Part shown: piece by piece, positions 1 to 64,000 of the stretch | Layout of the letters: each line of letters begins with the position of its first letter | Position numbering within the stretch: position 1 is the first letter of the stretch | From: Thiosulfativibrio zosterae | GTDB taxonomy: Bacteria; Pseudomonadota; Gammaproteobacteria; Thiomicrospirales; Thiomicrospiraceae | Reading direction: 5' to 3' | NCBI RefSeq assembly: GCF_011398155.1 | Contig: NZ_AP021888.1 | Coordinates: forward strand, 2,330,001-2,394,000 | DNA: 64,000 nucleotides | The notes under the pieces: model-generated | Seen by the model: the letters and a program-made list of their open reading frames with translations, nothing else | Database searches by the model: none | Told to the model about the DNA's origin: nothing | Translations under genes and position numbers: made by a program

Positions 1-2
1 TG

Positions 3-887
3 TTTCACGATGATGCGTTAGAAGATACCTGGCGTCCCGAAAACTATTCTGGGCGTTTTTATGGCCCAACGCGCTTGCGTGAAGGCTTAGCTTATTCCAG
101 AAACCTGGTGTCGATTCGCCTACTACAACAATTGGGCATCAGCCCAGTGATTGATTATTTACAAAACTTTGGGTTTACCAAAAAAGACCTTAACACCACC
201 CGCAACCTATCACTGGCTCTGGGTGCGGTGCAATTTACCCCATGGGAAGTAGTGCGTGGTTACGCCACTTTTGCCAACACAGGTTATCTGATTGAGCCTT
301 ATTTGGTTAAAGAAGTGCGCGATTTTAATGGGCGGGTCATTTATGAGTCTGCACCCAAGCGGGTTTGTACCGTGGCCTGTAACGAGGACGATCCGCTCAA
401 TGCGCCACGCGTGATCACGCCACAAAATGCTTATATCATGACCTCCATAATGCAAGATGTGATTAATTATGGTTCTGGTCGCCAAGCTAAAGCGCTCAAT
501 CGTGAAGACCTTGCCGGCAAAACCGGTACAACCAACCAACAAAAAGACGCTTGGTTCTCTGGCTTTAATCCTGATGTGGTGACCACGGTTTGGGCAGGTT
601 TTGATAAACCAGACACCATGGGTCGAAACGAGGTGGGTGGCCGTGCCGCCCTACCGATTTGGATGGACTATATGCGCATTGCTTTAACTGAACTTGGCTC
701 GCCCAACGCACCCTTTATGCGCCCAGATGGTTTGGTCAATGTGCCGATTGATAAAAAAACCGGCCTAGCCGTACCTGCCGATACCCCGGGCGCTTATTTT
801 GAAATTTTTAGACCCGAGTTCGCACCTAAAGTGCCCGAAAGCAGTGCCACAGAAATCAAAGCCTTGGCAGACGAACTCTTCAAGTAA
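3..887 (+). CDS. mrcA: Penicillin-binding protein 1A, C-terminal part (partial at 5' end)
   Basis: This is the C-terminal 294 residues of a class A, bifunctional peptidoglycan synthase; the rest lies before the window. The reading frame is open from base 3. The transpeptidase SxN motif is seen as SRN at local residues 32-34, inside the stretch PENYSGRF..GPTRLREGLAYSRN that is typical of PBP1A. The KTGT motif is at local residues 173-176. The SxxK nucleophile and the glycosyltransferase domain would be upstream. PBP1A-family enzymes are inner-membrane anchored and cross-link peptidoglycan in the periplasm. The nearest in-frame start-like codon (TTG at 75) is internal and not a real start. A hairpin terminator follows directly. 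The mrcA symbol rests on motif order only. Confidence 0.9.
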   Translation, partial: FHDDALEDTWRPENYSGRFYGPTRLREGLAYSRNLVSIRLLQQLGISPVIDYLQNFGFTKKDLNTTRNLSLALGAVQFTPWEVVRGYATFANTGYLIEPYLVKEVRDFNGRVIYESAPKRVCTVACNEDDPLNAPRVITPQNAYIMTSIMQDVINYGSGRQAKALNREDLAGKTGTTNQQKDAWFSGFNPDVVTTVWAGFDKPDTMGRNEVGGRAALPIWMDYMRIALTELGSPNAPFMRPDGLVNVPIDKKTGLAVPADTPGAYFEIFRPEFAPKVPESSATEIKALADELFK

Positions 888-893
888 TTTTAT

Positions 894-920
894 AACGCGC
901 GCTAAGCGCGTTTTGTTTTT
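894..920 (+). terminator. Rho-independent terminator after the PBP1A gene
   Basis: AACGCGC (894-900) and GCGCGTT (906-912) form a perfect 7-bp stem with a five-base loop, followed by a T-rich run to 920. It starts 7 bases after the stop codon and separates the PBP gene from the kinase gene. Confidence 0.8.
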
Positions 921-958
921 AAAGCGCTAACTTTAACGCACATAACCCAAGGACTTTT

Positions 959-1858
959 ATGAACTGGCAAGTCATTGCAAACAGCATTCAGCAAGACCTC
1001 AATCAAGAATTCAACATTATCTCTGCCGCTAAAATTTCGGGTGGCGATATTCACCAAGCCTTTAAAATTCACACCCACTCCACGCTGGACCACTTTAGGC
1101 CTGAGCAAAACTTCTTTATCAAAATCAATACCGCAGAAACTTTTGAATTGTTCGCTGCCGAAGCCTTTGCCCTGAAAACCCTGAAAGACAGCCTGAGCTG
1201 TCAAGTGCCCAAAGTGATTCATTTAGGGCAAAATACTGACCAGGCTTGGTTAGTTTTAGAGTATTTTCAACTCACCTCCAAAGGCGACGACTTTCAACGC
1301 GGCAAAGATTTGGCGCTACTGCATCACACCACTCAAGCAACCTTTGGTTTCGATCAAGATAACTTCATCGGTTTAACGCCACAAATCAACACCCCTAATA
1401 GTGATTGGATTGTTTTTTATGGCCAACAGCGCCTCGGTTATCAACTGGCATTGGCGCAAGCTAATGGGATTTCGGCACAAGTGTTTAACTTAGGTCAAAA
1501 GCTGATAAGCGCCCTGCCAAAGTTTTTTGAAACCTATCATCCCAAAGCCTCTTTATTGCATGGCGATTTATGGTCGGGCAACTCAGCGTTTGATGAAGAT
1601 GGCGAAGCCATTTTTTATGACCCCGTCAGCTATTATGGCGACCGCGAAACCGACCTTGCCATGACTGAGTTGTTTGGTGGATTTAGCCCTGCGTTTTATA
1701 AAGGTTACAACACTGTTTTCCCGCTCGACAAAGGTTATGAACTGCGTAAGCCGCTCTATCAACTTTACCACCTGCTTAATCACTTTAATTTGTTTGGCGG
1801 CCACTACGAACAGCAATCCCTTGAGTGCATGCAAAGTCTGCTCAGCAAGGTTTCATAA
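959..1858 (+). CDS. Fructosamine kinase family protein
   Basis: A 299-residue protein of the fructosamine-3-kinase / ketosamine-3-kinase family (YniA-like), a cytoplasmic kinase with an aminoglycoside-phosphotransferase fold. Characterised members phosphorylate Amadori products on proteins or small molecules so that they decompose (deglycation). Visible motifs are a likely ATP-binding Lys55 in FFIKIN, the catalytic loop HGDLWSGN at 201-208, and the metal-binding Asp221 in YDPVSYYGDRETDLAM. Length is normal for the family. The ATG at 959 follows AAGGAC at a reasonable distance. It sits 47 bases upstream of adk in the same direction and may be co-transcribed with it. The true substrate is not shown by the sequence. 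Confidence 0.88.
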   Translation: MNWQVIANSIQQDLNQEFNIISAAKISGGDIHQAFKIHTHSTLDHFRPEQNFFIKINTAETFELFAAEAFALKTLKDSLSCQVPKVIHLGQNTDQAWLVLEYFQLTSKGDDFQRGKDLALLHHTTQATFGFDQDNFIGLTPQINTPNSDWIVFYGQQRLGYQLALAQANGISAQVFNLGQKLISALPKFFETYHPKASLLHGDLWSGNSAFDEDGEAIFYDPVSYYGDRETDLAMTELFGGFSPAFYKGYNTVFPLDKGYELRKPLYQLYHLLNHFNLFGGHYEQQSLECMQSLLSKVS

Positions 1859-1875
1859 AACTGTAAAGATGGTAA

Positions 1876-2556
<681 letters not shown>

Positions 2557-2580
2557 TCGACCATTTATTGATTGAATTTT

Positions 2581-2600
2581 TTAGGTCAACGATGACCTAA
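2581..2600. repeat. Perfect inverted repeat downstream of adk
   Basis: TTAGGTCA (2581-2588) and TGACCTAA (2593-2600) pair perfectly around the loop ACGA. The T-run lies before the hairpin on the + strand, and no T-run follows on either strand. A classical terminator is therefore not supported. It could be an operator for the following cyclase gene or an mRNA 3'-end hairpin. Confidence 0.5.
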
Positions 2601-2698
2601 ATACTGCCCCAATAAAGTTTATAGACACCCTGCAGAGATTTCAGTGAGTTAGCCTTTAAATTTTATTGTGGCACTTGCCCCTGATTTAAGGAGAACTG

Positions 2699-3715
2699 AT
2701 GTCCTTTCCTGCAGCCACGTATCTCAGTAAGCTGGGGCATTTACACCAAAATACCTTCATCAATGCGCGCCAAACCTTTATTGTTTATCAAGCTATTTTG
2801 GCAGCTGCTTCCATTTTCCCATTTGCCATTTGGCGCTTTCTAACCGGTGATTGGCAACACGGTCTGATTGACCTCTTAATTGTCGCAGTGTTGGCTTTTC
2901 TGGGGGTTTTGGCACGCCAGCCGCAACAACTAGAACGGATTATTTGGTCACTGTCTATCCTTTACATCATCGCTGTTTGGACAGTGGTTTATTTTTTTGG
3001 CGAACAAACCCTCTACTGGGGAATAGTGGTCGGCATGGCAACGCATTTTGTTTTACCCACCCGCTCGGCACTGGTCATGAATGCCATTTTACTGCTCGGC
3101 ACACTTGCTTTGGCACATGAACACCCATTTGCCGAACTCTTTACTTTCAGTATCATTTACACCTTAGTGATTATTTTAGCGTCACAATTTTCTTGGCGCA
3201 TGAACCAAGATAACCGTAACTTGCTATTTTTGGCTCACAAAGACATTCTCACGGGCGCTGGCAACCGCCTAGCCTTAGATCAAAAAATCAACGACATTTT
3301 TAAAGAACCACAAACCACCCCCTGGACTTTGATGATGGTCGACATAGACCACTTTAAAAACATCAACGACCAATATGGACATTCGGTTGGCGATGAAGCA
3401 CTCGTGCAATTGGTTTTAACGATGCAACAGAACTGCCAACATCCAGAATGGGTGTTTCGTTATGGTGGCGAAGAATTTTGTTTACTGCTACCCCAATCGC
3501 TTGCACAAAGTTTAGTGTTGGCAGACAAGCTACGCCAAACCATTCAGACCACACAGCTGATCGCTCAAAAAACCATCACCATCTCAATAGGCCTTGCCGA
3601 ACGCCAAGATGCTGAAAACCCGCATGACTGGCTGATTAAAGCCGACAGCGCGCTATATAAAGCCAAAAAGGCAGGACGCAATCAAGTTTGCCTGCACCAC
3701 CCTAACGAGTCTTAG
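2699..3715 (+). CDS. Membrane diguanylate cyclase (GGDEF)
   Basis: A 338-residue inner-membrane protein predicted to make c-di-GMP from two GTP. About six hydrophobic helices occupy residues 28-175. A GGDEF domain follows, with the metal-binding Asp in MMVDIDHFKNIND (near 215) and the active-site GGEEF at 256-260. The RxxD product-inhibition site expected five residues before GGEEF is absent (QHPE instead), so feedback inhibition by that route is unlikely. The ATG at 2699 follows AAGGAG. The sensor half resembles no named domain I can identify with certainty. It is the first of six c-di-GMP genes in the window. Confidence 0.92.
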   Translation: MSFPAATYLSKLGHLHQNTFINARQTFIVYQAILAAASIFPFAIWRFLTGDWQHGLIDLLIVAVLAFLGVLARQPQQLERIIWSLSILYIIAVWTVVYFFGEQTLYWGIVVGMATHFVLPTRSALVMNAILLLGTLALAHEHPFAELFTFSIIYTLVIILASQFSWRMNQDNRNLLFLAHKDILTGAGNRLALDQKINDIFKEPQTTPWTLMMVDIDHFKNINDQYGHSVGDEALVQLVLTMQQNCQHPEWVFRYGGEEFCLLLPQSLAQSLVLADKLRQTIQTTQLIAQKTITISIGLAERQDAENPHDWLIKADSALYKAKKAGRNQVCLHHPNES

Positions 3716-3854
3716 CGCAACGCTCATCAGCGATTATTGCTAAAGAAAAGACATTTTCATCCGTTAACCTCTTTAATTCCAAACTATATGGAATCTTAAA
3801 AATAAAACACCCAAGGGAAACTTCCAAATACAGATAAAAATATTGGAGTGTTTT

Positions 3855-5003
3855 ATGAAAATACATGACCAGAAAATTGAGTTCGCCATGCAGCACGCTG
3901 CCCAGCAAACTCAACACCGCCAAACCCTTAAAGAAACCTTTACCAATGGCCAACTCACCGCCAAAGAAAGCCAAACCGAACAACATCGAAGTCGCCAAGC
4001 TAGTGCCAGCAATGTGACATCCTTAAATGGCCAATGGCAGCAACACACGCTTTCAGCGCCCAAAACTGAGTTTTTTGCGCCACAAAAACCCTCAGAAACT
4101 GCCAAAAATAACCAGGCCTCCCCCCCAAAAGAACTGCCAAGTGCTTTACTCAAAATGATAGAAGTCGTCGAAGCCATGATGGAACGCCTAACGGGCAAAC
4201 CCTATCATCTCGAAATCATGGGGTATCAAAGCACCAAGCCATCAACCGACACACGCGAAAATAATCCGTTTAATTTCGCCAATCGGTCAGCAAGCCAATC
4301 TCCCTTTTTCTCGGGTTTTAACCTTCAACCGCTCAATCAAAAAGGCGAAAGAATCACCACGCTGACCGACTACCAAGAAACAGAAACCCTAACCTTTAAA
4401 GCCCAAGGTCAAGTCACCACCCAAAATGGTGATACCATTAACTTTAATTTTAATAGCGAAATGAACCGTTCATTTCAAACTCAAGCCAGCCATACTCAAG
4501 AAAGCGGCTTAATTTTTAAAGACCCACTGGTGGTCAATTTTGGCGGAACCCCTGCCACCCTTACCCTCAATAAAGTGCAATTTGATCTCGATGCCGACGG
4601 CCAGCAAGAGTCTATGTCTTGGCTGAATGCGGGTTCTGGATTTTTAGCGTGGGACCGCAACCAAGATGGCCAAATCAATGACGGCACCGAACTGTTTGGC
4701 GCCCAAAGTGGCGATGGTTTTGCCGACTTGCAAGATTGGGATGAAGATGGCAATGGTTGGATTGATGAAAACGACAGCATTTTTAGCCAACTTCAAATCT
4801 GGCACAAAGACACCAAAGGTCTCGACCAACTGCAAGGCCTGTTAGAACTCAATATCGGCGCTCTTTATTTACAAAACACCGCCACCCCCTTTACCTTCAA
4901 AGACCCAAACAATCAAACCCAAGGCCAAGTGGTCTCCAGCGGCATTTTTCTCAATGAACAAGGTGGCAGCGGCAGTTTGCAACAAATCAATCTAGTTGTG
5001 TAA
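3855..5003 (+). CDS. EF-hand-like calcium-binding repeat protein, function unknown
   Basis: A 382-residue protein without signal peptide or membrane segment. The N-terminal 130 residues are Gln/Thr/Ser rich and low in complexity. Residues about 235-310 hold three Asp-rich loops, DLDADGQQE, DRNQDGQINDGTELFG and DWDEDGNGWIDENDSIF, which fit dockerin/EF-hand style calcium loops. The same arrangement (D.N.DG.I..G.ELFG, then LQIW) is common in proteobacterial RTX-like and VCBS-associated proteins of unknown role. The ATG at 3855 is preferred over an in-frame TTG at 3843 because GGAG lies about 6 bases before it. It stands alone, with its own terminator. Calcium binding is inferred, not shown. Confidence 0.7.
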   Translation: MKIHDQKIEFAMQHAAQQTQHRQTLKETFTNGQLTAKESQTEQHRSRQASASNVTSLNGQWQQHTLSAPKTEFFAPQKPSETAKNNQASPPKELPSALLKMIEVVEAMMERLTGKPYHLEIMGYQSTKPSTDTRENNPFNFANRSASQSPFFSGFNLQPLNQKGERITTLTDYQETETLTFKAQGQVTTQNGDTINFNFNSEMNRSFQTQASHTQESGLIFKDPLVVNFGGTPATLTLNKVQFDLDADGQQESMSWLNAGSGFLAWDRNQDGQINDGTELFGAQSGDGFADLQDWDEDGNGWIDENDSIFSQLQIWHKDTKGLDQLQGLLELNIGALYLQNTATPFTFKDPNNQTQGQVVSSGIFLNEQGGSGSLQQINLVV

Positions 5004-5023
5004 AACGAATCAGACAAATATCA

Positions 5024-5048
5024 ATCCAGCCACGGCTGGATTTTTTAT
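5024..5048 (+). terminator. Rho-independent terminator after the EF-hand-like gene
   Basis: AATCCAGC (5024-5031) pairs with GCTGGATT (5036-5043) around a four-base loop and runs straight into a T-run. It overlaps the end of the convergent tesA gene (stop at 5045). Confidence 0.85.
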
Positions 5049-5689
5049 TGGAGCAGGTTTTGGAATTTTGGCCACAGCCTTTCTAAAATCTGCGGTTGTG
5101 CCGCTTCGTTTGGATGCAGGGCATCGGCTTGCATCAGGTCGGGGTCTAGGGCAACTTCTTCTAAAAAGAAGGGATCAAAAACAAGGTTGTATTGTTTGGC
5201 TAATTTTGCATAGACATTTTGTAATTGGCGGTCATAGGCGGGGCCATAGTTGGTGGGCAAACGAATTCCTAGTAACATAACTTTTGCCCCCTCTTGCTGA
5301 GCAATTTCAATCATAGAGGCTAAATTTTTTTGTGTGGTTTTTAAATTTTGCCCTCTTAAAGCATCGTTAGCACCCAACTCGATAACCACCCAGCGGGGTT
5401 GATATTGGGTGAGCAGTGCTGGCAAACGGCTTTTGCCGCCTGAAGTGGTTTCGCCGCTGATACTGGCATTGACCACGGCAATTTTGGCCTGGGCTGGGTC
5501 TGATAAGGTTTGTAATCGCTGTTGTAATAAAGATGCCCAGCTTTTCTCCAAAGTGATGCCGTATCCTGCGCTTAAACTGTCGCCTAAAATGAGTAAACTG
5601 GGGTTTGGACTGGCTTGTGCGAAAGATGTTACACTCCATACCAGAAACGCCAAGACTCGCACTAGGGATTGAAAATGACAATGCAGCAT
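5045..5689 (-). CDS. tesA: GDSL/SGNH esterase, TesA-like (arylesterase / lysophospholipase)
   Basis: A 214-residue secreted hydrolase of the SGNH family. A signal peptide covers about residues 1-27 (RVLAFLVWSVTSFAQA). The nucleophile is Ser38 in ILGDSLSAGYG. Block III GANDALRG supplies the Asn, and DALHPNEAAQ supplies the Asp and His. E. coli TesA is a periplasmic thioesterase/lysophospholipase of similar size. The ATG at 5689 is chosen because GAGGAG stands 7 bases upstream. This makes the first codons overlap those of the divergent ABC gene, an arrangement also known from the tesA-ybbA pair of E. coli. Confidence 0.9.
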   Translation of the reverse strand: MLHCHFQSLVRVLAFLVWSVTSFAQASPNPSLLILGDSLSAGYGITLEKSWASLLQQRLQTLSDPAQAKIAVVNASISGETTSGGKSRLPALLTQYQPRWVVIELGANDALRGQNLKTTQKNLASMIEIAQQEGAKVMLLGIRLPTNYGPAYDRQLQNVYAKLAKQYNLVFDPFFLEEVALDPDLMQADALHPNEAAQPQILERLWPKFQNLLQ

Positions 5690-6406
5690 ACACACACTCC
5701 TCTTAATTCGGATTCACCGGTCATAGAACTTACCGAAGTCGCTTATGAAGTGCCTTCGCAAGAACACGGCCTACTCAGTATCTTAAAGGGTGCAACCCTC
5801 AAAGTCCAACCGCAAGAAACCCTTGCTTTGGTGGGGCGCTCGGGTTCAGGCAAATCGACTTTGCTGGCACTCATGGCGGGTTTAGAAAGCCCCACGCAAG
5901 GTGAAGTGCGCTTACTGGGGCAATCGTTAAGCGCGCTTAGCGAAGACCAACGCGCCCAACTGCGTGCTTTGCAAGTGGGATTTGTGTTTCAAAACTTTCA
6001 ACTCTTACCCAACATGACAGCACTTGAAAATATCCTGATGCCTTTGGAACTCTTTCAAGTGGCGGATGCCAAACCTAAAGCCTTGGCGGCTTTGGAAAAA
6101 GTAGGACTCAGTCATCGGCTGTCGCATCGACCTGGTTTATTATCCGGCGGTGAACAACAGCGAGTCGCGATTGCCCGAGCTCTGGTCACGGAACCCAAGG
6201 TGTTATTTGCCGATGAACCCACCGGCAGTTTGGATGAAGAAACTGCGCATGGCATTCAAGAGTTGCTGTTTAAACTGAATCAAGAAACCCAAACCACCTT
6301 AGTTCTGGTCACCCACGATTTAGAGTTTGCCGAGCGTTGTCATCGCCAGGTGTTTTTGCATCAAGGTCACTTAGTCAATCGTGACCTCAGTCCTCTTGAG
6401 GCCTAA
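5675..6406 (+). CDS. ybbA: ABC transporter ATP-binding protein, YbbA-like
   Basis: A 243-residue ATPase of the LolD/MacB/YbbA class. Walker [10 protein letters not shown] is at about 54-62, the signature LSGGEQQR precedes Walker B VLFADEP, and the H-loop His is in LVLVTHD. It pairs with the FtsX-type permease that starts 2 bases after its stop codon. The ATG at 5675 has AGGGA 6 bases upstream; a later ATG at 5681 is possible. The substrate is unknown. Linkage to tesA suggests a lipid or cell-envelope cargo, but that is inference. Confidence 0.9.
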
Positions 6407-6408
6407 AC

Positions 6409-8922
6409 ATGACGCTCACAAAACCGACTCATTGGATCACAGACGCTTGGACCGCTACGCGCTGGTTTTTTCGTAGCCTACGCCAAGGCGATTGGATTTG
6501 GTTATTGCTAGCCGTGGCACTCGCCAGTATGAGTGTTACCACGGTGGATTTGCTTGCCAAAACCGTGAAACAAAGCATGCTAGAAGAGGCGGCCAATCAA
6601 ATGGGCGCCGATTTAGTGATTAAAAGCACGCGCCCGCTGAATCGTGACTTTATAAAGCAAGCCCAAACGCTTGGCTTACAAACAGCAGAATCGGTAAGTT
6701 TAGTGACCATGGCCTCGCAAGGCGATGAGTTTCAGCTGGTGCAACTCAAAGCGATTTCTGAGAACACCCCCTTACGCGGACAGCTCAAAAGCCGCCCCTT
6801 ATTTCAACAAAACGCCGGCAAATTGAGCCCTGGGCAAGCCTGGGTTGAAGCCTCTTTGGTTGAGCAGCTGGCATTATCACCTGAAAAAAACACCATCACC
6901 CTGGGTGTTTCCGAATTTAGCGCACAAGCCAGTGTGCAACCCAGTGGTTTAATGAATGGTTTAAGCAGTTTTGCGCCACAAATTTGGATTGCCTTAGCTG
7001 ACCTAGAACCAACCCAATTACTCGGCCCCGGCAGCCGCGTGAGTTATGAATTGAGTTTTGCGGGTGAAACACAAGCCTTACAAAGGTTTAATACCCAGAT
7101 TCAATCCGTGCTAGACCCCAGTATTCAAGTGGTCAGTGCGCTGGCACCCAATGAAGACTTGGCTAAATCACTGGATACTGCTTGGTTATTTTTAGACCTG
7201 TCAGCGTTATCCGCTATTTTGGTGGCGGGTTTGTCGATTTTAATTGCCAGCCGTTTTTATTTGCAACGTTGGCAAGCGCAAATGGCGTTGATGCGTGCTT
7301 TGGGTGGGCAGGCTGGCAATATTGAGCGCATCTTTACCTTGCAACTGACGTGGTTAGGATTGGTGGGCAGTGCGCTGGGTTTGGTGGCGGGCATTTTACT
7401 TTTTCAAGCATTACGCCCTTGGCTCAACCAGTTTTTTGAACAACCCGCAGAAATTGAGTATGGTGCAACGCTGTTTAAAAGTTTACTGATTGGTTTACTG
7501 GTGCTCTGGAGTTTCACTTGGCAAGCCTTTCAGCGCGCCCTTAAAACCCCGCCCATGTCGCTGTTTAGAAATACCCAACCTCAACCCAGCCTATGGCATT
7601 GGCTGTTTAGCTTTACGCTGGTTTTGGCATTGCTTGCCTTAATGACGCAATCCGCCAGTTGGCTACAAATGGTGTGGATGATTGTCGGCTTATCTGTTGT
7701 AAGCCTAGTGTTATATGCCACCGCTGCTGGATTGCTCAAAGGCATGCAAATTTGGCAAAATCACACCCAAGGTTGGTTTAAATTGGCCTTAGCGGCGCTT
7801 TCAAGAGAGCCAGGCCTGGTTAAAATTCAGCTGATTTCGGTCGGTTTGGTGTTGTTTGTTTTGATGTTACTGACCTTTGTGCGCCAAGATTTAATGCAAA
7901 CTTGGCAAGCCTCTTTGCCAGCCGATACGCCCGATACCTTTGTGATGAATGTGCAACCAGACCAAAAAACCTTAGCGGCACAGTTACTGACACAATCAGA
8001 CATTCAAACCGACCTAGTGCCGATGGTTAAAGGCCGTTTGATTGCCATTAATGACCAGCCCATCCTAGCCAGTCAACAAACAGAAACTCGAGCGCGCCGC
8101 TTGCTCGAACGCGAGGCCAATATTGCTTTACTGCAAACCCCACCCAGCTACAATCAAATCACCGCAACACTGCCAGATTCAAAACAAAACCCCTCATTAC
8201 CCAAGGTGTCTGTTGAACAAGACATCGCCAAACTGTTTCACATTCAACTCGGTGATGTGCTGACTTTTAATTTATCGGGCGCCCAGCTTAGCTATCAAGT
8301 CAACAGTATGCGTAGCGTGCAGTGGCAAAGCTTTCGGTTAAACTTTTTCTTTATCATCCAACCCAGCCAAGCCGATGCAACCCTGCCAATCAGCTATATC
8401 AGCAGTTTTAAAATGCCCCACGAGCGCGCGGTGCAACCCCTACAAAAAGCACTGGCTGAACAAACCCCTGGGGTATTGCTGATTGATGTAAAACATATCC
8501 TCACGCAGATTCAAACCATCATGAGTCAAGCCAGCTGGGCAGTGACGGCTTTGTATATTTTGACCTTATTGTCGAGTATTTTGGTATTGCTCAGCGCAAC
8601 TCAAGCCAGCCAACAAAGTCGAGTGCAAAATTGGATGTTGCTGAAAACCTTAGGAGCCCAGCAAAAAGTGATCGTCAAAATGGGATTAATGGAGTTTGCC
8701 CTGTTGGGCGCTTTGGCAGGACTCATGGCGGCAAGCTTGGCGCAATTGGCCAGTATTGCTTTAAGTATCAGCCTGTTAAAAGTTGACCCCAGTTTTAATC
8801 CCTTGTTATGGGTGAGCGCTTTGGCGCTGGGGATTTTAGGTTTGCTCTTAATGGGTTGGCTAACCCAACGCCATTACCTCAAGCAATCACCCAAAGCCCT
8901 TAGCCGATATGAATCTTTATAA
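6409..8922 (+). CDS. ybbP: FtsX-family ABC permease, YbbP-like
   Basis: An 837-residue inner-membrane permease with an N-terminal transmembrane helix (about 22-46) and two FtsX-type cores. The first core has helices at about 250-370, then paired helices near 395-445. The second is near 470-490 and 715-820. Large soluble periplasmic portions lie between them. The size and duplicated layout match YbbP. It is translationally close to the ATPase and ends 16 bases from the convergent hybrid kinase. It probably forms a mechanotransmission-type exporter or extractor with the ATPase; the cargo is not deducible. Confidence 0.88.
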   Translation: MTLTKPTHWITDAWTATRWFFRSLRQGDWIWLLLAVALASMSVTTVDLLAKTVKQSMLEEAANQMGADLVIKSTRPLNRDFIKQAQTLGLQTAESVSLVTMASQGDEFQLVQLKAISENTPLRGQLKSRPLFQQNAGKLSPGQAWVEASLVEQLALSPEKNTITLGVSEFSAQASVQPSGLMNGLSSFAPQIWIALADLEPTQLLGPGSRVSYELSFAGETQALQRFNTQIQSVLDPSIQVVSALAPNEDLAKSLDTAWLFLDLSALSAILVAGLSILIASRFYLQRWQAQMALMRALGGQAGNIERIFTLQLTWLGLVGSALGLVAGILLFQALRPWLNQFFEQPAEIEYGATLFKSLLIGLLVLWSFTWQAFQRALKTPPMSLFRNTQPQPSLWHWLFSFTLVLALLALMTQSASWLQMVWMIVGLSVVSLVLYATAAGLLKGMQIWQNHTQGWFKLALAALSREPGLVKIQLISVGLVLFVLMLLTFVRQDLMQTWQASLPADTPDTFVMNVQPDQKTLAAQLLTQSDIQTDLVPMVKGRLIAINDQPILASQQTETRARRLLEREANIALLQTPPSYNQITATLPDSKQNPSLPKVSVEQDIAKLFHIQLGDVLTFNLSGAQLSYQVNSMRSVQWQSFRLNFFFIIQPSQADATLPISYISSFKMPHERAVQPLQKALAEQTPGVLLIDVKHILTQIQTIMSQASWAVTALYILTLLSSILVLLSATQASQQSRVQNWMLLKTLGAQQKVIVKMGLMEFALLGALAGLMAASLAQLASIALSISLLKVDPSFNPLLWVSALALGILGLLLMGWLTQRHYLKQSPKALSRYESL

Positions 8923-8938
8923 ACAGTTTATAAAAAGT

Positions 8939-11146
8939 TTAAGACCAGTGGTTGAGGGTTTCTTTGAGCTTTTCAATGTTGATAGGTTTAGAGAGGTAGT
9001 CAGACATACCGGCAGACAAGCATTTTTCACGGTCTCCTTCCATGGCATTGGCGGTTAAACCAATAATGGGAATCTGTTGACCGCGCTCGTTGAATGAGCG
9101 AATTTTATCGGTCGCCTCATAACCATCCATAACGGGCATTTGGCAATCCATTAAAATTAAATCAAACTCGCTGTCTTTAAATGCGTCCACGCCCTCTTGT
9201 CCATTGTGTGCCACCACCGCTTCATAACCAAATTTTTGTAACAACTTAACCGCCACCATTTGATTCACGGCATTATCTTCAACCACCAACACCTTTTTAC
9301 CTGTGCTCGGTGTCGGTTGATTGGCTGGTTTGCTGAGCGCCCCTTTTTGATCAGCGGTTTGAGCATCATTTTGTTTATCTTCAAACAACACTTTTTGTAA
9401 GGTATGGCGCAACACGCTTTGACGCAAGGGCTTACGCAAACACTGATCGAAATTGCGTTTAACCTCTTCTGGCCAGTGATGGGCATAATGAGATGAAGCC
9501 ATGACCAATTTAATGTTTGAGCAGGTCGGCAACTGGCGAATCAGTTCCGCCAATTCAACGCCATCCATTCCCGGCATTTGCATGTCTAAAATACCCAAAT
9601 TAAACGAAGCGCCTTGTTGACGATTTTGGTTAATCATGCGCAAAGCCTCTAACCCCGAATGTGCAATATAAGGCACCAAATCCCAAGCTTTGAGTTGTTT
9701 TTCTAACATGGCACAGTTGGTCAGGTTATCGTCCACCACCAAGACTTTTTGCTTTTGAAAACCTATGTCAGTTAATTCGTCTGGCTGCTCCAAGGTAGGT
9801 TCATCGGTTTCTATTAAAGGGAGTTCAAACCAAAATAAACTGCCTTGTCCGTAAACACTGTCAACACCAACCACGCCGCCCATTAACTCTACCAATTGTT
9901 TGGTAATGCTTAAGCCCAACCCAGTTCCGCCAAAACGACGCGTGGTAGAGCCATCGGCTTGCGAGAAGGGTTGAAACAATTTTCTTAAACTCTCTGGGGT
10001 GATGCCGATGCCCGAGTCTTTAATTTCAAAACGAATCCGCAGGTTTTCACTCGGAGATGCCACAACGGACGCCAGTAAAGAAACCTCACCCTTTTCGGTG
10101 AACTTATAGGCATTGCCAATTAAATTAATCAGCACTTGGCGTAAACGCACCGAATCGCCAAGCACCCAACGCGGTACATCGGGATTGGGAGCGATAATCA
10201 GCTCTAATTGTTTTTCACAAAACTGCATGCCAAAAATTTCAGACAAATCTTCCATCAATTCATACAGATTGAAGCGGATTTGTTCAATATCCATTTGACC
10301 GGCTTCGATTTTTGAGAAGTCCAAGATGTCATTAATGATGGATAACAGCGCCTCGCCCGAACGCACAATCGTGCCGGTCAACTCGGTTTGTTCTTGGGTT
10401 AAATGGGTGTCTTGCAATAAGCTGGATACGCCAATAATGCCATTTAAAGGCGTGCGTATTTCATGACTCATGGTGGCTAAAAATTCAGACTTGGCTTTAG
10501 AACCGGCTTCGGCTTGTTGCTTGGCTTCGGCAAGGGTTTTTTCATAAGCCTTTTGTACAGAAATATCTCTAAACAATAGGGCAACCGAATCGACTTGATC
10601 GTTTTGAAAAATGGGAGAAATCACCAGTGCAATGGGAATTTGAACATCGCCCACCATGACATAAGCCGAATCGTCTTGATAGACCTCGCCTCTCAGCATC
10701 ATGTCTAGCAAGGTGCCGCGTGAGCCATTAAAATTGGGGAGCTGAAAAATTTCTAAGGCACTCAGCGCGTAAATATCATCATGCGATTTTTGTAAGATGT
10801 TCACCGCCGATTGATTGCAATACATAAAACCGCAATTCAAATCGAGTTCACACACGCCATCATTTAAGGATTCCAAAATGCTCTTAAACTTGCGCTCTTG
10901 TTCGAGTAACTGATTGGCACTGTGACGACGAATTTCTTCGTGTAAACGCGTCATTTCCTCTGAGGAGATTTGTAAAGAACGCTCCATCATGTAGCGTTCT
11001 TCATCGTACCCTTGAAAAGCCTCATCAAGACGCGCCAACAATTTAGACCAAGCGTCTAAATCGGGCAACTCGTCTTCGGTTAATTTTAGTCGCTTTAATA
11101 GGCGCTTAAGCGCATTGTGGCGTCCCGTTTCTTTCAAGGGTGACAT
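8939..11146 (-). CDS. Hybrid sensor histidine kinase with two receivers
   Basis: A 735-residue soluble kinase with no membrane segment. The order is an N-terminal helical/coiled-coil part (1-85), a PAS domain (about 88-200), HisKA with phosphorylatable His228 in [13 protein letters not shown], HATPase_c (N box NLIGNAYKF at 341, then GTGLGLSI), receiver 1 with Asp521 ([11 protein letters not shown]), and receiver 2 with Asp667 ([11 protein letters not shown]). No DNA-binding output or HPt domain is present, so a separate HPt protein or regulator is needed. It starts 4 bases after the FIST gene on the same strand, so FIST is its likely cytoplasmic ligand sensor partner. Confidence 0.93.
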
Positions 11147-11150
11147 CTAA

Positions 11151-12302
11151 TCAGTCTTCGCGTATGGTCGTTAAGGTCATGGTTTGGTTATGCAAACTAC
11201 ACACCCCGCTACCGGTTGGCGAGATTTCGCCATAAGAATAAAAACCAATTTGATGGGTATTTTCTGGCAAGGCATCCAGCGTGGCTTCAACTTCTTCTTC
11301 AACACGCCCTTTTAAAATCAGACGCCGCCCAACACAGCTGATGGCAATTGATAAGGTGGGTTGCGAGGTTGACACATCCGACCAATCCACCAACTCTGCC
11401 GCCGAATAGGCGCCATCAATTAAGCGGTCAAAGTTGGCTTTCATCAGTTGCACGCGAGCGCCTTGCGGCACATCACCCGCAAAAATTAAGGCGTTTTCGG
11501 CTTCATCGACCTGCACAATGGTTCTCACCAAGCGTTCACCATCCTCACCAATCATCGAAATCGGGAATAATAAGGCGGTGCCAGGAAGACCAGAGGCCAA
11601 TTCACCTAAATAGGTTTTGTATAAATCCAGCGCGGGTGAGCCGTCAAATTCGTAAACAACATTGTCTGTTGAACGCGTCACCAAACGCTCTGGACCAAAC
11701 ACATCCCAGCCACCTTTTGAACCATTGCTCATAGACAACTGCGAACCATAAAACCCAACGGCGGTCACTTGTTTAGATGCCCAAGAACCATTTGCCAATA
11801 CAAATGTTTGCCCAAATCTTGGGCCATCCCCCATGAGTCCGCCAGTAATCACGGCTTGTTGACTGCCCGCTTTTAAACCATTGACCAAATGCGTGCCATT
11901 GACATTCAAGCCATCTGACAACACAAACAGACCTTTCATGGGCAGCTTGGGCGTTTCAAAAGACTTTAATTGCGCACCTAAAAACTCGCCAATGGCCGTG
12001 GCATCCGCATAATCATCCACCTGAGCGGTGACCACTTTAAACTGAGATTTATTGAGTTGAATTAAACAAACCGCAATAGACTCATCTTTGACTTCGGCGC
12101 CCAAAATTTCACCCGAGGTAGAGCCGCCAATAAAAGTGGTTTGCGGAAAACCTTCTTGTAAATAAGCTAGAGCCGCTTCAATGTTGTCTAATTGATTATC
12201 TGCAAACACCAACCCGAGGGTATTGGGCGAATCCAATGCCGCTAAATCGTCAAGGTCTACTGACCAATCACCATCTACATATTCAAAGGTTTCTAGCTTC
12301 AT
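11151..12302 (-). CDS. FIST domain sensory protein
   Basis: A 383-residue cytoplasmic protein with a FIST_N domain (roughly 15-215, with FIGGSTSGEILG and VITGGLMGDG) and a FIST_C domain (roughly 220-375, with the end motif FYSYGEI). FIST proteins are predicted small-ligand (possibly amino-acid) sensors that sit beside histidine kinases, GGDEF proteins and chemoreceptors. The gene is immediately upstream of a cytoplasmic hybrid kinase and is surely co-transcribed. An 18-bp perfect palindrome lies just before the start codon and could be an operator or RNA hairpin. The ATG at 12302 has GGGGA about 7 bases before it. Confidence 0.9.
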   Translation of the reverse strand: MKLETFEYVDGDWSVDLDDLAALDSPNTLGLVFADNQLDNIEAALAYLQEGFPQTTFIGGSTSGEILGAEVKDESIAVCLIQLNKSQFKVVTAQVDDYADATAIGEFLGAQLKSFETPKLPMKGLFVLSDGLNVNGTHLVNGLKAGSQQAVITGGLMGDGPRFGQTFVLANGSWASKQVTAVGFYGSQLSMSNGSKGGWDVFGPERLVTRSTDNVVYEFDGSPALDLYKTYLGELASGLPGTALLFPISMIGEDGERLVRTIVQVDEAENALIFAGDVPQGARVQLMKANFDRLIDGAYSAAELVDWSDVSTSQPTLSIAISCVGRRLILKGRVEEEVEATLDALPENTHQIGFYSYGEISPTGSGVCSLHNQTMTLTTIRED

Positions 12303-12313
12303 GTGCGTCCCCG

Positions 12314-12331
12314 GGGTATTAATTAATACCC
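12314..12331 (-). promoter_or_regulatory. 18-bp perfect palindrome before the FIST gene
   Basis: GGGTATTAATTAATACCC reads the same on both strands. It ends about 12 bases before the FIST start codon and is followed directly by the likely ribosome-binding bases CGGGGA. The position suits a repressor operator in the leader or a hairpin that limits ribosome access. No matching regulator can be named. Confidence 0.5.
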
Positions 12332-12425
12332 GACATTTTAACGCACTTTTTTATCTGTAAACTTTAAAAAGTTTTATGGCTAGATGATTATTTTTGGGTA
12401 ATCCTTAAGCATAAACCGCATTTAG

Positions 12426-13304
12426 CTAAACGGCGGCAACGCTTGGGATAGCAGAGTGAGAAGGTTGCTCCAGAACGCTATGGTCAATTTCAATCCATTT
12501 GAGTAGTTTCATTTTACCTTCATCGGTTTCCACAATGGCAGTGCAAGACTCTACCCAGTCTCCGCAGTTATAGTAATCGATACCGGAAATTTCCCGGATT
12601 TCTGGGTGGTGGATGTGGCCACAAACCACCCCCTGATAGCCATGCATCTGGCAATCTTTCACCACCGCTTCTTCATAGGCACAAATAAAAGAAACCGCTG
12701 ATTTCACGCGTTGCTTCACATAAGACGACAAAGACCAATACTCTTTGCCCATTAAACGCCGCACCTTATTAAAAACGGTATTGAGTTTGAGCAGGGTTTC
12801 ATAACCCCAATCACCGAGTACCGCCAACCATTTTTGGGTTTGCACTACACCATCGTATTTATCGCCATGCACCACCAGCAATTTATCGCCATTGACACAT
12901 TGATGAGAGGTTTCGTCAGTAAGTAAAATATTGCCAAAATCGACGCCTGAATAACGGCGTAAAAAATCGTCGTGATTACCGGTAACCAGCACCACCTGAG
13001 TGCCGCGTTTTGCTTTAGTGAGAATACGGCGAATCACATTGGTATGGGCTTGTGGCCAAAACACCTTCTTTTTGAGTTGCCAGCCATCAATAATATCGCC
13101 CACTAAATAAAGTTTTTCGCAGTGGTTGTATTTGAGAAACTCTGCCAGAAAATCGGCTTTTGCGCCCTTAGAACCCAAATGGACATCTGAGATAAAAATG
13201 CTGCGGTAGTGCTGATGCTGGTGGGTATTTTCCGCCATAATCAAATCATCTTTTGCAATCGACGCCATCCAATCTGGCATATGGGCAAGTGGCAAGTCTT
13301 TCAT
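12426..13304 (-). CDS. PlcP/LpxH-like metallophosphoesterase
   Basis: A 292-residue calcineurin-type phosphoesterase. The metal-binding motifs are in order: DVH (40-42), GDIIDG (69-74), GNHDD (109-113), VHGDKYD (from 135) and GHIHHPEI. Annotation pipelines call such proteins UDP-2,3-diacylglucosamine hydrolase. However, relatives divergent from or adjacent to lipid-remodelling genes include PlcP, which removes the head group of phospholipids to give diacylglycerol. Divergence from a BtaA-like gene, which uses diacylglycerol, favours PlcP here. ATG 13304 is chosen (GGAG 5 bases upstream) although the frame is open further, to 13418. TGTCA-type motifs in the shared promoter region hint at phosphate control. 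LpxH function cannot be excluded. Confidence 0.75.
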   Translation of the reverse strand: MKDLPLAHMPDWMASIAKDDLIMAENTHQHQHYRSIFISDVHLGSKGAKADFLAEFLKYNHCEKLYLVGDIIDGWQLKKKVFWPQAHTNVIRRILTKAKRGTQVVLVTGNHDDFLRRYSGVDFGNILLTDETSHQCVNGDKLLVVHGDKYDGVVQTQKWLAVLGDWGYETLLKLNTVFNKVRRLMGKEYWSLSSYVKQRVKSAVSFICAYEEAVVKDCQMHGYQGVVCGHIHHPEIREISGIDYYNCGDWVESCTAIVETDEGKMKLLKWIEIDHSVLEQPSHSAIPSVAAV

Positions 13305-13504
13305 GACAACTCCAAAAATTTTGGGGTAGCTTAAGTCTTGCGTATTGCGCCAAGTTGACGATTTTTTTGCAGTTAAATGACAAACCTCCTTGTCATATTT
13401 TGCACACAAAACTGCCATAAAACCTTTGCGTGACTGTCACATTCATTTCAAGAAAAGTTTCTATCGTATTGTGAATTCAATTTTGCTTAAAGGAACGCTT
13501 CTTC
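13305..13504. promoter_or_regulatory. Divergent control region with Pho-box-like TGTCA motifs
   Basis: The 200-base region between the metallophosphoesterase and the btaA-like gene holds three TGTCA-type motifs. These are TTGTCAT-TTAA-CTGCAAA on the minus strand (13366-13383), TTGTCAT from 13390 on the + strand, and CTGTCAC-ATTC from 13434 on the + strand. PhoB boxes are tandem 7-base CTGTCAT units 4 bases apart. The first half-sites match 6 of 7 bases and the second half-sites are weak. Regulation by phosphate starvation is an inference. Confidence 0.4.
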
Positions 13505-14746
13505 ATGAACACGCACAACACGGCAGCCACTCAAGACCTGTTAAATTCAGCCGTCAACAACACCAGCATTTTCAGCCGTAAGGGCATTTTGGATCGACTG
13601 TTCACCAAATGGTTTGACCGACTAGTTTACCCACAAATTTGGGAAGACCCAGAAGTGGATATTCAAGCATTGGGGCTTAACAAACATTCTCGTGTTTTCA
13701 CCATTTCATCAGGGGGCTGCAATGCACTCAACTATTTAACCCTTGAGCCCACCTCGGTGACCGTGGTGGATTTAAATGAAGCCCACATTGCCCTTATAAA
13801 ACTCAAACAAGTGGCCATAGAACAGTTGGATCAAGAAGCGTTTTTTGATTTCTTTGGGCGCGCTAACCTGCCTAAAAACCTGGATACTTTCCGCGCCAAA
13901 ATCAAACCACACCTGGATGAAAAAACCTTGGCCTACTGGGAAGGCAAACAAAACTTTTGGTCAAAACCCCGCATTCACTACTTTACCAATGGGTTTTACC
14001 GACATGGCTTGCTTGGACATTTTATTGGTTTGATTCACTGGGTCAGCAAACGCTTAGGATATGACATTAGCCAAGTCATGCAGGCGCATACCCTAGAAGA
14101 ACAAGCAGAGTTGTTTGATAAACATGTCGCGCCAGTTTTTGAGACGCGTTTAATGAAGTTTTTATCCAATCGCGCCATTGTGATGTACAGTTTAGGCATT
14201 CCGCCGGCACAATTTGATGAAATGGCCAAAGAATCCCATGACCTAAATTTAGGCATGCACAATCTCCTTAAAGCCCGTGCGCGTCGTTTGGCGTGTGATT
14301 TTCCGTTGGACAGCAACTATTTTGCATGGCAAGCCTTCAATCGCGAATACGACATCAAACACCGCAAAGCCGTGCCGCGTTATTTAATGACCGAACACTT
14401 TGCCACCCTAAAAGCCAATACCAGCAAACTCAGCATTCACCATCAGTCCATGACTGAGCGCCTAAAAGCCATGCCCAGCAACAGCCTCACTTCTTATTTG
14501 TTTTTGGATGCGCAAGATTGGATGAACGAACAACAACTGACCGAGTTATGGCAAGAGGTCAATCGCACCGCCATGCCGGGCGCGCGAGTGGTTTTTAGAA
14601 CGGCTGGCGAAGTGTCACCTTTAGAGGCCAAATTGCCAAGCCACATTTTAGGCGGTTGGACAACCGATCTAGACGCCAACAAAGCTTGGACAGCACAAGA
14701 CCGCTCGGGTATTTATGGAGGCGTTCATGCCTACCAACGCGCTTAA
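13505..14746 (+). CDS. btaA: BtaA-like DUF3419 aminocarboxypropyl transferase
   Basis: A 413-residue protein of the DUF3419 family, the length of the Rhodobacter BtaA enzyme. BtaA moves the 3-amino-3-carboxypropyl group of S-adenosylmethionine to diacylglycerol, the first step of betaine-lipid (DGTS) synthesis. An SAM-binding glycine loop, TISSGGCNALNYL, is at 66-78 and the acidic VVDLNEAH at 87-94. The end part has a second methyltransferase-like stretch (VNRTAMPGARVVFRTAGE). The ATG at 13505 follows AAAGGAACG. The gene overlaps the next one by 20 bases. The N-methyltransferase BtaB, needed for full betaine lipid, is not in the window. Confidence 0.82.
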   Translation: MNTHNTAATQDLLNSAVNNTSIFSRKGILDRLFTKWFDRLVYPQIWEDPEVDIQALGLNKHSRVFTISSGGCNALNYLTLEPTSVTVVDLNEAHIALIKLKQVAIEQLDQEAFFDFFGRANLPKNLDTFRAKIKPHLDEKTLAYWEGKQNFWSKPRIHYFTNGFYRHGLLGHFIGLIHWVSKRLGYDISQVMQAHTLEEQAELFDKHVAPVFETRLMKFLSNRAIVMYSLGIPPAQFDEMAKESHDLNLGMHNLLKARARRLACDFPLDSNYFAWQAFNREYDIKHRKAVPRYLMTEHFATLKANTSKLSIHHQSMTERLKAMPSNSLTSYLFLDAQDWMNEQQLTELWQEVNRTAMPGARVVFRTAGEVSPLEAKLPSHILGGWTTDLDANKAWTAQDRSGIYGGVHAYQRA

Positions 14747-15881
14747 TGCAACTGCGCACACTGACGAGAAACCCTGTTCGGCGCAAAGTTTTGTCAATAC
14801 ACTGAGCAAACTCAGCATTCATCAGGGTTCCGAAAATATCGGCATTCGCAATGTAGATACTCAAGTGCAACTGGTGCAAATTGGCAACCAACTCGTGCCG
14901 GCCACTTTAAACAGCGCCGAATATCAAAACAGTTATGTGTGCTCACCCTATACCGCTTATATTTCTTACGCCAAAGACGAACTAGGGCTGCTGAACAATC
15001 CGCTGTTAGAAAGCCTGCTTTCTGGCGGAATTATTTTGGCAGGTTTAGCGCTTAAACTGGCAAAACTCAATCAAACCCTGTCACTCAACAACTGGTTGGT
15101 TTCCACCAATCTATTACCCAGTTGGACAGCGCAAGACATACAAGAAGCCACCCAACGCCTAACCCAGCAACGCCCACAACATTCACTGAGTATTCGCTCG
15201 CTCAACCTAAAACATCATTCCACTTTAATTGAGCTGCTCAAATCGCAAGGTTGGCTTTTACTGCCCGCGCGCCAAGTGTATTTGTTTGACAACCATGACC
15301 GCCAATGGTGGCAACGCAATCACACCAAAAAAGACCAAGCACTGCTACGCAAAGTCGAAGCCGGCAAACTGCCACTGCATTGGTTAAAACCGCATGAGTT
15401 ATTAGACAGCGATTTTAAATCGCTAGAAATTTGTTTTAACCAACTGTTTATTGAAAAACATTCGCCCTACAACCCACAATTTAGCGCAGAGTTTTTGCGC
15501 GAGATGCATCATCAAGGGCTGATAGAATTTCACAGTTTTCGAGATGAAAATGGCCGCATTATTGCTACCATTGGTTTGTTTACCCAACAAAACACCATCA
15601 CCACGCCAATTGTGGGTTACGACACCGATCTCCCCAAAGAACTCGGGCTATATCGCTTATTGATGGCAGTCTTATTACGCCTTACCTACGAGCGCCAACA
15701 ACCCATGAATTTAAGCTCTGGCGCTGGCAGTTTTAAACGCGCCAGAGGCGGTGAACCAGTGTTGGAGTACACCGCCTTTTATACCCAACACCTTCCCTGG
15801 GGACGCCGATTCATTCACCAAGGCTTCGCCAAACTTTTAAACAAATTTGCACCCAAAATGTTTGAAAAACATCAAATCTAA
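14727..15881 (+). CDS. GNAT-like acyltransferase, function unknown
   Basis: A 384-residue cytoplasmic protein. The C-terminal half (about 185-360) resembles GNAT / FemX-like N-acyltransferases: LYRLLMAVLLRLTYERQQPMNLSSGAGSFKR is like the acceptor/CoA region of 'GNAT family' proteins annotated from position rather than biochemistry. The N-terminal half has no feature I recognise. ATG 14727 is chosen because GGAGG lies 5 bases upstream, which makes it overlap the btaA stop by 20 bases and implies translational coupling. A role in modifying the BtaA product, for example acylating its free amine, is a guess from position. A perfect palindrome that may act as terminator follows at 15911. Confidence 0.6.
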   Translation: MPTNALNATAHTDEKPCSAQSFVNTLSKLSIHQGSENIGIRNVDTQVQLVQIGNQLVPATLNSAEYQNSYVCSPYTAYISYAKDELGLLNNPLLESLLSGGIILAGLALKLAKLNQTLSLNNWLVSTNLLPSWTAQDIQEATQRLTQQRPQHSLSIRSLNLKHHSTLIELLKSQGWLLLPARQVYLFDNHDRQWWQRNHTKKDQALLRKVEAGKLPLHWLKPHELLDSDFKSLEICFNQLFIEKHSPYNPQFSAEFLREMHHQGLIEFHSFRDENGRIIATIGLFTQQNTITTPIVGYDTDLPKELGLYRLLMAVLLRLTYERQQPMNLSSGAGSFKRARGGEPVLEYTAFYTQHLPWGRRFIHQGFAKLLNKFAPKMFEKHQI

Positions 15882-15910
15882 ATCAGCCAAACACCTTAAA
15901 AAAAACCGCT

Positions 15911-15936
15911 AAAAATGACCAGGCCTGGTCATTTTT
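15911..15936. repeat. Dispersed palindrome copy 1 (core GACCAGGCCTGGTC)
   Basis: A 26-base perfect palindrome, an A-run on the left and a T-run on the right around GACCAGGCCTGGTC, 29 bases after the stop of the GNAT-like gene. It would work as a terminator on either strand. Three further copies in the window share the core ACCAGGCCTGGT with A/T-rich flanks (26263, 40293, 50657). In this copy the outer pair is G-C, in the others A-T, which keeps the pairing. Confidence 0.8.
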
Positions 15937-15968
15937 GGGTAATTTATGAGGTGTTTTGCGGATAAAAC

Positions 15969-15997
15969 TTGCCATTAAAGCCCTAAATAACTAGAAT
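15969..15997 (+). promoter_or_regulatory. Promoter of the TetR-MBL operon
   Basis: TTGCCA (15969-15974), 17 bases, then TAGAAT (15992-15997): each hexamer matches the sigma-70 consensus at 5 of 6 positions with ideal spacing. The -10 hexamer lies inside the first operator palindrome, so a bound repressor would block RNA polymerase. Confidence 0.6.
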
Positions 15998-16038
15998 CCT
16001 AATTCTAGAACATTCATTCTAGAATTAGGATTCTAGTT
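15989..16038. promoter_or_regulatory. Double-palindrome operator before the TetR gene
   Basis: Two 22-base arms (15989-16010 and 16017-16038) are perfect reverse complements around the six bases CATTCA. Each arm is itself a palindrome: CTAGAATCCTAATTCTAG (15991-16008) and CTAGAATTAGGATTCTAG (16019-16036). Two identical dyad operators 28 bases apart centre to centre fit binding of two TetR-family dimers. The repeat ends 21 bases before the regulator's start codon. Confidence 0.8.
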
Positions 16039-16059
16039 AACAATGGAGCTTTACCGTCA

Positions 16060-16674
16060 ATGTCCTATCTCAATCCAGCCGGTTTTAGTGACGCTAAAAA
16101 GAAAATACTCAATAGCGCCTTAACCCTATTTGTTGAAAAAGGCTTTTTCAATACCTCTATTCCCGATTTAGTCGCACACTCTGGCGTCAGCACTGGCTCT
16201 ATCTATCACGGCTTTAAAGACAAACAGAAAATTGCTGAAACCCTCATGCAGCAACTTTTATTGCAAATTGAAGCAGAACAATCCAGCATTTTAGAACAGC
16301 ATCAAGATGCTTGGTCTCGCTTTTATGCCCTATCCGCATGGTTAATGCAAACCGCACAAAATCACCCTCATGTGATGCGTTTTATTTTAAATGCGCGCCA
16401 CAAAGAGTTTATGCCAGAACTTGACCCCATTTGCTCCTCACAACCCTTTATGACTTTGCGCAGTGTTATTCAGCAGGGAATGGACGAAGGCTGTGTGCGC
16501 CAGATGGATTTAATGGTGGCGGCTTCCAGCAGTTACGGTGGCGTGCTGAGATTGATTCAGCTTGGACTGGATCAAATGCTAGAGCGCCCCATCATCAGTT
16601 ATTTAGATGACATTACCCACTGCTGCTGGCACAGCATCAGCATTCAAGACCCTCAAACAACCCATCATTTTTAG
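16060..16674 (+). CDS. TetR/AcrR family transcriptional regulator
   Basis: A 204-residue regulator with a TetR_N helix-turn-helix at about 14-60 (ILNSALTLFVEKGFFNTSIPDL, recognition helix in VSTGSIYHGFKDK) and a variable ligand-binding C-terminal half. It probably represses its own operon through the two palindromes directly upstream, one of which covers the -10 box. The next gene, an exported metallo-beta-lactamase-fold protein, starts 30 bases downstream and is the likely target function. The ligand is unknown. Confidence 0.9.
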   Translation: MSYLNPAGFSDAKKKILNSALTLFVEKGFFNTSIPDLVAHSGVSTGSIYHGFKDKQKIAETLMQQLLLQIEAEQSSILEQHQDAWSRFYALSAWLMQTAQNHPHVMRFILNARHKEFMPELDPICSSQPFMTLRSVIQQGMDEGCVRQMDLMVAASSSYGGVLRLIQLGLDQMLERPIISYLDDITHCCWHSISIQDPQTTHHF

Positions 16675-16704
16675 CACTAATAAAATCAATCTTTTCAGGA
16701 GGAA

Positions 16705-17814
16705 ATGATGAACAATCTGCTACGCATTTTATCTTTAACAATCTTAACCAGCCACCTACCGACGGCACTGGCTGAAGATGCTTATATCAAAAGTTTTGAA
16801 GCCTATGCTCAAGACCTAAAAGCTAAAACAGGTGACACGCACTTGTCTCAGAGCGTGTTGAACTATGCCGAGGAAGTTGCCAAAGCAGAGAAAAAAGCAG
16901 GCTACATCGGCAAAACCCTCACCCTGCCTCCTGCGATTGAAGTTGCGCCGGGGGTATATACCCTTGTGGGCAGTTTAATTTGGCACAATCCTTCCAACTA
17001 CGGCCTTAATAACAACTTAACCTTTATGGTTTTTGAAGACGGCGTGTTTGTATTTAACGCTGGTCCAAACCCTGCGGTTGCCCATGCCTTTCATCAACAA
17101 ATCAAAAAAATCACCGACAAACCGGTTAAGTGGGTTGCCGTTGAAAACAGTCAAGGTCACGCTTATTTAGGCGCGAGTTACTGGGTAGATAAGGGTGTTA
17201 AGCATCTTTATTCGCACAGTGTTGCCAACCGAGACTTTCACAATGCTTTTGAACACATTAAAAAAAGCTGGGGCGATAGAGTGGGACATGAAATCACTCA
17301 AACAGCCAGAGATGTGTCGGGGCAATTTACCACCTTTGACGAGCCACTGCGCATTAAGGTTGGCGAAAATGAAGAAGTTCAAATCATGAACTTTGGCCCT
17401 GGCCATACACCGGGTTCAACCGTGGTTTATGTACCGAGCCGCAATATTGTTTTGCCAGGAGATCTTGCCTATAACGAACGAATGCTGGCACTTTTTTCTT
17501 ATACCGACACCTTTCAATGGACGCAGACTTTTGAAAACTTTGTGAACGCTATGCCTAAAGATGTCATCGTCATACCTGGACATGGCCATCCCACAACCTT
17601 AGCGCAAGTGAAAATCGATACCTATGATTATTTAAAGTTCTTACAAAATGCTGTTCAAGACTTGATTAACAAAGGTGGAACAGAGGCGGATGTTAAGGAA
17701 ATTGACCAGTCTGCTTATAAAGACAGACCCGTTTACGAACAAACCCACCTTCAAAATGCGGCGCATATTTATAAAGAAATTACCGGTGGCGACTTAGGGC
17801 AAAGTTATGAATAA
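16705..17814 (+). CDS. Exported metallo-beta-lactamase-fold protein with altered metal site
   Basis: A 369-residue protein with a signal peptide (about 1-23, cleaved after TALA) and an MBL fold. The usual HxHxDH motif is replaced by NSQGHA: Asn148, Gln150, His152 and Ala153. The later ligands are kept: His234 (GPGHTPGST), Asp253 (LPGDLAY) and His293 (VIPGHGHP). The first metal site is therefore changed or lost while much of the second remains. Similar periplasmic MBL proteins occur near sulfur-oxidation and quinoprotein genes, but no such gene is adjacent. AGGAGG stands just before the ATG. Ordinary hydrolase activity is uncertain. It is in an operon with the TetR regulator. Confidence 0.8.
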   Translation: MMNNLLRILSLTILTSHLPTALAEDAYIKSFEAYAQDLKAKTGDTHLSQSVLNYAEEVAKAEKKAGYIGKTLTLPPAIEVAPGVYTLVGSLIWHNPSNYGLNNNLTFMVFEDGVFVFNAGPNPAVAHAFHQQIKKITDKPVKWVAVENSQGHAYLGASYWVDKGVKHLYSHSVANRDFHNAFEHIKKSWGDRVGHEITQTARDVSGQFTTFDEPLRIKVGENEEVQIMNFGPGHTPGSTVVYVPSRNIVLPGDLAYNERMLALFSYTDTFQWTQTFENFVNAMPKDVIVIPGHGHPTTLAQVKIDTYDYLKFLQNAVQDLINKGGTEADVKEIDQSAYKDRPVYEQTHLQNAAHIYKEITGGDLGQSYE

Positions 17815-17871
17815 ACAATTCGGTTTGACAACGCAAGTTTTCAAGTATTTTTAAGCGCTTAAGCGAGTTAT

Positions 17872-19110
17872 CTAGTGTTTAGAATTTAAATACTCAATCA
17901 CCCCTTTAGCGGCCACCAGGCCGCTGGCCATCACCGCGGTCAGTAGATAACCGCCGGTGGGGGCTTCCCAGTCAAGCATTTCGCCGGCACAGAATACGCC
18001 GGGTTTTTGAGTGAGCATTAAACTTTGGGAGAGTTCGGCAAAAGACACACCGCCTGCGGTGCTGATGGCTTCTTCGATGGGACGAGTGCTTTGGATTTGA
18101 ATGGGGAAGCGTTTCAGCGTTTGAGCCACCAGAGGCATATCACTGAGTTGTTGGGGCGTTAAGACTTCTCGCAAAAGCCCGACTTGCAAGGCAGACAACC
18201 CTTGGCGTTTAAAAAATGAGGCCAAACTTTGTTTGCCTTTGGGCTTACGCAAGGCGTTGTGCAGTTTGTCTAGCGACACATCTGGCATGAGGTCTGCCAA
18301 CACTGTGACTGGCGAAGTCTGTAGCAGCGTATCTCGAATGGGTGCCGACAAAGCATAGATTAAACTGCCTTCAATCCCGTGTGCGGTAAGCATGGCTTCA
18401 CCGCGTTTTTGATGCGTTTGACCATTTTTATCCGTCACCGACAACACCACATTTTTCAGCGGTTGTCCGGCAAATTTTTCGCTAAAAATAGACGACCAAG
18501 CAACATTAAAGCCGCAGTTAGCGGGTAAAAAAGGCGACACGCTTAATCCATCGGTTTCAAACCAACTTTTCCATGCGCCGTTCGAACCCAGCTTTGGCCA
18601 GCTAGCTCCGCCCATGGCTAAGAGCGTCGCATTGGGTTTTATGCGGATTTCACCCTCTGGATTTTGCAAACGCAACTCCCCAGCGTCCGTCCAGCCTAAG
18701 CAAGTATGGCGCATGGCAAACTGCACGCCAGCAGACCTTAAACGATGCAACCACAAACGCAATAAAGGTGCCGCTTGCATATTGAGCGGATAAACTCGCC
18801 CCGAACTGCCAATAAAGGTTTCAATACCCAATTCGCTCACCCAAGCTCGCAAAGCATTTGCATCAAACTGCGTCAACCAACCATGAATAATCAGCTCAGA
18901 TTTTGCGTCATAACGCTGCACAAAATCAACATAGGGTTCACTGTGGGTAATATTTAAACCACCGCGCCCAGCCTGCAAAAGTTTGCGACCCGCGGATGGC
19001 ATGGCATCATAAACCGTCACCCGCAAGCCAGCTTTCGCCAAAACTTCAGCCGCCATTAAGCCGGCAGGACCAGCGCCTATAATCGCGATTGAGCTCTGTG
19101 ATAAGGACAT
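17872..19110 (-). CDS. BaiN/YhiN-family FAD-dependent oxidoreductase (HI0933-like)
   Basis: A 412-residue flavoprotein. The FAD-binding Rossmann motif IIGAGPAGLMAAE starts at residue 9. It is followed by the family hallmark SAGRKLLQAGRGGLNITHSE and, near the C-terminus, FCAGEMLDWEAPTGGYLLTAVMASG. It best fits the TIGR03862-type branch of the HI0933 family. The natural substrate in most bacteria is unknown, although BaiN in gut bacteria acts on bile-acid intermediates. There is no good ribosome-binding site before ATG 19108-19110, and the upstream EAL gene ends 15 bases earlier, so translational coupling is likely. Confidence 0.88.
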   Translation of the reverse strand: MSLSQSSIAIIGAGPAGLMAAEVLAKAGLRVTVYDAMPSAGRKLLQAGRGGLNITHSEPYVDFVQRYDAKSELIIHGWLTQFDANALRAWVSELGIETFIGSSGRVYPLNMQAAPLLRLWLHRLRSAGVQFAMRHTCLGWTDAGELRLQNPEGEIRIKPNATLLAMGGASWPKLGSNGAWKSWFETDGLSVSPFLPANCGFNVAWSSIFSEKFAGQPLKNVVLSVTDKNGQTHQKRGEAMLTAHGIEGSLIYALSAPIRDTLLQTSPVTVLADLMPDVSLDKLHNALRKPKGKQSLASFFKRQGLSALQVGLLREVLTPQQLSDMPLVAQTLKRFPIQIQSTRPIEEAISTAGGVSFAELSQSLMLTQKPGVFCAGEMLDWEAPTGGYLLTAVMASGLVAAKGVIEYLNSKH

Positions 19111-19125
19111 ATTATAGAAGTTAGA

Positions 19126-19926
19126 TTAATAACCCGAACGAAAGCGGTTATCGAGGATGGGCTCGTAGAGTTCTTTGGGGACTTCTGGAAGGTGTTCAAA
19201 ACCGGGTTTGGCGAAATAGTAGCCTTGCATGAGGTATACGCCTAAATCTTTAAAAAACTGGGCTTCTTCTAGGGTTTCTATGCCTTCAGCCAAGACGGTA
19301 ATTTTGAGTTGGTTACAGGTGGATATTAAATTGCGATTGATAATTTGCTTAACTTCGCTTTTATCGACATCTCGAACCAATTCCATATCGAGTTTCATAA
19401 TATTCGGAATAAATTGCGTTAATAAATTCAAACCCGCATAGCCGGCACCAAAGTCGTCAATGGCGGTGACAAACCCTTTACTTTGGTAATAATTAAAAAT
19501 GCGCGTGAGATGTTTGGCATCGACCACCTGTTCGGATTCGGTGATTTCAAACATGATGTTTTCAACGGGGAATTGGTAACACTCCGCCGCACGCAAGGTG
19601 CTTTGAATACAATGTTCTGGCTGATACACCGCATTAGGCAAAAAGTTAATGCTAAGCATCTTGTCTAATTTGAGCTCGCTGGCCAGCTGTATGGCTTTAA
19701 CTCGGCAGGTTTGGTCAAACACATAGCGATTTTGATCATTGACTTGACTCAAAATTGTGGGCGCGCCCTCGCCATTAACCCCTCTGACCAAAGCCTCATA
19801 ACCAAATATGGATTGACGACGCAGATTAACGATGGGCTGAAACGCAAAACTAATCTCAAACGGCAACTTTGTTCCACAATGTTCGCAGCCGGCTTTTATT
19901 TCCTCGATGGGAAAAGTTGTTGCCAT
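19126..19926 (-). CDS. EAL domain protein (c-di-GMP phosphodiesterase candidate)
   Basis: A 266-residue soluble protein that is almost only an EAL domain. EALVRG is at residues 44-48. Other active-site stretches are SINFLPN, MFEITES, AIDDFGAGYAGL, MKLDMELV and LAEGIET, so the metal and catalytic residues appear intact. Predicted function is hydrolysis of c-di-GMP to pGpG. An N-terminal CEHC pair (Cys14, Cys17) just before the domain could bind metal or sense redox. AGAGG lies 7 bases before ATG 19926. It precedes the BaiN-type gene on the same strand. Confidence 0.9.
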   Translation of the reverse strand: MATTFPIEEIKAGCEHCGTKLPFEISFAFQPIVNLRRQSIFGYEALVRGVNGEGAPTILSQVNDQNRYVFDQTCRVKAIQLASELKLDKMLSINFLPNAVYQPEHCIQSTLRAAECYQFPVENIMFEITESEQVVDAKHLTRIFNYYQSKGFVTAIDDFGAGYAGLNLLTQFIPNIMKLDMELVRDVDKSEVKQIINRNLISTCNQLKITVLAEGIETLEEAQFFKDLGVYLMQGYYFAKPGFEHLPEVPKELYEPILDNRFRSGY

Positions 19927-20158
19927 CTTGATACCTCTTGACGCAATGCGTTAAATTCGAATTTCTAAAGTGTACCAAAAAGCGCGGCCAGAAATTCAGC
20001 AAAATGCGCTTTAAGTTTCGTAAAAAGACTTAACAAATAAGTAATTGATTATATCATCAAAATCGCGACTCGCTTAAAGATGCCTTAAACACAATATTGA
20101 TTGACTCTAGTGAGGCCCTCTCCTAAGATGAAAGCCCTGCTTTTTAAATAGGTTTGCA

Positions 20159-21388
20159 ATGCCAAAATCTTCGTTAATGTCTTGCCCCTTTGCGACCCAC
20201 TGGGTATTTGCGGATGCAGAAATGACACCCAACATTGGGCCTATTTTAGATGCCCGTTTACAGGTTAAGTCGGTGTGGGTACTTTACACTCTCAACCGCA
20301 TAGAAAATGCACAGCGTTTACAAACCATTTATCAAAATCATCACATTCAAACCCGCCTGGTCGAAATTGCCCATGATTTTGAAATGATGGACATCGTCAA
20401 AAATCTGCAAACCTTGGCCAGCGAACTCGCGCTAAGTCATTTGGCGATTAACCTAAGTTGTGCCAATAAAATGGTCACTCTCAGCGCATTTAAGGCCTTT
20501 GAAGGCTCGCCGGTGGGCTTATATTATTTGCTACCCAACGACCAGCTCAAATGGATTCAACCGCCGGGTTTACAAGAACTCAACATTGCCAAAAACATTC
20601 AATTGGCAGAGTTTCTGCACGCCCATGGCATAGAGCAATTTCAAGCAGCACAACTCAGCCCCAGTCAAGCCAGCTTTGCCAAAGGCTTGGTTAACGCCAT
20701 TCAAAAAATTATTTTGTCGCACAAGGCCTTAAAAAGTTATCAATATTTTTCAACCCATCATGCGCGTGGCAAATCCATCAAGCTGGTTAAGCATGAGGGG
20801 CGTTATTACTTAAATGAAGTGGGCGCACGCTCGCGCTTGCAAACTGATTTGATGGTGGGGCTATTGCGCAAATTGCAAAACCAAAACATTGTGCAACTCA
20901 CCACCCAAGATAATACCCTCACCACCCTACCCGAAGAGGATGGTTGGAAACGCGGTTTTATTGAAGGTGGCTGGTTAGAATATTTAACCTATCAAGCAGT
21001 TTATGCCCTAAAAGCAGACATTGAAGGTTTGGTGGATGTTGCCTTTAGTGTGAAATTACAGCGTCACAATGCTTATGATGAAGCAGATGTATTATTTTTA
21101 GCCAATAACCAGCTATTTTTGGTGGAATGCAAAACCGGCAGTAACGCCAATTTAAACCTGCACTTACAACGCCTAGACAGTTTAAAAAATCGGCTAGGCG
21201 GCATGACAGCACACGCCTTGCTGGTCACCACTGAACCGATTGGCGCCAATCAAAACAAGGCGCATTTATTGAAAGTGGGTGTGATTGATGGCAAACAATT
21301 GCCTGACTTAAAATCGCACCTAAAGCAATGGATTTTAAAAGAAATTGCGACTACTGAAGTGGCGCAGGCAGAAGAATCGGCTCTTTGA
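20159..21388 (+). CDS. DUF1887 CARF-nuclease, Card1/VC1899-like
   Basis: A 409-residue protein of the DUF1887 family. An N-terminal CARF-like Rossmann part (about 10-150, with VWVLYTLNR at 39-47) is followed by a winged-helix-like middle and a PD-(D/E)xK nuclease end. Nuclease residues are Glu274 (GGWLEYL), Asp310 (DEADVLF) and Glu323-x-Lys325 (LVECKTGSN). Card1/Can2 relatives are CRISPR ancillary nucleases switched on by cyclic tetra-adenylate. No cas10, cas6 or CRISPR array is present in this window, as with the stand-alone Vibrio protein VC1899. The gene overlaps the convergent MHYT gene by 38 bases. Activator and role here are unknown. Confidence 0.85.
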   Translation: MPKSSLMSCPFATHWVFADAEMTPNIGPILDARLQVKSVWVLYTLNRIENAQRLQTIYQNHHIQTRLVEIAHDFEMMDIVKNLQTLASELALSHLAINLSCANKMVTLSAFKAFEGSPVGLYYLLPNDQLKWIQPPGLQELNIAKNIQLAEFLHAHGIEQFQAAQLSPSQASFAKGLVNAIQKIILSHKALKSYQYFSTHHARGKSIKLVKHEGRYYLNEVGARSRLQTDLMVGLLRKLQNQNIVQLTTQDNTLTTLPEEDGWKRGFIEGGWLEYLTYQAVYALKADIEGLVDVAFSVKLQRHNAYDEADVLFLANNQLFLVECKTGSNANLNLHLQRLDSLKNRLGGMTAHALLVTTEPIGANQNKAHLLKVGVIDGKQLPDLKSHLKQWILKEIATTEVAQAEESAL

Positions 21389-24260
21389 TTTTTTTGAGCA
21401 TTTGCGCATAGCGATGTGGTTTTGACAGATAAAACCCTTGAAAATAATCACAGCCATTGTTTTTTAACCAAACCAATTGATCAAAGGTTTCTATCCCCTC
21501 TGCAACACTTTCTAATTGCAGCTTTTGCGTTAAAAAGAGCGTGGCTTCACAGATAATTTTATCGCTTTCTTCATTCGGTAAGCCATCGACAAACATCTTG
21601 TCGATTTTTAACTCAGAAATGGGCAAGTCTTTCAAATAAGACATGGACGAGAAGCCTGTGCCAAAATCATCTAACGCAAAACTAAAGCCCAACTCAGAAA
21701 ACTCTGCCAACAAGGCTTCCGTGTCTAAATTCTTTTCTAACAAAGCACTTTCAGTAAATTCTAAACGAATCATTTCTGGCGAAATGCCCGCTTCGCTGAG
21801 ATGTTGCTTAATGTTTTGTGCCAGATTTTTTTGATGCAACTGTTTAATGCTCAGGTTAATTGAAATATGCATAAAGCCCTCGGGTAATTCAGCATTGCTG
21901 TATCTTTGCATATCGGCAATGACCATTTGCAAAACCAACTCACCCAAGCGGTCCATTAACCCCATGCTTTCTACCAACGGAATAAACACCGCCGGAGAAA
22001 CCATGCCCAAACTCTCGGTTTGCCAGCGCACCAAGGCTTCAGCACCTATGGCTTTTAAATCGTGATTATATTGCGGCTGATAAACCATAAAGAAGTCGGT
22101 GCCTTCCTGCAAACTCGACTTAAGCGCATTTTCGATCACTATGCGCTCATTTAAGCTTTTTTGTAACGACTCTGAGAAAAACTGAAAGGTATTTTTACCC
22201 GATGATTTTGCCAAATACATAGCGGTATCGGCTTCTTTTAACAGTTTGTCAAAATCGGCGTGTTGGCAGTCGGTCATACTGATACCAATACTGCCAGACA
22301 CAGCGACTTGTTCACCCTGCACCTTGCAACCTTCGTTTAAACGATGCACCAAAATCTGCGCTAATTGCTCAATTTCTGCAATGGCTTGTACATTATTCAT
22401 CGACAACTCTGGCAACAAAACCATAAACTCATCACCGCCAAAACGCCCAATTTCCGCTTTTTGGGGCAAAGCTTCACTGAGTAATTTGGCAAACTCTTTG
22501 AGCAGCGCATCACCAAATCCATGACCTTTGGTATCGTTAATTTTTTTAAAGTCATCCAAATCGATAAACAATAATGCCAATTGACAAATCGCCATAGGAC
22601 AATGATTTATGGCTTGATGCAAACGGTCTTCAAACAAGCGACGATTAGGCAGCCCCGTGACACCATCGTAAAAAGCTATGCGCTGCAACTCGGATTCGTA
22701 ACGCTTTTTTTCTGAAATATCAGAAAAGTTACCCACATAATGAGTCACTTCGCCTTCTTCATTTTTAACCTGCGTAATGCGTAACCATTCTGGAAAAACT
22801 TCGCCACTCTTTTTGCGATTCCAAATTTCTCCTGACCAAAATCCTGTTACCTTTAAATCTGCCCACATTTGGGCATAAAAAGCGGCATCTTGCCTACCTG
22901 ATTTAAGAATGCTCATATTCTGCCCCAGAACCTCGGCATTGTTAAAACCCGTAATTTCGGTAAAGGCGTCATTAACTCTTAAAATTCGGCCAGTGGCATC
23001 GGTAATCACCAAGGCTTCTTGTGAGTTAAAAGACACGGCCGCTAAATTTAATTGTGCTTGTGCTTGCAATTTATCGGTCACATCTGTGCCCATCGCCAAC
23101 ACATAACGAATGTCTTGCTGTGCATCTTTAATCACAGTGACAGTCCAATCCAGAGTGCGACATTCTCCGTTTTTGATTTGCCAAGGATGGCGCATTTCAA
23201 GTGGAAACGCGTGGGTGTCTAGCTGCTCGAAAAAAGCCTTTTTCATTTCACGGTCTGCATCTGTCAGTAAAACCTCCCAGACCGGGCGCCCAATGACCTC
23301 TTTAGCCAAATAGCCTGAGAGTTTTTGGGCATGGTCATTAAACAACTGTATGCGCCCGTCTTTATTAAGCAACATCACCACCACTTGCAGGTTTTGAATC
23401 ACTTGATTGGTTAAATCTCTTTGCTGCTGTAATTCTAGGGTTCGGTCAGTCACCAATTGGGTAACATCGTCCATCATCTTGCGGTCAAGTTTACTTTTAT
23501 AAAGCTCCTCTTGAGCTCGCAACAGCATTTTCTTTTGCTCCAGCAGCATCAAACCAAAAGACATGACTAAAATACCGGCGACCACCCCAACTACCCAAAT
23601 AGAAACCCAGCCCGCTGACAATCCAGTTTCTAGCGTAGTGCAGTAGGATCCCAAATCAAAATTTGCCGCCGCCATGCCGCTGTAATGCATACCCGAAATA
23701 GCAGCCCCCATCATCAGCGCAAAAAATAAATTTCTACCCGAAATAAAGTCCAGTTGGCGCTTTTGAGAGCTTCCCTCAAATATCAATAACGCGGCAAAAG
23801 AGGCGCCATAAGCAATCACCACCGAAAGCGCCACCCAATAAAAATCATAACGAATCGGCGGGAACATTTTCATAGCGTCCATACCTATGTAGTGCATCAA
23901 TAAAACGCCCGTACCCAAGATGACTGCGCCCCAAAGGTATTTGAAAGCGCCATAGATAAACGACATTTTGATGACAACGCTAAAGGTGTAATAGGCAGCC
24001 ACCACCGCGATGACGGCAGAGAAGAGGGTTTCAAGATAATCAAAAGCAAACGGAATATTGAGATGCAGCGCCAGCATGCCCGTAAAGTGCATCCCCCAAA
24101 CGCCCAAACCTAAGTTAAGGGCCGCCACCCAGTGCCAAAGGGAATTGACCTTTTCTTTTTGCCAGTAAATCAAACTGGCAAAGGCGATCGACAAAAACGC
24201 CGTTAAGACAGAAATGCCAATAGATGCAATGACCAGCCATAAATCATAGGTTTTTTCCAT
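21351..24260 (-). CDS. MHYT-PAS-PAS-GGDEF-EAL c-di-GMP signalling protein
   Basis: A 969-residue membrane protein. Seven hydrophobic helices (1-240) carry three MHYT motifs (WGMHFTGM, LLMHYIGM, SGMHYSGM) thought to bind copper and sense O2, CO or NO. Two PAS domains follow (about 285-400 and 405-525). A GGDEF domain has RFGGDEF intact but no RxxD inhibition site before it. An EAL domain has GAEALVRW, FTESALLE and DDFGTGFSS. It may be bifunctional. The ribosome-binding site before ATG 24260 is weak. The 3' end overlaps the convergent DUF1887 gene. Confidence 0.93.
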   Translation of the reverse strand: MEKTYDLWLVIASIGISVLTAFLSIAFASLIYWQKEKVNSLWHWVAALNLGLGVWGMHFTGMLALHLNIPFAFDYLETLFSAVIAVVAAYYTFSVVIKMSFIYGAFKYLWGAVILGTGVLLMHYIGMDAMKMFPPIRYDFYWVALSVVIAYGASFAALLIFEGSSQKRQLDFISGRNLFFALMMGAAISGMHYSGMAAANFDLGSYCTTLETGLSAGWVSIWVVGVVAGILVMSFGLMLLEQKKMLLRAQEELYKSKLDRKMMDDVTQLVTDRTLELQQQRDLTNQVIQNLQVVVMLLNKDGRIQLFNDHAQKLSGYLAKEVIGRPVWEVLLTDADREMKKAFFEQLDTHAFPLEMRHPWQIKNGECRTLDWTVTVIKDAQQDIRYVLAMGTDVTDKLQAQAQLNLAAVSFNSQEALVITDATGRILRVNDAFTEITGFNNAEVLGQNMSILKSGRQDAAFYAQMWADLKVTGFWSGEIWNRKKSGEVFPEWLRITQVKNEEGEVTHYVGNFSDISEKKRYESELQRIAFYDGVTGLPNRRLFEDRLHQAINHCPMAICQLALLFIDLDDFKKINDTKGHGFGDALLKEFAKLLSEALPQKAEIGRFGGDEFMVLLPELSMNNVQAIAEIEQLAQILVHRLNEGCKVQGEQVAVSGSIGISMTDCQHADFDKLLKEADTAMYLAKSSGKNTFQFFSESLQKSLNERIVIENALKSSLQEGTDFFMVYQPQYNHDLKAIGAEALVRWQTESLGMVSPAVFIPLVESMGLMDRLGELVLQMVIADMQRYSNAELPEGFMHISINLSIKQLHQKNLAQNIKQHLSEAGISPEMIRLEFTESALLEKNLDTEALLAEFSELGFSFALDDFGTGFSSMSYLKDLPISELKIDKMFVDGLPNEESDKIICEATLFLTQKLQLESVAEGIETFDQLVWLKNNGCDYFQGFYLSKPHRYAQMLKKIKEPILLPAPLQ

Positions 24261-24475
24261 AGAGCACTTCTAGGGGGGATTAAGGTTATAGAAGTTCATC
24301 CTATAGCCTTTATAACAAGCACTCAAGCTGAATTTATGTAATTTCGCATAAAAAGAATTTATACGCAAAACCCAGGTTTCTGCGCTTATAATGATCCAAA
24401 ATTGCTCATGGAAGAGCCGCCAGATTACCAGATTAATTATGTGGCAACCCAATTTTGATTAAATGAGATTGAGCA

Positions 24476-25288
24476 ATGTTTGATAATTTTGATAAAAACA
24501 CCATTCAACACAGAAATAATGTACAAATTGTCGGTGAAGGCTCAAAAACCTTAATGCTGGCCCATGGTTTTGGGTGCGACCAAAATATGTGGCGCTTTCT
24601 AACGCCTTATTTAGAAGACAATTACCAAGTCATCCTTTTTGACTATGTTGGTTGCGGTAAGTCTGATTTTAATGCCTTTAATAAATCGCGTTACAGCAGC
24701 CTTGAAGGCTATGCGCAAGATATTCTAGATATTTGCCAAGCCTTTGAACTAAAAGACATTATTTTTGTGGGCCACTCAGTAAGCAGCATTATTGGCATGC
24801 TGGCATCCCTAAAAAAACCAACATATTTCGCAAAACTTGCAATGGTTTGCCCATCGCCTTGTTTTTTAAATTTGCCACCGGATTATTTGGGCGGGTTTGA
24901 GAAAGATGATTTAGTTGAACTCATCAATTTAATGGACAAAAACTACATTGGATGGGCAAACTTTTTAGCACCCTTAGTCATGGGACAAAAAAATGACGCT
25001 GAATTGATTGAAGAACTAGAAAGCAGTTTTTGCTCGACAGATCCAAACTTTGCAAAACCTTTTGCCAAAGCGACCTTTTTTTCTGACTACCGCAAAGAAT
25101 TAAATGAAGTCACTCACCCCAGTTTGATTATTCAAAGCACTGATGACTCCTTGGCGTCGGTTGATATTGGGCATTATATGCAAAACGAGATGCCTGCAGC
25201 AGAATTGGCTATTATAGAAGCACACGGACACTGCCTACACATGACTAAACCTCAAGAAGTCATGGAATGTTTAAAAGACTTTATATGA
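24476..25288 (+). CDS. RsbQ-like alpha/beta hydrolase
   Basis: A 270-residue cytoplasmic alpha/beta hydrolase closest in motif order to RsbQ and to plant D14/KAI2 receptors. The nucleophile is Ser101 in FVGHSVSS, the acid is Asp223 in IIQSTDDSLAS, and the base is His252 in AHGHCLHMTKP, the same end motif as RsbQ. In Bacillus, RsbQ is needed with the PAS-phosphatase RsbP to report energy stress and is thought to process a small hydrophobic ligand. Here the next gene, 13 bases on, is a sensor-GGDEF protein, so the signal is probably passed into c-di-GMP. A TATAAT is seen at 24387-24392, without a good -35 box. Confidence 0.88.
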   Translation: MFDNFDKNTIQHRNNVQIVGEGSKTLMLAHGFGCDQNMWRFLTPYLEDNYQVILFDYVGCGKSDFNAFNKSRYSSLEGYAQDILDICQAFELKDIIFVGHSVSSIIGMLASLKKPTYFAKLAMVCPSPCFLNLPPDYLGGFEKDDLVELINLMDKNYIGWANFLAPLVMGQKNDAELIEELESSFCSTDPNFAKPFAKATFFSDYRKELNEVTHPSLIIQSTDDSLASVDIGHYMQNEMPAAELAIIEAHGHCLHMTKPQEVMECLKDFI

Positions 25289-25301
25289 CCCATAAAATCC
25301 T

Positions 25302-26213
25302 ATGAAACCGCCCAACCCTGAATGCTTTAATAGGTTTCCAACCTTATTAATCATCTCTGATAGAGAAACCAGAAAAATTGAATACTGCAATGATTTTTCT
25401 GCGGCAGTATTGTTATATAGCAAAACAGACCTAGAACATAAAATATTTGAAGACGTTTTATCCAGTGGCAGCATCATTTTTTTCGAAAGCTACATAGAGC
25501 CTCTTTTAAAAGAATATGGTGAATGTCATGAAGTTCAAATCACACTTTTAACAAAAGAACACTTACGAATTCCTGCCGTAGCAAACATCAGCGCCATCGA
25601 CAATAAACTCTATTGGTCGATCCACACGGCTGTCAAAAGAGATAAGCTATATCAAGAGCTTATTGAAACGCGTGACTCGCTTGAAGAAAAAACAGACAAA
25701 CTCCGCTCTTTAGCGCGAACAGACCCTCTAACACAGCTGTTAAATCGCAGAGCGGCGCTATATGATTTAAACAAAATCATGGAACAAAACAAAAGACGCT
25801 ATGTCCCCTTGGCATTTTTATTAATTGATATCGATTACTTTAAGAAAGTTAACGATGAGCATGGCCATGACAAAGGCGATGAGATTCTGCAAAAACTTGC
25901 TAAAACGCTCCTAAAGTCAATCAGATCAGCAGATATCGTTGCGCGCTGGGGAGGCGAGGAATTCTTAATCGTTCTTTATAACTCAGAACCTACAGAAACA
26001 TGCCAATTCACGGAAAGACTTCACGAACAAGTTAATAAAATTTTAATCAACGGCAAGCCAATCACCATCAGTATCGGAATCTCTCAAACCAATACAGAGA
26101 GTCAACATATTGAATCCATCGTCAAACAAGCCGATATTGCCCTGTATCAAGCTAAAAATAATGGGCGAAATAGAACAGAGTTTTTTAAAGAATACGACCC
26201 TATCCTAAATTAA
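25302..26213 (+). CDS. PAS-like sensor / GGDEF diguanylate cyclase, partner of the RsbQ-like hydrolase
   Basis: A 303-residue soluble protein. Residues 1-115 look like a PAS-type sensor (TLLIISDRETRKIEYCNDFSA...), and a short coiled coil (about 115-138) leads into a GGDEF domain. The active site GGEEF is at 217-221 and the inhibition site RSAD at 208-211, so it should be an active cyclase with product control. It follows the RsbQ-like gene by 13 bases. By analogy with RsbQ-RsbP, the sensor domain may receive the hydrolase or its product. A bidirectional terminator follows at 26328. Confidence 0.9.
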   Translation: MKPPNPECFNRFPTLLIISDRETRKIEYCNDFSAAVLLYSKTDLEHKIFEDVLSSGSIIFFESYIEPLLKEYGECHEVQITLLTKEHLRIPAVANISAIDNKLYWSIHTAVKRDKLYQELIETRDSLEEKTDKLRSLARTDPLTQLLNRRAALYDLNKIMEQNKRRYVPLAFLLIDIDYFKKVNDEHGHDKGDEILQKLAKTLLKSIRSADIVARWGGEEFLIVLYNSEPTETCQFTERLHEQVNKILINGKPITISIGISQTNTESQHIESIVKQADIALYQAKNNGRNRTEFFKEYDPILN

Positions 26214-26262
26214 AAACAAACATCTAACCATTCAATTTAAACCCCAAAAAACCTCCAAAAAT

Positions 26263-26276
26263 AACCAGGCCTGGTT
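26263..26276. repeat. Dispersed palindrome copy 2 (AACCAGGCCTGGTT)
   Basis: The core AACCAGGCCTGGTT is flanked by CCAAAAAT on the left and GGTTTTGG on the right, between two convergent genes. It has the same core as the copies at 15911, 40293 and 50657. Confidence 0.75.
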
Positions 26277-26327
26277 GGTTTTGGGTGGGTTTTGGTTGGT
26301 TTTGATGATTTTTTAGGCTTTAAAACA

Positions 26328-26360
26328 ACAAACGCCGACATTTGTCGGCGTTTGTTTGTT
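26328..26360. terminator. Bidirectional terminator between convergent genes
   Basis: ACAAACGCCGACA (26328-26340) and TGTCGGCGTTTGT (26343-26355) form a perfect 13-bp stem with a T-rich tail on the + strand and TGTTGTTTTA on the minus strand. It can end both the GGDEF gene and the minus-strand 177-residue gene. Confidence 0.85.
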
Positions 26361-26386
26361 TGGAATAACAGGCTTTGATACCTCTT

Positions 26387-26920
26387 TTATTCCAATGCGC
26401 TGTAACGACAGACATTCACGCTGATGTAGTCGCCATAGGCAGTGCCAGATTGAATCCAGTTTTTGACTTTGTTTTCGCGCGCGGCGGGCTGGTAATCTTG
26501 GTCTAGCGTTAGGTACATCCCGTATTTAAAACGCGGGCTGGTTCTGTCTTCGACAATCACTTCACCGTCTTCCACAAAAATCACATATTCTGCGGGCACT
26601 TTTGGCATGGCGGTAAAAGCCATGTAGCCTAATTCATTCATGTAATGGGTTAAGCGGGCTTGAAAATATTCACGACTTAAGGGATTAAACTGATAATACT
26701 CTTTTAGGGTTGGTTCAGCAGTGGCAATCAAATGTGCTTTAAGTTCGGCAACCGAATCGAATGACTCATCGCCCAACTCGTAAATCACAAAAGCACTTTC
26801 GGTTTTACCCAAACCCAGCCCCTTATCTTGCACAACAGTTAGGGTTGCGCCATCCAAAATGGCTTGGTAATCAGCATCGGGAAACGCTTCTAATGCTGCT
26901 TTGAATTCTGTGGTGTTCAT
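26387..26920 (-). CDS. Unknown 177-residue protein at the end of the cbb cluster
   Basis: An acidic, soluble protein with no signal peptide, membrane segment or motif I recognise. It has an N-terminal helical part (FKAALEAFPDADYQAIL), a predicted mixed alpha/beta core and a middle stretch VPAEYVIFVEDGEVIVEDR. It starts 67 bases after cbbO on the same strand, separated by a strong hairpin at 26947-26978. It could be the last gene of the RuBisCO operon or an independent gene. AAGG stands before ATG 26920. A role in RuBisCO activation or assembly would be a guess from position alone. Confidence 0.65.
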   Translation of the reverse strand: MNTTEFKAALEAFPDADYQAILDGATLTVVQDKGLGLGKTESAFVIYELGDESFDSVAELKAHLIATAEPTLKEYYQFNPLSREYFQARLTHYMNELGYMAFTAMPKVPAEYVIFVEDGEVIVEDRTSPRFKYGMYLTLDQDYQPAARENKVKNWIQSGTAYGDYISVNVCRYSALE

Positions 26921-26946
26921 GGGTCTTACCTTTAATTGTTTAAGAT

Positions 26947-26978
26947 AAACGCATCGCTCCCCAAAGAGCGTTGCGTTT
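26947..26978 (-). terminator. Hairpin between cbbO and the 177-residue gene
   Basis: AAACGCA-t-CGCTC (26947-26959) pairs with GAGCG-t-TGCGTTT (26966-26978) with one internal T/T mismatch. The minus-strand tail TTTATCTTAAA is only moderately T-rich, so it may attenuate rather than stop transcription. Confidence 0.6.
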
Positions 26979-26987
26979 GTAAGAGGA

Positions 26988-29321
26988 TTATGCCGTTAAA
27001 TTGGCGAACAGTGTCGGTAATTTCTCAGGTAAACGCATCACATCATCTACGATGGCAAAACGATTTTGCCCAAAAATTTGTTGAACATACTTGTCGGCAA
27101 ATTGGTCGATGGTTAAGCAGTAAGAATAAATGCCTTTGCTCGACAATTCTTCAACCGCTTTTTTGGCGTCTTGTTTTAGATACTGCGCATCTTTTTCATC
27201 GATATCGGCTGGCTCACCATCGGTAATGACCAACATCAGCTTTTGACGCGAGTTTTGTCTTTCTAAATATCCGCCTGCATGACGCATGGCTGCGCCCATA
27301 CGGGTGGATAATCCGCCTTCCATACCCGCCATTCTGGCGTGAACATCGGCATCAAAGGGTTCGTCAAATTGTTTGAAGCGACGATATTGCACATCGTGGC
27401 GTCCGTCAGACGAGAAGCCATGCACCGCAAACTGGTCACCGATACCATTAATGGCATGAGACACTAAAATGGCAGCTTCTTGGGTGACTTCTAAAATAGA
27501 TTTATCGGAACCTGGCACCAGTTCGTTGGTAGACTCAGATAAGTCTAACAATATCAATACCGATACTTCACGGGTTTTAATCACATTACGCATCGTAATA
27601 CGAGGGTCGGGTTCTTGTCCCATACGAATCGCCGTAATGGCTTCAACACAGGCATTCAAATCCAATTCATCACCATCTTCTAGGCGGCGAATACGCTGTA
27701 AACCGACCGACTGCAATTTATCTACAATTTGTTTAATGCGGTGCGCAATGGGTTTGTTGGCTTCTAAAATTTCTTGGTACAGCGCAGGGTCGCCTTTTTT
27801 GGCACGATGCTCATAGAGCGTTACCCAATTGGGGCGATGCAACTGCACACGATAATCCCACTCGGCATAATGATGTGGGTCTGAAATAGGTTCTACCCCT
27901 TCCATGTCATTAAACGATTGACCCATGTCTTCGTAAGGGAAAAGCTCTGTGCCTAACACCCAAACTTCGTCATGGTCAACATCCACCAACTCTGAGTCGA
28001 TTTCATTAATCATTTCCATCACCGACACATGTTTACGAATGGTTTCTTTATGGCCTGGACCACCCGCATCCATATCACCCCATTCATCGGTTGCCCAAAT
28101 TAAACGGTTATCGTCGCGGTAAGCAAAACGCAAACGACGGATTTCGGTTAAAGACTCCCACTTGCTGGTGGCTAGGTTAAGGGTGTTATACAGCAAAATC
28201 CCCATACTCCAAGACCAGTCTTCATTGGCTTTGTTTTCTTCAATTTCTGCATGGAATTTTTCAGCAATAAACCCCATTTGAGTGTCTTCCAACACCATGT
28301 TGGCATCCATCATTGCAAAAGCAAGTTGCTCTAAACGCGCCGCCGTCGATTTGGGGTCTAGGTCATGGTGCGTCATGGCTTCTAGCGTGACTTTGCGCCA
28401 TAGGTTTTTTAAACCAGGGAAGGCTTTGATGGCGTTATATTCAACACGCGCATCTTCCATCAGCTCAATAAAGAACATTTGTTGTGGATTGAGTTGTTCA
28501 GCAGAAATCGCTTTTTGGGTATAAACCATGTGTGACGCTATGTGCGCAGCCATGGCACGATACACTTCTAGCCCTTTAACTTCCCCCAAATCGTCTAGCG
28601 CATCTGGCAAGTGCATGGCACGGTTTTCGTAATAGGGTTTAAAGCCTTCAAAATCTGCCGCCGCTGGGCGAATAAAGAAATCACGCCCCCAGAAAGCACG
28701 CAAATAAAAGTTGATAGAACGGTGATAATCAATAAACAACGAGCCTTTGCGCTGCTGTTGGAAAACCGCTTTAGAATCTTGCGACTCTAAACTGAAATAA
28801 CGCAATTGCTCACCATAATCTCTGGCGTGCGCTTGCGCGCCCCACAGCGCCCAACGACGCAAACCAGAAACCGTTAACTTGGTGAGTAATTCGTCAATGT
28901 GCAGTAACATCGGGCGCAAACCACGCGGGGTTTTAGAACCCAACTGATAAATCAACGCCAAATATTGGCGCATGAGTTGCACATCAAGCGTTCTTTCTGC
29001 CGCTAGGGGTAAGGACGCCAAACACAAAGCAACCACTTCGCCAGAAGTCACCGAAGACAACTTCATCACGGTTTCTAGAATGTCATCAAGGATTTCATCA
29101 TCAATTTTTGAAACCACTTGTGGAACGGCTTCAAGATAGTTGATCACCACTTGCGGGCCTTTACCTAAATAGGCAATACCACGGGCATTTTGCAACCAAG
29201 TATGACGACTTTGCTCGTTCATACAATGCGAGGCTTCTTGGATAAGACCGTCTAAAATATCCGCCAGTTCTGGGACACTCTCGATTAAGTTTTGTTTAAT
29301 TTCTTCGATTTCTGAGCTCAT
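26988..29321 (-). CDS. cbbO: CbbO, von Willebrand A domain RuBisCO activase subunit
   Basis: A 777-residue protein. The long N-terminal part is helical and lies before a C-terminal von Willebrand factor A domain with the MIDAS motif DLSES at about 593-597, plus the later Thr (LSTRMG) and Asp (ITDGEPAD). With the AAA+ protein CbbQ it forms the Q2O1-type activase that removes inhibitory sugar phosphates from form I RuBisCO; the MIDAS site docks on the large subunit. It is encoded 129 bases after cbbQ, with a hairpin between. ATG 29321 is preferred over a TTG ten codons earlier. Confidence 0.93.
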   Translation of the reverse strand: MSSEIEEIKQNLIESVPELADILDGLIQEASHCMNEQSRHTWLQNARGIAYLGKGPQVVINYLEAVPQVVSKIDDEILDDILETVMKLSSVTSGEVVALCLASLPLAAERTLDVQLMRQYLALIYQLGSKTPRGLRPMLLHIDELLTKLTVSGLRRWALWGAQAHARDYGEQLRYFSLESQDSKAVFQQQRKGSLFIDYHRSINFYLRAFWGRDFFIRPAAADFEGFKPYYENRAMHLPDALDDLGEVKGLEVYRAMAAHIASHMVYTQKAISAEQLNPQQMFFIELMEDARVEYNAIKAFPGLKNLWRKVTLEAMTHHDLDPKSTAARLEQLAFAMMDANMVLEDTQMGFIAEKFHAEIEENKANEDWSWSMGILLYNTLNLATSKWESLTEIRRLRFAYRDDNRLIWATDEWGDMDAGGPGHKETIRKHVSVMEMINEIDSELVDVDHDEVWVLGTELFPYEDMGQSFNDMEGVEPISDPHHYAEWDYRVQLHRPNWVTLYEHRAKKGDPALYQEILEANKPIAHRIKQIVDKLQSVGLQRIRRLEDGDELDLNACVEAITAIRMGQEPDPRITMRNVIKTREVSVLILLDLSESTNELVPGSDKSILEVTQEAAILVSHAINGIGDQFAVHGFSSDGRHDVQYRRFKQFDEPFDADVHARMAGMEGGLSTRMGAAMRHAGGYLERQNSRQKLMLVITDGEPADIDEKDAQYLKQDAKKAVEELSSKGIYSYCLTIDQFADKYVQQIFGQNRFAIVDDVMRLPEKLPTLFANLTA

Positions 29322-29380
29322 GATTTCATCTTCTTTGCTGGGTGAGTTCAATGTCGGTGCGACATTTTGAGGGCTTATTT

Positions 29381-29406
29381 AAACAAAATGCGGACAGTTG
29401 TCCGCA
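29381..29406 (-). terminator. Hairpin terminator between cbbQ and cbbO
   Basis: TGCGGACA (29389-29396) and TGTCCGCA (29399-29406) form a perfect 8-bp stem. On the minus strand it is followed by TTTTGTTT. This should reduce read-through from cbbQ into cbbO, unless it is used for mRNA processing. Confidence 0.6.
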
Positions 29407-29450
29407 CTTGATTAAGAACCGTACGGACAAACTCGTCCTAACACTAAGGA

Positions 29451-30269
29451 TTACTCAAAGAAAGTATCCACAGCGGTCATTAAGGTATCCCAAATATCGA
29501 CATCGTCTGTCAAGGGGGTTACTAAAGCAACACGACAGGCTTGCTTAGCAGGCACGCCCTTAGCAATTAACTGCCCTGCGTATACCAACAAACGGGTTGA
29601 AATCCCTTCGTCTAAACCGTGACCTTTAAGGTTACGAGAGCGTTGTGCAATTTGAACCAACTTCTCAGCAATGCTCAATTCAATACCGGCTTCTTTGGCA
29701 ATGATTTCTGCTTCAATTTCGGCTTTTGGATAGTCAAACTTAAAGCCACCAAAACGCTGTTTAGTTGATTGCTTTAGGTCTTTCATCATCGACTGATAAC
29801 CAGGATTATAAGAAATTACCAATTGGAAATCAGGATGCGCTTCTACCAACTCGCCTTTTTTATCCAACGGTAAAACACGACGGTGATCCGTTAAAGGGTG
29901 AATAACGATGGTGGTATCTTGACGCGCTTCAACCACTTCGTCCAAATAACAAATGGCACCAATACGAGCAGCAACCGTTAAAGGGCCATCCTGCCAACGA
30001 GTTCCGTTAATGTCGATTAAGAAACGCCCCACTAGGTCAGAAGCGGTCATGTCTTCGTTACACGCAACCGTGATTAAAGGCTTGCCCAATTTCCACGCCA
30101 TGTATTCTACAAATCGTGACTTACCGCAGCCCGTTGGCCCTTTCAGCATAACTGGCATTTTGGTGGCGTAAGCTGACTCATACAGTTCAACTTCATCGCC
30201 GACTGGCTGATAAAAAGGTTCGTTTTTGATGGTGTATTGAATGGGATTAGACGCATTAACTTCTGACAT
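29451..30269 (-). CDS. cbbQ: CbbQ, AAA+ RuBisCO activase (MoxR family)
   Basis: A 272-residue AAA+ ATPase. Walker A GPTGCGKS is at 44-51 and Walker B ICYLDE ends at Asp110-Glu111. Sensor and arginine-finger regions ([18 protein letters not shown]) are typical of CbbQ/NirQ/NorQ. It works as a hexamer with CbbO. The start is ATG 30269 with AGGAGA 7-8 bases upstream; the open frame to 30413 is not used. A 399-base spacer with a T-tailed hairpin separates it from cbbS, so it is probably expressed at a lower level than cbbLS. Confidence 0.95.
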
Positions 30270-30422
30270 GCTGATTTCTCCTGTGAAATAAGTGCTTATC
30301 TGATTTAAACACTCGCACGATGGCTGAATGTGTAAGTCAAATAAGTGCCAGCCTAGTTTTGGGTCTAGCTGGCCGATTTGTTCCCCCGGGAGGTAAGAAG
30401 ACCGGAAGTTCAAATTTGGTTT

Positions 30423-30447
30423 AAAAAAGGCGTTTCAAAAAACGCCT
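30423..30447 (-). terminator. Terminator between cbbS and cbbQ
   Basis: AGGCGTTT (30428-30435) and AAACGCCT (30440-30447) form an 8-bp stem with a four-base loop. On the minus strand it runs into TTTTTAA, a standard rho-independent terminator about 220 bases after the cbbS stop. Confidence 0.75.
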
Positions 30448-30586
30448 GATTTTAAGAATTTGAGTGCCTACAAGCTAAAACCTGTAGGACTTAACTAACC
30501 CAGAGTTGTTATGCAAAATTGAATTTTAAAGTAATTCAATTATATTTATGGCTTAGATGGCTTGATAAACGAGGCTAGTTCTAGGC

Positions 30587-30625
30587 GGGAAATGTGAGCC
30601 TACGATCAGTAGGCGTCCATTTCCC
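30587..30625 (-). ncRNA. Structured 3' hairpin downstream of cbbS
   Basis: The outer stem GGGAAATG (30587-30594) pairs with CATTTCCC (30618-30625). A symmetric 3x3 internal loop follows, then the inner stem GCCTAC (30598-30603) with GTAGGC (30609-30614) and a five-base loop. It has no T-tail. A role as mRNA stabiliser or processing site for cbbLS is inferred from position. Confidence 0.55.
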
Positions 30626-30668
30626 AACAACGAAATAGACCGTTTAGTGAGCCATATCAGCTCATAAA

Positions 30669-31019
30669 TTACATGTCGCCTCTTTTGATTAGCATGTTCG
30701 CACCTTGAGACTGTGCAAAGTTGTCATAACCAATCAAACGAACGTGGTTTGAAGGGTTAGCTTTGATGCAGTTTTGCACTTCTGCTAATACTGTATCTGC
30801 GTTTGTTTCACCAAACATTGGTAACTTCCACATGTACCAGTAGTAAGAGAAAGCATTCTCTGGCTCACTGTGTTCAATCGCTGGGTTCCAACCTTTGTTG
30901 ATGATGTACTGAACTTGCGCTTTGATCTGCTCGTCAGTCATCGATGGAAGGTAAGAAAAAGTTTCTGTCTTACGTGACTTAGGGTCAGATAGACGAGATG
31001 GATAATCTTGAATACTCAT
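30669..31019 (-). CDS. cbbS: RuBisCO small subunit (form I)
   Basis: A 116-residue small subunit that caps the L8S8 holoenzyme. Diagnostic stretches are [13 protein letters not shown] near the N-terminus and [12 protein letters not shown] (about 62-73), the usual core of bacterial small subunits. The size fits proteobacterial form IA. AGGAG precedes the ATG. The gene is 24 bases after cbbL and surely co-transcribed. It is followed by hairpins rather than csoS2 or other carboxysome genes. Confidence 0.97.
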
Positions 31020-31043
31020 TTGTAATTTTCTCCTGAATTCAAA

Positions 31044-32462
31044 TTACTTGTGCTTAACGTCTAGCTTGTCAACTGTGTCGAATTCAAACTTGATTTCTTT
31101 CCAAGTTTCCATTGCGATCTTAAGTTCTGGGCTATGCTTCGCAGCGTTAGTAAGGATATCCTTACCTTCTTTCTCAATCTCACGACCTTCGTTACGAGCT
31201 TGTACACAAGCTTCAAGAGCAACACGGTTTGCCGCAGCACCCGCAGCGTTACCCCATGGGTGACCTAAAGTTCCCCCACCAAACTGTAATACAGAGTTAT
31301 CACCGAAGATAGCAACCAAAGCTGGCATGTGCCATACATGGATACCACCAGATGCAACTGGGATTACACCAGGCATTGCACCGAAGTCTTGGTCAAACAT
31401 GATTCCGCGTGAACGATCTTCTGGGATGAATGAATCACGCATGATGTCGATCCAACCTAGAGTTGCTTCACGGTCACCTTCCAACTTACCTACAACAGTA
31501 CCTGAGTGTAAGTGGTCACCACCTGATAAACGCAATACTTTTGAAAGTACGCGGAAGTGGATACCGTGCATTGGGTTACGGTCGATTACACCGTGCATTG
31601 CGCGGTGAATGTGTAACAATACGCCGTTATCACGACACCAGTTAGCTAAACCAGTGTTAGCTGTTAAACCACCTGTTAGGAAGTCGTGCATGATGATCGG
31701 AGAACCGATTTCTTTTGCAAATTCAGCACGCTTGTACATTTCTTCTGGGGTTGCAGCAGTTACGTTTAAGTAGTGACCTTTACGCTCACCAGTTTCTGCT
31801 TCTGCTTTGTTGATTGCGTCTTGGCAGAAAGAGAAACGATCTCTCCAGCGCATGAATGGCTGAGAAGTTACGTTTTCGTCATCTTTCGTGAAGTCTAGAC
31901 CACCGCGTAAGCACTCATAAACTGCACGACCGTAGTTCTTAGCAGACAAACCTAGTTTTGGCTTGATCGTACAACCTAACATTGGACGGCCATACTTATC
32001 CATTTTGTCACGCTCAACTTCGATACCGTGTGGTGGGCCACCGCAAGTCATTACATACGCTAGTGGGAAACGAATATCTTCTAAACGGATTGAACGCAAT
32101 GCTTTAAATCCGAATACGTTACCAACCAAAGAAGTCATTACCGATACGATAGAACCTTCTTCAAATAGGTCGATTGGGTATGCGATGAATGCATAGAAAG
32201 CGTTGTCATCACCAGGAACGTCTTCAATTTTGTATGCACGGCCTTTATAATAGTCAAGGTCTGTTAACAAGTCAGTCCATACAGTAGTCCATGTACCTGT
32301 TGAAGATTCTGCAGCTACCGCAGCAGCGATTTCTTCACGAGGAACACCTGGTTGTGGAACAACTTTGAAACATGCCAAGAAATCAGATTCTTTTGGCGTG
32401 TAGTCAGGCATCCAGTAAGTTTCGCGGTATTCTTTTACACCAGCGTTATAGGTCTTTGCCAT
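31044..32462 (-). CDS. cbbL: RuBisCO large subunit (form I, non-carboxysomal context)
   Basis: A 472-residue large subunit that carboxylates ribulose-1,5-bisphosphate in the Calvin cycle. Catalytic residues are in place: Lys167 (TIKPKLG), carbamylated Lys193 with Asp195 and Glu196 (FTKDDEN), His286 (HIHRAMHG) and loop-6 Lys326 ([10 protein letters not shown]). The sequence and the cbbQ-cbbO neighbourhood point to form IA of the cbbQ-linked (IAq) branch rather than the carboxysomal branch. AGAGGTG lies before the ATG. Codon use looks more biased than in the neighbours, as expected for a very highly expressed gene. It is probably controlled by the divergent CbbR. Confidence 0.98.
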
Positions 32463-32752
32463 TTTTCACCTCTTTGTTTAAATGAAATAGGTTGTAGCTA
32501 AAAACAAACTGCAAAGCGCATTTTGAATCGGAGAGTTCTAACAGCGGCAACTGTTAGGTCTTTTCAAAACTGCTTGTGCAATTCAGTTGTGCATAGATTA
32601 CCGAAGCGATTCCTACTTGGCTACTCAGGCATTGTTATACAATCCATAACGGTTTGTTTATAATAGCGTTGCAAACCCCGATAAATAGGGCGCTTCCAGT
32701 TTTTTTAAGTGCCAAATTTAAGGTGTTTTTATTTAAATTCAGAGTTGATTTT
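32463..32752. promoter_or_regulatory. cbbL-cbbR divergent control region
   Basis: The 290-base region holds a candidate promoter for cbbR, TATACA (32636-32641), 17 bases, TATAAT (32659-32664), read on the + strand. It also has an inverted repeat CTAACAG/CTGTTAG (32538-32544 and 32551-32557, six-base loop) in the presumed cbbL leader. LysR-type CbbR proteins bind T-N11-A dyads in such intergenic regions. I cannot fix the exact site, and no strong -35/-10 pair for cbbL was seen. Confidence 0.5.
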
Positions 32753-33679
32753 ATGAACAACCTTCACTTGACCGCCCAACAAATTCGAATTTTTGAAGCG
32801 GTTGCCCGTCTTAAAAACATCACCAAAGCCGCTGAAGAATTGCACTTATCTCAGCCCGCCGTGTCTATTCAGCTCAAACGCATAGAAGAAAATAACGAAG
32901 TTAAGCTGATTGAAGTGGTTGGTAAGAAGTTATTTTTAACGCGTTCTGGCGAACATATGTATAAAAGCTGCCAGAAAATTCTTGATGAGCTAAAAGAACT
33001 CAAGCTCAATATCAGCGAAGAACAAGGCGAAGTGAGTGGCGAACTGAATATTGCCGTGGTGACACCGGTGAAATATTTTATTGCCTATATCTTAAAGCAC
33101 TTTTTAACGCGCCATCCCTTAGTGATTCCGCAGATTACCGTGTTAAACCGTAGCAATATTTTGGCGGAATTTAAAAATAATGCCTTCGACTTAGCCATTA
33201 TTGGCCGCGCGCCCGAAGAATTTAAAGTGGAAAGTTTTCCGTTTTGTAAAAACGAACTGGTGATCGCCGCACCGCCTAAGCACCCTTTAAGCAAAAAGCA
33301 TAATGTCACGCTTGAAGAAATTGCCAATGAGCGCATCATTTTTCGCGAGTCTGGCTCTGGTAACCGTATCGCCTTTGAGGAAGTTCTGGCTTCAAAAGGC
33401 ATCACGGTGAATCCCTATATGGTGATGAGCAGTACTGAATCTATTAAACAAGCGGTCATGGCAGGCCTGGGCATTTCTATACTACCCAAACAAGCCATTC
33501 GTATTGAAGCGAAATATCGCCATTTGGAAATTTTAGATGTGGAAGGTTTTCCACTGATGCGCGATTGGTATGCGTGTCAGCTTCCCGAAAAATCCTTGCC
33601 CTTGCCCGCCAAAGAGTTTGTTAAATTTTTAAAGTCGGTCGACATAGACAAACTGCTGAGCATGAGCGACATTCGTTAA
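32753..33679 (+). CDS. cbbR: CbbR, LysR-type regulator of the cbb operon
   Basis: A 308-residue LysR-family protein with an N-terminal helix-turn-helix (about 4-62, ARLKNITKAAEELHLSQPAVSIQLKRIE) and a LysR_substrate domain (about 90-300) that in CbbR senses metabolites such as RuBP, NADPH or PEP. Position, divergent to cbbL, and sequence style identify it. ATG 32753 is chosen over an upstream frame extension to 32654, because the HTH starts normally from here. A hairpin repeat that can act as terminator follows the stop. Confidence 0.93.
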   Translation: MNNLHLTAQQIRIFEAVARLKNITKAAEELHLSQPAVSIQLKRIEENNEVKLIEVVGKKLFLTRSGEHMYKSCQKILDELKELKLNISEEQGEVSGELNIAVVTPVKYFIAYILKHFLTRHPLVIPQITVLNRSNILAEFKNNAFDLAIIGRAPEEFKVESFPFCKNELVIAAPPKHPLSKKHNVTLEEIANERIIFRESGSGNRIAFEEVLASKGITVNPYMVMSSTESIKQAVMAGLGISILPKQAIRIEAKYRHLEILDVEGFPLMRDWYACQLPEKSLPLPAKEFVKFLKSVDIDKLLSMSDIR

Positions 33680-33687
33680 TCAACTTC

Positions 33688-33710
33688 GGGGCGAAGGCTT
33701 CAGCCTTCTT
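33688..33710 (+). terminator. GGGGCG-hairpin repeat copy A, terminator of cbbR
   Basis: GGGGCG followed by stem GAAGGCT (33693-33699), two loop bases and AGCCTTC (33702-33708), then a T-run. It belongs to a dispersed family with copies at 61369-61391 (same orientation) and 61305-61327 (opposite orientation). It ends 2 bases from the stop of the convergent chemoreceptor gene. Confidence 0.75.
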
Positions 33711-33711
33711 T

Positions 33712-35940
33712 TTATCGGCTTAATGCCAACAACCCCGTGCTCAATTTAAAACGCTCAACTGCGGCGGCTTGCTCATCGGCTTGTTCGCTCATATTGCCTG
33801 CAGTGGCCGACAACTCTTCAACCAAAGCGGCATTTTGTTGGGTCGACCCATCCAGACTTCGCATGGTGGCATTAATTTGCCCCAAGCCTTTGGTTTGTTG
33901 CTCAGTGGCTTGATTGACCTCTAAAACTAAATCATTGACCTGCTGAATTTTGGTCACCATATTACTGAATACTTCATGGGTATTTTCAACCAGGCCTGCC
34001 CCTAAATTAATCTGCTGAATGGTTGAACCTATCAGGCTAGAAATCTCTTTAGACGATTCTGCTGACTTTTGTGCCAAATTGCGCACTTCACTGGCCACCA
34101 CCGCAAACCCTCGGCCATGCTCACCGGCTCGTGCCGCTTCAACCGCCGCATTCAGTGCCAATAAGTTGGTTTGAAAAGCGATGCTGTCAATCACAGAGGT
34201 AATTTCACCAATTTTTTGACTGAGTGCCGAAATGCCCGACATGGCTTGAGAAGTTTTGCCCATTACTTCAATGCCTTCTTCTGCGCCTTTAACCGCCTCA
34301 GAAGCCAAATGAGTGACCTGACTGGTATTGGCATTGGTTTGTGCAATATTGGAATTTAATTGCGTCACCGACGCGGCCACCTGCTCTAAAGCCGCCGCCT
34401 GCACCTGCGTTCTTTGCGATAAATCGGCGCTGGCTTCTGCTACCTCTGAAGACATATTGCCAATGGTGAGTGTGCCTTGTTTAATTTGTAAAAAGGTCTG
34501 TTCGATATTGGACAAGGCTTCATTAATGGCGGTTTCAACCACCGCAACATCTCCCTGCAATTTCATATTTAAGCGCACCGTTAAGTCGCCTTGACTCATG
34601 CGCGTTAACACCTGTTGCATTTCTTGCATCACCGCATGGAAGTTTTCTAACAGGTGATTCATGTTTTGTGACAAATTAAGATTAAAGCCATTTAAACCCT
34701 GCAAATTCAAACGCTCAGATAAAACACCATCCGACGCAGAGCCCACTACAGCATTAATGTTTTCTTCAATGGCTAACTGTAGCGTCAAGTCACGCCACTC
34801 CACCACTGTGCCAATGCGCTGTTGCTGGTCGTTAAAAATAGGATCCATCATCAACTCAATGGTAGATTTACCAAGGTGAATTCTAGCGGTATGCGTACTG
34901 GTTAAATTGGCGATCTGTTGCGCTTGATGATCAGGCTGCTGATGAAATTCATCGATGGATTGGCGCAATAATTTGTCGGGATTAAAATTAGGCAACAGGG
35001 TTTTTAACTCGGGCGCTAATTTCTGCATTAATGCCTGAGTTGCCTTATTCACATAAATAATACTGCGGAATCGATCGGCCACCATAATGCAGGCAGAAGA
35101 CGCATCTAACGCACTCTCCACGCGTTTGGCATCGGTTAATAAAGACTTGGTATCATCTAACTCTGCGCCCAAACGAATTTGCATGGCTTTGATGCGCCCC
35201 AAAATCTGGTCAAATAAAGTGCGGCCTTTGATGGATATGTGATTATCAAAATGCCCTTCTGAAACAGAGGTCACCAAATCAAAAATATGGCGCAACTTAT
35301 TAAAGTTGTAAGCCATCATACCCACCATCGTGATGATGGCTAAGGCATGTAACACGGTAAATAAGCCAGGGGCGACATCTGGGTAAAAATAGTTCATGCT
35401 GCCAAAAATCAATACCATCGATGCAAAGATATACAACTGATAAATCATATTGATATTGTTGATGGGATTTATTTTTTCCCAGGTTGAGCGAATTTCTCCG
35501 CCCGTCAAGTGTACTTTGCCTGCAGCGATTTGACGATAGGCTTCTTCAGCCTCGCTGATTTGCTGACGCGTGGCTGGCGTGCGCACCGACATATAGCCTG
35601 CCACCTTGCCATCTTTAAATAAAGGCGTTGCATTGGCAATAACCCAATAGTGGTCACCGTTTTTACGACGATTTTTAACCACTTGCGACCAAGGTTTGCC
35701 GGCTTGTAAAGTGGCCCAAAAATCTTTAAAAACGGCTGCGGGCACATCTGGATGACGCAAAACATTGTGCGGTTGACCAACCAACTCACTCCAATCGTAA
35801 CCGCTGGCTTCGATAAAAGATTCGTTCGCTTGAATGATATTGCCCTTTAAATCGGTTTGCGACACGATAATCACATCGTCTTTAAGTACATACTCTTTCT
35901 GAGTCACTGAGCGATTTTGGGTAGATGAAGTGCTAGACAT
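33712..35940 (-). CDS. PAS-containing methyl-accepting chemotaxis protein (Aer-like)
   Basis: A 742-residue chemoreceptor. An N-terminal cytoplasmic PAS domain (about 20-130, with [18 protein letters not shown] and [17 protein letters not shown]) resembles the FAD-binding Aer PAS. Two close membrane helices (about 165-215) follow without a periplasmic domain. Then come a second PAS-like part (about 270-390), a HAMP-like part (430-490) and the signalling domain with the conserved tip ([22 protein letters not shown]). It has no C-terminal CheR pentapeptide. AAGGA stands before ATG 35940. It is a paralogue of the receptor at 58506, almost identical over the first PAS. Energy or redox taxis is inferred. 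Confidence 0.92.
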
Positions 35941-36084
35941 AGCTAAATTCCTTAATCAACATTTCCGAATATGGTTTTTGTTGATATAAGTATAAGCACT
36001 CATTAATTTGAATACACTGACAAAAGCTGGCATTAACCGAGCGTATGACTAGGTTAACCATTTTGGTACAGCTTTAATTCAGCG

Positions 36085-36807
36085 CTATTTGTCGTTTTTG
36101 ACGATCAAAACCTGAGTAAATTGATAGCCCACATTGCGTACGGCTTTAATCACCTCTTCGGTTTCGGATTCTGAGTTTTGTAGCACCGACAATTTGCGTC
36201 TTAAACGGCTAATGGCCGACTCTAAACGACGATTATCAAAATACTCTGGTGAACCGCCCAATCCTGCAATTAAGTCTTCTTTGGTAGCCAAACCTTCGGG
36301 GGATTTAAAAAACACCTCCAATAGATTGAGTTCTGCCCAGGTGAGTTGCGCTTTTTGGGTTTCCAAACAAGGCGGCTGAACCGTCATTTTGTGTTTATCA
36401 ATAATCCAAGCATCGCTGTCGCCTGTGCTTGCCTGCGAAAAGCTTAAACGACGGTGCAACGCCAAGATAACGGCGGCCAATTCTTGATAATTGACAGGTT
36501 TGGTTAAATAGTGATCTGCCCCTAAATGATGTCCCAAAATACGGTCATCTAGAGCAGAACGAGCGGTCAACATAATAATACCTAAGGCTGGAAAGGCCTT
36601 TTTGAGTCGCTTAGCAATCGACAAACCATCCTCTCCCGGCAAGCCGATGTCTAACACCACTATCTCAGGTTGCAGTTCATCAAATATGGCATCCATCGCC
36701 TGTGCATGGGGCACGCCTTTGGCCTCAATCTTTAAATAATTCAGATTCAGCAACAAATCATCTAATAGGTCTTCATTATCTTCAACAATTAAAACTGGAC
36801 GCATCAT
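36085..36807 (-). CDS. OmpR-family response regulator
   Basis: A 240-residue regulator. The receiver domain (4-118) has acidic Glu10-Asp11, phosphoacceptor Asp53 (VVLDIGLPGEDG) and Lys in LTKPV. A C-terminal winged helix follows (about 145-232, WAELNLLEVFF...RRLESAISRLRRKL...VRNVGYQF). It is encoded 12 bases after the binding-protein/kinase fusion and is its obvious partner. It is the last gene of a six-gene operon. AGGAAG lies before two adjacent ATGs at 36807 and 36804. DNA targets are unknown. Confidence 0.93.
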   Translation of the reverse strand: MMRPVLIVEDNEDLLDDLLLNLNYLKIEAKGVPHAQAMDAIFDELQPEIVVLDIGLPGEDGLSIAKRLKKAFPALGIIMLTARSALDDRILGHHLGADHYLTKPVNYQELAAVILALHRRLSFSQASTGDSDAWIIDKHKMTVQPPCLETQKAQLTWAELNLLEVFFKSPEGLATKEDLIAGLGGSPEYFDNRRLESAISRLRRKLSVLQNSESETEEVIKAVRNVGYQFTQVLIVKNDK

Positions 36808-36819
36808 TCTACTTCCTAG

Positions 36820-39432
36820 CTATTTTCTAGCACGAGTCATGGTTAAGTTCTGAGGAATTTTTAAGGTAAAAATACTGCCCTTGGAGCGATCTTGCGATTG
36901 ATAGCGAACTTCTCCACCATGCAGTTTTGCAATCTTTTTGACCAAGTACAAGCCCAAACCAACGCCTGGAATATCCCCCAGATTTTGTCCTCGCTGATAA
37001 GGCTCAAATAAGCCCTCTACTTGGCTTTCATCTAACCCAACCCCAAAATCTGCGACAGAAATCAACCAATAGATGGCATTGGGCTGTACCTCTTCTTCTA
37101 AGGATACCAGGATAACTTTATCTAACAGACTGTATTTATGAGCATTATCAATCAAATTACTGAGTGCAAGTTCTATCAGTGCCGGGTCAGCCACCAGCAA
37201 ATCTGATTTTAGGGCGTTGTGAAACTGAATCTTTCTTTGTAAAGGATAGTAGTTGACCACATTGTCTAAAATACCCTTTAATGCAAACGGTCTAATATTT
37301 AACTCAAATTGATTATCCTCAAGACGGTCTTGCTGTAAAAACCTTTGTACCAAATCATTAATGCGATTCGCCGCACGGCGAATGCGGTCATAGCGTTTTT
37401 CCACTTCTGGCTCAACCGAAGGCGTTAGCAAGCTTAAGGATTGCAGGGCACCGTCTATCATAGACACAGGGGTTTTTAACTCATGGGTAATCATCGCAAA
37501 AAATTTGGCTTGCGCTTGGCGATGTTGTTTTTCTAGGTTTAACTGCTGCTCAGCCGCTTGCGCTTTATTAAGCGCTCCTTTGATTTTTTCATCGGCGAGC
37601 TGTGTCAAGAGTTGGGATTTTTGGGTTTGATAAAACACATAAAAAGCCCATAAACCAATCATGCCCAACAGCCCTAGCAAGTAAGGCCAAATCAGACTGA
37701 AAATTTGTTTTAAATCCGTTTTATTGACCAGCTCAAGCTGAATCCAACGGTTGTAGATTTCACGCTCTTGTTCAGGCGTAACTTGATTGAGTGCTTTTTC
37801 TAAAATACTCAATAACATCGGCTCGCTTTTATGAACCCCTATCGCCAACTCAAAACGCTTATCGGCTTGGCCAATAATATGCAGACCGTCTATGCCTTGT
37901 TTTTTGAGCGCATAATTGATGGCTGCCAAGTTCCCAGAATAGCCATAGGCCTCACCCTTTAAAACGGCGTCTATGCCCTGCTCAACGGAATTCACCAACA
38001 ATAAAGAAATTTGAGGAAAGTTTTCCTCCAAATACTCCTGTGACCAATAACCACGCGTAACCGCGATCACCTTGCGATTGAGTTTATTGTAATCTTCAAT
38101 GTAGTCCACCGTATTGCGTGCCAGCAACACCATCGGAAAAGACAAATACGGACGCGTAAAACTTAGGCTCGCTTGGCGTTTTGGTGTGGAAACGGCACAA
38201 GATAAAACTGGCAAATCTCCCTCAGAAGCGCGTTGCAAGGCCGTGTCCCAGTTTTGATTGGGGGTTGCTTTAAACTTGACACCCAGCGACTTTTCAAACA
38301 GTTTGAAATAATCCGCCGCCAAGCCGTGATAGCGACCTTGCTCATCGGTAAACTCAAATGGCGCCCAGCTGTTATCGTTGGCTAACTCTATGACCGGATG
38401 CGCTCTAAGGTAAGCGAGTTCCTCTAGGTTTAAAAATCGCTCGGTGTCATGGAATAACAAGCGGCTCAAATCGGCTTGCGCCAACTGCTCTGGCGTAATC
38501 AAACCGGTTTCTTTGGCGCTAACCGCTATGGCTTGTAATTTAGCCGCACTGACTTCGCCGATCGGCGTTTTGCCAAATTTGACATATTTAGTGGTGTCAT
38601 GCGCTTCGGCAATTAAGTCCTCGCGGGTTTTAACCACTGGAAAATGCGCCATTAAATAATCCACAATTTCAGATTGATTATGCAGTGCATAATCCCACCC
38701 CTTAAGGGTTGCTTCATTAAAGCGTTTAACCAAACTGGGGTCAGATTGCGCGAGGGCTTGCGAGGTAAACAGCAAATTGCCATAACTTTGAATGCCATAG
38801 TTTTTAGGATCGGTTACATAATAAGGCACTTGCAATTTATTCAATCGAAACGGCTCATTGGTCGCATAACCCGCATATAAATCGACTTTTTTCTCAATAA
38901 AACTCGTTAAATCGCCAGTCGATTTTTGGGTGAACGCATATTGGTCGGCACGGTTTTGATAAGCTAAATTGAGCAAGGCTCGAATTTGCATATCATCATG
39001 ATGCATGACTGTTTTGTTTTTTAAATCTTCAAGCGTTAACACTGGCGCATGGGATAACAAAATCATCGGCGAATATTGAAAAGAAGCCGACACAATTTCA
39101 ATCGGCGCGCCCTTAATGTAATCCACCACCAGCGTGCTGTAACCCACGCCAAAATCTGCGTCCCCCGATAACACGGCATCTAGGGGCTCGTGATCTTTTG
39201 TCCAGCTAATAAGCTCAACTTCTAAACCCAACTCTTTGTAATAGCCTTGCGCTAAAGCGGCATAAAAACCTGCAAACTCAAACTGATGGTTCCAATTGAG
39301 TTGAACCTTAATGATTTGACTCTCGGCAGACGGCTGAGCCGGCCCGCCTTTTGGGGTCGCTTGCGCCGTGGACATAACGCCCAAAAACAGGACAACCACG
39401 CCTAACAGATATTTGGTAAACCTAGCGTTCAC
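36820..39432 (-). CDS. Sensor histidine kinase with two periplasmic binding-protein domains
   Basis: An 870-residue fusion. After a signal/anchor segment (8-26) comes an NMT1/THI5-like binding domain (about 40-320, QLNWNHQFEFAGFYAALAQGYYKELGLEVELI), then an SBP_bac_3-like domain (about 335-565, LANDNSWAPFEFTDEQGRYHGLAADYF). A membrane helix (about 575-598) leads to HisKA with His650 (MITHELKTPVS) and HATPase_c (NLIDNAHKYS, GVGLGLYLVKK). Each binding domain belongs to a family that takes small organic ligands such as thiamine pyrimidine precursors or amino acids; the ligand here is unknown. The GTG start at 39432 overlaps the amidohydrolase gene by 11 bases. The partner regulator is next. Confidence 0.9.
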   Translation of the reverse strand: MNARFTKYLLGVVVLFLGVMSTAQATPKGGPAQPSAESQIIKVQLNWNHQFEFAGFYAALAQGYYKELGLEVELISWTKDHEPLDAVLSGDADFGVGYSTLVVDYIKGAPIEIVSASFQYSPMILLSHAPVLTLEDLKNKTVMHHDDMQIRALLNLAYQNRADQYAFTQKSTGDLTSFIEKKVDLYAGYATNEPFRLNKLQVPYYVTDPKNYGIQSYGNLLFTSQALAQSDPSLVKRFNEATLKGWDYALHNQSEIVDYLMAHFPVVKTREDLIAEAHDTTKYVKFGKTPIGEVSAAKLQAIAVSAKETGLITPEQLAQADLSRLLFHDTERFLNLEELAYLRAHPVIELANDNSWAPFEFTDEQGRYHGLAADYFKLFEKSLGVKFKATPNQNWDTALQRASEGDLPVLSCAVSTPKRQASLSFTRPYLSFPMVLLARNTVDYIEDYNKLNRKVIAVTRGYWSQEYLEENFPQISLLLVNSVEQGIDAVLKGEAYGYSGNLAAINYALKKQGIDGLHIIGQADKRFELAIGVHKSEPMLLSILEKALNQVTPEQEREIYNRWIQLELVNKTDLKQIFSLIWPYLLGLLGMIGLWAFYVFYQTQKSQLLTQLADEKIKGALNKAQAAEQQLNLEKQHRQAQAKFFAMITHELKTPVSMIDGALQSLSLLTPSVEPEVEKRYDRIRRAANRINDLVQRFLQQDRLEDNQFELNIRPFALKGILDNVVNYYPLQRKIQFHNALKSDLLVADPALIELALSNLIDNAHKYSLLDKVILVSLEEEVQPNAIYWLISVADFGVGLDESQVEGLFEPYQRGQNLGDIPGVGLGLYLVKKIAKLHGGEVRYQSQDRSKGSIFTLKIPQNLTMTRARK

Positions 39433-40339
39433 TTAAAAACAATCCTTGTGCATTTTGATAGGCCAATTTTTGCGCCGTTTGCGGCGGCAACTGCCCTAAC
39501 CAATGGCGAATTTGCGCCACCACGGCATCAAAGTTGTGCCAGCGATTCACGCTAAAGGTATCCACGCCGACTAAAATTTTGTCTGAGTTTGCCGTGAAAA
39601 AATCACGCCATTCTGCTTTGAGCTTGCCTTGCCCATCCACAAACTCGGCATCACGCACGGTGGTGTCTATATACAAATTGTGTGGATGCTTTTTTAGCAT
39701 TTTGGTTAAAAACTGCGGCTCGGGTTGTGTGCCTAAATGCGCCCACAAAATGATGCTGTTGGGCGCTTGGGCAAAAATTTCATCTACGATTTCCGCATCA
39801 CCGTGCACTTGCAGCTTTAAGTTTTGTGCTTTAGCAATGGCAACCAATTCACGCAAAACTGGACTGTTGCGGTCTTCTTTAAATAAATGAAACTCACCTA
39901 TGCCTTGGTAAATGCCGGCCTTAAGCCCTTGTTGAATGCGCTGGATAATTTCAGGGTTATCGCCCCAACGCCCTTTTTCTTTGAGATGATGATAAATATT
40001 GAGAAAAGGAATAATGCGCTCGGGTGCGGCTTGATATAAGGCTTGCGTGCCGGCATCAGGCGTGCTGGATATCAATGCATGCGTCACTTGGTTGCGATCA
40101 AAAAGTCTAAGGACTTCGGCGGTAGATAAGGCTTCGGTATCTTCTGCGCCATAATGCAAATGGCTGTCAAAAATTTTGCCCGTGTAAGCGGTATCAGAGG
40201 TATGAACCACTGTGGATTCGGAAAGCAATGAATGAGCCCATAGGCTTGTAGAGAAAAATAGCCCACAAAAAACGTAAAAAGGCTTTAAAAATAACCAGGC
40301 CTGGTTGTTTTTCGGCACTTTTAAGCTTAATTTTGGCAT
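39422..40339 (-). CDS. Exported amidohydrolase-family metal-dependent hydrolase
   Basis: A 305-residue protein with an N-terminal signal segment (hydrophobic AWLFLKPFYVFCGLFFSTSLWA) and an amidohydrolase_2/TatD-like TIM barrel. The metal motif DSHLHYG, the later KLQVHGD and ILWAHLG, and a final Asp in VGVDTFSV fit a mononuclear or binuclear metal site. ATG 40339 has AGGAGG 5 bases upstream. The dispersed palindrome AACCAGGCCTGGTT lies inside codons 12-16 and so forms part of the signal-peptide N-region. It is embedded between two signalling genes, so it may make or destroy the sensed ligand in the periplasm. Substrate unknown. Confidence 0.75.
   Translation of the reverse strand: MPKLSLKVPKNNQAWLFLKPFYVFCGLFFSTSLWAHSLLSESTVVHTSDTAYTGKIFDSHLHYGAEDTEALSTAEVLRLFDRNQVTHALISSTPDAGTQALYQAAPERIIPFLNIYHHLKEKGRWGDNPEIIQRIQQGLKAGIYQGIGEFHLFKEDRNSPVLRELVAIAKAQNLKLQVHGDAEIVDEIFAQAPNSIILWAHLGTQPEPQFLTKMLKKHPHNLYIDTTVRDAEFVDGQGKLKAEWRDFFTANSDKILVGVDTFSVNRWHNFDAVVAQIRHWLGQLPPQTAQKLAYQNAQGLFLSER
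40293..40306. repeat. Dispersed palindrome copy 3, inside a coding region
   Basis: AACCAGGCCTGGTT with AAAAAT on the left and GTTTTTCGG on the right, like the other copies, but located within the first codons of the amidohydrolase gene (encoding NNQAW). Confidence 0.75.
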
Positions 40340-40356
40340 AAAAACCTCCTTCTGCA

Positions 40357-42750
40357 CTAAATGTCGTCTTGCGGCTTTTCGAGTGGCGGACTAATGAAAT
40401 AACCTTGCACCATATCAACGCCCATGAGTTTGAGTTTAATATAGGTGGCATTGTCCTCCACAAACTCGGCAATGGTTTCTATGCCACGCTTTTGCGCAAA
40501 GGTGACGATGGTTTCCACAATCAATTCTTTGTCTGGATCTTGCAACATATTACGAATCAAAGAACCATCCAACTTAATATAGTCAGGTTGCAAACGCATC
40601 AGATATTCAAAGTTAGAATAGCCTGTTCCATAATCGTCTATGGCGACCTTAACGCCCATTTGTTTAATTACATTCAAAAACTGGGTGGCTTCTTCAAAGT
40701 TCTCAATGCCTTCTGACTCCGTGATTTCAATGGTTAGGCGCTCACCGGCAGTATAGTCGTGACACAGCTTTTGTAAATATTGCAGTGTTTCGGGTGTGCC
40801 CAAATCTTCTGCCGACAAATTAACGGCAAAACGCTCAGTGCGGTCTTTAAAGGTTTCAAACGCATGCATCAGCATGGTGCGGGTTAGGTCGGCATACAAG
40901 CGCGTTTTTTTGGCGATTTCTAGGAAGTAGAAAGGGCTGACCAATTCACCTCGAGTTTTCAAACGCACCAAACACTCATAAGACACGATGGCTTCTTGTT
41001 GCATATTGTAAACCGGCTGAAAAACCGCGATTACACGGCCTTCGTTAAGCGCAGATTTCAGCTCTCTACTCCAAATCAAGTTTTCTTTGTATTGATCAGA
41101 AACCACCACCACTTCGGCGTAGTTCACCACCGCTTTATGAGATTTTTTGGCTTCGCGCAAAGCCATGTCGGCTGTGGCCAGTAAATTGGCATCACCTTGC
41201 GCAACCCCCGCCGATAAAGACACAAAAATATCTTGGTCAGCCACCATAAAGGCGTGGTCGCTGATATGACGCGTTAAGTGGATAATTTGTTCATGAAAAT
41301 TCTGCACCGGGGCATCGTGCTGCTCTATCAACGCAAACTCGTCGCCATGCACTCTAAACAGTTTTAACGCGGGTGCTTTATGGGCACCCAAGAATTCGGC
41401 GACTTTTTGAATCACTTCGTCGCCTTTTTCTACGCCCAAAAAGTCGTTTACTTCTTTAAAATCGTCAACATTTAACAAAGCCAAAGATTTAACGGCCTTG
41501 CTATCCAGTTCGCGGATGAGTTGACTGCGATTTTTTAAGCCGGTTAATTTGTCCGTAATCAATAAACTGGTTAAGGCATCTTGATCTTTTTTCCATTGAG
41601 TAATGTCGTGGCGCAACGCAATGTATTCTTGAATGTCACCTTGCGCATTCTTAATCGGCATAATGGTCATTTGAACATGAAAATTGTCACCATTCTTTTT
41701 CTGGTTTACCACTTGGCCATGCCAAGCTTTGCCAGCCGTTAAGCGTTCCCACATGCCAACAAACACCTCTTGTGGACTACCGACACTTTTAAAAATATTG
41801 TGCGACTGCCCCAGCAATTCTTGACGACTGTAACCCGTTAACTCAACTAATTTATCGTTCACATAAGTAATTTTGCCGTCAAGGTCGCCTTTAGACACGA
41901 TGCTGGTTTCATCAACAATGGTTTGATATTGTTTAAGCAAATTCAGGGTGTTGGCGAGAGCCGTGTTTTCTGCCATGGCTTTTTTTTCTGCCAACACGCG
42001 TTGTTTGACATAACGATTAATAAAGCGATAAAAGGCAATCGTAATCACCAAAAAGGCCACGACTCTCACAAAATGCCAAACAAACCACTGAAAATCCCAC
42101 AGAGTTGAAATCACAAACAAAATGCCCGCAGACCCAAACAACATACCGCCGCCAAACAGAATTAAATCTTCTGGGTGCTGATGTTTCAGATACTTAAACA
42201 GGTAAAAGACGCCGCCCCAAATAAAAGCAAAACCGCCCACGACATTCATCCCTTGGGCAATGTTGGTAAAATGCCCTTCGGCATGCCGCATCAACGGCAA
42301 ACTGTCTTGATACTGCAAGGACAATAACGCGCCTAAGAGGATTAAAATAACAAAGCTACCCAACCACTGCAAACGCTGCTCTACCGAAATATGGTCGGGC
42401 AACCAAGCCAACGCAAAGAACAGCCCGCCCAAAAACACCGACATAGAGTGATACCAAATAAATAAATTGCCCGGTTCTGTCATGGCGTGGAATAAATCAA
42501 AAATACCCATCGCCAAAAAGGCTAAAACCACATTGACATATTCGGTTTTAATAAAGCCCTTATCTTGAATTTGGTAGATGGCCACCGCTAAAACAATGGC
42601 GATAGAGGCCGATGCAGACTCTAAGGTGGCATGCAACGAAACATTCACCCAAACACCCTGTATCAACACTTGGCTCATATACCCTAGAAATAGCGGCAAA
42701 ACCAAAGACAACACAACCATTTTAAAGACATTTTTGTAGAGGTCAGTCAT
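40357..42750 (-). CDS. Membrane PAS-GGDEF-EAL protein with variant active-site motifs
   Basis: A 797-residue protein. Seven or eight membrane helices (about 8-250) resemble a MASE3-type sensor. A PAS domain (about 285-400) is followed by GGDEF and EAL domains. The GGDEF motif is HGDEF (468-472), with the first Gly lost, so cyclase activity is doubtful. The EAL motif is ECLVR (592-596) with the catalytic Glu kept, and EITES, DDYGTGYS and KLDGSLI are intact, so phosphodiesterase activity is plausible. GGAG stands 7 bases before ATG 42750, which overlaps the upstream gene by 8 bases. It is part of the six-gene operon. Confidence 0.88.
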   Translation of the reverse strand: MTDLYKNVFKMVVLSLVLPLFLGYMSQVLIQGVWVNVSLHATLESASASIAIVLAVAIYQIQDKGFIKTEYVNVVLAFLAMGIFDLFHAMTEPGNLFIWYHSMSVFLGGLFFALAWLPDHISVEQRLQWLGSFVILILLGALLSLQYQDSLPLMRHAEGHFTNIAQGMNVVGGFAFIWGGVFYLFKYLKHQHPEDLILFGGGMLFGSAGILFVISTLWDFQWFVWHFVRVVAFLVITIAFYRFINRYVKQRVLAEKKAMAENTALANTLNLLKQYQTIVDETSIVSKGDLDGKITYVNDKLVELTGYSRQELLGQSHNIFKSVGSPQEVFVGMWERLTAGKAWHGQVVNQKKNGDNFHVQMTIMPIKNAQGDIQEYIALRHDITQWKKDQDALTSLLITDKLTGLKNRSQLIRELDSKAVKSLALLNVDDFKEVNDFLGVEKGDEVIQKVAEFLGAHKAPALKLFRVHGDEFALIEQHDAPVQNFHEQIIHLTRHISDHAFMVADQDIFVSLSAGVAQGDANLLATADMALREAKKSHKAVVNYAEVVVVSDQYKENLIWSRELKSALNEGRVIAVFQPVYNMQQEAIVSYECLVRLKTRGELVSPFYFLEIAKKTRLYADLTRTMLMHAFETFKDRTERFAVNLSAEDLGTPETLQYLQKLCHDYTAGERLTIEITESEGIENFEEATQFLNVIKQMGVKVAIDDYGTGYSNFEYLMRLQPDYIKLDGSLIRNMLQDPDKELIVETIVTFAQKRGIETIAEFVEDNATYIKLKLMGVDMVQGYFISPPLEKPQDDI

Positions 42751-45388
42751 GCGCTTTCTCCGCTGCTTCAACTAAATAAACCTGATTACGACCTAAGGCT
42801 TTGGCTTGATAAAGTGCCTGGTCGGCAAGGTGATAAATTTCCTGACTTAAATAATTGCGCTTGTCAGCCAGATGCAATAAACCCACCGAAATCGAAAAGA
42901 CCTCTGCCGCTTCATTTTGCGCATGAGGAATTTTTAAATCTAAAACCGCTTGACGCAAGGCTTCGGCATATTGGTGACTTTCTGCTAGGGTATAGCCGTT
43001 TAATAAACATAAAAACTCTTCGCCCCCTGTGCGATACGCGTCTACATTGGCAGTCGAAAACTGCGTTAACAACAATTGCCCAAGGCTTTGCAAGGCCTGG
43101 TCACCCGCTAGGTGTCCATACAAATCATTAAAACGCTTAAAGTAGTCAACATCAAAAATAATCATACTTAACGCCCGATCATCTGTGTTGGCCAAGCGCT
43201 GTTCAATGGTTTGGTTGTAATAACGGCGGTTATACAAATGGGTCAACTCATCGGTGATAGAGAGTTGATAAATCTGTTTCTCTTGGGTGGTTTCTCGCCA
43301 AAAGGATTGGTAAGCCACTAGCTCATTTTTTTCATTGAAAACCGGTGAAGCCGTCACCCAAAAATATTGTAAGGTGTCTGAAGTTTGCCATAACACTTCC
43401 TCTTCAAAGGAGGTTGGCTGGGTTTTACTGTTGATATAGCCTGCAAACTTGTGCCAAGCATGTTCCGCCATCAACTGTTGCAACACATCCGTAATGGGCT
43501 GCTGCAAACCCACTTGTAAAAGATTTCTACCCACTAGATCGGGCGTTTTAACCCGCGTGATTTGACAAAACGCATCACTCACCTCTAGCACATTCATGTG
43601 CAAATCCAGCTTGAGCGTGGCCACAAACTGGTTAACCATATCCAAGGCTTGGTTCAAACGACTGGTCACTTGTTTTTGCATTTGTGTGGTTTTCACCAAA
43701 TCCGCCGAAATTTGTACCTGTTGCGTAATATCTATCCCAATACTACAAATGGCTTCATCCTCGCCTTGTAAATTGCGCAATTTAAAACGCGCCATTAAAT
43801 ATTTGCGCTCAAACAATTCTTCTTCAAATTGCAGCGGTTGATCACTCGCCATCACCAAGCGGTCGTGTGAACGGATAATGTGCGCATTCACCGGCGGGAA
43901 AATATCCAAATCATCTTGTCCCAACATGTCTTCGGCGGTTCGCCCAATTAAAGACAGCGCTTGGGCATTGAACATTTTGTAATGCCCTTGAATGTCCTTC
44001 ACCATCACAACCATCGGGGCATTGTCTAAAATATTGCGAATTTCATATTTAGACGCCAATAAATCATGGGTGCGCAAGCTCACCATTTGTTCAAGATTAT
44101 TAGACAACTTCTCCAGCTCGTCTTTGTTTTTGGCCAGGCTCTCAGAGTTGGCGGATAACTCATTCAAACTACTTTGCAGATGGCTGGCCATTTCATTAAA
44201 AGCCTCCGCCAGTGTGGCAAACTCGTAAACATCGGGCACAGGAATTGGATCGAAGTTTTTTCTTTTTTGCTGTAAACGATGAATCCCTTGTAACAAGAGT
44301 TTGAAGTTTTCACTTAAATATCCATACAAAAACAACGCTAAAATGCCGCTAAATAACAAAATAAACCCAAAAATCTGCAGCGCCCAACTGCTCAGTTCAT
44401 TGAGATTTTTAAAGACTTGATGGGTCGGCATTTCATACACAAACCCCCAGCGCAAATCGGGCTGATAACGCCAAATGGCATAAACTTCTTGCCCCTGTTC
44501 GTTGCGTAAAACACCCTGTCCATCTTCGGCACGCACCGCTTTAGCCAAAGGCGTTTGTGCTTGATAAGCGCCCCAAAAGTTTGAGGGGTGACTGAGCGGC
44601 TCGTCACTCATCGAGGCCAATACATTTTGAATTTTATCCCCTTGGCGTTTCCCGACTTTTAACTGACCTTGCTCCCCCAGCCCTTCTGAGTTACTGAGTA
44701 TATTTTTGAGTTGCGTGTCTTCAATTTGGCCAATCAAAATGCCTTTGAGTCTGTCTTGCAAAATAATCGGCGTGGCAATAAAAGCAGCACTTCTGGCAGA
44801 GGGTGGATAATAATTAAAATCTGAAACGCTGGTATCCAATAGGGTTCTTGACGAGTTAAAAACCTGACTTAATCCGGTATCTTTCCACTGCGCGGCATTT
44901 AAATCAGCGTACAAATCAGCTTCTTTTTGCACCGTAAACTGTACTTTGCCGCTGAGATCGACAAAAAATAAATCATAAAAATGCGACAGCTGCATATATT
45001 GCTCAAGATAGTTGAGCGTTTGTTGCTGCTCGCTGCCTGAAAGCGGCTTTTGTGCTTGGTCAAATAAACGAAAAAACGCAGGGTCGCGCGCCAACAGTTG
45101 TAAACTTTTGCGGTTTTGTTGAACCAAATCAGACACTTGAATTAAACGCTGATTCAGTCTATTTTCAAAAGAAGTTTGCACTTCTCGTGTGAGAATTTTT
45201 TCGACATTCATGTGACTTAACCACATGACCAACAAAATGGGCAACATGGACACCAACATAAACCACACGCTTAACTGCAAAGCCAATCGTGATTTAGAAA
45301 AGCGCAAATACTCAGTCGCACGCATCCAAAAACCGCTGGGTGGCGTCAGTTTTAGCTTAACATTTTTGGCTATTCGGGTGCCTGCCAT
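42743..45388 (-). CDS. Cache-HAMP-PAS-PAS-GGDEF diguanylate cyclase
   Basis: An 881-residue transmembrane receptor. Helix 1 (about 30-57) and helix 2 (about 330-360) enclose a periplasmic double-Cache-like ligand domain. HAMP (365-420), a coiled coil, two PAS domains (about 455-575 and 595-710) and a GGDEF domain follow. GGEEF is at 788-792 and no RxxD inhibition site precedes it. ATG 45388 follows a G-rich run and overlaps the upstream binding-protein gene by 19 bases; ATG 45400 and 45325 are alternatives. The UrtA-like protein encoded just before could present its ligand to the Cache domain. Confidence 0.88.
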   Translation of the reverse strand: MAGTRIAKNVKLKLTPPSGFWMRATEYLRFSKSRLALQLSVWFMLVSMLPILLVMWLSHMNVEKILTREVQTSFENRLNQRLIQVSDLVQQNRKSLQLLARDPAFFRLFDQAQKPLSGSEQQQTLNYLEQYMQLSHFYDLFFVDLSGKVQFTVQKEADLYADLNAAQWKDTGLSQVFNSSRTLLDTSVSDFNYYPPSARSAAFIATPIILQDRLKGILIGQIEDTQLKNILSNSEGLGEQGQLKVGKRQGDKIQNVLASMSDEPLSHPSNFWGAYQAQTPLAKAVRAEDGQGVLRNEQGQEVYAIWRYQPDLRWGFVYEMPTHQVFKNLNELSSWALQIFGFILLFSGILALFLYGYLSENFKLLLQGIHRLQQKRKNFDPIPVPDVYEFATLAEAFNEMASHLQSSLNELSANSESLAKNKDELEKLSNNLEQMVSLRTHDLLASKYEIRNILDNAPMVVMVKDIQGHYKMFNAQALSLIGRTAEDMLGQDDLDIFPPVNAHIIRSHDRLVMASDQPLQFEEELFERKYLMARFKLRNLQGEDEAICSIGIDITQQVQISADLVKTTQMQKQVTSRLNQALDMVNQFVATLKLDLHMNVLEVSDAFCQITRVKTPDLVGRNLLQVGLQQPITDVLQQLMAEHAWHKFAGYINSKTQPTSFEEEVLWQTSDTLQYFWVTASPVFNEKNELVAYQSFWRETTQEKQIYQLSITDELTHLYNRRYYNQTIEQRLANTDDRALSMIIFDVDYFKRFNDLYGHLAGDQALQSLGQLLLTQFSTANVDAYRTGGEEFLCLLNGYTLAESHQYAEALRQAVLDLKIPHAQNEAAEVFSISVGLLHLADKRNYLSQEIYHLADQALYQAKALGRNQVYLVEAAEKAHD

Positions 45389-46641
45389 GCGCCCCCCCAT
45401 GCTTCATACAACTGGGTTAATGCCTTGGCCGAATCTTCGTAAGAGGTTTCAAAAATTGAAAAAGGTTCCGGCTTGATAAGACTGCTGCTTTGCCAAACCA
45501 CTTGTGACTCACCGCTCGCAGTTAATTGACTAATAACATCTGGCTTCCAAGTATGGCGGCTATTTTTGTCCACAAACACTTTACCCGCTGGCCCTGTAAA
45601 ACCAACACGATGAATAACACTCAAAATGGCATCTGAATCAATAGACTCCACTTTTTCTGCTGCCAACTTCCATAGATACACATTCACATAGGCGTTCACC
45701 ATGGGGGAGTTAACTTCTTCATCTTGCCCATAGCGCGCGCGATAGGCTTTGATAAAGGTGTTATTTTCAACCGTATCCAAATTGGGGTCGTAGCCCCAGC
45801 TAACATAATGCCCTTCTAAAGATAACCCATACTGCTTTAAATAAGATTTGGCTTCTACGGATGAAAAACTGAACGACATCACAGGCACAGGATTGTCTGG
45901 CTGTAAGCGAGATAAGGTTTCAAAAAAATAGCGATTTCCGTCACCATTTAAGGTATTGATAATGGCATCTGGTTTTAAGGCTAATAAACTGTCTAGGTCA
46001 CTGAAATCAATATTGTTTAAGCCATAATATTGCGATTTTAAAACCGTCATCCCCAAGGTTTCGGCGACTTTTTGAATTTGCATATTGGCAATATGAGGAA
46101 ACACATAATCTGAGCCAATCAACAAAATTTTTTGCCCCAGATGCTGTTGCACCCAACTGATGGCTGGAATAATTTGCTGATTGGGCACTTCGGCGGAATA
46201 CACAATACGCTCAGACGCTTCTAAGCCTTCATATTGCACGGGATAAAACAGCAGGTTTTGATGGGCTTCAATCACGGGTTTAACGGCTTTACGAGAGGCG
46301 GATGTCCAACAACCAAAAATCACGGGCACCTTATCTTGCGACACCAAACGCTCTGCCCCCGCAGCAAAAGTTTTGTCCAAAGACGCACCATCCACCAAAA
46401 TAGGTTGTAATGGACGCCCCATCACGCCACCTTGCTGATTGATTTCATCAATCGCCATCAAGGTTGCTTGTATAACGCCTTGTTCACTCAGCGCCATCGG
46501 CCCAGTTAAACTGTGCAGCACGCCAACTTGAATGGGTTTTGGCTGAGTGGCACCCCACAATAACTGCAGAAAAACCACGCCCAAAATCAGCAGCAGCGCA
46601 GTATTTGCTCTTACCAGCCATTTTGGGCGTTGAACATTCAT
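45370..46641 (-). CDS. UrtA/AmiC-like periplasmic amide-type ligand-binding protein
   Basis: A 423-residue periplasmic binding protein of the Peripla_BP_5/6 type with an N-terminal signal or anchor helix (about 12-31, LLLILGVVFLQLLWG). Typical motifs are VGVLHSLTGPMALSEQGV at the start, EINQQGGVMGRPL, FGCWTSASRKAVKPV and LFYPVQYEGLE, as in urea (UrtA) and amide (AmiC, FmdD) binders. No urt permease or ATPase genes are near; instead it heads an operon of c-di-GMP and two-component genes. A sensory rather than transport role is likely. The ligand is inferred to be urea- or amide-like only from family resemblance. Confidence 0.82.
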   Translation of the reverse strand: MNVQRPKWLVRANTALLLILGVVFLQLLWGATQPKPIQVGVLHSLTGPMALSEQGVIQATLMAIDEINQQGGVMGRPLQPILVDGASLDKTFAAGAERLVSQDKVPVIFGCWTSASRKAVKPVIEAHQNLLFYPVQYEGLEASERIVYSAEVPNQQIIPAISWVQQHLGQKILLIGSDYVFPHIANMQIQKVAETLGMTVLKSQYYGLNNIDFSDLDSLLALKPDAIINTLNGDGNRYFFETLSRLQPDNPVPVMSFSFSSVEAKSYLKQYGLSLEGHYVSWGYDPNLDTVENNTFIKAYRARYGQDEEVNSPMVNAYVNVYLWKLAAEKVESIDSDAILSVIHRVGFTGPAGKVFVDKNSRHTWKPDVISQLTASGESQVVWQSSSLIKPEPFSIFETSYEDSAKALTQLYEAWGGAWQAPE

Positions 46642-46720
46642 CCGTAAAAACCTTTAATCAATTTGAGTGCTTCAAAAAATAAGCCATTTTACCCCTTTTT
46701 AGTCGAGCGTTGACACTCTC

Positions 46721-47914
46721 TTAACGCAGCTGTACTTGAGCCATCCATTTTAAAAAGCTCAAACTACCTGCCGACAGTAACAGCGTAAACAGCGCAATGG
46801 TGAGCAACGAGCCGTTGTGCAGCGTTCCCATAATCAACCCCATTAAACCACCCATGGCAAAAATGCTACTGCCCATTAGCGCATTGGCAGTGCCAGATAT
46901 TTGTTCAAAAAAATCTAAATAACAGGCTTGAACATTGGGCGTTACTGCCCCCAACAAACCCAAAACAAAGAATTGGAACACTAAAATTATATAGAGGTTT
47001 GGCGTAAAAATGCTGACATAAACTGACATGAAAACCAGCAAGATCACTTGTAACTGCATCACGCGCCATAAAATCGTTGCGGGCTCAAAGCGTTTTAACA
47101 GGGTGACATTCATCCGATTAAAAAACACCACGCCCAAAACCACTATCCCAAAATACAACGGAAATTGGCTGGGCGAAATATCAAACTGCTCCATATAAAT
47201 AAAAGAGGCTTCGGTGATGTACACAAACAAAACCCCACTGGCCAGTCCTTGCGCCAATAAAAATCCAACCGCTCGGCGATTTTTAAACACTTGACCGTAA
47301 TTAGAAATCAACGCCGACCAGGGTTGGCTGCGCGCTTTTTGTTGGCGCTCCAACGAGCGGGTTTCTGGCAAGGTGAATTGCACCATCATCCATAACAGCA
47401 ACCCATAAAAAGCCAAGAATATAAAAATACTGTGCCATTCGCTGAAATTTAAAATCAGCGCTCCGGTTGCCGGCGCGACCAAAGGCGCTATGAGCATGAC
47501 CAAGGCAATCATCGAAAACACCTGCGCACTCTCTCGTCCAGAGGTTAAATCTCGTACGATGGCTGCTGATACCACGGTAGCAAAACCACCACCAATGGCT
47601 TGAATAACCCGCATCACATAGAGTTGTTCTAAATTCACTGAAAAGGCAATCAGCAGTGAACTTACCATAAATATCAATAAACCAATCAGCGCAATGGGTT
47701 TGCGCCCAAAACGATCGGACAAAGGCCCCCCCAAAAGCTGCCCCAAACCAAATCCCATTAAAAATAAAGGAACGGTAAAGCTCACCGCATTCACATCGGT
47801 ATTGAGCTGTTGCGCCAAACTGGGTAACGCAGGTAAATAGGTGTCTATGGCAAAAGGCGTTAAGGCAACCAAAGCGCCTAAGCGAGGCGCAAGTTGACGA
47901 GCGGTAAGATTCAT
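46721..47914 (-). CDS. MFS drug efflux transporter, Bcr/CflA family
   Basis: A 397-residue, twelve-helix major facilitator. The motif after helix 2, GGPLSDRFGRKPIALIG, is the MFS signature, and the N-terminal TPFAIDTYLPALPSL is characteristic of Bcr/CflA exporters (bicyclomycin, chloramphenicol and related compounds). GAGG lies 7 bases before ATG 47914. It stands alone between the signalling operon and the TonB receptor. The substrate cannot be told from sequence. Confidence 0.9.
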   Translation of the reverse strand: MNLTARQLAPRLGALVALTPFAIDTYLPALPSLAQQLNTDVNAVSFTVPLFLMGFGLGQLLGGPLSDRFGRKPIALIGLLIFMVSSLLIAFSVNLEQLYVMRVIQAIGGGFATVVSAAIVRDLTSGRESAQVFSMIALVMLIAPLVAPATGALILNFSEWHSIFIFLAFYGLLLWMMVQFTLPETRSLERQQKARSQPWSALISNYGQVFKNRRAVGFLLAQGLASGVLFVYITEASFIYMEQFDISPSQFPLYFGIVVLGVVFFNRMNVTLLKRFEPATILWRVMQLQVILLVFMSVYVSIFTPNLYIILVFQFFVLGLLGAVTPNVQACYLDFFEQISGTANALMGSSIFAMGGLMGLIMGTLHNGSLLTIALFTLLLSAGSLSFLKWMAQVQLR

Positions 47915-47981
47915 AATCTGCCTCAATGGATAGAAAACAGTATCTTACCGAGTTTATAGAGGGTTTGTGTAAAACCGCAGC

Positions 47982-48010
47982 TAAAAAAAGACCCAGTCGA
48001 GCTGGGTCTT
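47982..48010 (-). terminator. Terminator of the ZnuD-like receptor gene
   Basis: AAGACCCAG (47988-47996) and CTGGGTCTT (48002-48010) form a 9-bp stem with loop TCGAG. On the minus strand it is followed by TTTTT. It lies 38 bases after the stop of the TonB receptor gene. Confidence 0.88.
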
Positions 48011-48047
48011 CATTATTTTTAGATGCTATTTTAGATGGCTTGTTGCG

Positions 48048-50222
48048 TTAAACGCCAAAAGGCATCCGAACATTCAACTTAACATTGCGACCCATGCCCT
48101 GTGCTGTACCTTTGTAGGTATCCAAGAAATCTCGGTATTGCGTATCAAACAGATTTTGCACCGTTAAGTCCAATTGCAAGGCCTGCTTGCCCAATTTGAG
48201 GTCTGTGCCTGCTTGGACTTCCCATAACCAATAGTCTGGCGTTGAGGCGGTTCCAAAAGGCGTTTTATCAAATTGACTGTAAGGCTCATACAGACCGGCT
48301 GATTTCTTTTCTGCCACATAACGGGTTTTTAAACCCAAGCTGGGTGACGCCAAAACCCCAAGATTTGCAAAGGTGTATTGGGCTTGCAAACTGGCATTAT
48401 TGGCCGGCATTAAGGGTAGTTCACGATTTTTAACAGTATCGCGTCCTTGCATCACTTCCGCCGTCGCTTTCCATAATAAACGCGATGTCGTTTGATATTT
48501 TGCCGACCATTCTGCGCCTTGAATTAAAGCCGTTGTTTGTTGGCTTTGCATTTCAGGTACATAAATACCCGTTGGGTTATTCACATCTAAAACTACTTGG
48601 CCTTCATCCGTTGTGCCTTCTGCATAACGGTATCTGCCGGTATTTTCGAGCACAATATAGTTGTCTACCCAGTTGGAATAGACTGCAAAAGTACTTTGCA
48701 AATGACTGGCTTGAAAAGTGAGCGCAAGCTCAGAGTTGACCGAGGTTTCTGCTTTTAAATTGGGATTACCCAACTGATAAGCCTGCACACCGCCATGTGC
48801 GCCACCGGCATACAATTCAAAAATAGATGGCGCACGGAAACTACGCCCTAAGTTAGCCGTTACAGTCCACTGAGAATCTAAAGGATAAGCCGCACCCAAA
48901 GCACCCGACCAATCAGCAAAACTTTGTTCATTATTGGTTTCGTTATATACATCTGCAAAATGCGCATCCACCGGTGCTTTTACATCTTGTGTGTCCCAAC
49001 GAGCGCCGGCTTCAATTTGGAGTTTGCCAAAGGCACGCTTTTCAACCACAAACACCCCTTGACCCTTTTCGGTGGCCGACGGTGAGAGTTCGCCAGAGCG
49101 CAAGTCTTGCGTTTTATCAAAACCACTCGCGCCAAACTCACCACGCCAACCGGCCACTTCGGGATGTTCTGCGGAGAGTTTTAATTCAGTGCGTTTAACC
49201 AATAAATCTAAAATATCGGCGCGCGGTAAACTGCTCATCTCTTCAAACGGCACATCATGCGCCGCTTCACGGCTGTTACGCGTCACCGATACTTGCGGTT
49301 TAATCACCCAATCCCCTGCAAACCATTCGGCCTTGAGCTGGGTTTCTTGATTGGTCAACACTTGACCTGCCGCCGCCATCAGCTCGAAGGGCTGTCCTGG
49401 GCCATCTGACTCAACGCCCAAATAGTTTTGTTTGCTTTGCCAATAGGTGTGGCGCAGTTCAACCTTGCCCCAATCGTCTTGATAGCCCAAGCCCAAAGAG
49501 GCGGCTTGGTTTTTAAAGTTGGTATAGGGCGTTTCGCCAGTGACTAAAGGCAAATTTCCCGCTGGCTCTCCCATATTCACCACACCGGCTTCAGTGCCCT
49601 TGGGGGTTACAAAATTATCGCCTTCGCGTTGCGTAACCCCGCCAACTAAACTCAATCGACTAGACGACACCTGTGCCTTAAGACCCAGCATATGTTCATT
49701 GTTATTAGAGTTAACTTCACCAACGACTTCACCCTTAAGGTCAGTTTTACCCGGTGCGGCATAATCTATTTTGAGACCTTGCACATTCACCGCGCCTTTG
49801 ACCGCTTGGCTAGAATATTTCAAACCCTGCGGGCCGCGAATGACCTCCACTTCATCTGCCAGCACTGGGTCGACATTAGGGTTATGACGCGTGCCTTCAG
49901 CTTGATAATCCATCGCCATGCCGTTTGACAGCACTGGTAAGCGTAATGCGGTATCACCACGCACCACAGGTTTACCCGATTGTGAACCAGCACCTAGGTT
50001 ATTCACCCCGGGCAAGTCAGACAGGGCTGCACCCAAAGAGGTTGTGGCATTGCGTTGTTGCTCGGCTTTATCCAAAGACAAAGAGGTAGAGGTGGTGATT
50101 TCAATGGGTTGCATTTTTTGATCAGCAGTTTCTGCAACACTGACGCGAGGTAATTCGGTTGCCGCCCACACAGGCGACAGGGTAACAGCACACATGGCTG
50201 CCACAAGCGTTTTAAGATGCAT
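48048..50222 (-). CDS. TonB-dependent outer-membrane receptor, possibly ZnuD-like (zinc)
   Basis: A 724-residue receptor. A signal peptide (1-20, PVWA), a TonB-box-like region, a plug (about 45-160, LGAALSDLPGVNNLGAGSQSGKPVVRG...VEVIRGPQGLKYSS) and a 22-strand barrel ending in VRMPFGV are visible. Barrel features such as SFRAPSIFELYAGGAHGGVQAYQLGNPNLKAETS resemble ZnuD, the zinc piracy receptor, more than siderophore receptors. A His-rich membrane protein encoded 37 bases upstream supports a metal role. AGGAG lies 7 bases before ATG 50222. A strong terminator follows. The zinc assignment is inference. Confidence 0.8.
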   Translation of the reverse strand: MHLKTLVAAMCAVTLSPVWAATELPRVSVAETADQKMQPIEITTSTSLSLDKAEQQRNATTSLGAALSDLPGVNNLGAGSQSGKPVVRGDTALRLPVLSNGMAMDYQAEGTRHNPNVDPVLADEVEVIRGPQGLKYSSQAVKGAVNVQGLKIDYAAPGKTDLKGEVVGEVNSNNNEHMLGLKAQVSSSRLSLVGGVTQREGDNFVTPKGTEAGVVNMGEPAGNLPLVTGETPYTNFKNQAASLGLGYQDDWGKVELRHTYWQSKQNYLGVESDGPGQPFELMAAAGQVLTNQETQLKAEWFAGDWVIKPQVSVTRNSREAAHDVPFEEMSSLPRADILDLLVKRTELKLSAEHPEVAGWRGEFGASGFDKTQDLRSGELSPSATEKGQGVFVVEKRAFGKLQIEAGARWDTQDVKAPVDAHFADVYNETNNEQSFADWSGALGAAYPLDSQWTVTANLGRSFRAPSIFELYAGGAHGGVQAYQLGNPNLKAETSVNSELALTFQASHLQSTFAVYSNWVDNYIVLENTGRYRYAEGTTDEGQVVLDVNNPTGIYVPEMQSQQTTALIQGAEWSAKYQTTSRLLWKATAEVMQGRDTVKNRELPLMPANNASLQAQYTFANLGVLASPSLGLKTRYVAEKKSAGLYEPYSQFDKTPFGTASTPDYWLWEVQAGTDLKLGKQALQLDLTVQNLFDTQYRDFLDTYKGTAQGMGRNVKLNVRMPFGV

Positions 50223-50259
50223 GGCATTCTCCTAAATTCAAAAGACTTAAAGTTGTTTT

Positions 50260-50568
50260 TTAAATCCAGAATTTAGGCGGGGCTCTGGCTAGGTGAACTA
50301 AGAGTGGAAAGGCTGCTCGCCAAGCCAAAAGCTGGAGGGCTTGCTTACCATAAACAGGCGTTTGTGACGCTAAACTGAAAAAAGGCGTTAGGTCAGTCGC
50401 TTGATGCTCGACTCCCACAAAGACATTACATTGTTCTGAATGGTGATGAAATGGGTGAATTTCACTGTGAATGAGGGCTGCCGTTTGCCCAAACAACAAA
50501 ATCGCCAACAATCCCAGCAGGGATAGCGAAGATAAAAAGCGTTGTCGGAAAACGGTGAGGAGATTCAT
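50260..50568 (-). CDS. Small His-rich membrane-anchored protein (DUF2946-like)
   Basis: A 102-residue protein with one hydrophobic segment (about 12-31) followed by the cluster HSEIHPFHHHSEQC (34-47), with His34, His38, His41-43 and Cys47 as possible metal ligands. Its layout fits DUF2946-type proteins found next to metal TonB receptors. It is 37 bases upstream of the ZnuD-like receptor gene on the same strand. It may bind zinc or copper in the periplasm. No clear metal-regulator box was seen upstream, although ACTATTGTAGT (about 50573-50583) is a short imperfect dyad. Confidence 0.65.
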   Translation of the reverse strand: MNLLTVFRQRFLSSLSLLGLLAILLFGQTAALIHSEIHPFHHHSEQCNVFVGVEHQATDLTPFFSLASQTPVYGKQALQLLAWRAAFPLLVHLARAPPKFWI

Positions 50569-50656
50569 AGTTTACTATTGTAGTAGATTTGCAGGGATTT
50601 TAATCATAAATTAAACACCTTAAAACCTTTTAAAAACAACGGTTTTGGGCAAATTT

Positions 50657-50670
50657 AACCAGGCCTGGTT
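50657..50670. repeat. Dispersed palindrome copy 4 (AACCAGGCCTGGTT)
   Basis: The core AACCAGGCCTGGTT is flanked by AAATTT and ATTTTTGG. It lies between two minus-strand genes, upstream of the His-rich protein gene and past the terminator of the 200-residue repeat protein. Confidence 0.75.
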
Positions 50671-50724
50671 ATTTTTGGTCTGTTTTTGGTGATTTTAACG
50701 GTTTTTTGGGCAACGGCTGATAAC

Positions 50725-50764
50725 AAAAATCCCCGTTTAGTTTTTACCCTAAACGAGGATTTTT
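50725..50764 (-). terminator. Terminator of the repeat-protein gene
   Basis: The stem arms at 50725-50740 and 50749-50764 (AAAAATCC-CGTTTAG against CTAAACG-GGATTTTT with one mismatch) form a long hairpin with T-runs on the minus strand. It lies 26 bases after the stop of the 200-residue gene. Confidence 0.8.
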
Positions 50765-50790
50765 GAAAAAGCAATCAGCGTTATTAAAGC

Positions 50791-51393
50791 TTACTTTTGA
50801 TTTTGTTCTTTGTATTTATCAATCATCGTCATCAACTGATTAAAGGTGATGCCGTAATACACAAACGGATTGGACGGAATATACTTAGGACGGCGCTCTT
50901 TTGAATATTGCTGCCAACCTATGTAGTTTTCGATGTCTTCACCCGCTAACTCAGGAATAATTTCTTCGACCGCACAGAATTTAGGCGCTAGAAATTTTAA
51001 CCAAGAAAACTTGATGCCTTCGGTTTTTGGATAATATTTTTCAGGCGCTAAAGGTAAATCTTTAACACGATTTTCTTCAACAAACTTTTTATAGTCTTCA
51101 CGATTACGAATCGTGAACTTCACGCAAAAATCATGTGCTTGCTGGTAGGTTAAAAATTCTTTTTCTTTATTGGCTACCGCATCAGTTCCTAAAAACCAAC
51201 CCCAACCATGCTTTTCTGGCCAGCCAGATTCTTTGTAAAAAGACGCTGGATTATAGGGCAACTTAGGGTGTCTTTTGTCCGATGAAATATACTCAAACCA
51301 TTGCTTAACGGTTTTGATGTTTTTAAGCTTTTTCTCTACATACTTTTTAGCAGCCGCTAGGTCGTAGAATTTACCTTCTCTTACAATAGGCAT
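50791..51393 (-). CDS. Protein of three degenerate W..Y..PxxP repeats (integrase-repeat-unit-like), function unknown
   Basis: A 200-residue basic, soluble protein made of repeats. Each unit has a helix (AAAKKYVEKKL; YQQAHDFCVKF), then QWFEYISSDKRHPKLPYNPASFY or a variant ending in IPSNPFVYYG, then a Trp-rich end (GWGWFLGT; FSWLKFLAP). Units start near residues 9, 78 and 160, the last being partial. The pattern resembles the 'integrase repeat unit' seen attached to some phage-type integrases and in algal and marine bacterial proteins; the functional meaning is unknown. ATG 51393 has GGAG 8 bases upstream. Nothing mobile is adjacent. Confidence 0.6.
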   Translation of the reverse strand: MPIVREGKFYDLAAAKKYVEKKLKNIKTVKQWFEYISSDKRHPKLPYNPASFYKESGWPEKHGWGWFLGTDAVANKEKEFLTYQQAHDFCVKFTIRNREDYKKFVEENRVKDLPLAPEKYYPKTEGIKFSWLKFLAPKFCAVEEIIPELAGEDIENYIGWQQYSKERRPKYIPSNPFVYYGITFNQLMTMIDKYKEQNQK

Positions 51394-51552
51394 GTTCAAA
51401 ACTCCTTCTATTTAGTCGTACGCAAGAGTGCGAATACTTAAATTTATTTACGATCGGCTATAAGCATATAGTCAAACATAATTTTTTTCCACAACTTTTT
51501 TTATGTTTTTACAAAAAACTTTCATTCTGTACACAATTTTTTGTCTAGCCCT

Positions 51553-51909
51553 TCAAACGACAAACGCTTTTAGCAATTCTAAATCTTGCTGATAAGCCTT
51601 AATCAAGTCCGCAAGACGGCTTAAGTCATTCGCTACCTTGCCCATAGAAAGCTCATCCACAGGCGTTTTGTTCATTTTTTCTAGCACCGCATTAATCTCA
51701 TCAGCACACAATACCAATGCCGTCGATTTAGCTTGATGCACTTGGGCAATATAGGCCGCCCCTTGTTCTGGCAACGCAAGACTGGCTTGTTGAACCACTG
51801 ACAAAACCTGCTCAGACTGTTTCATTAAGTCGGTTATCAAGGATTCTTTATGGGCCGCACTCAAATGCTCGTAATCATATAAAAAATTAAACGCCTCTAA
51901 ATCAATCAT
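51553..51909 (-). CDS. HPt phosphotransfer protein
   Basis: A 118-residue all-helical protein with an HPt-like motif VHQAKSTALVL, giving phosphoacceptor candidate His58 and the nearby conserved Lys61. Size and composition match stand-alone HPt proteins. It overlaps the hybrid kinase gene by 8 bases and probably takes phosphate from that kinase's receiver. ATG 51909 follows AGGAAAAAAATC. The final acceptor could be the REC-ANTAR protein at 57269. Confidence 0.72.
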   Translation of the reverse strand: MIDLEAFNFLYDYEHLSAAHKESLITDLMKQSEQVLSVVQQASLALPEQGAAYIAQVHQAKSTALVLCADEINAVLEKMNKTPVDELSMGKVANDLSRLADLIKAYQQDLELLKAFVV

Positions 51910-54097
51910 GATTTTTTTCCTGGCTAAAATAAGACTGCATAAACTCAAACACCTGTTCAAACTGCTTAAAGTCTTTCATGTACACCTTATCCATTAAACT
52001 CTGACTTAGATCTGCTTCTAAAGCCGGCGTAATGACCGCAGAAAACCCAATAACCAAGGTTTCTGGACGCTGAACTTTAATAGCCTTACAAGCCTCCTCG
52101 CCACTCATCACCGGCATCATATGATCCATAAACACTACATCAATTTCATATTCTCGGCTCAGCGAAACGGCTTCTAGCCCATTATTGGCCACATAAACAT
52201 GCTTAAAACCACGGTTTTTCAGTTTCTTAACCACCAAATCGCGATAAGCGGGAATATCGTCGGCAATTAAAATGCGTTTATCCGTGATAAAGCGCCCAAA
52301 CTCTGGGGTTTGAGTGTTGGGTATTTCTAAGGTTGGCATGGGCTCAACATCTTGATAGCCGTGCAACAACATTTTTAACTCATCTAAATTTAACACCAAC
52401 CCCTGTCCAAACATTTTGACCACGCTGGGGGAAGGTTTAATGGCATTGTTCATAAAGATAATGCGTGCGCCCTGTTCTCGAGCGCTTTTCAGGCTTTGAG
52501 TCAGCTCCGCTGGACTCATTGGAAACGCTGAATTGAACGCTGTATGCGCTTCTTTAACATTAAACAGTTCATGCAAAATAAATAATGAGCGACTTTTTAA
52601 GTCTTTTGCCTCATGAGAAACTTTAAAACCATAACTTTCAAACCAGAGCGTTAGATAGGTTTTTAACAAGCTATTGGCAGAAATAATCACCGCGTGCTTG
52701 GTACGAGCATTGGCTGGCAAACTTGGTATTTGAGCCTTTACTTCAGCATCTTTAGGTACACATTGCACCGGAAAACGGAACTCAAACTGCACACCTTTTT
52801 CCATGCGATTAAAAGATAAGTCATACCCAATGGTTTGTAACATGAGTTTGCAAAAACTCAAGCCCACACCGGTTCCTTGTATGGTGTCATTGGACAATCG
52901 ATGAAAAGGGACAAAAATCGAGTCGGCTTGATCTTCCGATATCCCGCGACCCGTATCAGTCACTTGGGTTTTAATAACATCCTTCTCACAAATAACCTTA
53001 ACTTCAATAAAACCTTGCTCAGTATATTTCACTGCATTGCTCAGCAAATTGCGCAACACCTGCTTGTATTTAGAATCATCTAAATAAACGGGTCGATTCG
53101 GCTCACTCTCTAAGCGCAAATAAATATATAAACCTTTGGCATTGGCTTCTGCTTGAAAGTTCTCAATCACCGAGTTGAGTAAATCAAACAAAACAAATTG
53201 GCGTGGTCGCAAAGCCACTTTTTGCCCAGATTCAATACGGGTTAAATCCAGAGCATTGGAAACCATTAACTCCATTTCTTCGAGTTGCGACATTAACGGA
53301 CTGATTAAATGGTTGGGCACTCGTGACTCTAAACTTTGTAACGCACCCTGCATAATCACCAAAGGAGTTCTAAAGTCGTGCACCATAGACGCGATAAAAA
53401 TGTTTTTGGTATCCACCGCTTTTTCAACGGTTTTACGCAAAGACACTTCGTGTTCAATGGCTCTTAATTTGGATTGATAAATTTGATCGGCTTTTTCAAT
53501 CAGCACATCTAACTCAGTGCCACTTTTGGATAACTTTTGAATTTCAGGGTTACTTTTAAAGGCATCCGACGCATAAAAATCAAGGGTTTGCGCCAACTCG
53601 GTGACTGGGTTACGAATAAAGCGTCTGAGCGCCTTTTGAAACACCCACAAACTCAATAAAGAAAACAGCGCCACCCCTAAAGTGATTAATTGCACATATT
53701 CTAAAGGCGCTTTTAGATAGTTTTTGCCAGTCAGTTCAAATGCCAGACCCTGCTGATTTGTCACAAATTTAAAATCATCTGCAACATCATCTCTAGCCGC
53801 ATATTGTTGGCCATCCAACACGAGATTTATGGCACTGATTTGACGACTTCTGGCAACTTCCGCTTGAACTTCTTGATGAATTCGCAGTTTGTCTTCTGTG
53901 AGAGATACCAAATAAATGTTATCAACCACTTGCTTGGCTTGTTCCTCAAAAACATTCCTTTCTATCTCGGTGACCTTGTCTTGTGCATATTCAATTAACC
54001 CAAACAGCGTGACCGAAAACAGCATAATCATGCCGGCAACGCTTAAAAAGGTTTTGCTTTCAATGGAGTTGAATTGCCAATTTAATAACTTAGTCAT
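51902..54097 (-). CDS. Membrane hybrid histidine kinase
   Basis: A 731-residue protein. Two membrane helices (about 14-36 and 132-152) enclose a short periplasmic sensor. A linker/coiled coil leads to HisKA with His240 (MVHDFRTPL) and HATPase_c (NLLSNAVKYTEQG, GTGVGLSF). A degenerate receiver-like part (about 470-590) without a clear Asp follows, then a true receiver with Asp658 (VFMDHMMPVMSG). It overlaps both neighbours by 8 bases: an exported binding-like protein upstream and an HPt protein downstream. These three form one signalling unit. An alternative start at 54115 is possible. Confidence 0.9.
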   Translation of the reverse strand: MTKLLNWQFNSIESKTFLSVAGMIMLFSVTLFGLIEYAQDKVTEIERNVFEEQAKQVVDNIYLVSLTEDKLRIHQEVQAEVARSRQISAINLVLDGQQYAARDDVADDFKFVTNQQGLAFELTGKNYLKAPLEYVQLITLGVALFSLLSLWVFQKALRRFIRNPVTELAQTLDFYASDAFKSNPEIQKLSKSGTELDVLIEKADQIYQSKLRAIEHEVSLRKTVEKAVDTKNIFIASMVHDFRTPLVIMQGALQSLESRVPNHLISPLMSQLEEMELMVSNALDLTRIESGQKVALRPRQFVLFDLLNSVIENFQAEANAKGLYIYLRLESEPNRPVYLDDSKYKQVLRNLLSNAVKYTEQGFIEVKVICEKDVIKTQVTDTGRGISEDQADSIFVPFHRLSNDTIQGTGVGLSFCKLMLQTIGYDLSFNRMEKGVQFEFRFPVQCVPKDAEVKAQIPSLPANARTKHAVIISANSLLKTYLTLWFESYGFKVSHEAKDLKSRSLFILHELFNVKEAHTAFNSAFPMSPAELTQSLKSAREQGARIIFMNNAIKPSPSVVKMFGQGLVLNLDELKMLLHGYQDVEPMPTLEIPNTQTPEFGRFITDKRILIADDIPAYRDLVVKKLKNRGFKHVYVANNGLEAVSLSREYEIDVVFMDHMMPVMSGEEACKAIKVQRPETLVIGFSAVITPALEADLSQSLMDKVYMKDFKQFEQVFEFMQSYFSQEKNHD

Positions 54098-54878
54098 TGG
54101 CAACCACCAGACCAAAATAGCCCATCATTTTTTGGTTGGTCATTAAGGTTTCTAAAGGCTGAGTTACCTGCCCCGTTTTTAACCAGGCCTGCGTGGCTTC
54201 AATGGCCTGTTCATCAGATACAAACTGGCCAAAAACGGTTCCCTTTTTTAACTGCTCAGCAGAACTGCCACCCACTAAAGGGGTTAGAAACTTTAAGCTC
54301 ATTTTGCGAGCCGTTAATAAAAATCCATCATTGAAAATATCGGGATTGCTGCCCAAAATGACTGCAGAAGATTTTAAGATATTACGACCCAACGCCTTTA
54401 CGGCCTCCGCAGAGCTGGTAACCTGAATTAGGTTAAGCTCTTGTTCAGGGTGTTTTTTACGAAACTGCAGAATAGATTTTAATTCTGCCTGCTCGGAATA
54501 TAAAACCGTATAAGCACCGACCACCGCCGTTTGGGTAGCGGTTAACTGGCTCGCTAAGCTCGAAGAAACGAAAAATCCAGAAACCTTAGGTCTTGCCAAC
54601 AAAGCATCTGTGGCATTCAGACCAACCACAAAAATCTTTGGCGGAACATGGCACAGTCGATCCAAAGCAACGACATCTTCTTGATTTAAAACCATCACGG
54701 TTAAATCATCCGCACATAAATCTGCCACAGGGTCTTTATAAGTTTTGACATTTTGCATCACGAACTTTTTGATGGGCGTTAGCTCACCTTTGCCTACTAA
54801 AGCAACCTTTTCACCGGCGTGCAAAACGGAAACCTGCAACACCAATGCAAAGAATAAGGTCAAATATCTAAAAAGCAT
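54090..54878 (-). CDS. Exported binding-protein-like protein, partner of the hybrid kinase
   Basis: A 262-residue protein with a signal peptide (about 1-21, FALVLQVSVLHA). The body has alternating alpha/beta elements (KVALVGKG, LTVMVLNQ, KIFVVGLNATDALL, TAVVGAYTVLYS, SAVILGSNPDIFNDGF) like two-lobed substrate-binding proteins of the ABC_sub_bind type, but the match is loose. It probably delivers a ligand to the kinase encoded next. The ATG at 54878 has no clear ribosome-binding site; an in-frame TTG at 54905 is the alternative. Confidence 0.65.
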   Translation of the reverse strand: MLFRYLTLFFALVLQVSVLHAGEKVALVGKGELTPIKKFVMQNVKTYKDPVADLCADDLTVMVLNQEDVVALDRLCHVPPKIFVVGLNATDALLARPKVSGFFVSSSLASQLTATQTAVVGAYTVLYSEQAELKSILQFRKKHPEQELNLIQVTSSAEAVKALGRNILKSSAVILGSNPDIFNDGFLLTARKMSLKFLTPLVGGSSAEQLKKGTVFGQFVSDEQAIEATQAWLKTGQVTQPLETLMTNQKMMGYFGLVVAND

Positions 54879-55189
54879 GGAATGAATAACGGCAATGTCC
54901 AACAATTTTTAAACAAAAATGAAAACGCAACATATGCTAAATTTATGCAAAATATTTACAATATCATGTACAAAAAATAAGTAATTTACACACTATAAAA
55001 TGCATTATAACAACACAATAAAAAAATAAATAACTTTTTATAAAAAATTGTACGATATGAATTATTCGAAGCTATAGACAGAAATGTGGCTAACAAATGA
55101 AAAGCTTTATTGAGCGTTTAGGAAAGCTGCTCACGGAAAGGGTCAAAGCCATGAGCATAGATTAGACAGGATTGAGCTTGGAGGCTAGA
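54879..55189 (-). other. Gene-free, A/T-rich spacer upstream of the kinase operon
   Basis: No gene is seen. On the minus strand a TATAAT occurs near 55012-55017 in a very A/T-rich stretch, a possible -10 box for the kinase operon, without a good -35 box. No strong hairpin follows the TonB receptor stop at 55190. Confidence 0.4.
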
Positions 55190-57175
55190 TTAAAAACGAT
55201 AATCCATTTTTAAATAAAAATTGCGAGCTGTTTTAGAGTCTTCCAATTCATAAAAAGTGGAGTCTTCTTCTAAAAGGTTTTCTGCTGAGGCTTGCAAACA
55301 GAGTGCGTCATAATCACCAACATCAAAACATCTTTGCAAATTAACCGAGATATTGGCATAACCTCTCAATGTTTTTTCATCTTCTTCATGATTCCCCGCC
55401 GCTTCCCAACGAACCTGTGAAAAATAATGATAAATAAAATTAACTTTATTTTTTCCTATTTTTGAAGAAAGCATGGCGCTCAAAATATGCTCTGGCGAAG
55501 TTTGCTCTCTTAGCAATAAATTTCCGGAATCCACTTCTACAAAATTTCGGGTATAGGACAATACAACCTGATGATTTTTCTGAACGACCCAGTTAGCAAA
55601 AAGCTCGCCCCCCTTAATAACCATCTTATCGCCATAACCACTGGTAATTGCCCTGTTGTTATCGTACGCACAGATCATTGACGGGTCGCAAGTTTCAAAA
55701 TCAAAATAACTTAAGTCGCTATAACTATCGTGAAATAGGCGTGCTGAAAATTGATTTTTTTGACGAACAATAGAATATTTAAGCGCATAGGAAGCAACGC
55801 GCTCTGGCTTTAAATCATTAGGCTGACTGTTGTATAAGAATAACTTTGTTTGCGCATCCGTACCTGGTATCGCCTGAATACCTAAAGGTGTTAAGGTGCC
55901 GTACAAACTCGCGCGCGACTCCCAATTCGTTAGAAAACGAGACCCTTCACTGTACATCATCGAAATTTTTTGCTGGGACGGCAACTTAACTTCCAATGCA
56001 GCAAACTGATTTAAAACATTATCTTTATATTCAGAATGGTTTGCTAATCTTGCGCCGCCACTCAAACTAAAGCTACCTGCATCGTACTTCAAGCCTAGAT
56101 GCCCACTAGATTCGATACTATGCCACTTTGATTCAGTCCCCGACCAATGTAAAGGAACCTCATCATCATGCACATAATCTGCGCCTAAACTCACTTCCAA
56201 GCCTGAGAACATTTGACGATGCTTGACGGACGCAAACTGGCGATTTGAACGGTAGGCAATATCAAAGTTGAGCACACCATTTTCAATCACATTCTGGGCA
56301 TCGTTATGAAGATCATTAAAACCCAGTACAACCGTTGTTTCTCCAACAGAACGATTAACCCAATTCACATTGGCTTGAGTATTATTAATGCTTCTGTCCT
56401 GGTAACTTGAAGCCTTCACATCTTCAGAACGATCCGAATCATCAACATTTGCTCGCCCCACACCTAAATTAAGGGTGACTTGATTCTCATAACTTGGGGC
56501 ATAGAGCACACTTCCCCAAACTCGATTCAAATCTTCATCAGACACCTTGACATGATCACCATCACTGGCCTGCTTTGAAGCGGCCAATTGAAAACTCAAT
56601 GTATCATCTGCCCGAAAAGTTCCACGGGCATACACATCTCTATAGGCATTGGTTCCGCCCATCACCGACACCAAATTACTGGCTTGGTCAGGTTTTACGG
56701 TAAAAATTTTAACAACACCATTAAAAGCGCCATCGCCATTTAAAACAGTCGAAGGCGTAGAAACCAACACAATTTTTTCAATATCTTCTAAACGCACAGG
56801 CATGGCATTCCACTCAACCCCACCGGTTGCTGCCACATTAATGGGCACTCCATCCACCTCAAAGAGAGTACGACGAGGAAACTCATCCGTCATACCTCTG
56901 TAAGAGGCTGTTTTGTATGAACCCCATGGAGAGACATACATCATGCCCGGTAATAAACGCAGAACTTCTGGAATGCTTTTTGCACCTGAGTTTTCAATTT
57001 CTTTGCGTGTTAGGGTTGAAGAAAACCAAGCTGAATTAACAAGCTCGTCTTCAGGCAAAGGCGACAGGATATCCGTTTCAATAGTGGTTTCATCTGCATA
57101 AACGGGCGCTAGAAAGCTGATACCCGCAACAATACTGACCTTAAAAAAAGCTTTCACATGATGACTTGCAAACAA
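55190..57175 (-). CDS. TonB-dependent receptor, substrate unknown
   Basis: A 661-residue outer-membrane receptor. A signal peptide (about 1-27, PVYA) is followed by a plug (about 50-165: LTRKEIENSGAKSIPEVLRLLPGMMYVSPWGSYKTASYRGM...LEDIEKIVLVSTPSTVLNGDGAFNGVVKIFT) and a barrel ending in FYLKMDYRF. The plug resembles the BtuB/iron-complex group ('TonB plug with IPEVLRLLPGM'). A TTG start at 57175 is accepted because GAGG lies 8 bases upstream and no ATG precedes the signal peptide; GTG 57157 is the alternative. It lies between a three-gene kinase operon and a divergent ANTAR regulator, which may control it. Confidence 0.85.
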   Translation of the reverse strand: MFASHHVKAFFKVSIVAGISFLAPVYADETTIETDILSPLPEDELVNSAWFSSTLTRKEIENSGAKSIPEVLRLLPGMMYVSPWGSYKTASYRGMTDEFPRRTLFEVDGVPINVAATGGVEWNAMPVRLEDIEKIVLVSTPSTVLNGDGAFNGVVKIFTVKPDQASNLVSVMGGTNAYRDVYARGTFRADDTLSFQLAASKQASDGDHVKVSDEDLNRVWGSVLYAPSYENQVTLNLGVGRANVDDSDRSEDVKASSYQDRSINNTQANVNWVNRSVGETTVVLGFNDLHNDAQNVIENGVLNFDIAYRSNRQFASVKHRQMFSGLEVSLGADYVHDDEVPLHWSGTESKWHSIESSGHLGLKYDAGSFSLSGGARLANHSEYKDNVLNQFAALEVKLPSQQKISMMYSEGSRFLTNWESRASLYGTLTPLGIQAIPGTDAQTKLFLYNSQPNDLKPERVASYALKYSIVRQKNQFSARLFHDSYSDLSYFDFETCDPSMICAYDNNRAITSGYGDKMVIKGGELFANWVVQKNHQVVLSYTRNFVEVDSGNLLLREQTSPEHILSAMLSSKIGKNKVNFIYHYFSQVRWEAAGNHEEDEKTLRGYANISVNLQRCFDVGDYDALCLQASAENLLEEDSTFYELEDSKTARNFYLKMDYRF

Positions 57176-57268
57176 TTGGACTGCCTCGCTCCTAAAAATT
57201 TATGATAAGCATTATAAAAGAAAAAAGACTAGAATGATTTGAAATTAAAACTTACGGAGCTTTAGTTT

Positions 57269-57856
57269 ATGAAAAAACCGCCCAATCAAGTATTTGTTAT
57301 TGATGATGATCAAGCATTTTTTAATTTATTAAACCGTGTGGTCACCAAAGAAATCAGTGGCATTGAACTGGTTCAATTGCCTGACTTTGCCGCTTTTTTA
57401 AATTTTTGCGAAGACGAACAAGCCACCCAATCTGCGTTACTCGCCGTAGTTGATAAAATGATTGGTGGCACAGATATTTCAATCGATACATCTAGCCGAT
57501 TGAATACACTCAAAATCCCACACATCGTACTGTCATCTAACCAAGTAAGCGCCGAAGACTTTAAAACTTTTAAAAAACACAAGCATTGCCTTAATTTGTT
57601 TTTAAAAGAAAATATGCAATCCATTGCTTTTCAACTGATTAAATCTATCGACAATGCCAAACAACACCTGTTGCAAATCAACGCCATTGAAAACGCGCGC
57701 TTAACTTCGATTGCTCAGGGCTTAATAATGGGCAAGTCAGGACTTTGCCAAGAAGAAGGTGCACTCAAATTAAAATCGATTTGTGACAGTGAAAACCTCA
57801 CGCTAAAAGAAGCGGCAGCTTTGATTATTCGACTGCATGAAGCCGTTAACAGCTAG
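57269..57856 (+). CDS. REC-ANTAR response regulator (predicted RNA antiterminator)
   Basis: A 195-residue protein. A divergent receiver domain has acidic residues Asp12-14, likely phosphoacceptor Asp62 (AVVDKMIGG) and Lys113 (LFLKEN). A C-terminal ANTAR domain (about 143-191) has the hallmark pattern ARLTSIAQGLIMGKSGLCQEEGALKLKSICDSENLTLKEAA. ANTAR proteins bind paired hexaloop hairpins in nascent RNA and prevent termination. It is divergent from the TonB receptor and has its own terminator. I could not find a convincing pair of hexaloop hairpins close by. Confidence 0.85.
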   Translation: MKKPPNQVFVIDDDQAFFNLLNRVVTKEISGIELVQLPDFAAFLNFCEDEQATQSALLAVVDKMIGGTDISIDTSSRLNTLKIPHIVLSSNQVSAEDFKTFKKHKHCLNLFLKENMQSIAFQLIKSIDNAKQHLLQINAIENARLTSIAQGLIMGKSGLCQEEGALKLKSICDSENLTLKEAAALIIRLHEAVNS

Positions 57857-57876
57857 TCTTATCTTTTTAACAGACA

Positions 57877-57905
57877 TAAAAAAACCCTCAGCTTTGAGGG
57901 TTTTT
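57877..57905 (+). terminator. Terminator after the REC-ANTAR gene (bidirectional)
   Basis: AAAAACCCTCA (57880-57890) and TGAGGGTTTTT (57895-57905) form an 11-bp stem with loop GCTT. A/T runs on both sides allow use on both strands, so it may also end the convergent 82-residue gene. Confidence 0.88.
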
Positions 57906-57936
57906 AGTGGTCTAGCATTAATAGAACAAAATCTAA

Positions 57937-58185
57937 TTAAGCTGCCATAGACTGCGCAGGCGTAATGCTTGCAAAAGTCTTATTGTTGTCTTCCATCAGC
58001 ACCAATAGTCCAGATTCCAGCAAGGAATCTTTAGCGGCACGAAATTCGGCAAAGCTCATTCCCAACATTAAAAAATCTTGAGTTTCATTAAAAAACTCTT
58101 TGAAAACTTCTGAGCCAAAATGGTGATCTTGACGAGTTGATAAAAACGCGATCAAGGTTTGTTCATTTAAATTAATTGAGTTCAC
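57937..58185 (-). CDS. Small unknown acidic protein (82 residues)
   Basis: An 82-residue soluble protein with no recognised motif. It is predicted mostly helical (TLIAFLSTRQDHHFGSEVFKEFF; SFAEFRAAKDSLLESGLLVLME) and looks like a small winged-helix or adaptor fold. The GTG start at 58185 is supported by AGAGGT 9 bases upstream. Both flanks are real genes and a terminator lies just past its stop, which supports it being a gene. Confidence 0.6.
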   Translation of the reverse strand: MNSINLNEQTLIAFLSTRQDHHFGSEVFKEFFNETQDFLMLGMSFAEFRAAKDSLLESGLLVLMEDNNKTFASITPAQSMAA

Positions 58186-58505
58186 GGTAAATACCTCTAT
58201 AAATAAAGAGATATCAGGTGGTTTTCCTAAATCAAATGGGTGGAAGATTTTTGCGATAGTTTCTGGTTTTGAAACTTCATCAACCTAAGGGGACACACAA
58301 ATGGTTTTTTTGTGTGGTTGTCATTATAACCACCCTTCCACATAAAAATAAAGCGAATTTTTTGAACACCGTAAATTAACCACTTTATATAAATGGGATA
58401 ACAGTTTTTTTAGCCCTGTCATCAAATAAAACTATTTAAAAATGAGGGGTTATCAGCCTAATATGAGTCACATAAATAAAAATACTTAACCAAAGGCAAT
58501 TTATA
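58186..58505. other. Spacer upstream of the second chemoreceptor
   Basis: These 320 bases hold no gene. A hairpin CACACAAA/TTTGTGTG is centred near 58300. The 130 bases before the receptor ATG are A/T-rich. I looked for a FliA-type promoter (TAAA...GCCGATAA) and found only a poor match near 58426. Confidence 0.4.
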
Positions 58506-61280
58506 ATGCGCGACAATGGACCCGTTACCCAAGTTGAATACACCCTTCCAAAAGGGATGACGATTGTTTCTAGAACAGATCTGCAAGGCAATATTCAAGA
58601 AGCAAACGAAGCCTTTATTGAAGCGAGCGGTTATGAATGGCGGGATTTAGTGGGACAACCCCACAATATTTTGCGCCACCCAGATGTGCCAGCGGCGGTG
58701 TTTAAAGACTTTTGGGAGACGATAAAGCTGGGAAAGCCCTGGTCGCAAACCGTCAAAAACCGCCGCAAAAATGGTGACCACTACTGGGTTATCGCCAACG
58801 CAACGCCCATTTTTGAAAATGGCAAAATGTCTGGCTATATGTCAGTACGCACACCCGCAACACCGCAACAAATCAAAGAAGCCGAAGCCGCCTACCAAGC
58901 CATAGCTGCGGGTAAAATCCATCTAAAACATGGCAAGCCTACAGAATGGGTAGATAGTATCAATCCCCTCAAACATTTTGAATTAACCCAGGTAATTTTG
59001 GTTTTATGTGGATTCTTTTTATTTTCTGCCTATGCGCCAAAGTTTATCCATGGTATCCCCGACATCCTGTTTGAAGCGCTTGACCTACTGACCATTGCGC
59101 TGATTTGGTTAAGCGTTTATCTAAATGGCAAGCGCACCAATGAAATGTCTAAAATCATTACCTCCATATCTGAGGGTAAGTTTGATAATAACATCGAGTT
59201 ATCTGGCAACAATATTCTCAGCAACGCCACAGGGCGATTAAAGTCTATGCAGATTAAACTTGGCGCCGATTTTGAGGAAGTTAAAGAAGCACTCGACAGC
59301 GCTCAACGCATTGAAAGAGCCCTTTACTCCTCCTCTGCCAATGTCATGGTCGCAGACCGCTTTCGCAGCATTATATTTATGAATCAATCCATGCAAACGA
59401 TGTTGCGTGACATTGAAACCGATCTTCAAACGGACTTACCCGACTTTAATGTTGATAATTTAATGCGTCAAAATATCGATGTATTTCATAAAAACCCTCA
59501 TCACCAACAAGACATACTTGAAAACTTAACCACCACTCACAATGCCCGAATTAAGGTAGGCACCCAAACACTTGATCTAGTAGTAGACCCCATTTTTGAT
59601 AACAACGGTCGTCGCATTGGAACGGTAACCGAATGGAAAAACATGACTGAGCAATTGGCCATTGAAGACAATATTGCCAAAATTGTTGCCGATGCATCCC
59701 GCGGGGTATTAAAAAATCAAATCAACACCACTCACCTGCATGGTTTTGAAAAAAAGCTATCGATTTCAATCAATGATTTAATTCAAAGCTTCTCTGCCAT
59801 CACCAAAAGTTTGAGTCGAATTTTGACCGCCATGAGTGATGGCGATTTAACCAATCGTATGTCTGGCGACTATGAAGGCGAAGTATTAGCCATGCAGGTT
59901 GCGGTGAATAACGCCCTTAAAAACTTAGAAGTGACCTTGGGTCATGTCAAAATTGGCTCAACTGAAATTGGCAGTATGTCCCATGAAGTGTCACAAGCCA
60001 GTGATGACCTCTCACAACGCACCCAAGAACAAGCCGCTTCTTTAGAAGAAACCGCGGCCAGCATGGAGCAGTTAACCGCCACCATTAAACAATCCTCTGA
60101 CAACGCCGAAAAGGCCAACCGCAATGCCAAACAAGCCGCTTTAAAGGCCTCTGAAGGCATAGAAGTGATGAGCAAAACCCTCGCTGCCATGCATGGCATC
60201 AGCGATCTCAGTCAAAAAATCGGTGACATCACCAGTGTGATAGACAGTATTGCGTTTCAGACCAACCTATTAGCACTCAACGCTGCTGTTGAGGCCGCAA
60301 GAGCAGGCGACCATGGCAGAGGATTTGCCGTGGTGGCGAGTGAAGTGCGTAATCTGGCGCAAAAATCAGCCGAATCGTCCAAAGAAATTTCTAATTTAAT
60401 TTCTTCTGCCAGAAAACAAATCCACCAAGGAACCGAGTTGGTTGAAGAAACCAACCGAGCCTTTGATGCCATGGTTAGCCAGATTAAAGAAGTTGAAGAT
60501 TTAGTCACCGAAGTTTCCAACAGCTCTAGCGAACAGGCACTTGGGGTAACGCAAATCAACCAAGCCGTTATGCAACTTGACCAAATGACGCAACAAAATG
60601 CGGCATTGGTTGAAGAGTTATCCGCCACCGCGGGTAACATGAATGAACAAGCCACCACTCAGGCAAAATTTGTATCTCGTTTTAAAATCAACCCTTCTGC
60701 TGTTCGCCAATCCGCTGAAGCATCTGATGCGCAAACCATTGACTTTGAAGATGCCAAAATGAAGCATCGTGCTTGGAATGTCAAACTCGAACAACTTCTA
60801 GCGGGCAACGAAGTTGACCTAGACAAGCAAAGTGCGCGTAAAAACAATGTTTGCCCCTTAGGCAAATGGCTCTATGGCGATGGACAAAAATTTGCTCATT
60901 TAAACGAAATGAAAGACCTTATCAGCCTACACAGCGAAATGCATGAAGTGGTTGGTCGTGTGATTGATGCTTATGACCTTAATGACCTGGACATGGCGCA
61001 TCGTGAAAAAGACCGCGTACACAACCTATCTAACAAAATTATTGCTACGATTGACTTGGTCAAACATCATGTTGCCAAAGACTCTGCCGCAGCCAAAGCG
61101 GCCGCTAAAAACCACCTTGCGAATGCTCACCCAGCTGAGAGCCCAACACAAATCTCCAAACCTGCGGTTTCTGCCCCCGCCTCAAAACTGGCCGCACACA
61201 TTGCGCCAAAGCCACTGCCCAGCAAACCTGCTAAGCCAGCTAAGCCATCAAAGGGTGATGACGAATGGGATGATTTTTAA
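58506..61280 (+). CDS. PAS chemoreceptor with CZB zinc domain and CheR-docking-like tail
   Basis: A 924-residue chemoreceptor. The N-terminal PAS domain (about 10-125) is almost the same as that of the receptor at 33712. Two membrane helices (about 160-210), a second PAS-like part, a HAMP-like part and the conserved signalling tip ([22 protein letters not shown]) follow. A C-terminal CZB domain (about 750-855) has the His of MKHRAWN, Cys of [12 protein letters not shown] and His residues of LHSEMHE as zinc ligands. A 65-residue Ala/Pro/Lys linker ends in EWDDF (920-924), which fits the xWxxF CheR/CheB docking pentapeptide. AAAGG lies before the ATG. Confidence 0.92.
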
Positions 61281-61304
61281 GCCATAAAATCGCATAACCA
61301 AAAA

Positions 61305-61327
61305 CAGCAGGCTTAAGCCTGCGCCCC
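61305..61327 (-). repeat. GGGGCG-hairpin repeat copy C (minus orientation)
   Basis: On the minus strand this reads GGGGCG then stem CAGGCT/AGCCTG. The + strand core GCAGGCTTAAGCCTGC (61307-61322) is a perfect palindrome 26 bases after the chemoreceptor stop, with a T-run further downstream (61332-61338). It differs from copies A and B by a paired change (A-T to C-G) that keeps the stem. Confidence 0.65.
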
Positions 61328-61368
61328 ATTATTTTTTTGTCCGTAAATATTGAAATAAGCCAGTGACA

Positions 61369-61391
61369 GGGGCGAAGGCTTTAGCCTTCTT
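61369..61391 (+). repeat. GGGGCG-hairpin repeat copy B
   Basis: GGGGCG followed by stem GAAGGCT (61374-61380), loop TT, and AGCCTTC (61383-61389). It matches the copy after cbbR (33688) in all but one loop base. It lies between the chemoreceptor and pgm genes in the opposite orientation to copy C. Confidence 0.7.
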
Positions 61392-61490
61392 AAAGTCCAA
61401 TACAAAAAATAACCCCATTGCCTATGGTTTTTTACCCCCCTCTCGTTATAATTGAAAGATAACTTTTTCAAACCAACAAGAGACTCATCC

Positions 61491-63134
61491 ATGGCACTTT
61501 CTCCACTCGCTGGCAAACCAGCTCCCCTGTCTATTCTTGAAAACATTCCAAAACTCATGACCGACTACTACTGCCTAGCACCCGACCCCACTAATCCAGA
61601 CCAAGCCGTATCTTTTGGTACCTCTGGGCACCGTGGTTGTTCTAGCAAATCAGCATTCAACGAAAATCACATCGCCGCCATTACCCAAGCGATTGTGGAA
61701 TACCGTGACGACATGGGTTACACCGGCCCAGTGTTTATCGGTATGGACACTCACGCTTTATCTGAAGCAGCGCATGCCACTGCCATTGAAGTGTTTGCGG
61801 GCAACAGCGTGAATGTGATCATTCAAGGCAATGGGCGTTACACGCCAACCCCAGTTATTTCACATGCCATTTTGACCTATAACAAAGGCCGCACCGAAGA
61901 CTTAGCCGATGGCGTTATCATCACCCCATCGCACAATCCACCACAAGACGGTGGTTTTAAATACAATCCCCCAAATGGCGGGCCAGCCGATACCGATGCC
62001 ACCAAAGTGATTCAGAATCGTGCCAATGAAATTCTCAAAAGCTATATGGATGACATCAATCTCATGCCATTAGAAGATGCCATGCAATCTGAATATGTCA
62101 CGGCTCAAGACCTCATCACGCCTTATGTGCAAGACCTTGATAAGGTCGTCAATATGAAAGCCATAGCTGAAGCGGGCCTAAAATTAGGCATAGATCCACT
62201 CGGCGGTGCGGCGATTGACTTCTGGAAACCCATTGCCGACACCTACGGTTTAAATCTAGAAATCGTCAACCCAAAAGTTGACCCAACCTTCTCATTTATG
62301 AGTGTCGATAAAGACGGCAAAATCCGTATGGACTGCTCAAGTCCATATGCCATGGCCAGTTTGATTGATTTAAAAGACAACTACGACATCGCTTTTGGTA
62401 ACGACCCAGATGTTGACCGTCACGGTATCGTGACCAAGTCAGCCGGTTTGATGAACCCTAACCATTATTTAGCCGTGGCGATTCAATACCTATTAACGCA
62501 CCGCCCAGAATGGTCTGCCGATGTCAAAATTGGTAAAACGCTGGTGTCGAGTTCGATGATTGACCGCGTGGTCGCCTCTTTAGGTAAAAACCTTTCAGAA
62601 GTACCTGTTGGCTTTAAATGGTTTGTGGATGGTTTGGTCAGCGGTGATTTTGCCTTCGGTGGTGAAGAATCTGCCGGTGCGTCTTTCTTGCGCATGGACG
62701 GCACCACTTGGTCAACCGACAAGGACGGCATTATCATGAACTTGTTGGCTGCTGAAATTACGGCTGTAACAGGCAAAGACCCAGGACAACTCTACCAAGA
62801 GTTGACCGCGCAATTTGGCAACCCTGTCTACACGCGTATTGATGCTCCCGCCAATCGTGAACAAAAAGCCATTTTAAGCAACCTGTCACCGGATATGGTT
62901 AAAGCCTCTATGCTGGCCGGCGAAACCATCACCGCCAAACTGACGCATGCGCCAGGCAATGGTGCGGCCATTGGTGGTCTTAAAATCGTAACCGAAAACG
63001 GTTGGTTTGCGGCGCGTCCATCGGGCACAGAAGATATTTATAAAATCTATGCCGAAAGCTTTAAAGGCGAAGAGCACCTCAAGCAAATCGTAGAAGAGGC
63101 GCAAGCAATTGTTTTAGATGCCTTAAACGCATAA
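61491..63134 (+). CDS. pgm: Phosphoglucomutase (alpha-D-glucose phosphate-specific)
   Basis: A 547-residue enzyme, the usual length for bacterial Pgm. It interconverts glucose-1-phosphate and glucose-6-phosphate for glycogen and surface sugar synthesis. GTSGHRG is at 43-49, the phosphoserine loop ITPSHNPP gives Ser147, the metal loop is [10 protein letters not shown], the sugar-binding loop GGEESAG and the phosphate-binding loop [13 protein letters not shown] 61491 is chosen by homology of the N-terminus, although only a weak AAGAGA lies upstream; the frame is open to 61452. A strong terminator follows. Confidence 0.96.
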
Positions 63135-63160
63135 TTCAACCCGTCAATCACTTCAATTCA

Positions 63161-63186
63161 AAGCGGCTTTTTAGCCGCTTTTTTTT
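63161..63186 (+). terminator. Terminator of pgm
   Basis: AAGCGGCT (63161-63168) and AGCCGCTT (63173-63180) form an 8-bp stem with loop TTTT, followed by six more T residues. Confidence 0.92.
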
Positions 63187-63320
63187 CGCGAAAACCAGCC
63201 CCAAAACCCCTTTAACTCATAAATTTAATAAGGTTTTTAATTTTTATACAAAATCGCTTTAAAAATTATACTTGTTAGGGTTTAATACTAAATATTATGT
63301 GTTTTAAAGGCTTGTTTTTT

Positions 63321-63992
63321 ATGTCCCCCCTACGCACCGCAACTCTTTCTTTATTCACCACGCTTCTAGTGTCCGTTTTAAGTTTTATACCAACTGCTCA
63401 TGCCAATGATTCAGCCAAACCAGAATTCCAAGAAAAAATTGCCAATCCACAACTGCTCACTCAACTCAAACAAGGTGGCTTTGTGCTTTATATGCGCCAT
63501 GGCAACACCGACAACTCACGCCCAGACCGAGTGCCCAGCGTTGACTTAAATGACTGCAATACCCAGCGTGTTTTAAATGAGCTTGGACAAACCGTGACCA
63601 AACAAGTTGGAGTGTATGTGCGCCAAGCCGGCATTCCTGTGGGCGAGGTGTTTTCAAGCCCCATGTGCCGTGCCAAAAACTCGGCCTTGAATGCTTTTGG
63701 TCACTTCACTTTAGAGCCCGCCATTATGTATACCGGTGGCATGACCAGCGCCCAAAAAAAACCCGTATTGGCCAAAACGCGAGAATTGATTTCAAAGCCC
63801 GTGGCACCGGGCACCAATCGTTTCTTGGTGGCGCATGCGCCTAATATGATGGACTTAATGGGCTATTTCCCTAAAGAAGCCACCTTGGTTATTTTTAAAC
63901 CTAAAGGGCACAGTCAGTTTGACTATTTAGGCAGTATTCGCCCCCAAGATTGGTCAGAATTGCTTAAACCGACTGCTGCAACTCGTGAATAA
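63321..63992 (+). CDS. Exported histidine phosphatase family protein
   Basis: A 223-residue protein with a signal peptide (about 1-28, FIPTAHA) and a histidine phosphatase (phosphoglycerate-mutase-like) fold. The catalytic motif is LYMRHGNTD with His60. The second His lies in FLVAHAPNMMDL, and the Arg in FSSPMCRAKNSA completes the phosphate pocket. Such short periplasmic members occur widely, with unknown substrates. ATG 63321 (AAAGG upstream) is preferred to ATG 63297. It follows pgm but has its own promoter region. Confidence 0.85.
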   Translation: MSPLRTATLSLFTTLLVSVLSFIPTAHANDSAKPEFQEKIANPQLLTQLKQGGFVLYMRHGNTDNSRPDRVPSVDLNDCNTQRVLNELGQTVTKQVGVYVRQAGIPVGEVFSSPMCRAKNSALNAFGHFTLEPAIMYTGGMTSAQKKPVLAKTRELISKPVAPGTNRFLVAHAPNMMDLMGYFPKEATLVIFKPKGHSQFDYLGSIRPQDWSELLKPTAATRE

Positions 63993-64000
63993 GTTTATCT

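Follow-up and report, generated by a model that had tools for sequence, protein, structure and literature searches.

The question raised by this locus is which lipid a bacterium makes when its btaA gene is followed by a gene for a GNAT-like protein in the place of btaB. The BtaA-BtaB pathway makes DGTS in Rhodobacter sphaeroides and Sinorhizobium meliloti, and it is often accompanied by PlcP. The presence of btaA is taken to signal betaine lipids, and DGTS, like other intact polar lipids, serves as a marker for phosphorus stress and for certain organisms. The locus analysed here lies in a stretch of 64,000 nucleotides (the window) of the genome of Thiosulfativibrio zosterae, and its features are collected in Table 1.

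Table 1. Features of the btaA locus, numbered from the first letter of the window
Feature	Position	Strand	Remarks
plcP-like phosphoesterase gene	12426..13304	-	292 aa from the probable start; ORF open to 13418
Pho-box-like site TTGTCATTTAACTGCAAA	13366..13383	-	would serve plcP
Pho-box-like site CTGTCACATTCATTTCAA	13434..13451	+	71 bases before the btaA ATG
btaA (DUF3419), predicted SAM:diacylglycerol 3-amino-3-carboxypropyltransferase	13505..14746	+	413 aa; PF11899
Gene for predicted tandem-GNAT, FemX-like transferase, in btaB position	14727..15881	+	384 aa; PF13480

A btaA locus with predicted phosphate control

The initial annotation had described three open reading frames, with the phosphoesterase gene divergent and the btaA and GNAT genes overlapping by 20 bases (14727-14746), and all of them were found in place. 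Only the nearest relative (L146) also has the overlap; elsewhere the genes are neighbours separated by a short gap. An alternative start of the GNAT frame, an ATG at 14715, would give a protein of 388 aa.

The btaA product matches the DUF3419 model PF11899 with 356 bits (E 3e-106, model positions 4-384 of 385) and is the sole PF11899 match in the genome. It is 41% identical to a Rhizobium BtaA whose gene adjoins a BtaB-like methyltransferase gene. The full-length match, together with a place in the tree among BtaB-linked BtaA proteins, identifies the protein as a BtaA, and from what is known of the family it would make diacylglyceryl-homoserine (DGHS) from SAM and diacylglycerol.

The product of the minus-strand frame 12426-13418 matches Metallophos (PF00149; 42.9 bits) and is 48% identical to a Sinorhizobium meliloti homologue. 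The possibility that this phosphoesterase is the only LpxH of the cell, which would have undermined the initial reading, was rejected because it reaches 48 bits against the LpxH model TIGR01854, where the cut-off is 190, and a true LpxH scoring 221 bits is encoded at another place in the genome. Relatives of the phosphoesterase adjoin btaA-btaB in other gammaproteobacteria. The protein differs from LpxH, and its gene is associated with lipid-remodelling genes and with Pho boxes, as is characteristic of PlcP, and family knowledge suggests that it would have phospholipase C activity. The real start of plcP is probably at 13304, because in L146 the frame is closed immediately 5′ of MKDLPL. With this start, the intergenic region between plcP and btaA measures about 200 bases instead of 86.

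The Pho-box-like site before btaA (shuffle p 0.01) is kept in L146 as CTGTCACAAACGTTTCAA, and a site at p<0.05 was found in 24 of 25 related btaA upstream regions, the background being only the window and the retrieved loci. The Fisher combination of these p-values is inflated by relatedness and was not taken as a probability. The site on the plcP strand, within the 200-base divergent region, is weaker than the btaA site and scores 10.1 of 14.2. PhoB and PstS are present in the genome. The predicted Pho boxes before btaA are consistent with the phosphate-starvation setting that had been suggested for this locus.

Fold and likely donor of the GNAT-like protein

The third protein matches PF13480 (Acetyltransf_6) with 24.0 bits, above the cut-off of 22, and its AlphaFold model is a confident tandem GNAT (pLDDT 92.6, pTM 0.89). 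Structural alignment with solved structures placed FemX at the top (Z 15.4-16.4), the best superposition having Z 16.4 and an rmsd of 3.7 over 269 residues. Sbb17/Sba18 gave Z 15.9-16.1 and MprF, after both groups, 14.7, while tandem GNATs with acyl-CoA or acetyl-CoA as donor matched at lower Z (VipF 13.7, N-myristoyltransferase 11.9). FemX, Sbb17/Sba18 and MprF are all aminoacyl-tRNA-dependent. K337, in an F-K-x-x-R-G motif, is invariant in 57 of 57 homologues. The pair F336-K337 (codons at 15732-15737) corresponds, by motif and not by residue superposition, to F304-K305 of FemX; the catalytic role in FemX has been ascribed to K305, and in DhpH-C the pair is F328-K329 (PMC12945691). The C-terminal helix carries a net charge of +5 (mean +4.5), and in FemX a positive C-terminal helix has been proposed to bind tRNA (PMC12945691).

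The relation to FemX and MprF is structural only. The protein has no match to FemAB (PF02388), which is also absent from the 16 families matched by the 57 homologues; hhalign of the GNAT alignment against one FemAB protein gave nothing, and a profile of the family searched against PDB sequences gave chance matches only and no relative. Of the features of FemABX enzymes, the tandem-GNAT fold and the lysine of the F-K pair are present and the PF02388 match is not. One of the 57 homologues matches PF04339, a family related to FemAB. LPG_synthase_C (PF09924) has no match in the whole genome, this protein included. In the profile and structure comparison proposed in the initial annotation, GNAT membership and a FemX-like fold were recovered and a FemAB sequence match was not. 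The N-acylated product that it had envisaged is only partly supported: a GNAT gene does take the place of btaB, but the closest solved matches are aminoacyl-tRNA-dependent.

Provided that the enzyme acts on DGHS, the model moderately favours aminoacyl-tRNA as its donor. An aminoacyl group is a better bet than an N-acyl group because the closest folds are those of FemX, Sbb17 and MprF and because the F-K motif is invariant. The strongest competing explanation, which we consider unlikely, is that the donor is acyl-ACP or acyl-CoA, from which the protein would move a fatty acyl or acetyl group to the alpha-amino group of DGHS, and that the product is an anionic, three-chain N-acyl-DGHS. The genetic evidence for action on DGHS, given below, applies to it equally, the acyl-CoA-dependent N-myristoyltransferase does match the model, and the known route to ornithine lipids and to glutamine lipids runs through GNAT enzymes that N-acylate amino acids (PMC11631085). 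However, PF13444 is common to the known aminolipid N-acyltransferases (PMC11631085), and the GNAT protein has no match to this OlsB-type family, whose only representative in the genome is a separate OlsF-like protein outside the window (C1:2410364). Further, the CoA-loop motif [RQ]xxGx[GA] was found in 0 of the 57 homologues, and the aminoacyl-tRNA enzymes are closer in fold, with a margin of roughly 2 to 4 Z units.

The GNAT gene in the position of btaB

Among 59 genomes of Thiomicrospiraceae, the DUF3419 and GNAT genes occur together in 32, are both absent from 27 and are never found apart. This association greatly exceeds what chance would give (Fisher p 2e-17, a value that is only indicative because related genomes are not independent). 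In a sample of 369 gammaproteobacterial genomes, all 18 full-length btaA genes outside the GNAT group have a BtaB-like methyltransferase gene directly downstream and none has the GNAT gene, and the three GNAT carriers of the sample are exactly the genomes in which btaA lacks an adjoining btaB. The gene order is btaA-btaB-plcP in several gammaproteobacteria versus btaA-GNAT-plcP in Thiomicrorhabdus. The GNAT gene fills the btaB slot and is mutually exclusive with btaB; the neighbour survey extended to the whole family what had first been noticed in a single genome. In the BtaA tree, the GNAT-linked proteins form one clade (99/98) within a clade (100/97) that also holds BtaB-linked BtaA. Because of this nested position, btaB was probably replaced by the GNAT gene once.

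A homologue search of genome contigs with a single-protein query returned nothing; with an alignment as the query, the best 80 of 334 relatives were kept. GNAT homologues elsewhere occur in loci that lack BtaA. Their neighbours there are ATP-grasp and Rieske genes, in many cases together with KASIII, OleD-like, lactonase-like and F390-synthetase-like genes, and the GNAT family is therefore not bound specifically to DGHS. Shinella oryzae has a distant DUF3419 gene in the ATP-grasp place, beside a member of the same GNAT family.

The loci without BtaA show that members of the family can have other substrates, and the module might make plain DGHS while the GNAT enzyme, under the same regulation, acts on another substrate such as a lysolipid, an envelope component or a protein. 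This we consider improbable because the GNAT gene strictly accompanies and adjoins btaA in the 32 genomes and occurs nowhere in Thiomicrospiraceae without it, and in view of its exclusive occupation of the btaB slot and of the second pairing in Shinella oryzae. Taken with the gene neighbourhood, action of the GNAT enzyme on DGHS is quite likely.

The absence of btaB, proposed from the locus, was borne out by a similarity search of the complete one-contig genome with one BtaB query. BtaB was found neither beside btaA nor elsewhere, the best matches being UbiE (27.7 bits) and UbiG (15.3 bits). That ordinary DGTS is made by a methyltransferase unrelated to BtaB, or by a moonlighting UbiE-like one, with the GNAT protein as an accessory, is very improbable: such a search would miss unrelated N-methyltransferases, but the genome is complete, UbiE and UbiG have their own jobs, and the same query detects a neighbouring BtaB for all the other full-length btaA genes in the class sample.

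A candidate phosphorus-free lipid and its meaning

The proposed reading, action on DGHS with an aminoacyl donor, would make the locus a membrane-remodelling module controlled by PhoB. When phosphate is scarce, PlcP would strip the phosphorylated head group off phospholipids to leave diacylglycerol, to which BtaA would transfer the 3-amino-3-carboxypropyl group of SAM, giving DGHS. The FemX/MprF-like tandem GNAT, in place of the three methylations of BtaB, would then join a group to the free alpha-amino group of DGHS by an amide bond, and this group is most likely an amino acid donated by aminoacyl-tRNA. The resulting aminoacyl-homoserine lipid would be free of phosphorus and still zwitterionic or cationic. 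The complete sequence of steps, from PlcP through BtaA to aminoacylated DGHS under phosphate starvation, has close to an even chance of being right. The broader proposal, that Thiomicrospiraceae make a new phosphorus-free lipid class, DGHS with an amino acid or an acyl chain on its amino group, is somewhat more probable. Searches of open-licence papers found no report of a btaA-GNAT pair, nor of a homoserine lipid from these genera, and no description of an aminoacylated homoserine lipid was found in the literature searched.

The module shares with the DGTS pathway a BtaA orthologue, an adjoining PlcP, Pho boxes and, in many relatives, the order btaA-X-plcP. It differs in that X is a predicted tandem-GNAT transferase and not the N-methyltransferase BtaB, of which the genome has no homologue. 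Lipid aminoacylation by MprF and LysX yields lysyl- or alanyl-phosphatidylglycerol and lysyl-diacylglycerol. The GNAT protein resembles these enzymes in its catalytic fold and expected lipid substrate, but it has neither a Pfam match to LPG_synthase_C nor a membrane flippase domain, and its acceptor is expected to be not a glycerol hydroxyl but the DGHS amino group. Synthesis of lysyl-diacylglycerol by the MprF homologue LysX provides a precedent (PMC10580965). With the FemABX-type enzymes FemX, DhpH-C and Sbb17, the protein shares the best structural match, the F-K catalytic motif and a predicted amide bond to an amino group, whereas PF02388 membership is undetectable and the gene belongs to a pair in a lipid setting. 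OlsB, OlsF and GluB are likewise GNAT enzymes that build phosphorus-free amino-acid lipids, but they belong to another GNAT family.

The btaA-GNAT pair is probably a BtaA pathway with its second enzyme swapped, used by marine sulfur-oxidising bacteria for a phosphorus-free lipid not yet described. Since the module consists of two adjacent genes and is found in cultured strains, a direct test is possible. If the reading is true, it would reveal a BtaA pathway that lacks methylation. With aminoacyl-tRNA as the donor, the lipid remodelling of the Pho response to phosphate starvation would be joined to tRNA-dependent lipid aminoacylation. In Thiomicrospiraceae, btaA probably does not signal betaine lipids, and surveys that equate btaA with DGTS would therefore err for these sulfur oxidisers of vents and sediments.

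Gene layout and identity of the phosphoesterase

The gene order proposed in the initial annotation, in which a phosphoesterase gene is divergent from a DUF3419 gene that shares its last 20 bases with a GNAT-like gene, was found as described in the complete 2.65-Mb genome, except for the start of the phosphoesterase. This start is probably at 13304, because the corresponding frame in the nearest relative is closed immediately upstream of this methionine, and the divergent intergenic region would therefore be 200 bases long, with two Pho-box-like sites, one per strand.

Features of the btaA locus and its downstream neighbours (window coordinates)
Feature	Position	Strand	Remarks
Calcineurin-type phosphoesterase (plcP-like)	12426-13304 (probable extent)	-	Start set by comparison with the nearest relative
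btaA (DUF3419), 413 residues	13505-14746	+	DUF3419 match of 356 bits
GNAT gene, 384 residues	14727-15881	+	PF13480 match, weak but above the cut-off
TetR regulator, then metallo-beta-lactamase-fold protein	16060-17814		Hydrolase resembles quinoprotein relay hydrolases, below their cut-offs

The nearest relative (L146) retains this downstream pair, and two further family genomes (L142, L144) have the hydrolase gene close to btaA.

The possibility that the phosphoesterase was the only LpxH of the genome is ruled out, as it reaches 48 bits on the LpxH model (cut-off 190) and a separate gene elsewhere reaches 221 bits. Because of these scores, its 48% identity to the S. meliloti homologue and the location of its relatives beside btaA-btaB in other gammaproteobacteria, it is best called PlcP, with a predicted activity. 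A comparable neighbourhood has been described for the PlcP type-1 clusters of marine bacteria (PMC4796936).

Distribution, btaB and phosphate control

The absence of btaB claimed initially held in a similarity search of the whole genome with the BtaB of a Rhizobium btaAB operon, which matched only UbiE and UbiG. A survey of the family showed that the DUF3419 and GNAT genes are jointly present in 32 of 59 Thiomicrospiraceae genomes and jointly absent in 27; they are adjacent at every family locus examined, often with plcP as third gene. The named relatives are Hydrogenovibrio, Thiomicrorhabdus and other sulfur oxidisers of Thiomicrospiraceae/Piscirickettsiaceae (best 80 of 334 relatives). A GNAT gene 59% identical to that of the window also occurs on a contig filed as Synechococcaceae cyanobacterium (L148, JAAUTD010000180.1), which is probably misbinned Thiomicrospiraceae DNA.

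In contrast to the BtaA-BtaB pathway, the GNAT gene here holds the BtaB position, and this arrangement extends across the lineage. When the neighbours of btaA were scanned in 369 gammaproteobacterial genomes, each of the 18 full-length btaA genes that do not belong to the GNAT-linked group had a BtaB-like gene immediately downstream, with plcP following in several. The GNAT family was present in only three genomes, exactly those whose btaA has no adjoining btaB (one, G115, being a contig-end fragment). The shorter, distant DUF3419 loci in this sample lack both partners alongside. A shorter DUF3419 subfamily with no adjoining btaB or GNAT gene (L125-L131 and L069) was seen in other gammaproteobacteria; in Roseinatronobacter it is grouped with genes for a UbiA-type prenyltransferase and for PEP/pyruvate-binding and AMP-binding proteins.

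A maximum-likelihood tree places the 29 rows of GNAT-linked BtaA in a single clade (99/98), nested within a clade (100/97) shared with BtaB-linked BtaA, so that the simplest history is one in which the GNAT gene replaced btaB once. In a tree of the GNAT proteins, those linked to BtaA in Thiomicrospiraceae likewise fall into one clade (95/97). The only GNAT-type btaA locus of the class sample outside the family (L116, on G115:C7) belongs to a genome of 1.1 Mb that is assigned to a different family and was either transferred or misbinned, since its BtaA groups inside the Thiomicrospiraceae clade.

An 18-base Pho-box-like site (p<0.05 by shuffling) is present in 24 of 25 GNAT-type btaA upstream regions. 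The window site, CTGTCACATTCATTTCAA, lies 71 bases before the btaA ATG, and across its two strands the entire window has only four sites as good. The genome encodes PhoB and PstS, and its own pstS promoter has strong tandem Pho boxes. The replacement of btaB is lineage-wide and probably Pho-controlled.

Fold of the GNAT protein and its wider family

The solved structures that best match the AlphaFold model (57 homologues; pLDDT 92.6, pTM 0.89) over nearly its whole length are aminoacyl-tRNA-dependent transferases: FemX at Z 16.4 with an rmsd of 3.7 over 269 residues, two streptothricin-type peptide synthases at Z about 16 (Sbb17 and Sba18), and MprF at Z 14.7. Tandem GNATs using acetyl- or acyl-CoA ranked lower, and the usual CoA-loop motif was found in none of the 57 homologues. 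Lys337 is invariant among them, in an F-K-x-x-R-G motif, and FemX carries the same pair (F304-K305, counted in its sequence). Lys305 of FemX and Lys329 of DhpH-C, which adjoins Phe328, have been described as catalytic (PMC12945691). Because sequence searches did not place the protein in FemABX or MprF, the model supports that it works like these enzymes and not that it is a member of their families.

Homologues about 30-41% identical occur, among the matches listed, in Paenibacillaceae, Burkholderiaceae, Rhizobiaceae, Shewanella, Planctomycetes and others, usually in the order ATP-grasp, GNAT, Rieske and often preceded by KASIII, OleD-like reductase, lactonase-like and F390-synthetase-like genes. 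The conserved cluster (L032:487-7053; L162-L223) comprises KASIII, PRK06849-like ATP-grasp, OleD-like reductase, AttM-like lactonase fold, F390-synthetase-related and GNAT genes, often with a Rieske protein, in Paenibacillus, Cohnella, Brevibacillus, Burkholderiaceae, Shewanella and others, and suggests a lipid or beta-lactone/olefin-type pathway that has not been described. A minimal set of ATP-grasp, GNAT and Rieske genes is seen in Paenactinomyces, Thiomargarita and Ralstonia relatives (L169, L172, L186, L189). In uncultured Shewanella (L174:10588-12725; L175), the ATP-grasp cluster is followed downstream by a tandem of two further GNAT paralogues, both very divergent. In Shinella oryzae (NZ_CP081988, L068:2826-9158), a distant DUF3419 gene (PF11899, 146 bits) takes the ATP-grasp place, directly before and overlapping the GNAT gene. 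This second occurrence of the pairing, in different surroundings, lends support to a role of the GNAT enzyme in modifying the DUF3419 product.

Proposed lipid product

The genetic evidence is good, and the GNAT enzyme quite probably modifies diacylglyceryl-homoserine (DGHS), the BtaA product. Its GNAT-like identity was borne out by the PF13480 match and the tandem-GNAT model; the N-acylation suggested in the initial annotation fared less well, as the structural matches favour aminoacyl-tRNA enzymes. If DGHS is the substrate, fold and motif point, with some preference, to aminoacyl-tRNA as donor. An acyl-CoA or acyl-ACP donor, which would give an anionic, three-chained N-acyl lipid, is less likely.

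The same genome encodes a 596-residue OlsF-like protein (L233:460-2250; G000:C1 near 2410364, outside the window) with a C-terminal PF13444 domain and an N-terminal acyltransferase-like part, which suggests that ornithine lipid is probably also made; the homoserine lipid would thus not be the only phosphorus-free aminolipid of the organism. The product of the btaA-GNAT pair is likely a new lipid class. With an amino acid from aminoacyl-tRNA on the amine of DGHS, the head group would stay zwitterionic or cationic and the lipid could replace phosphatidylethanolamine.
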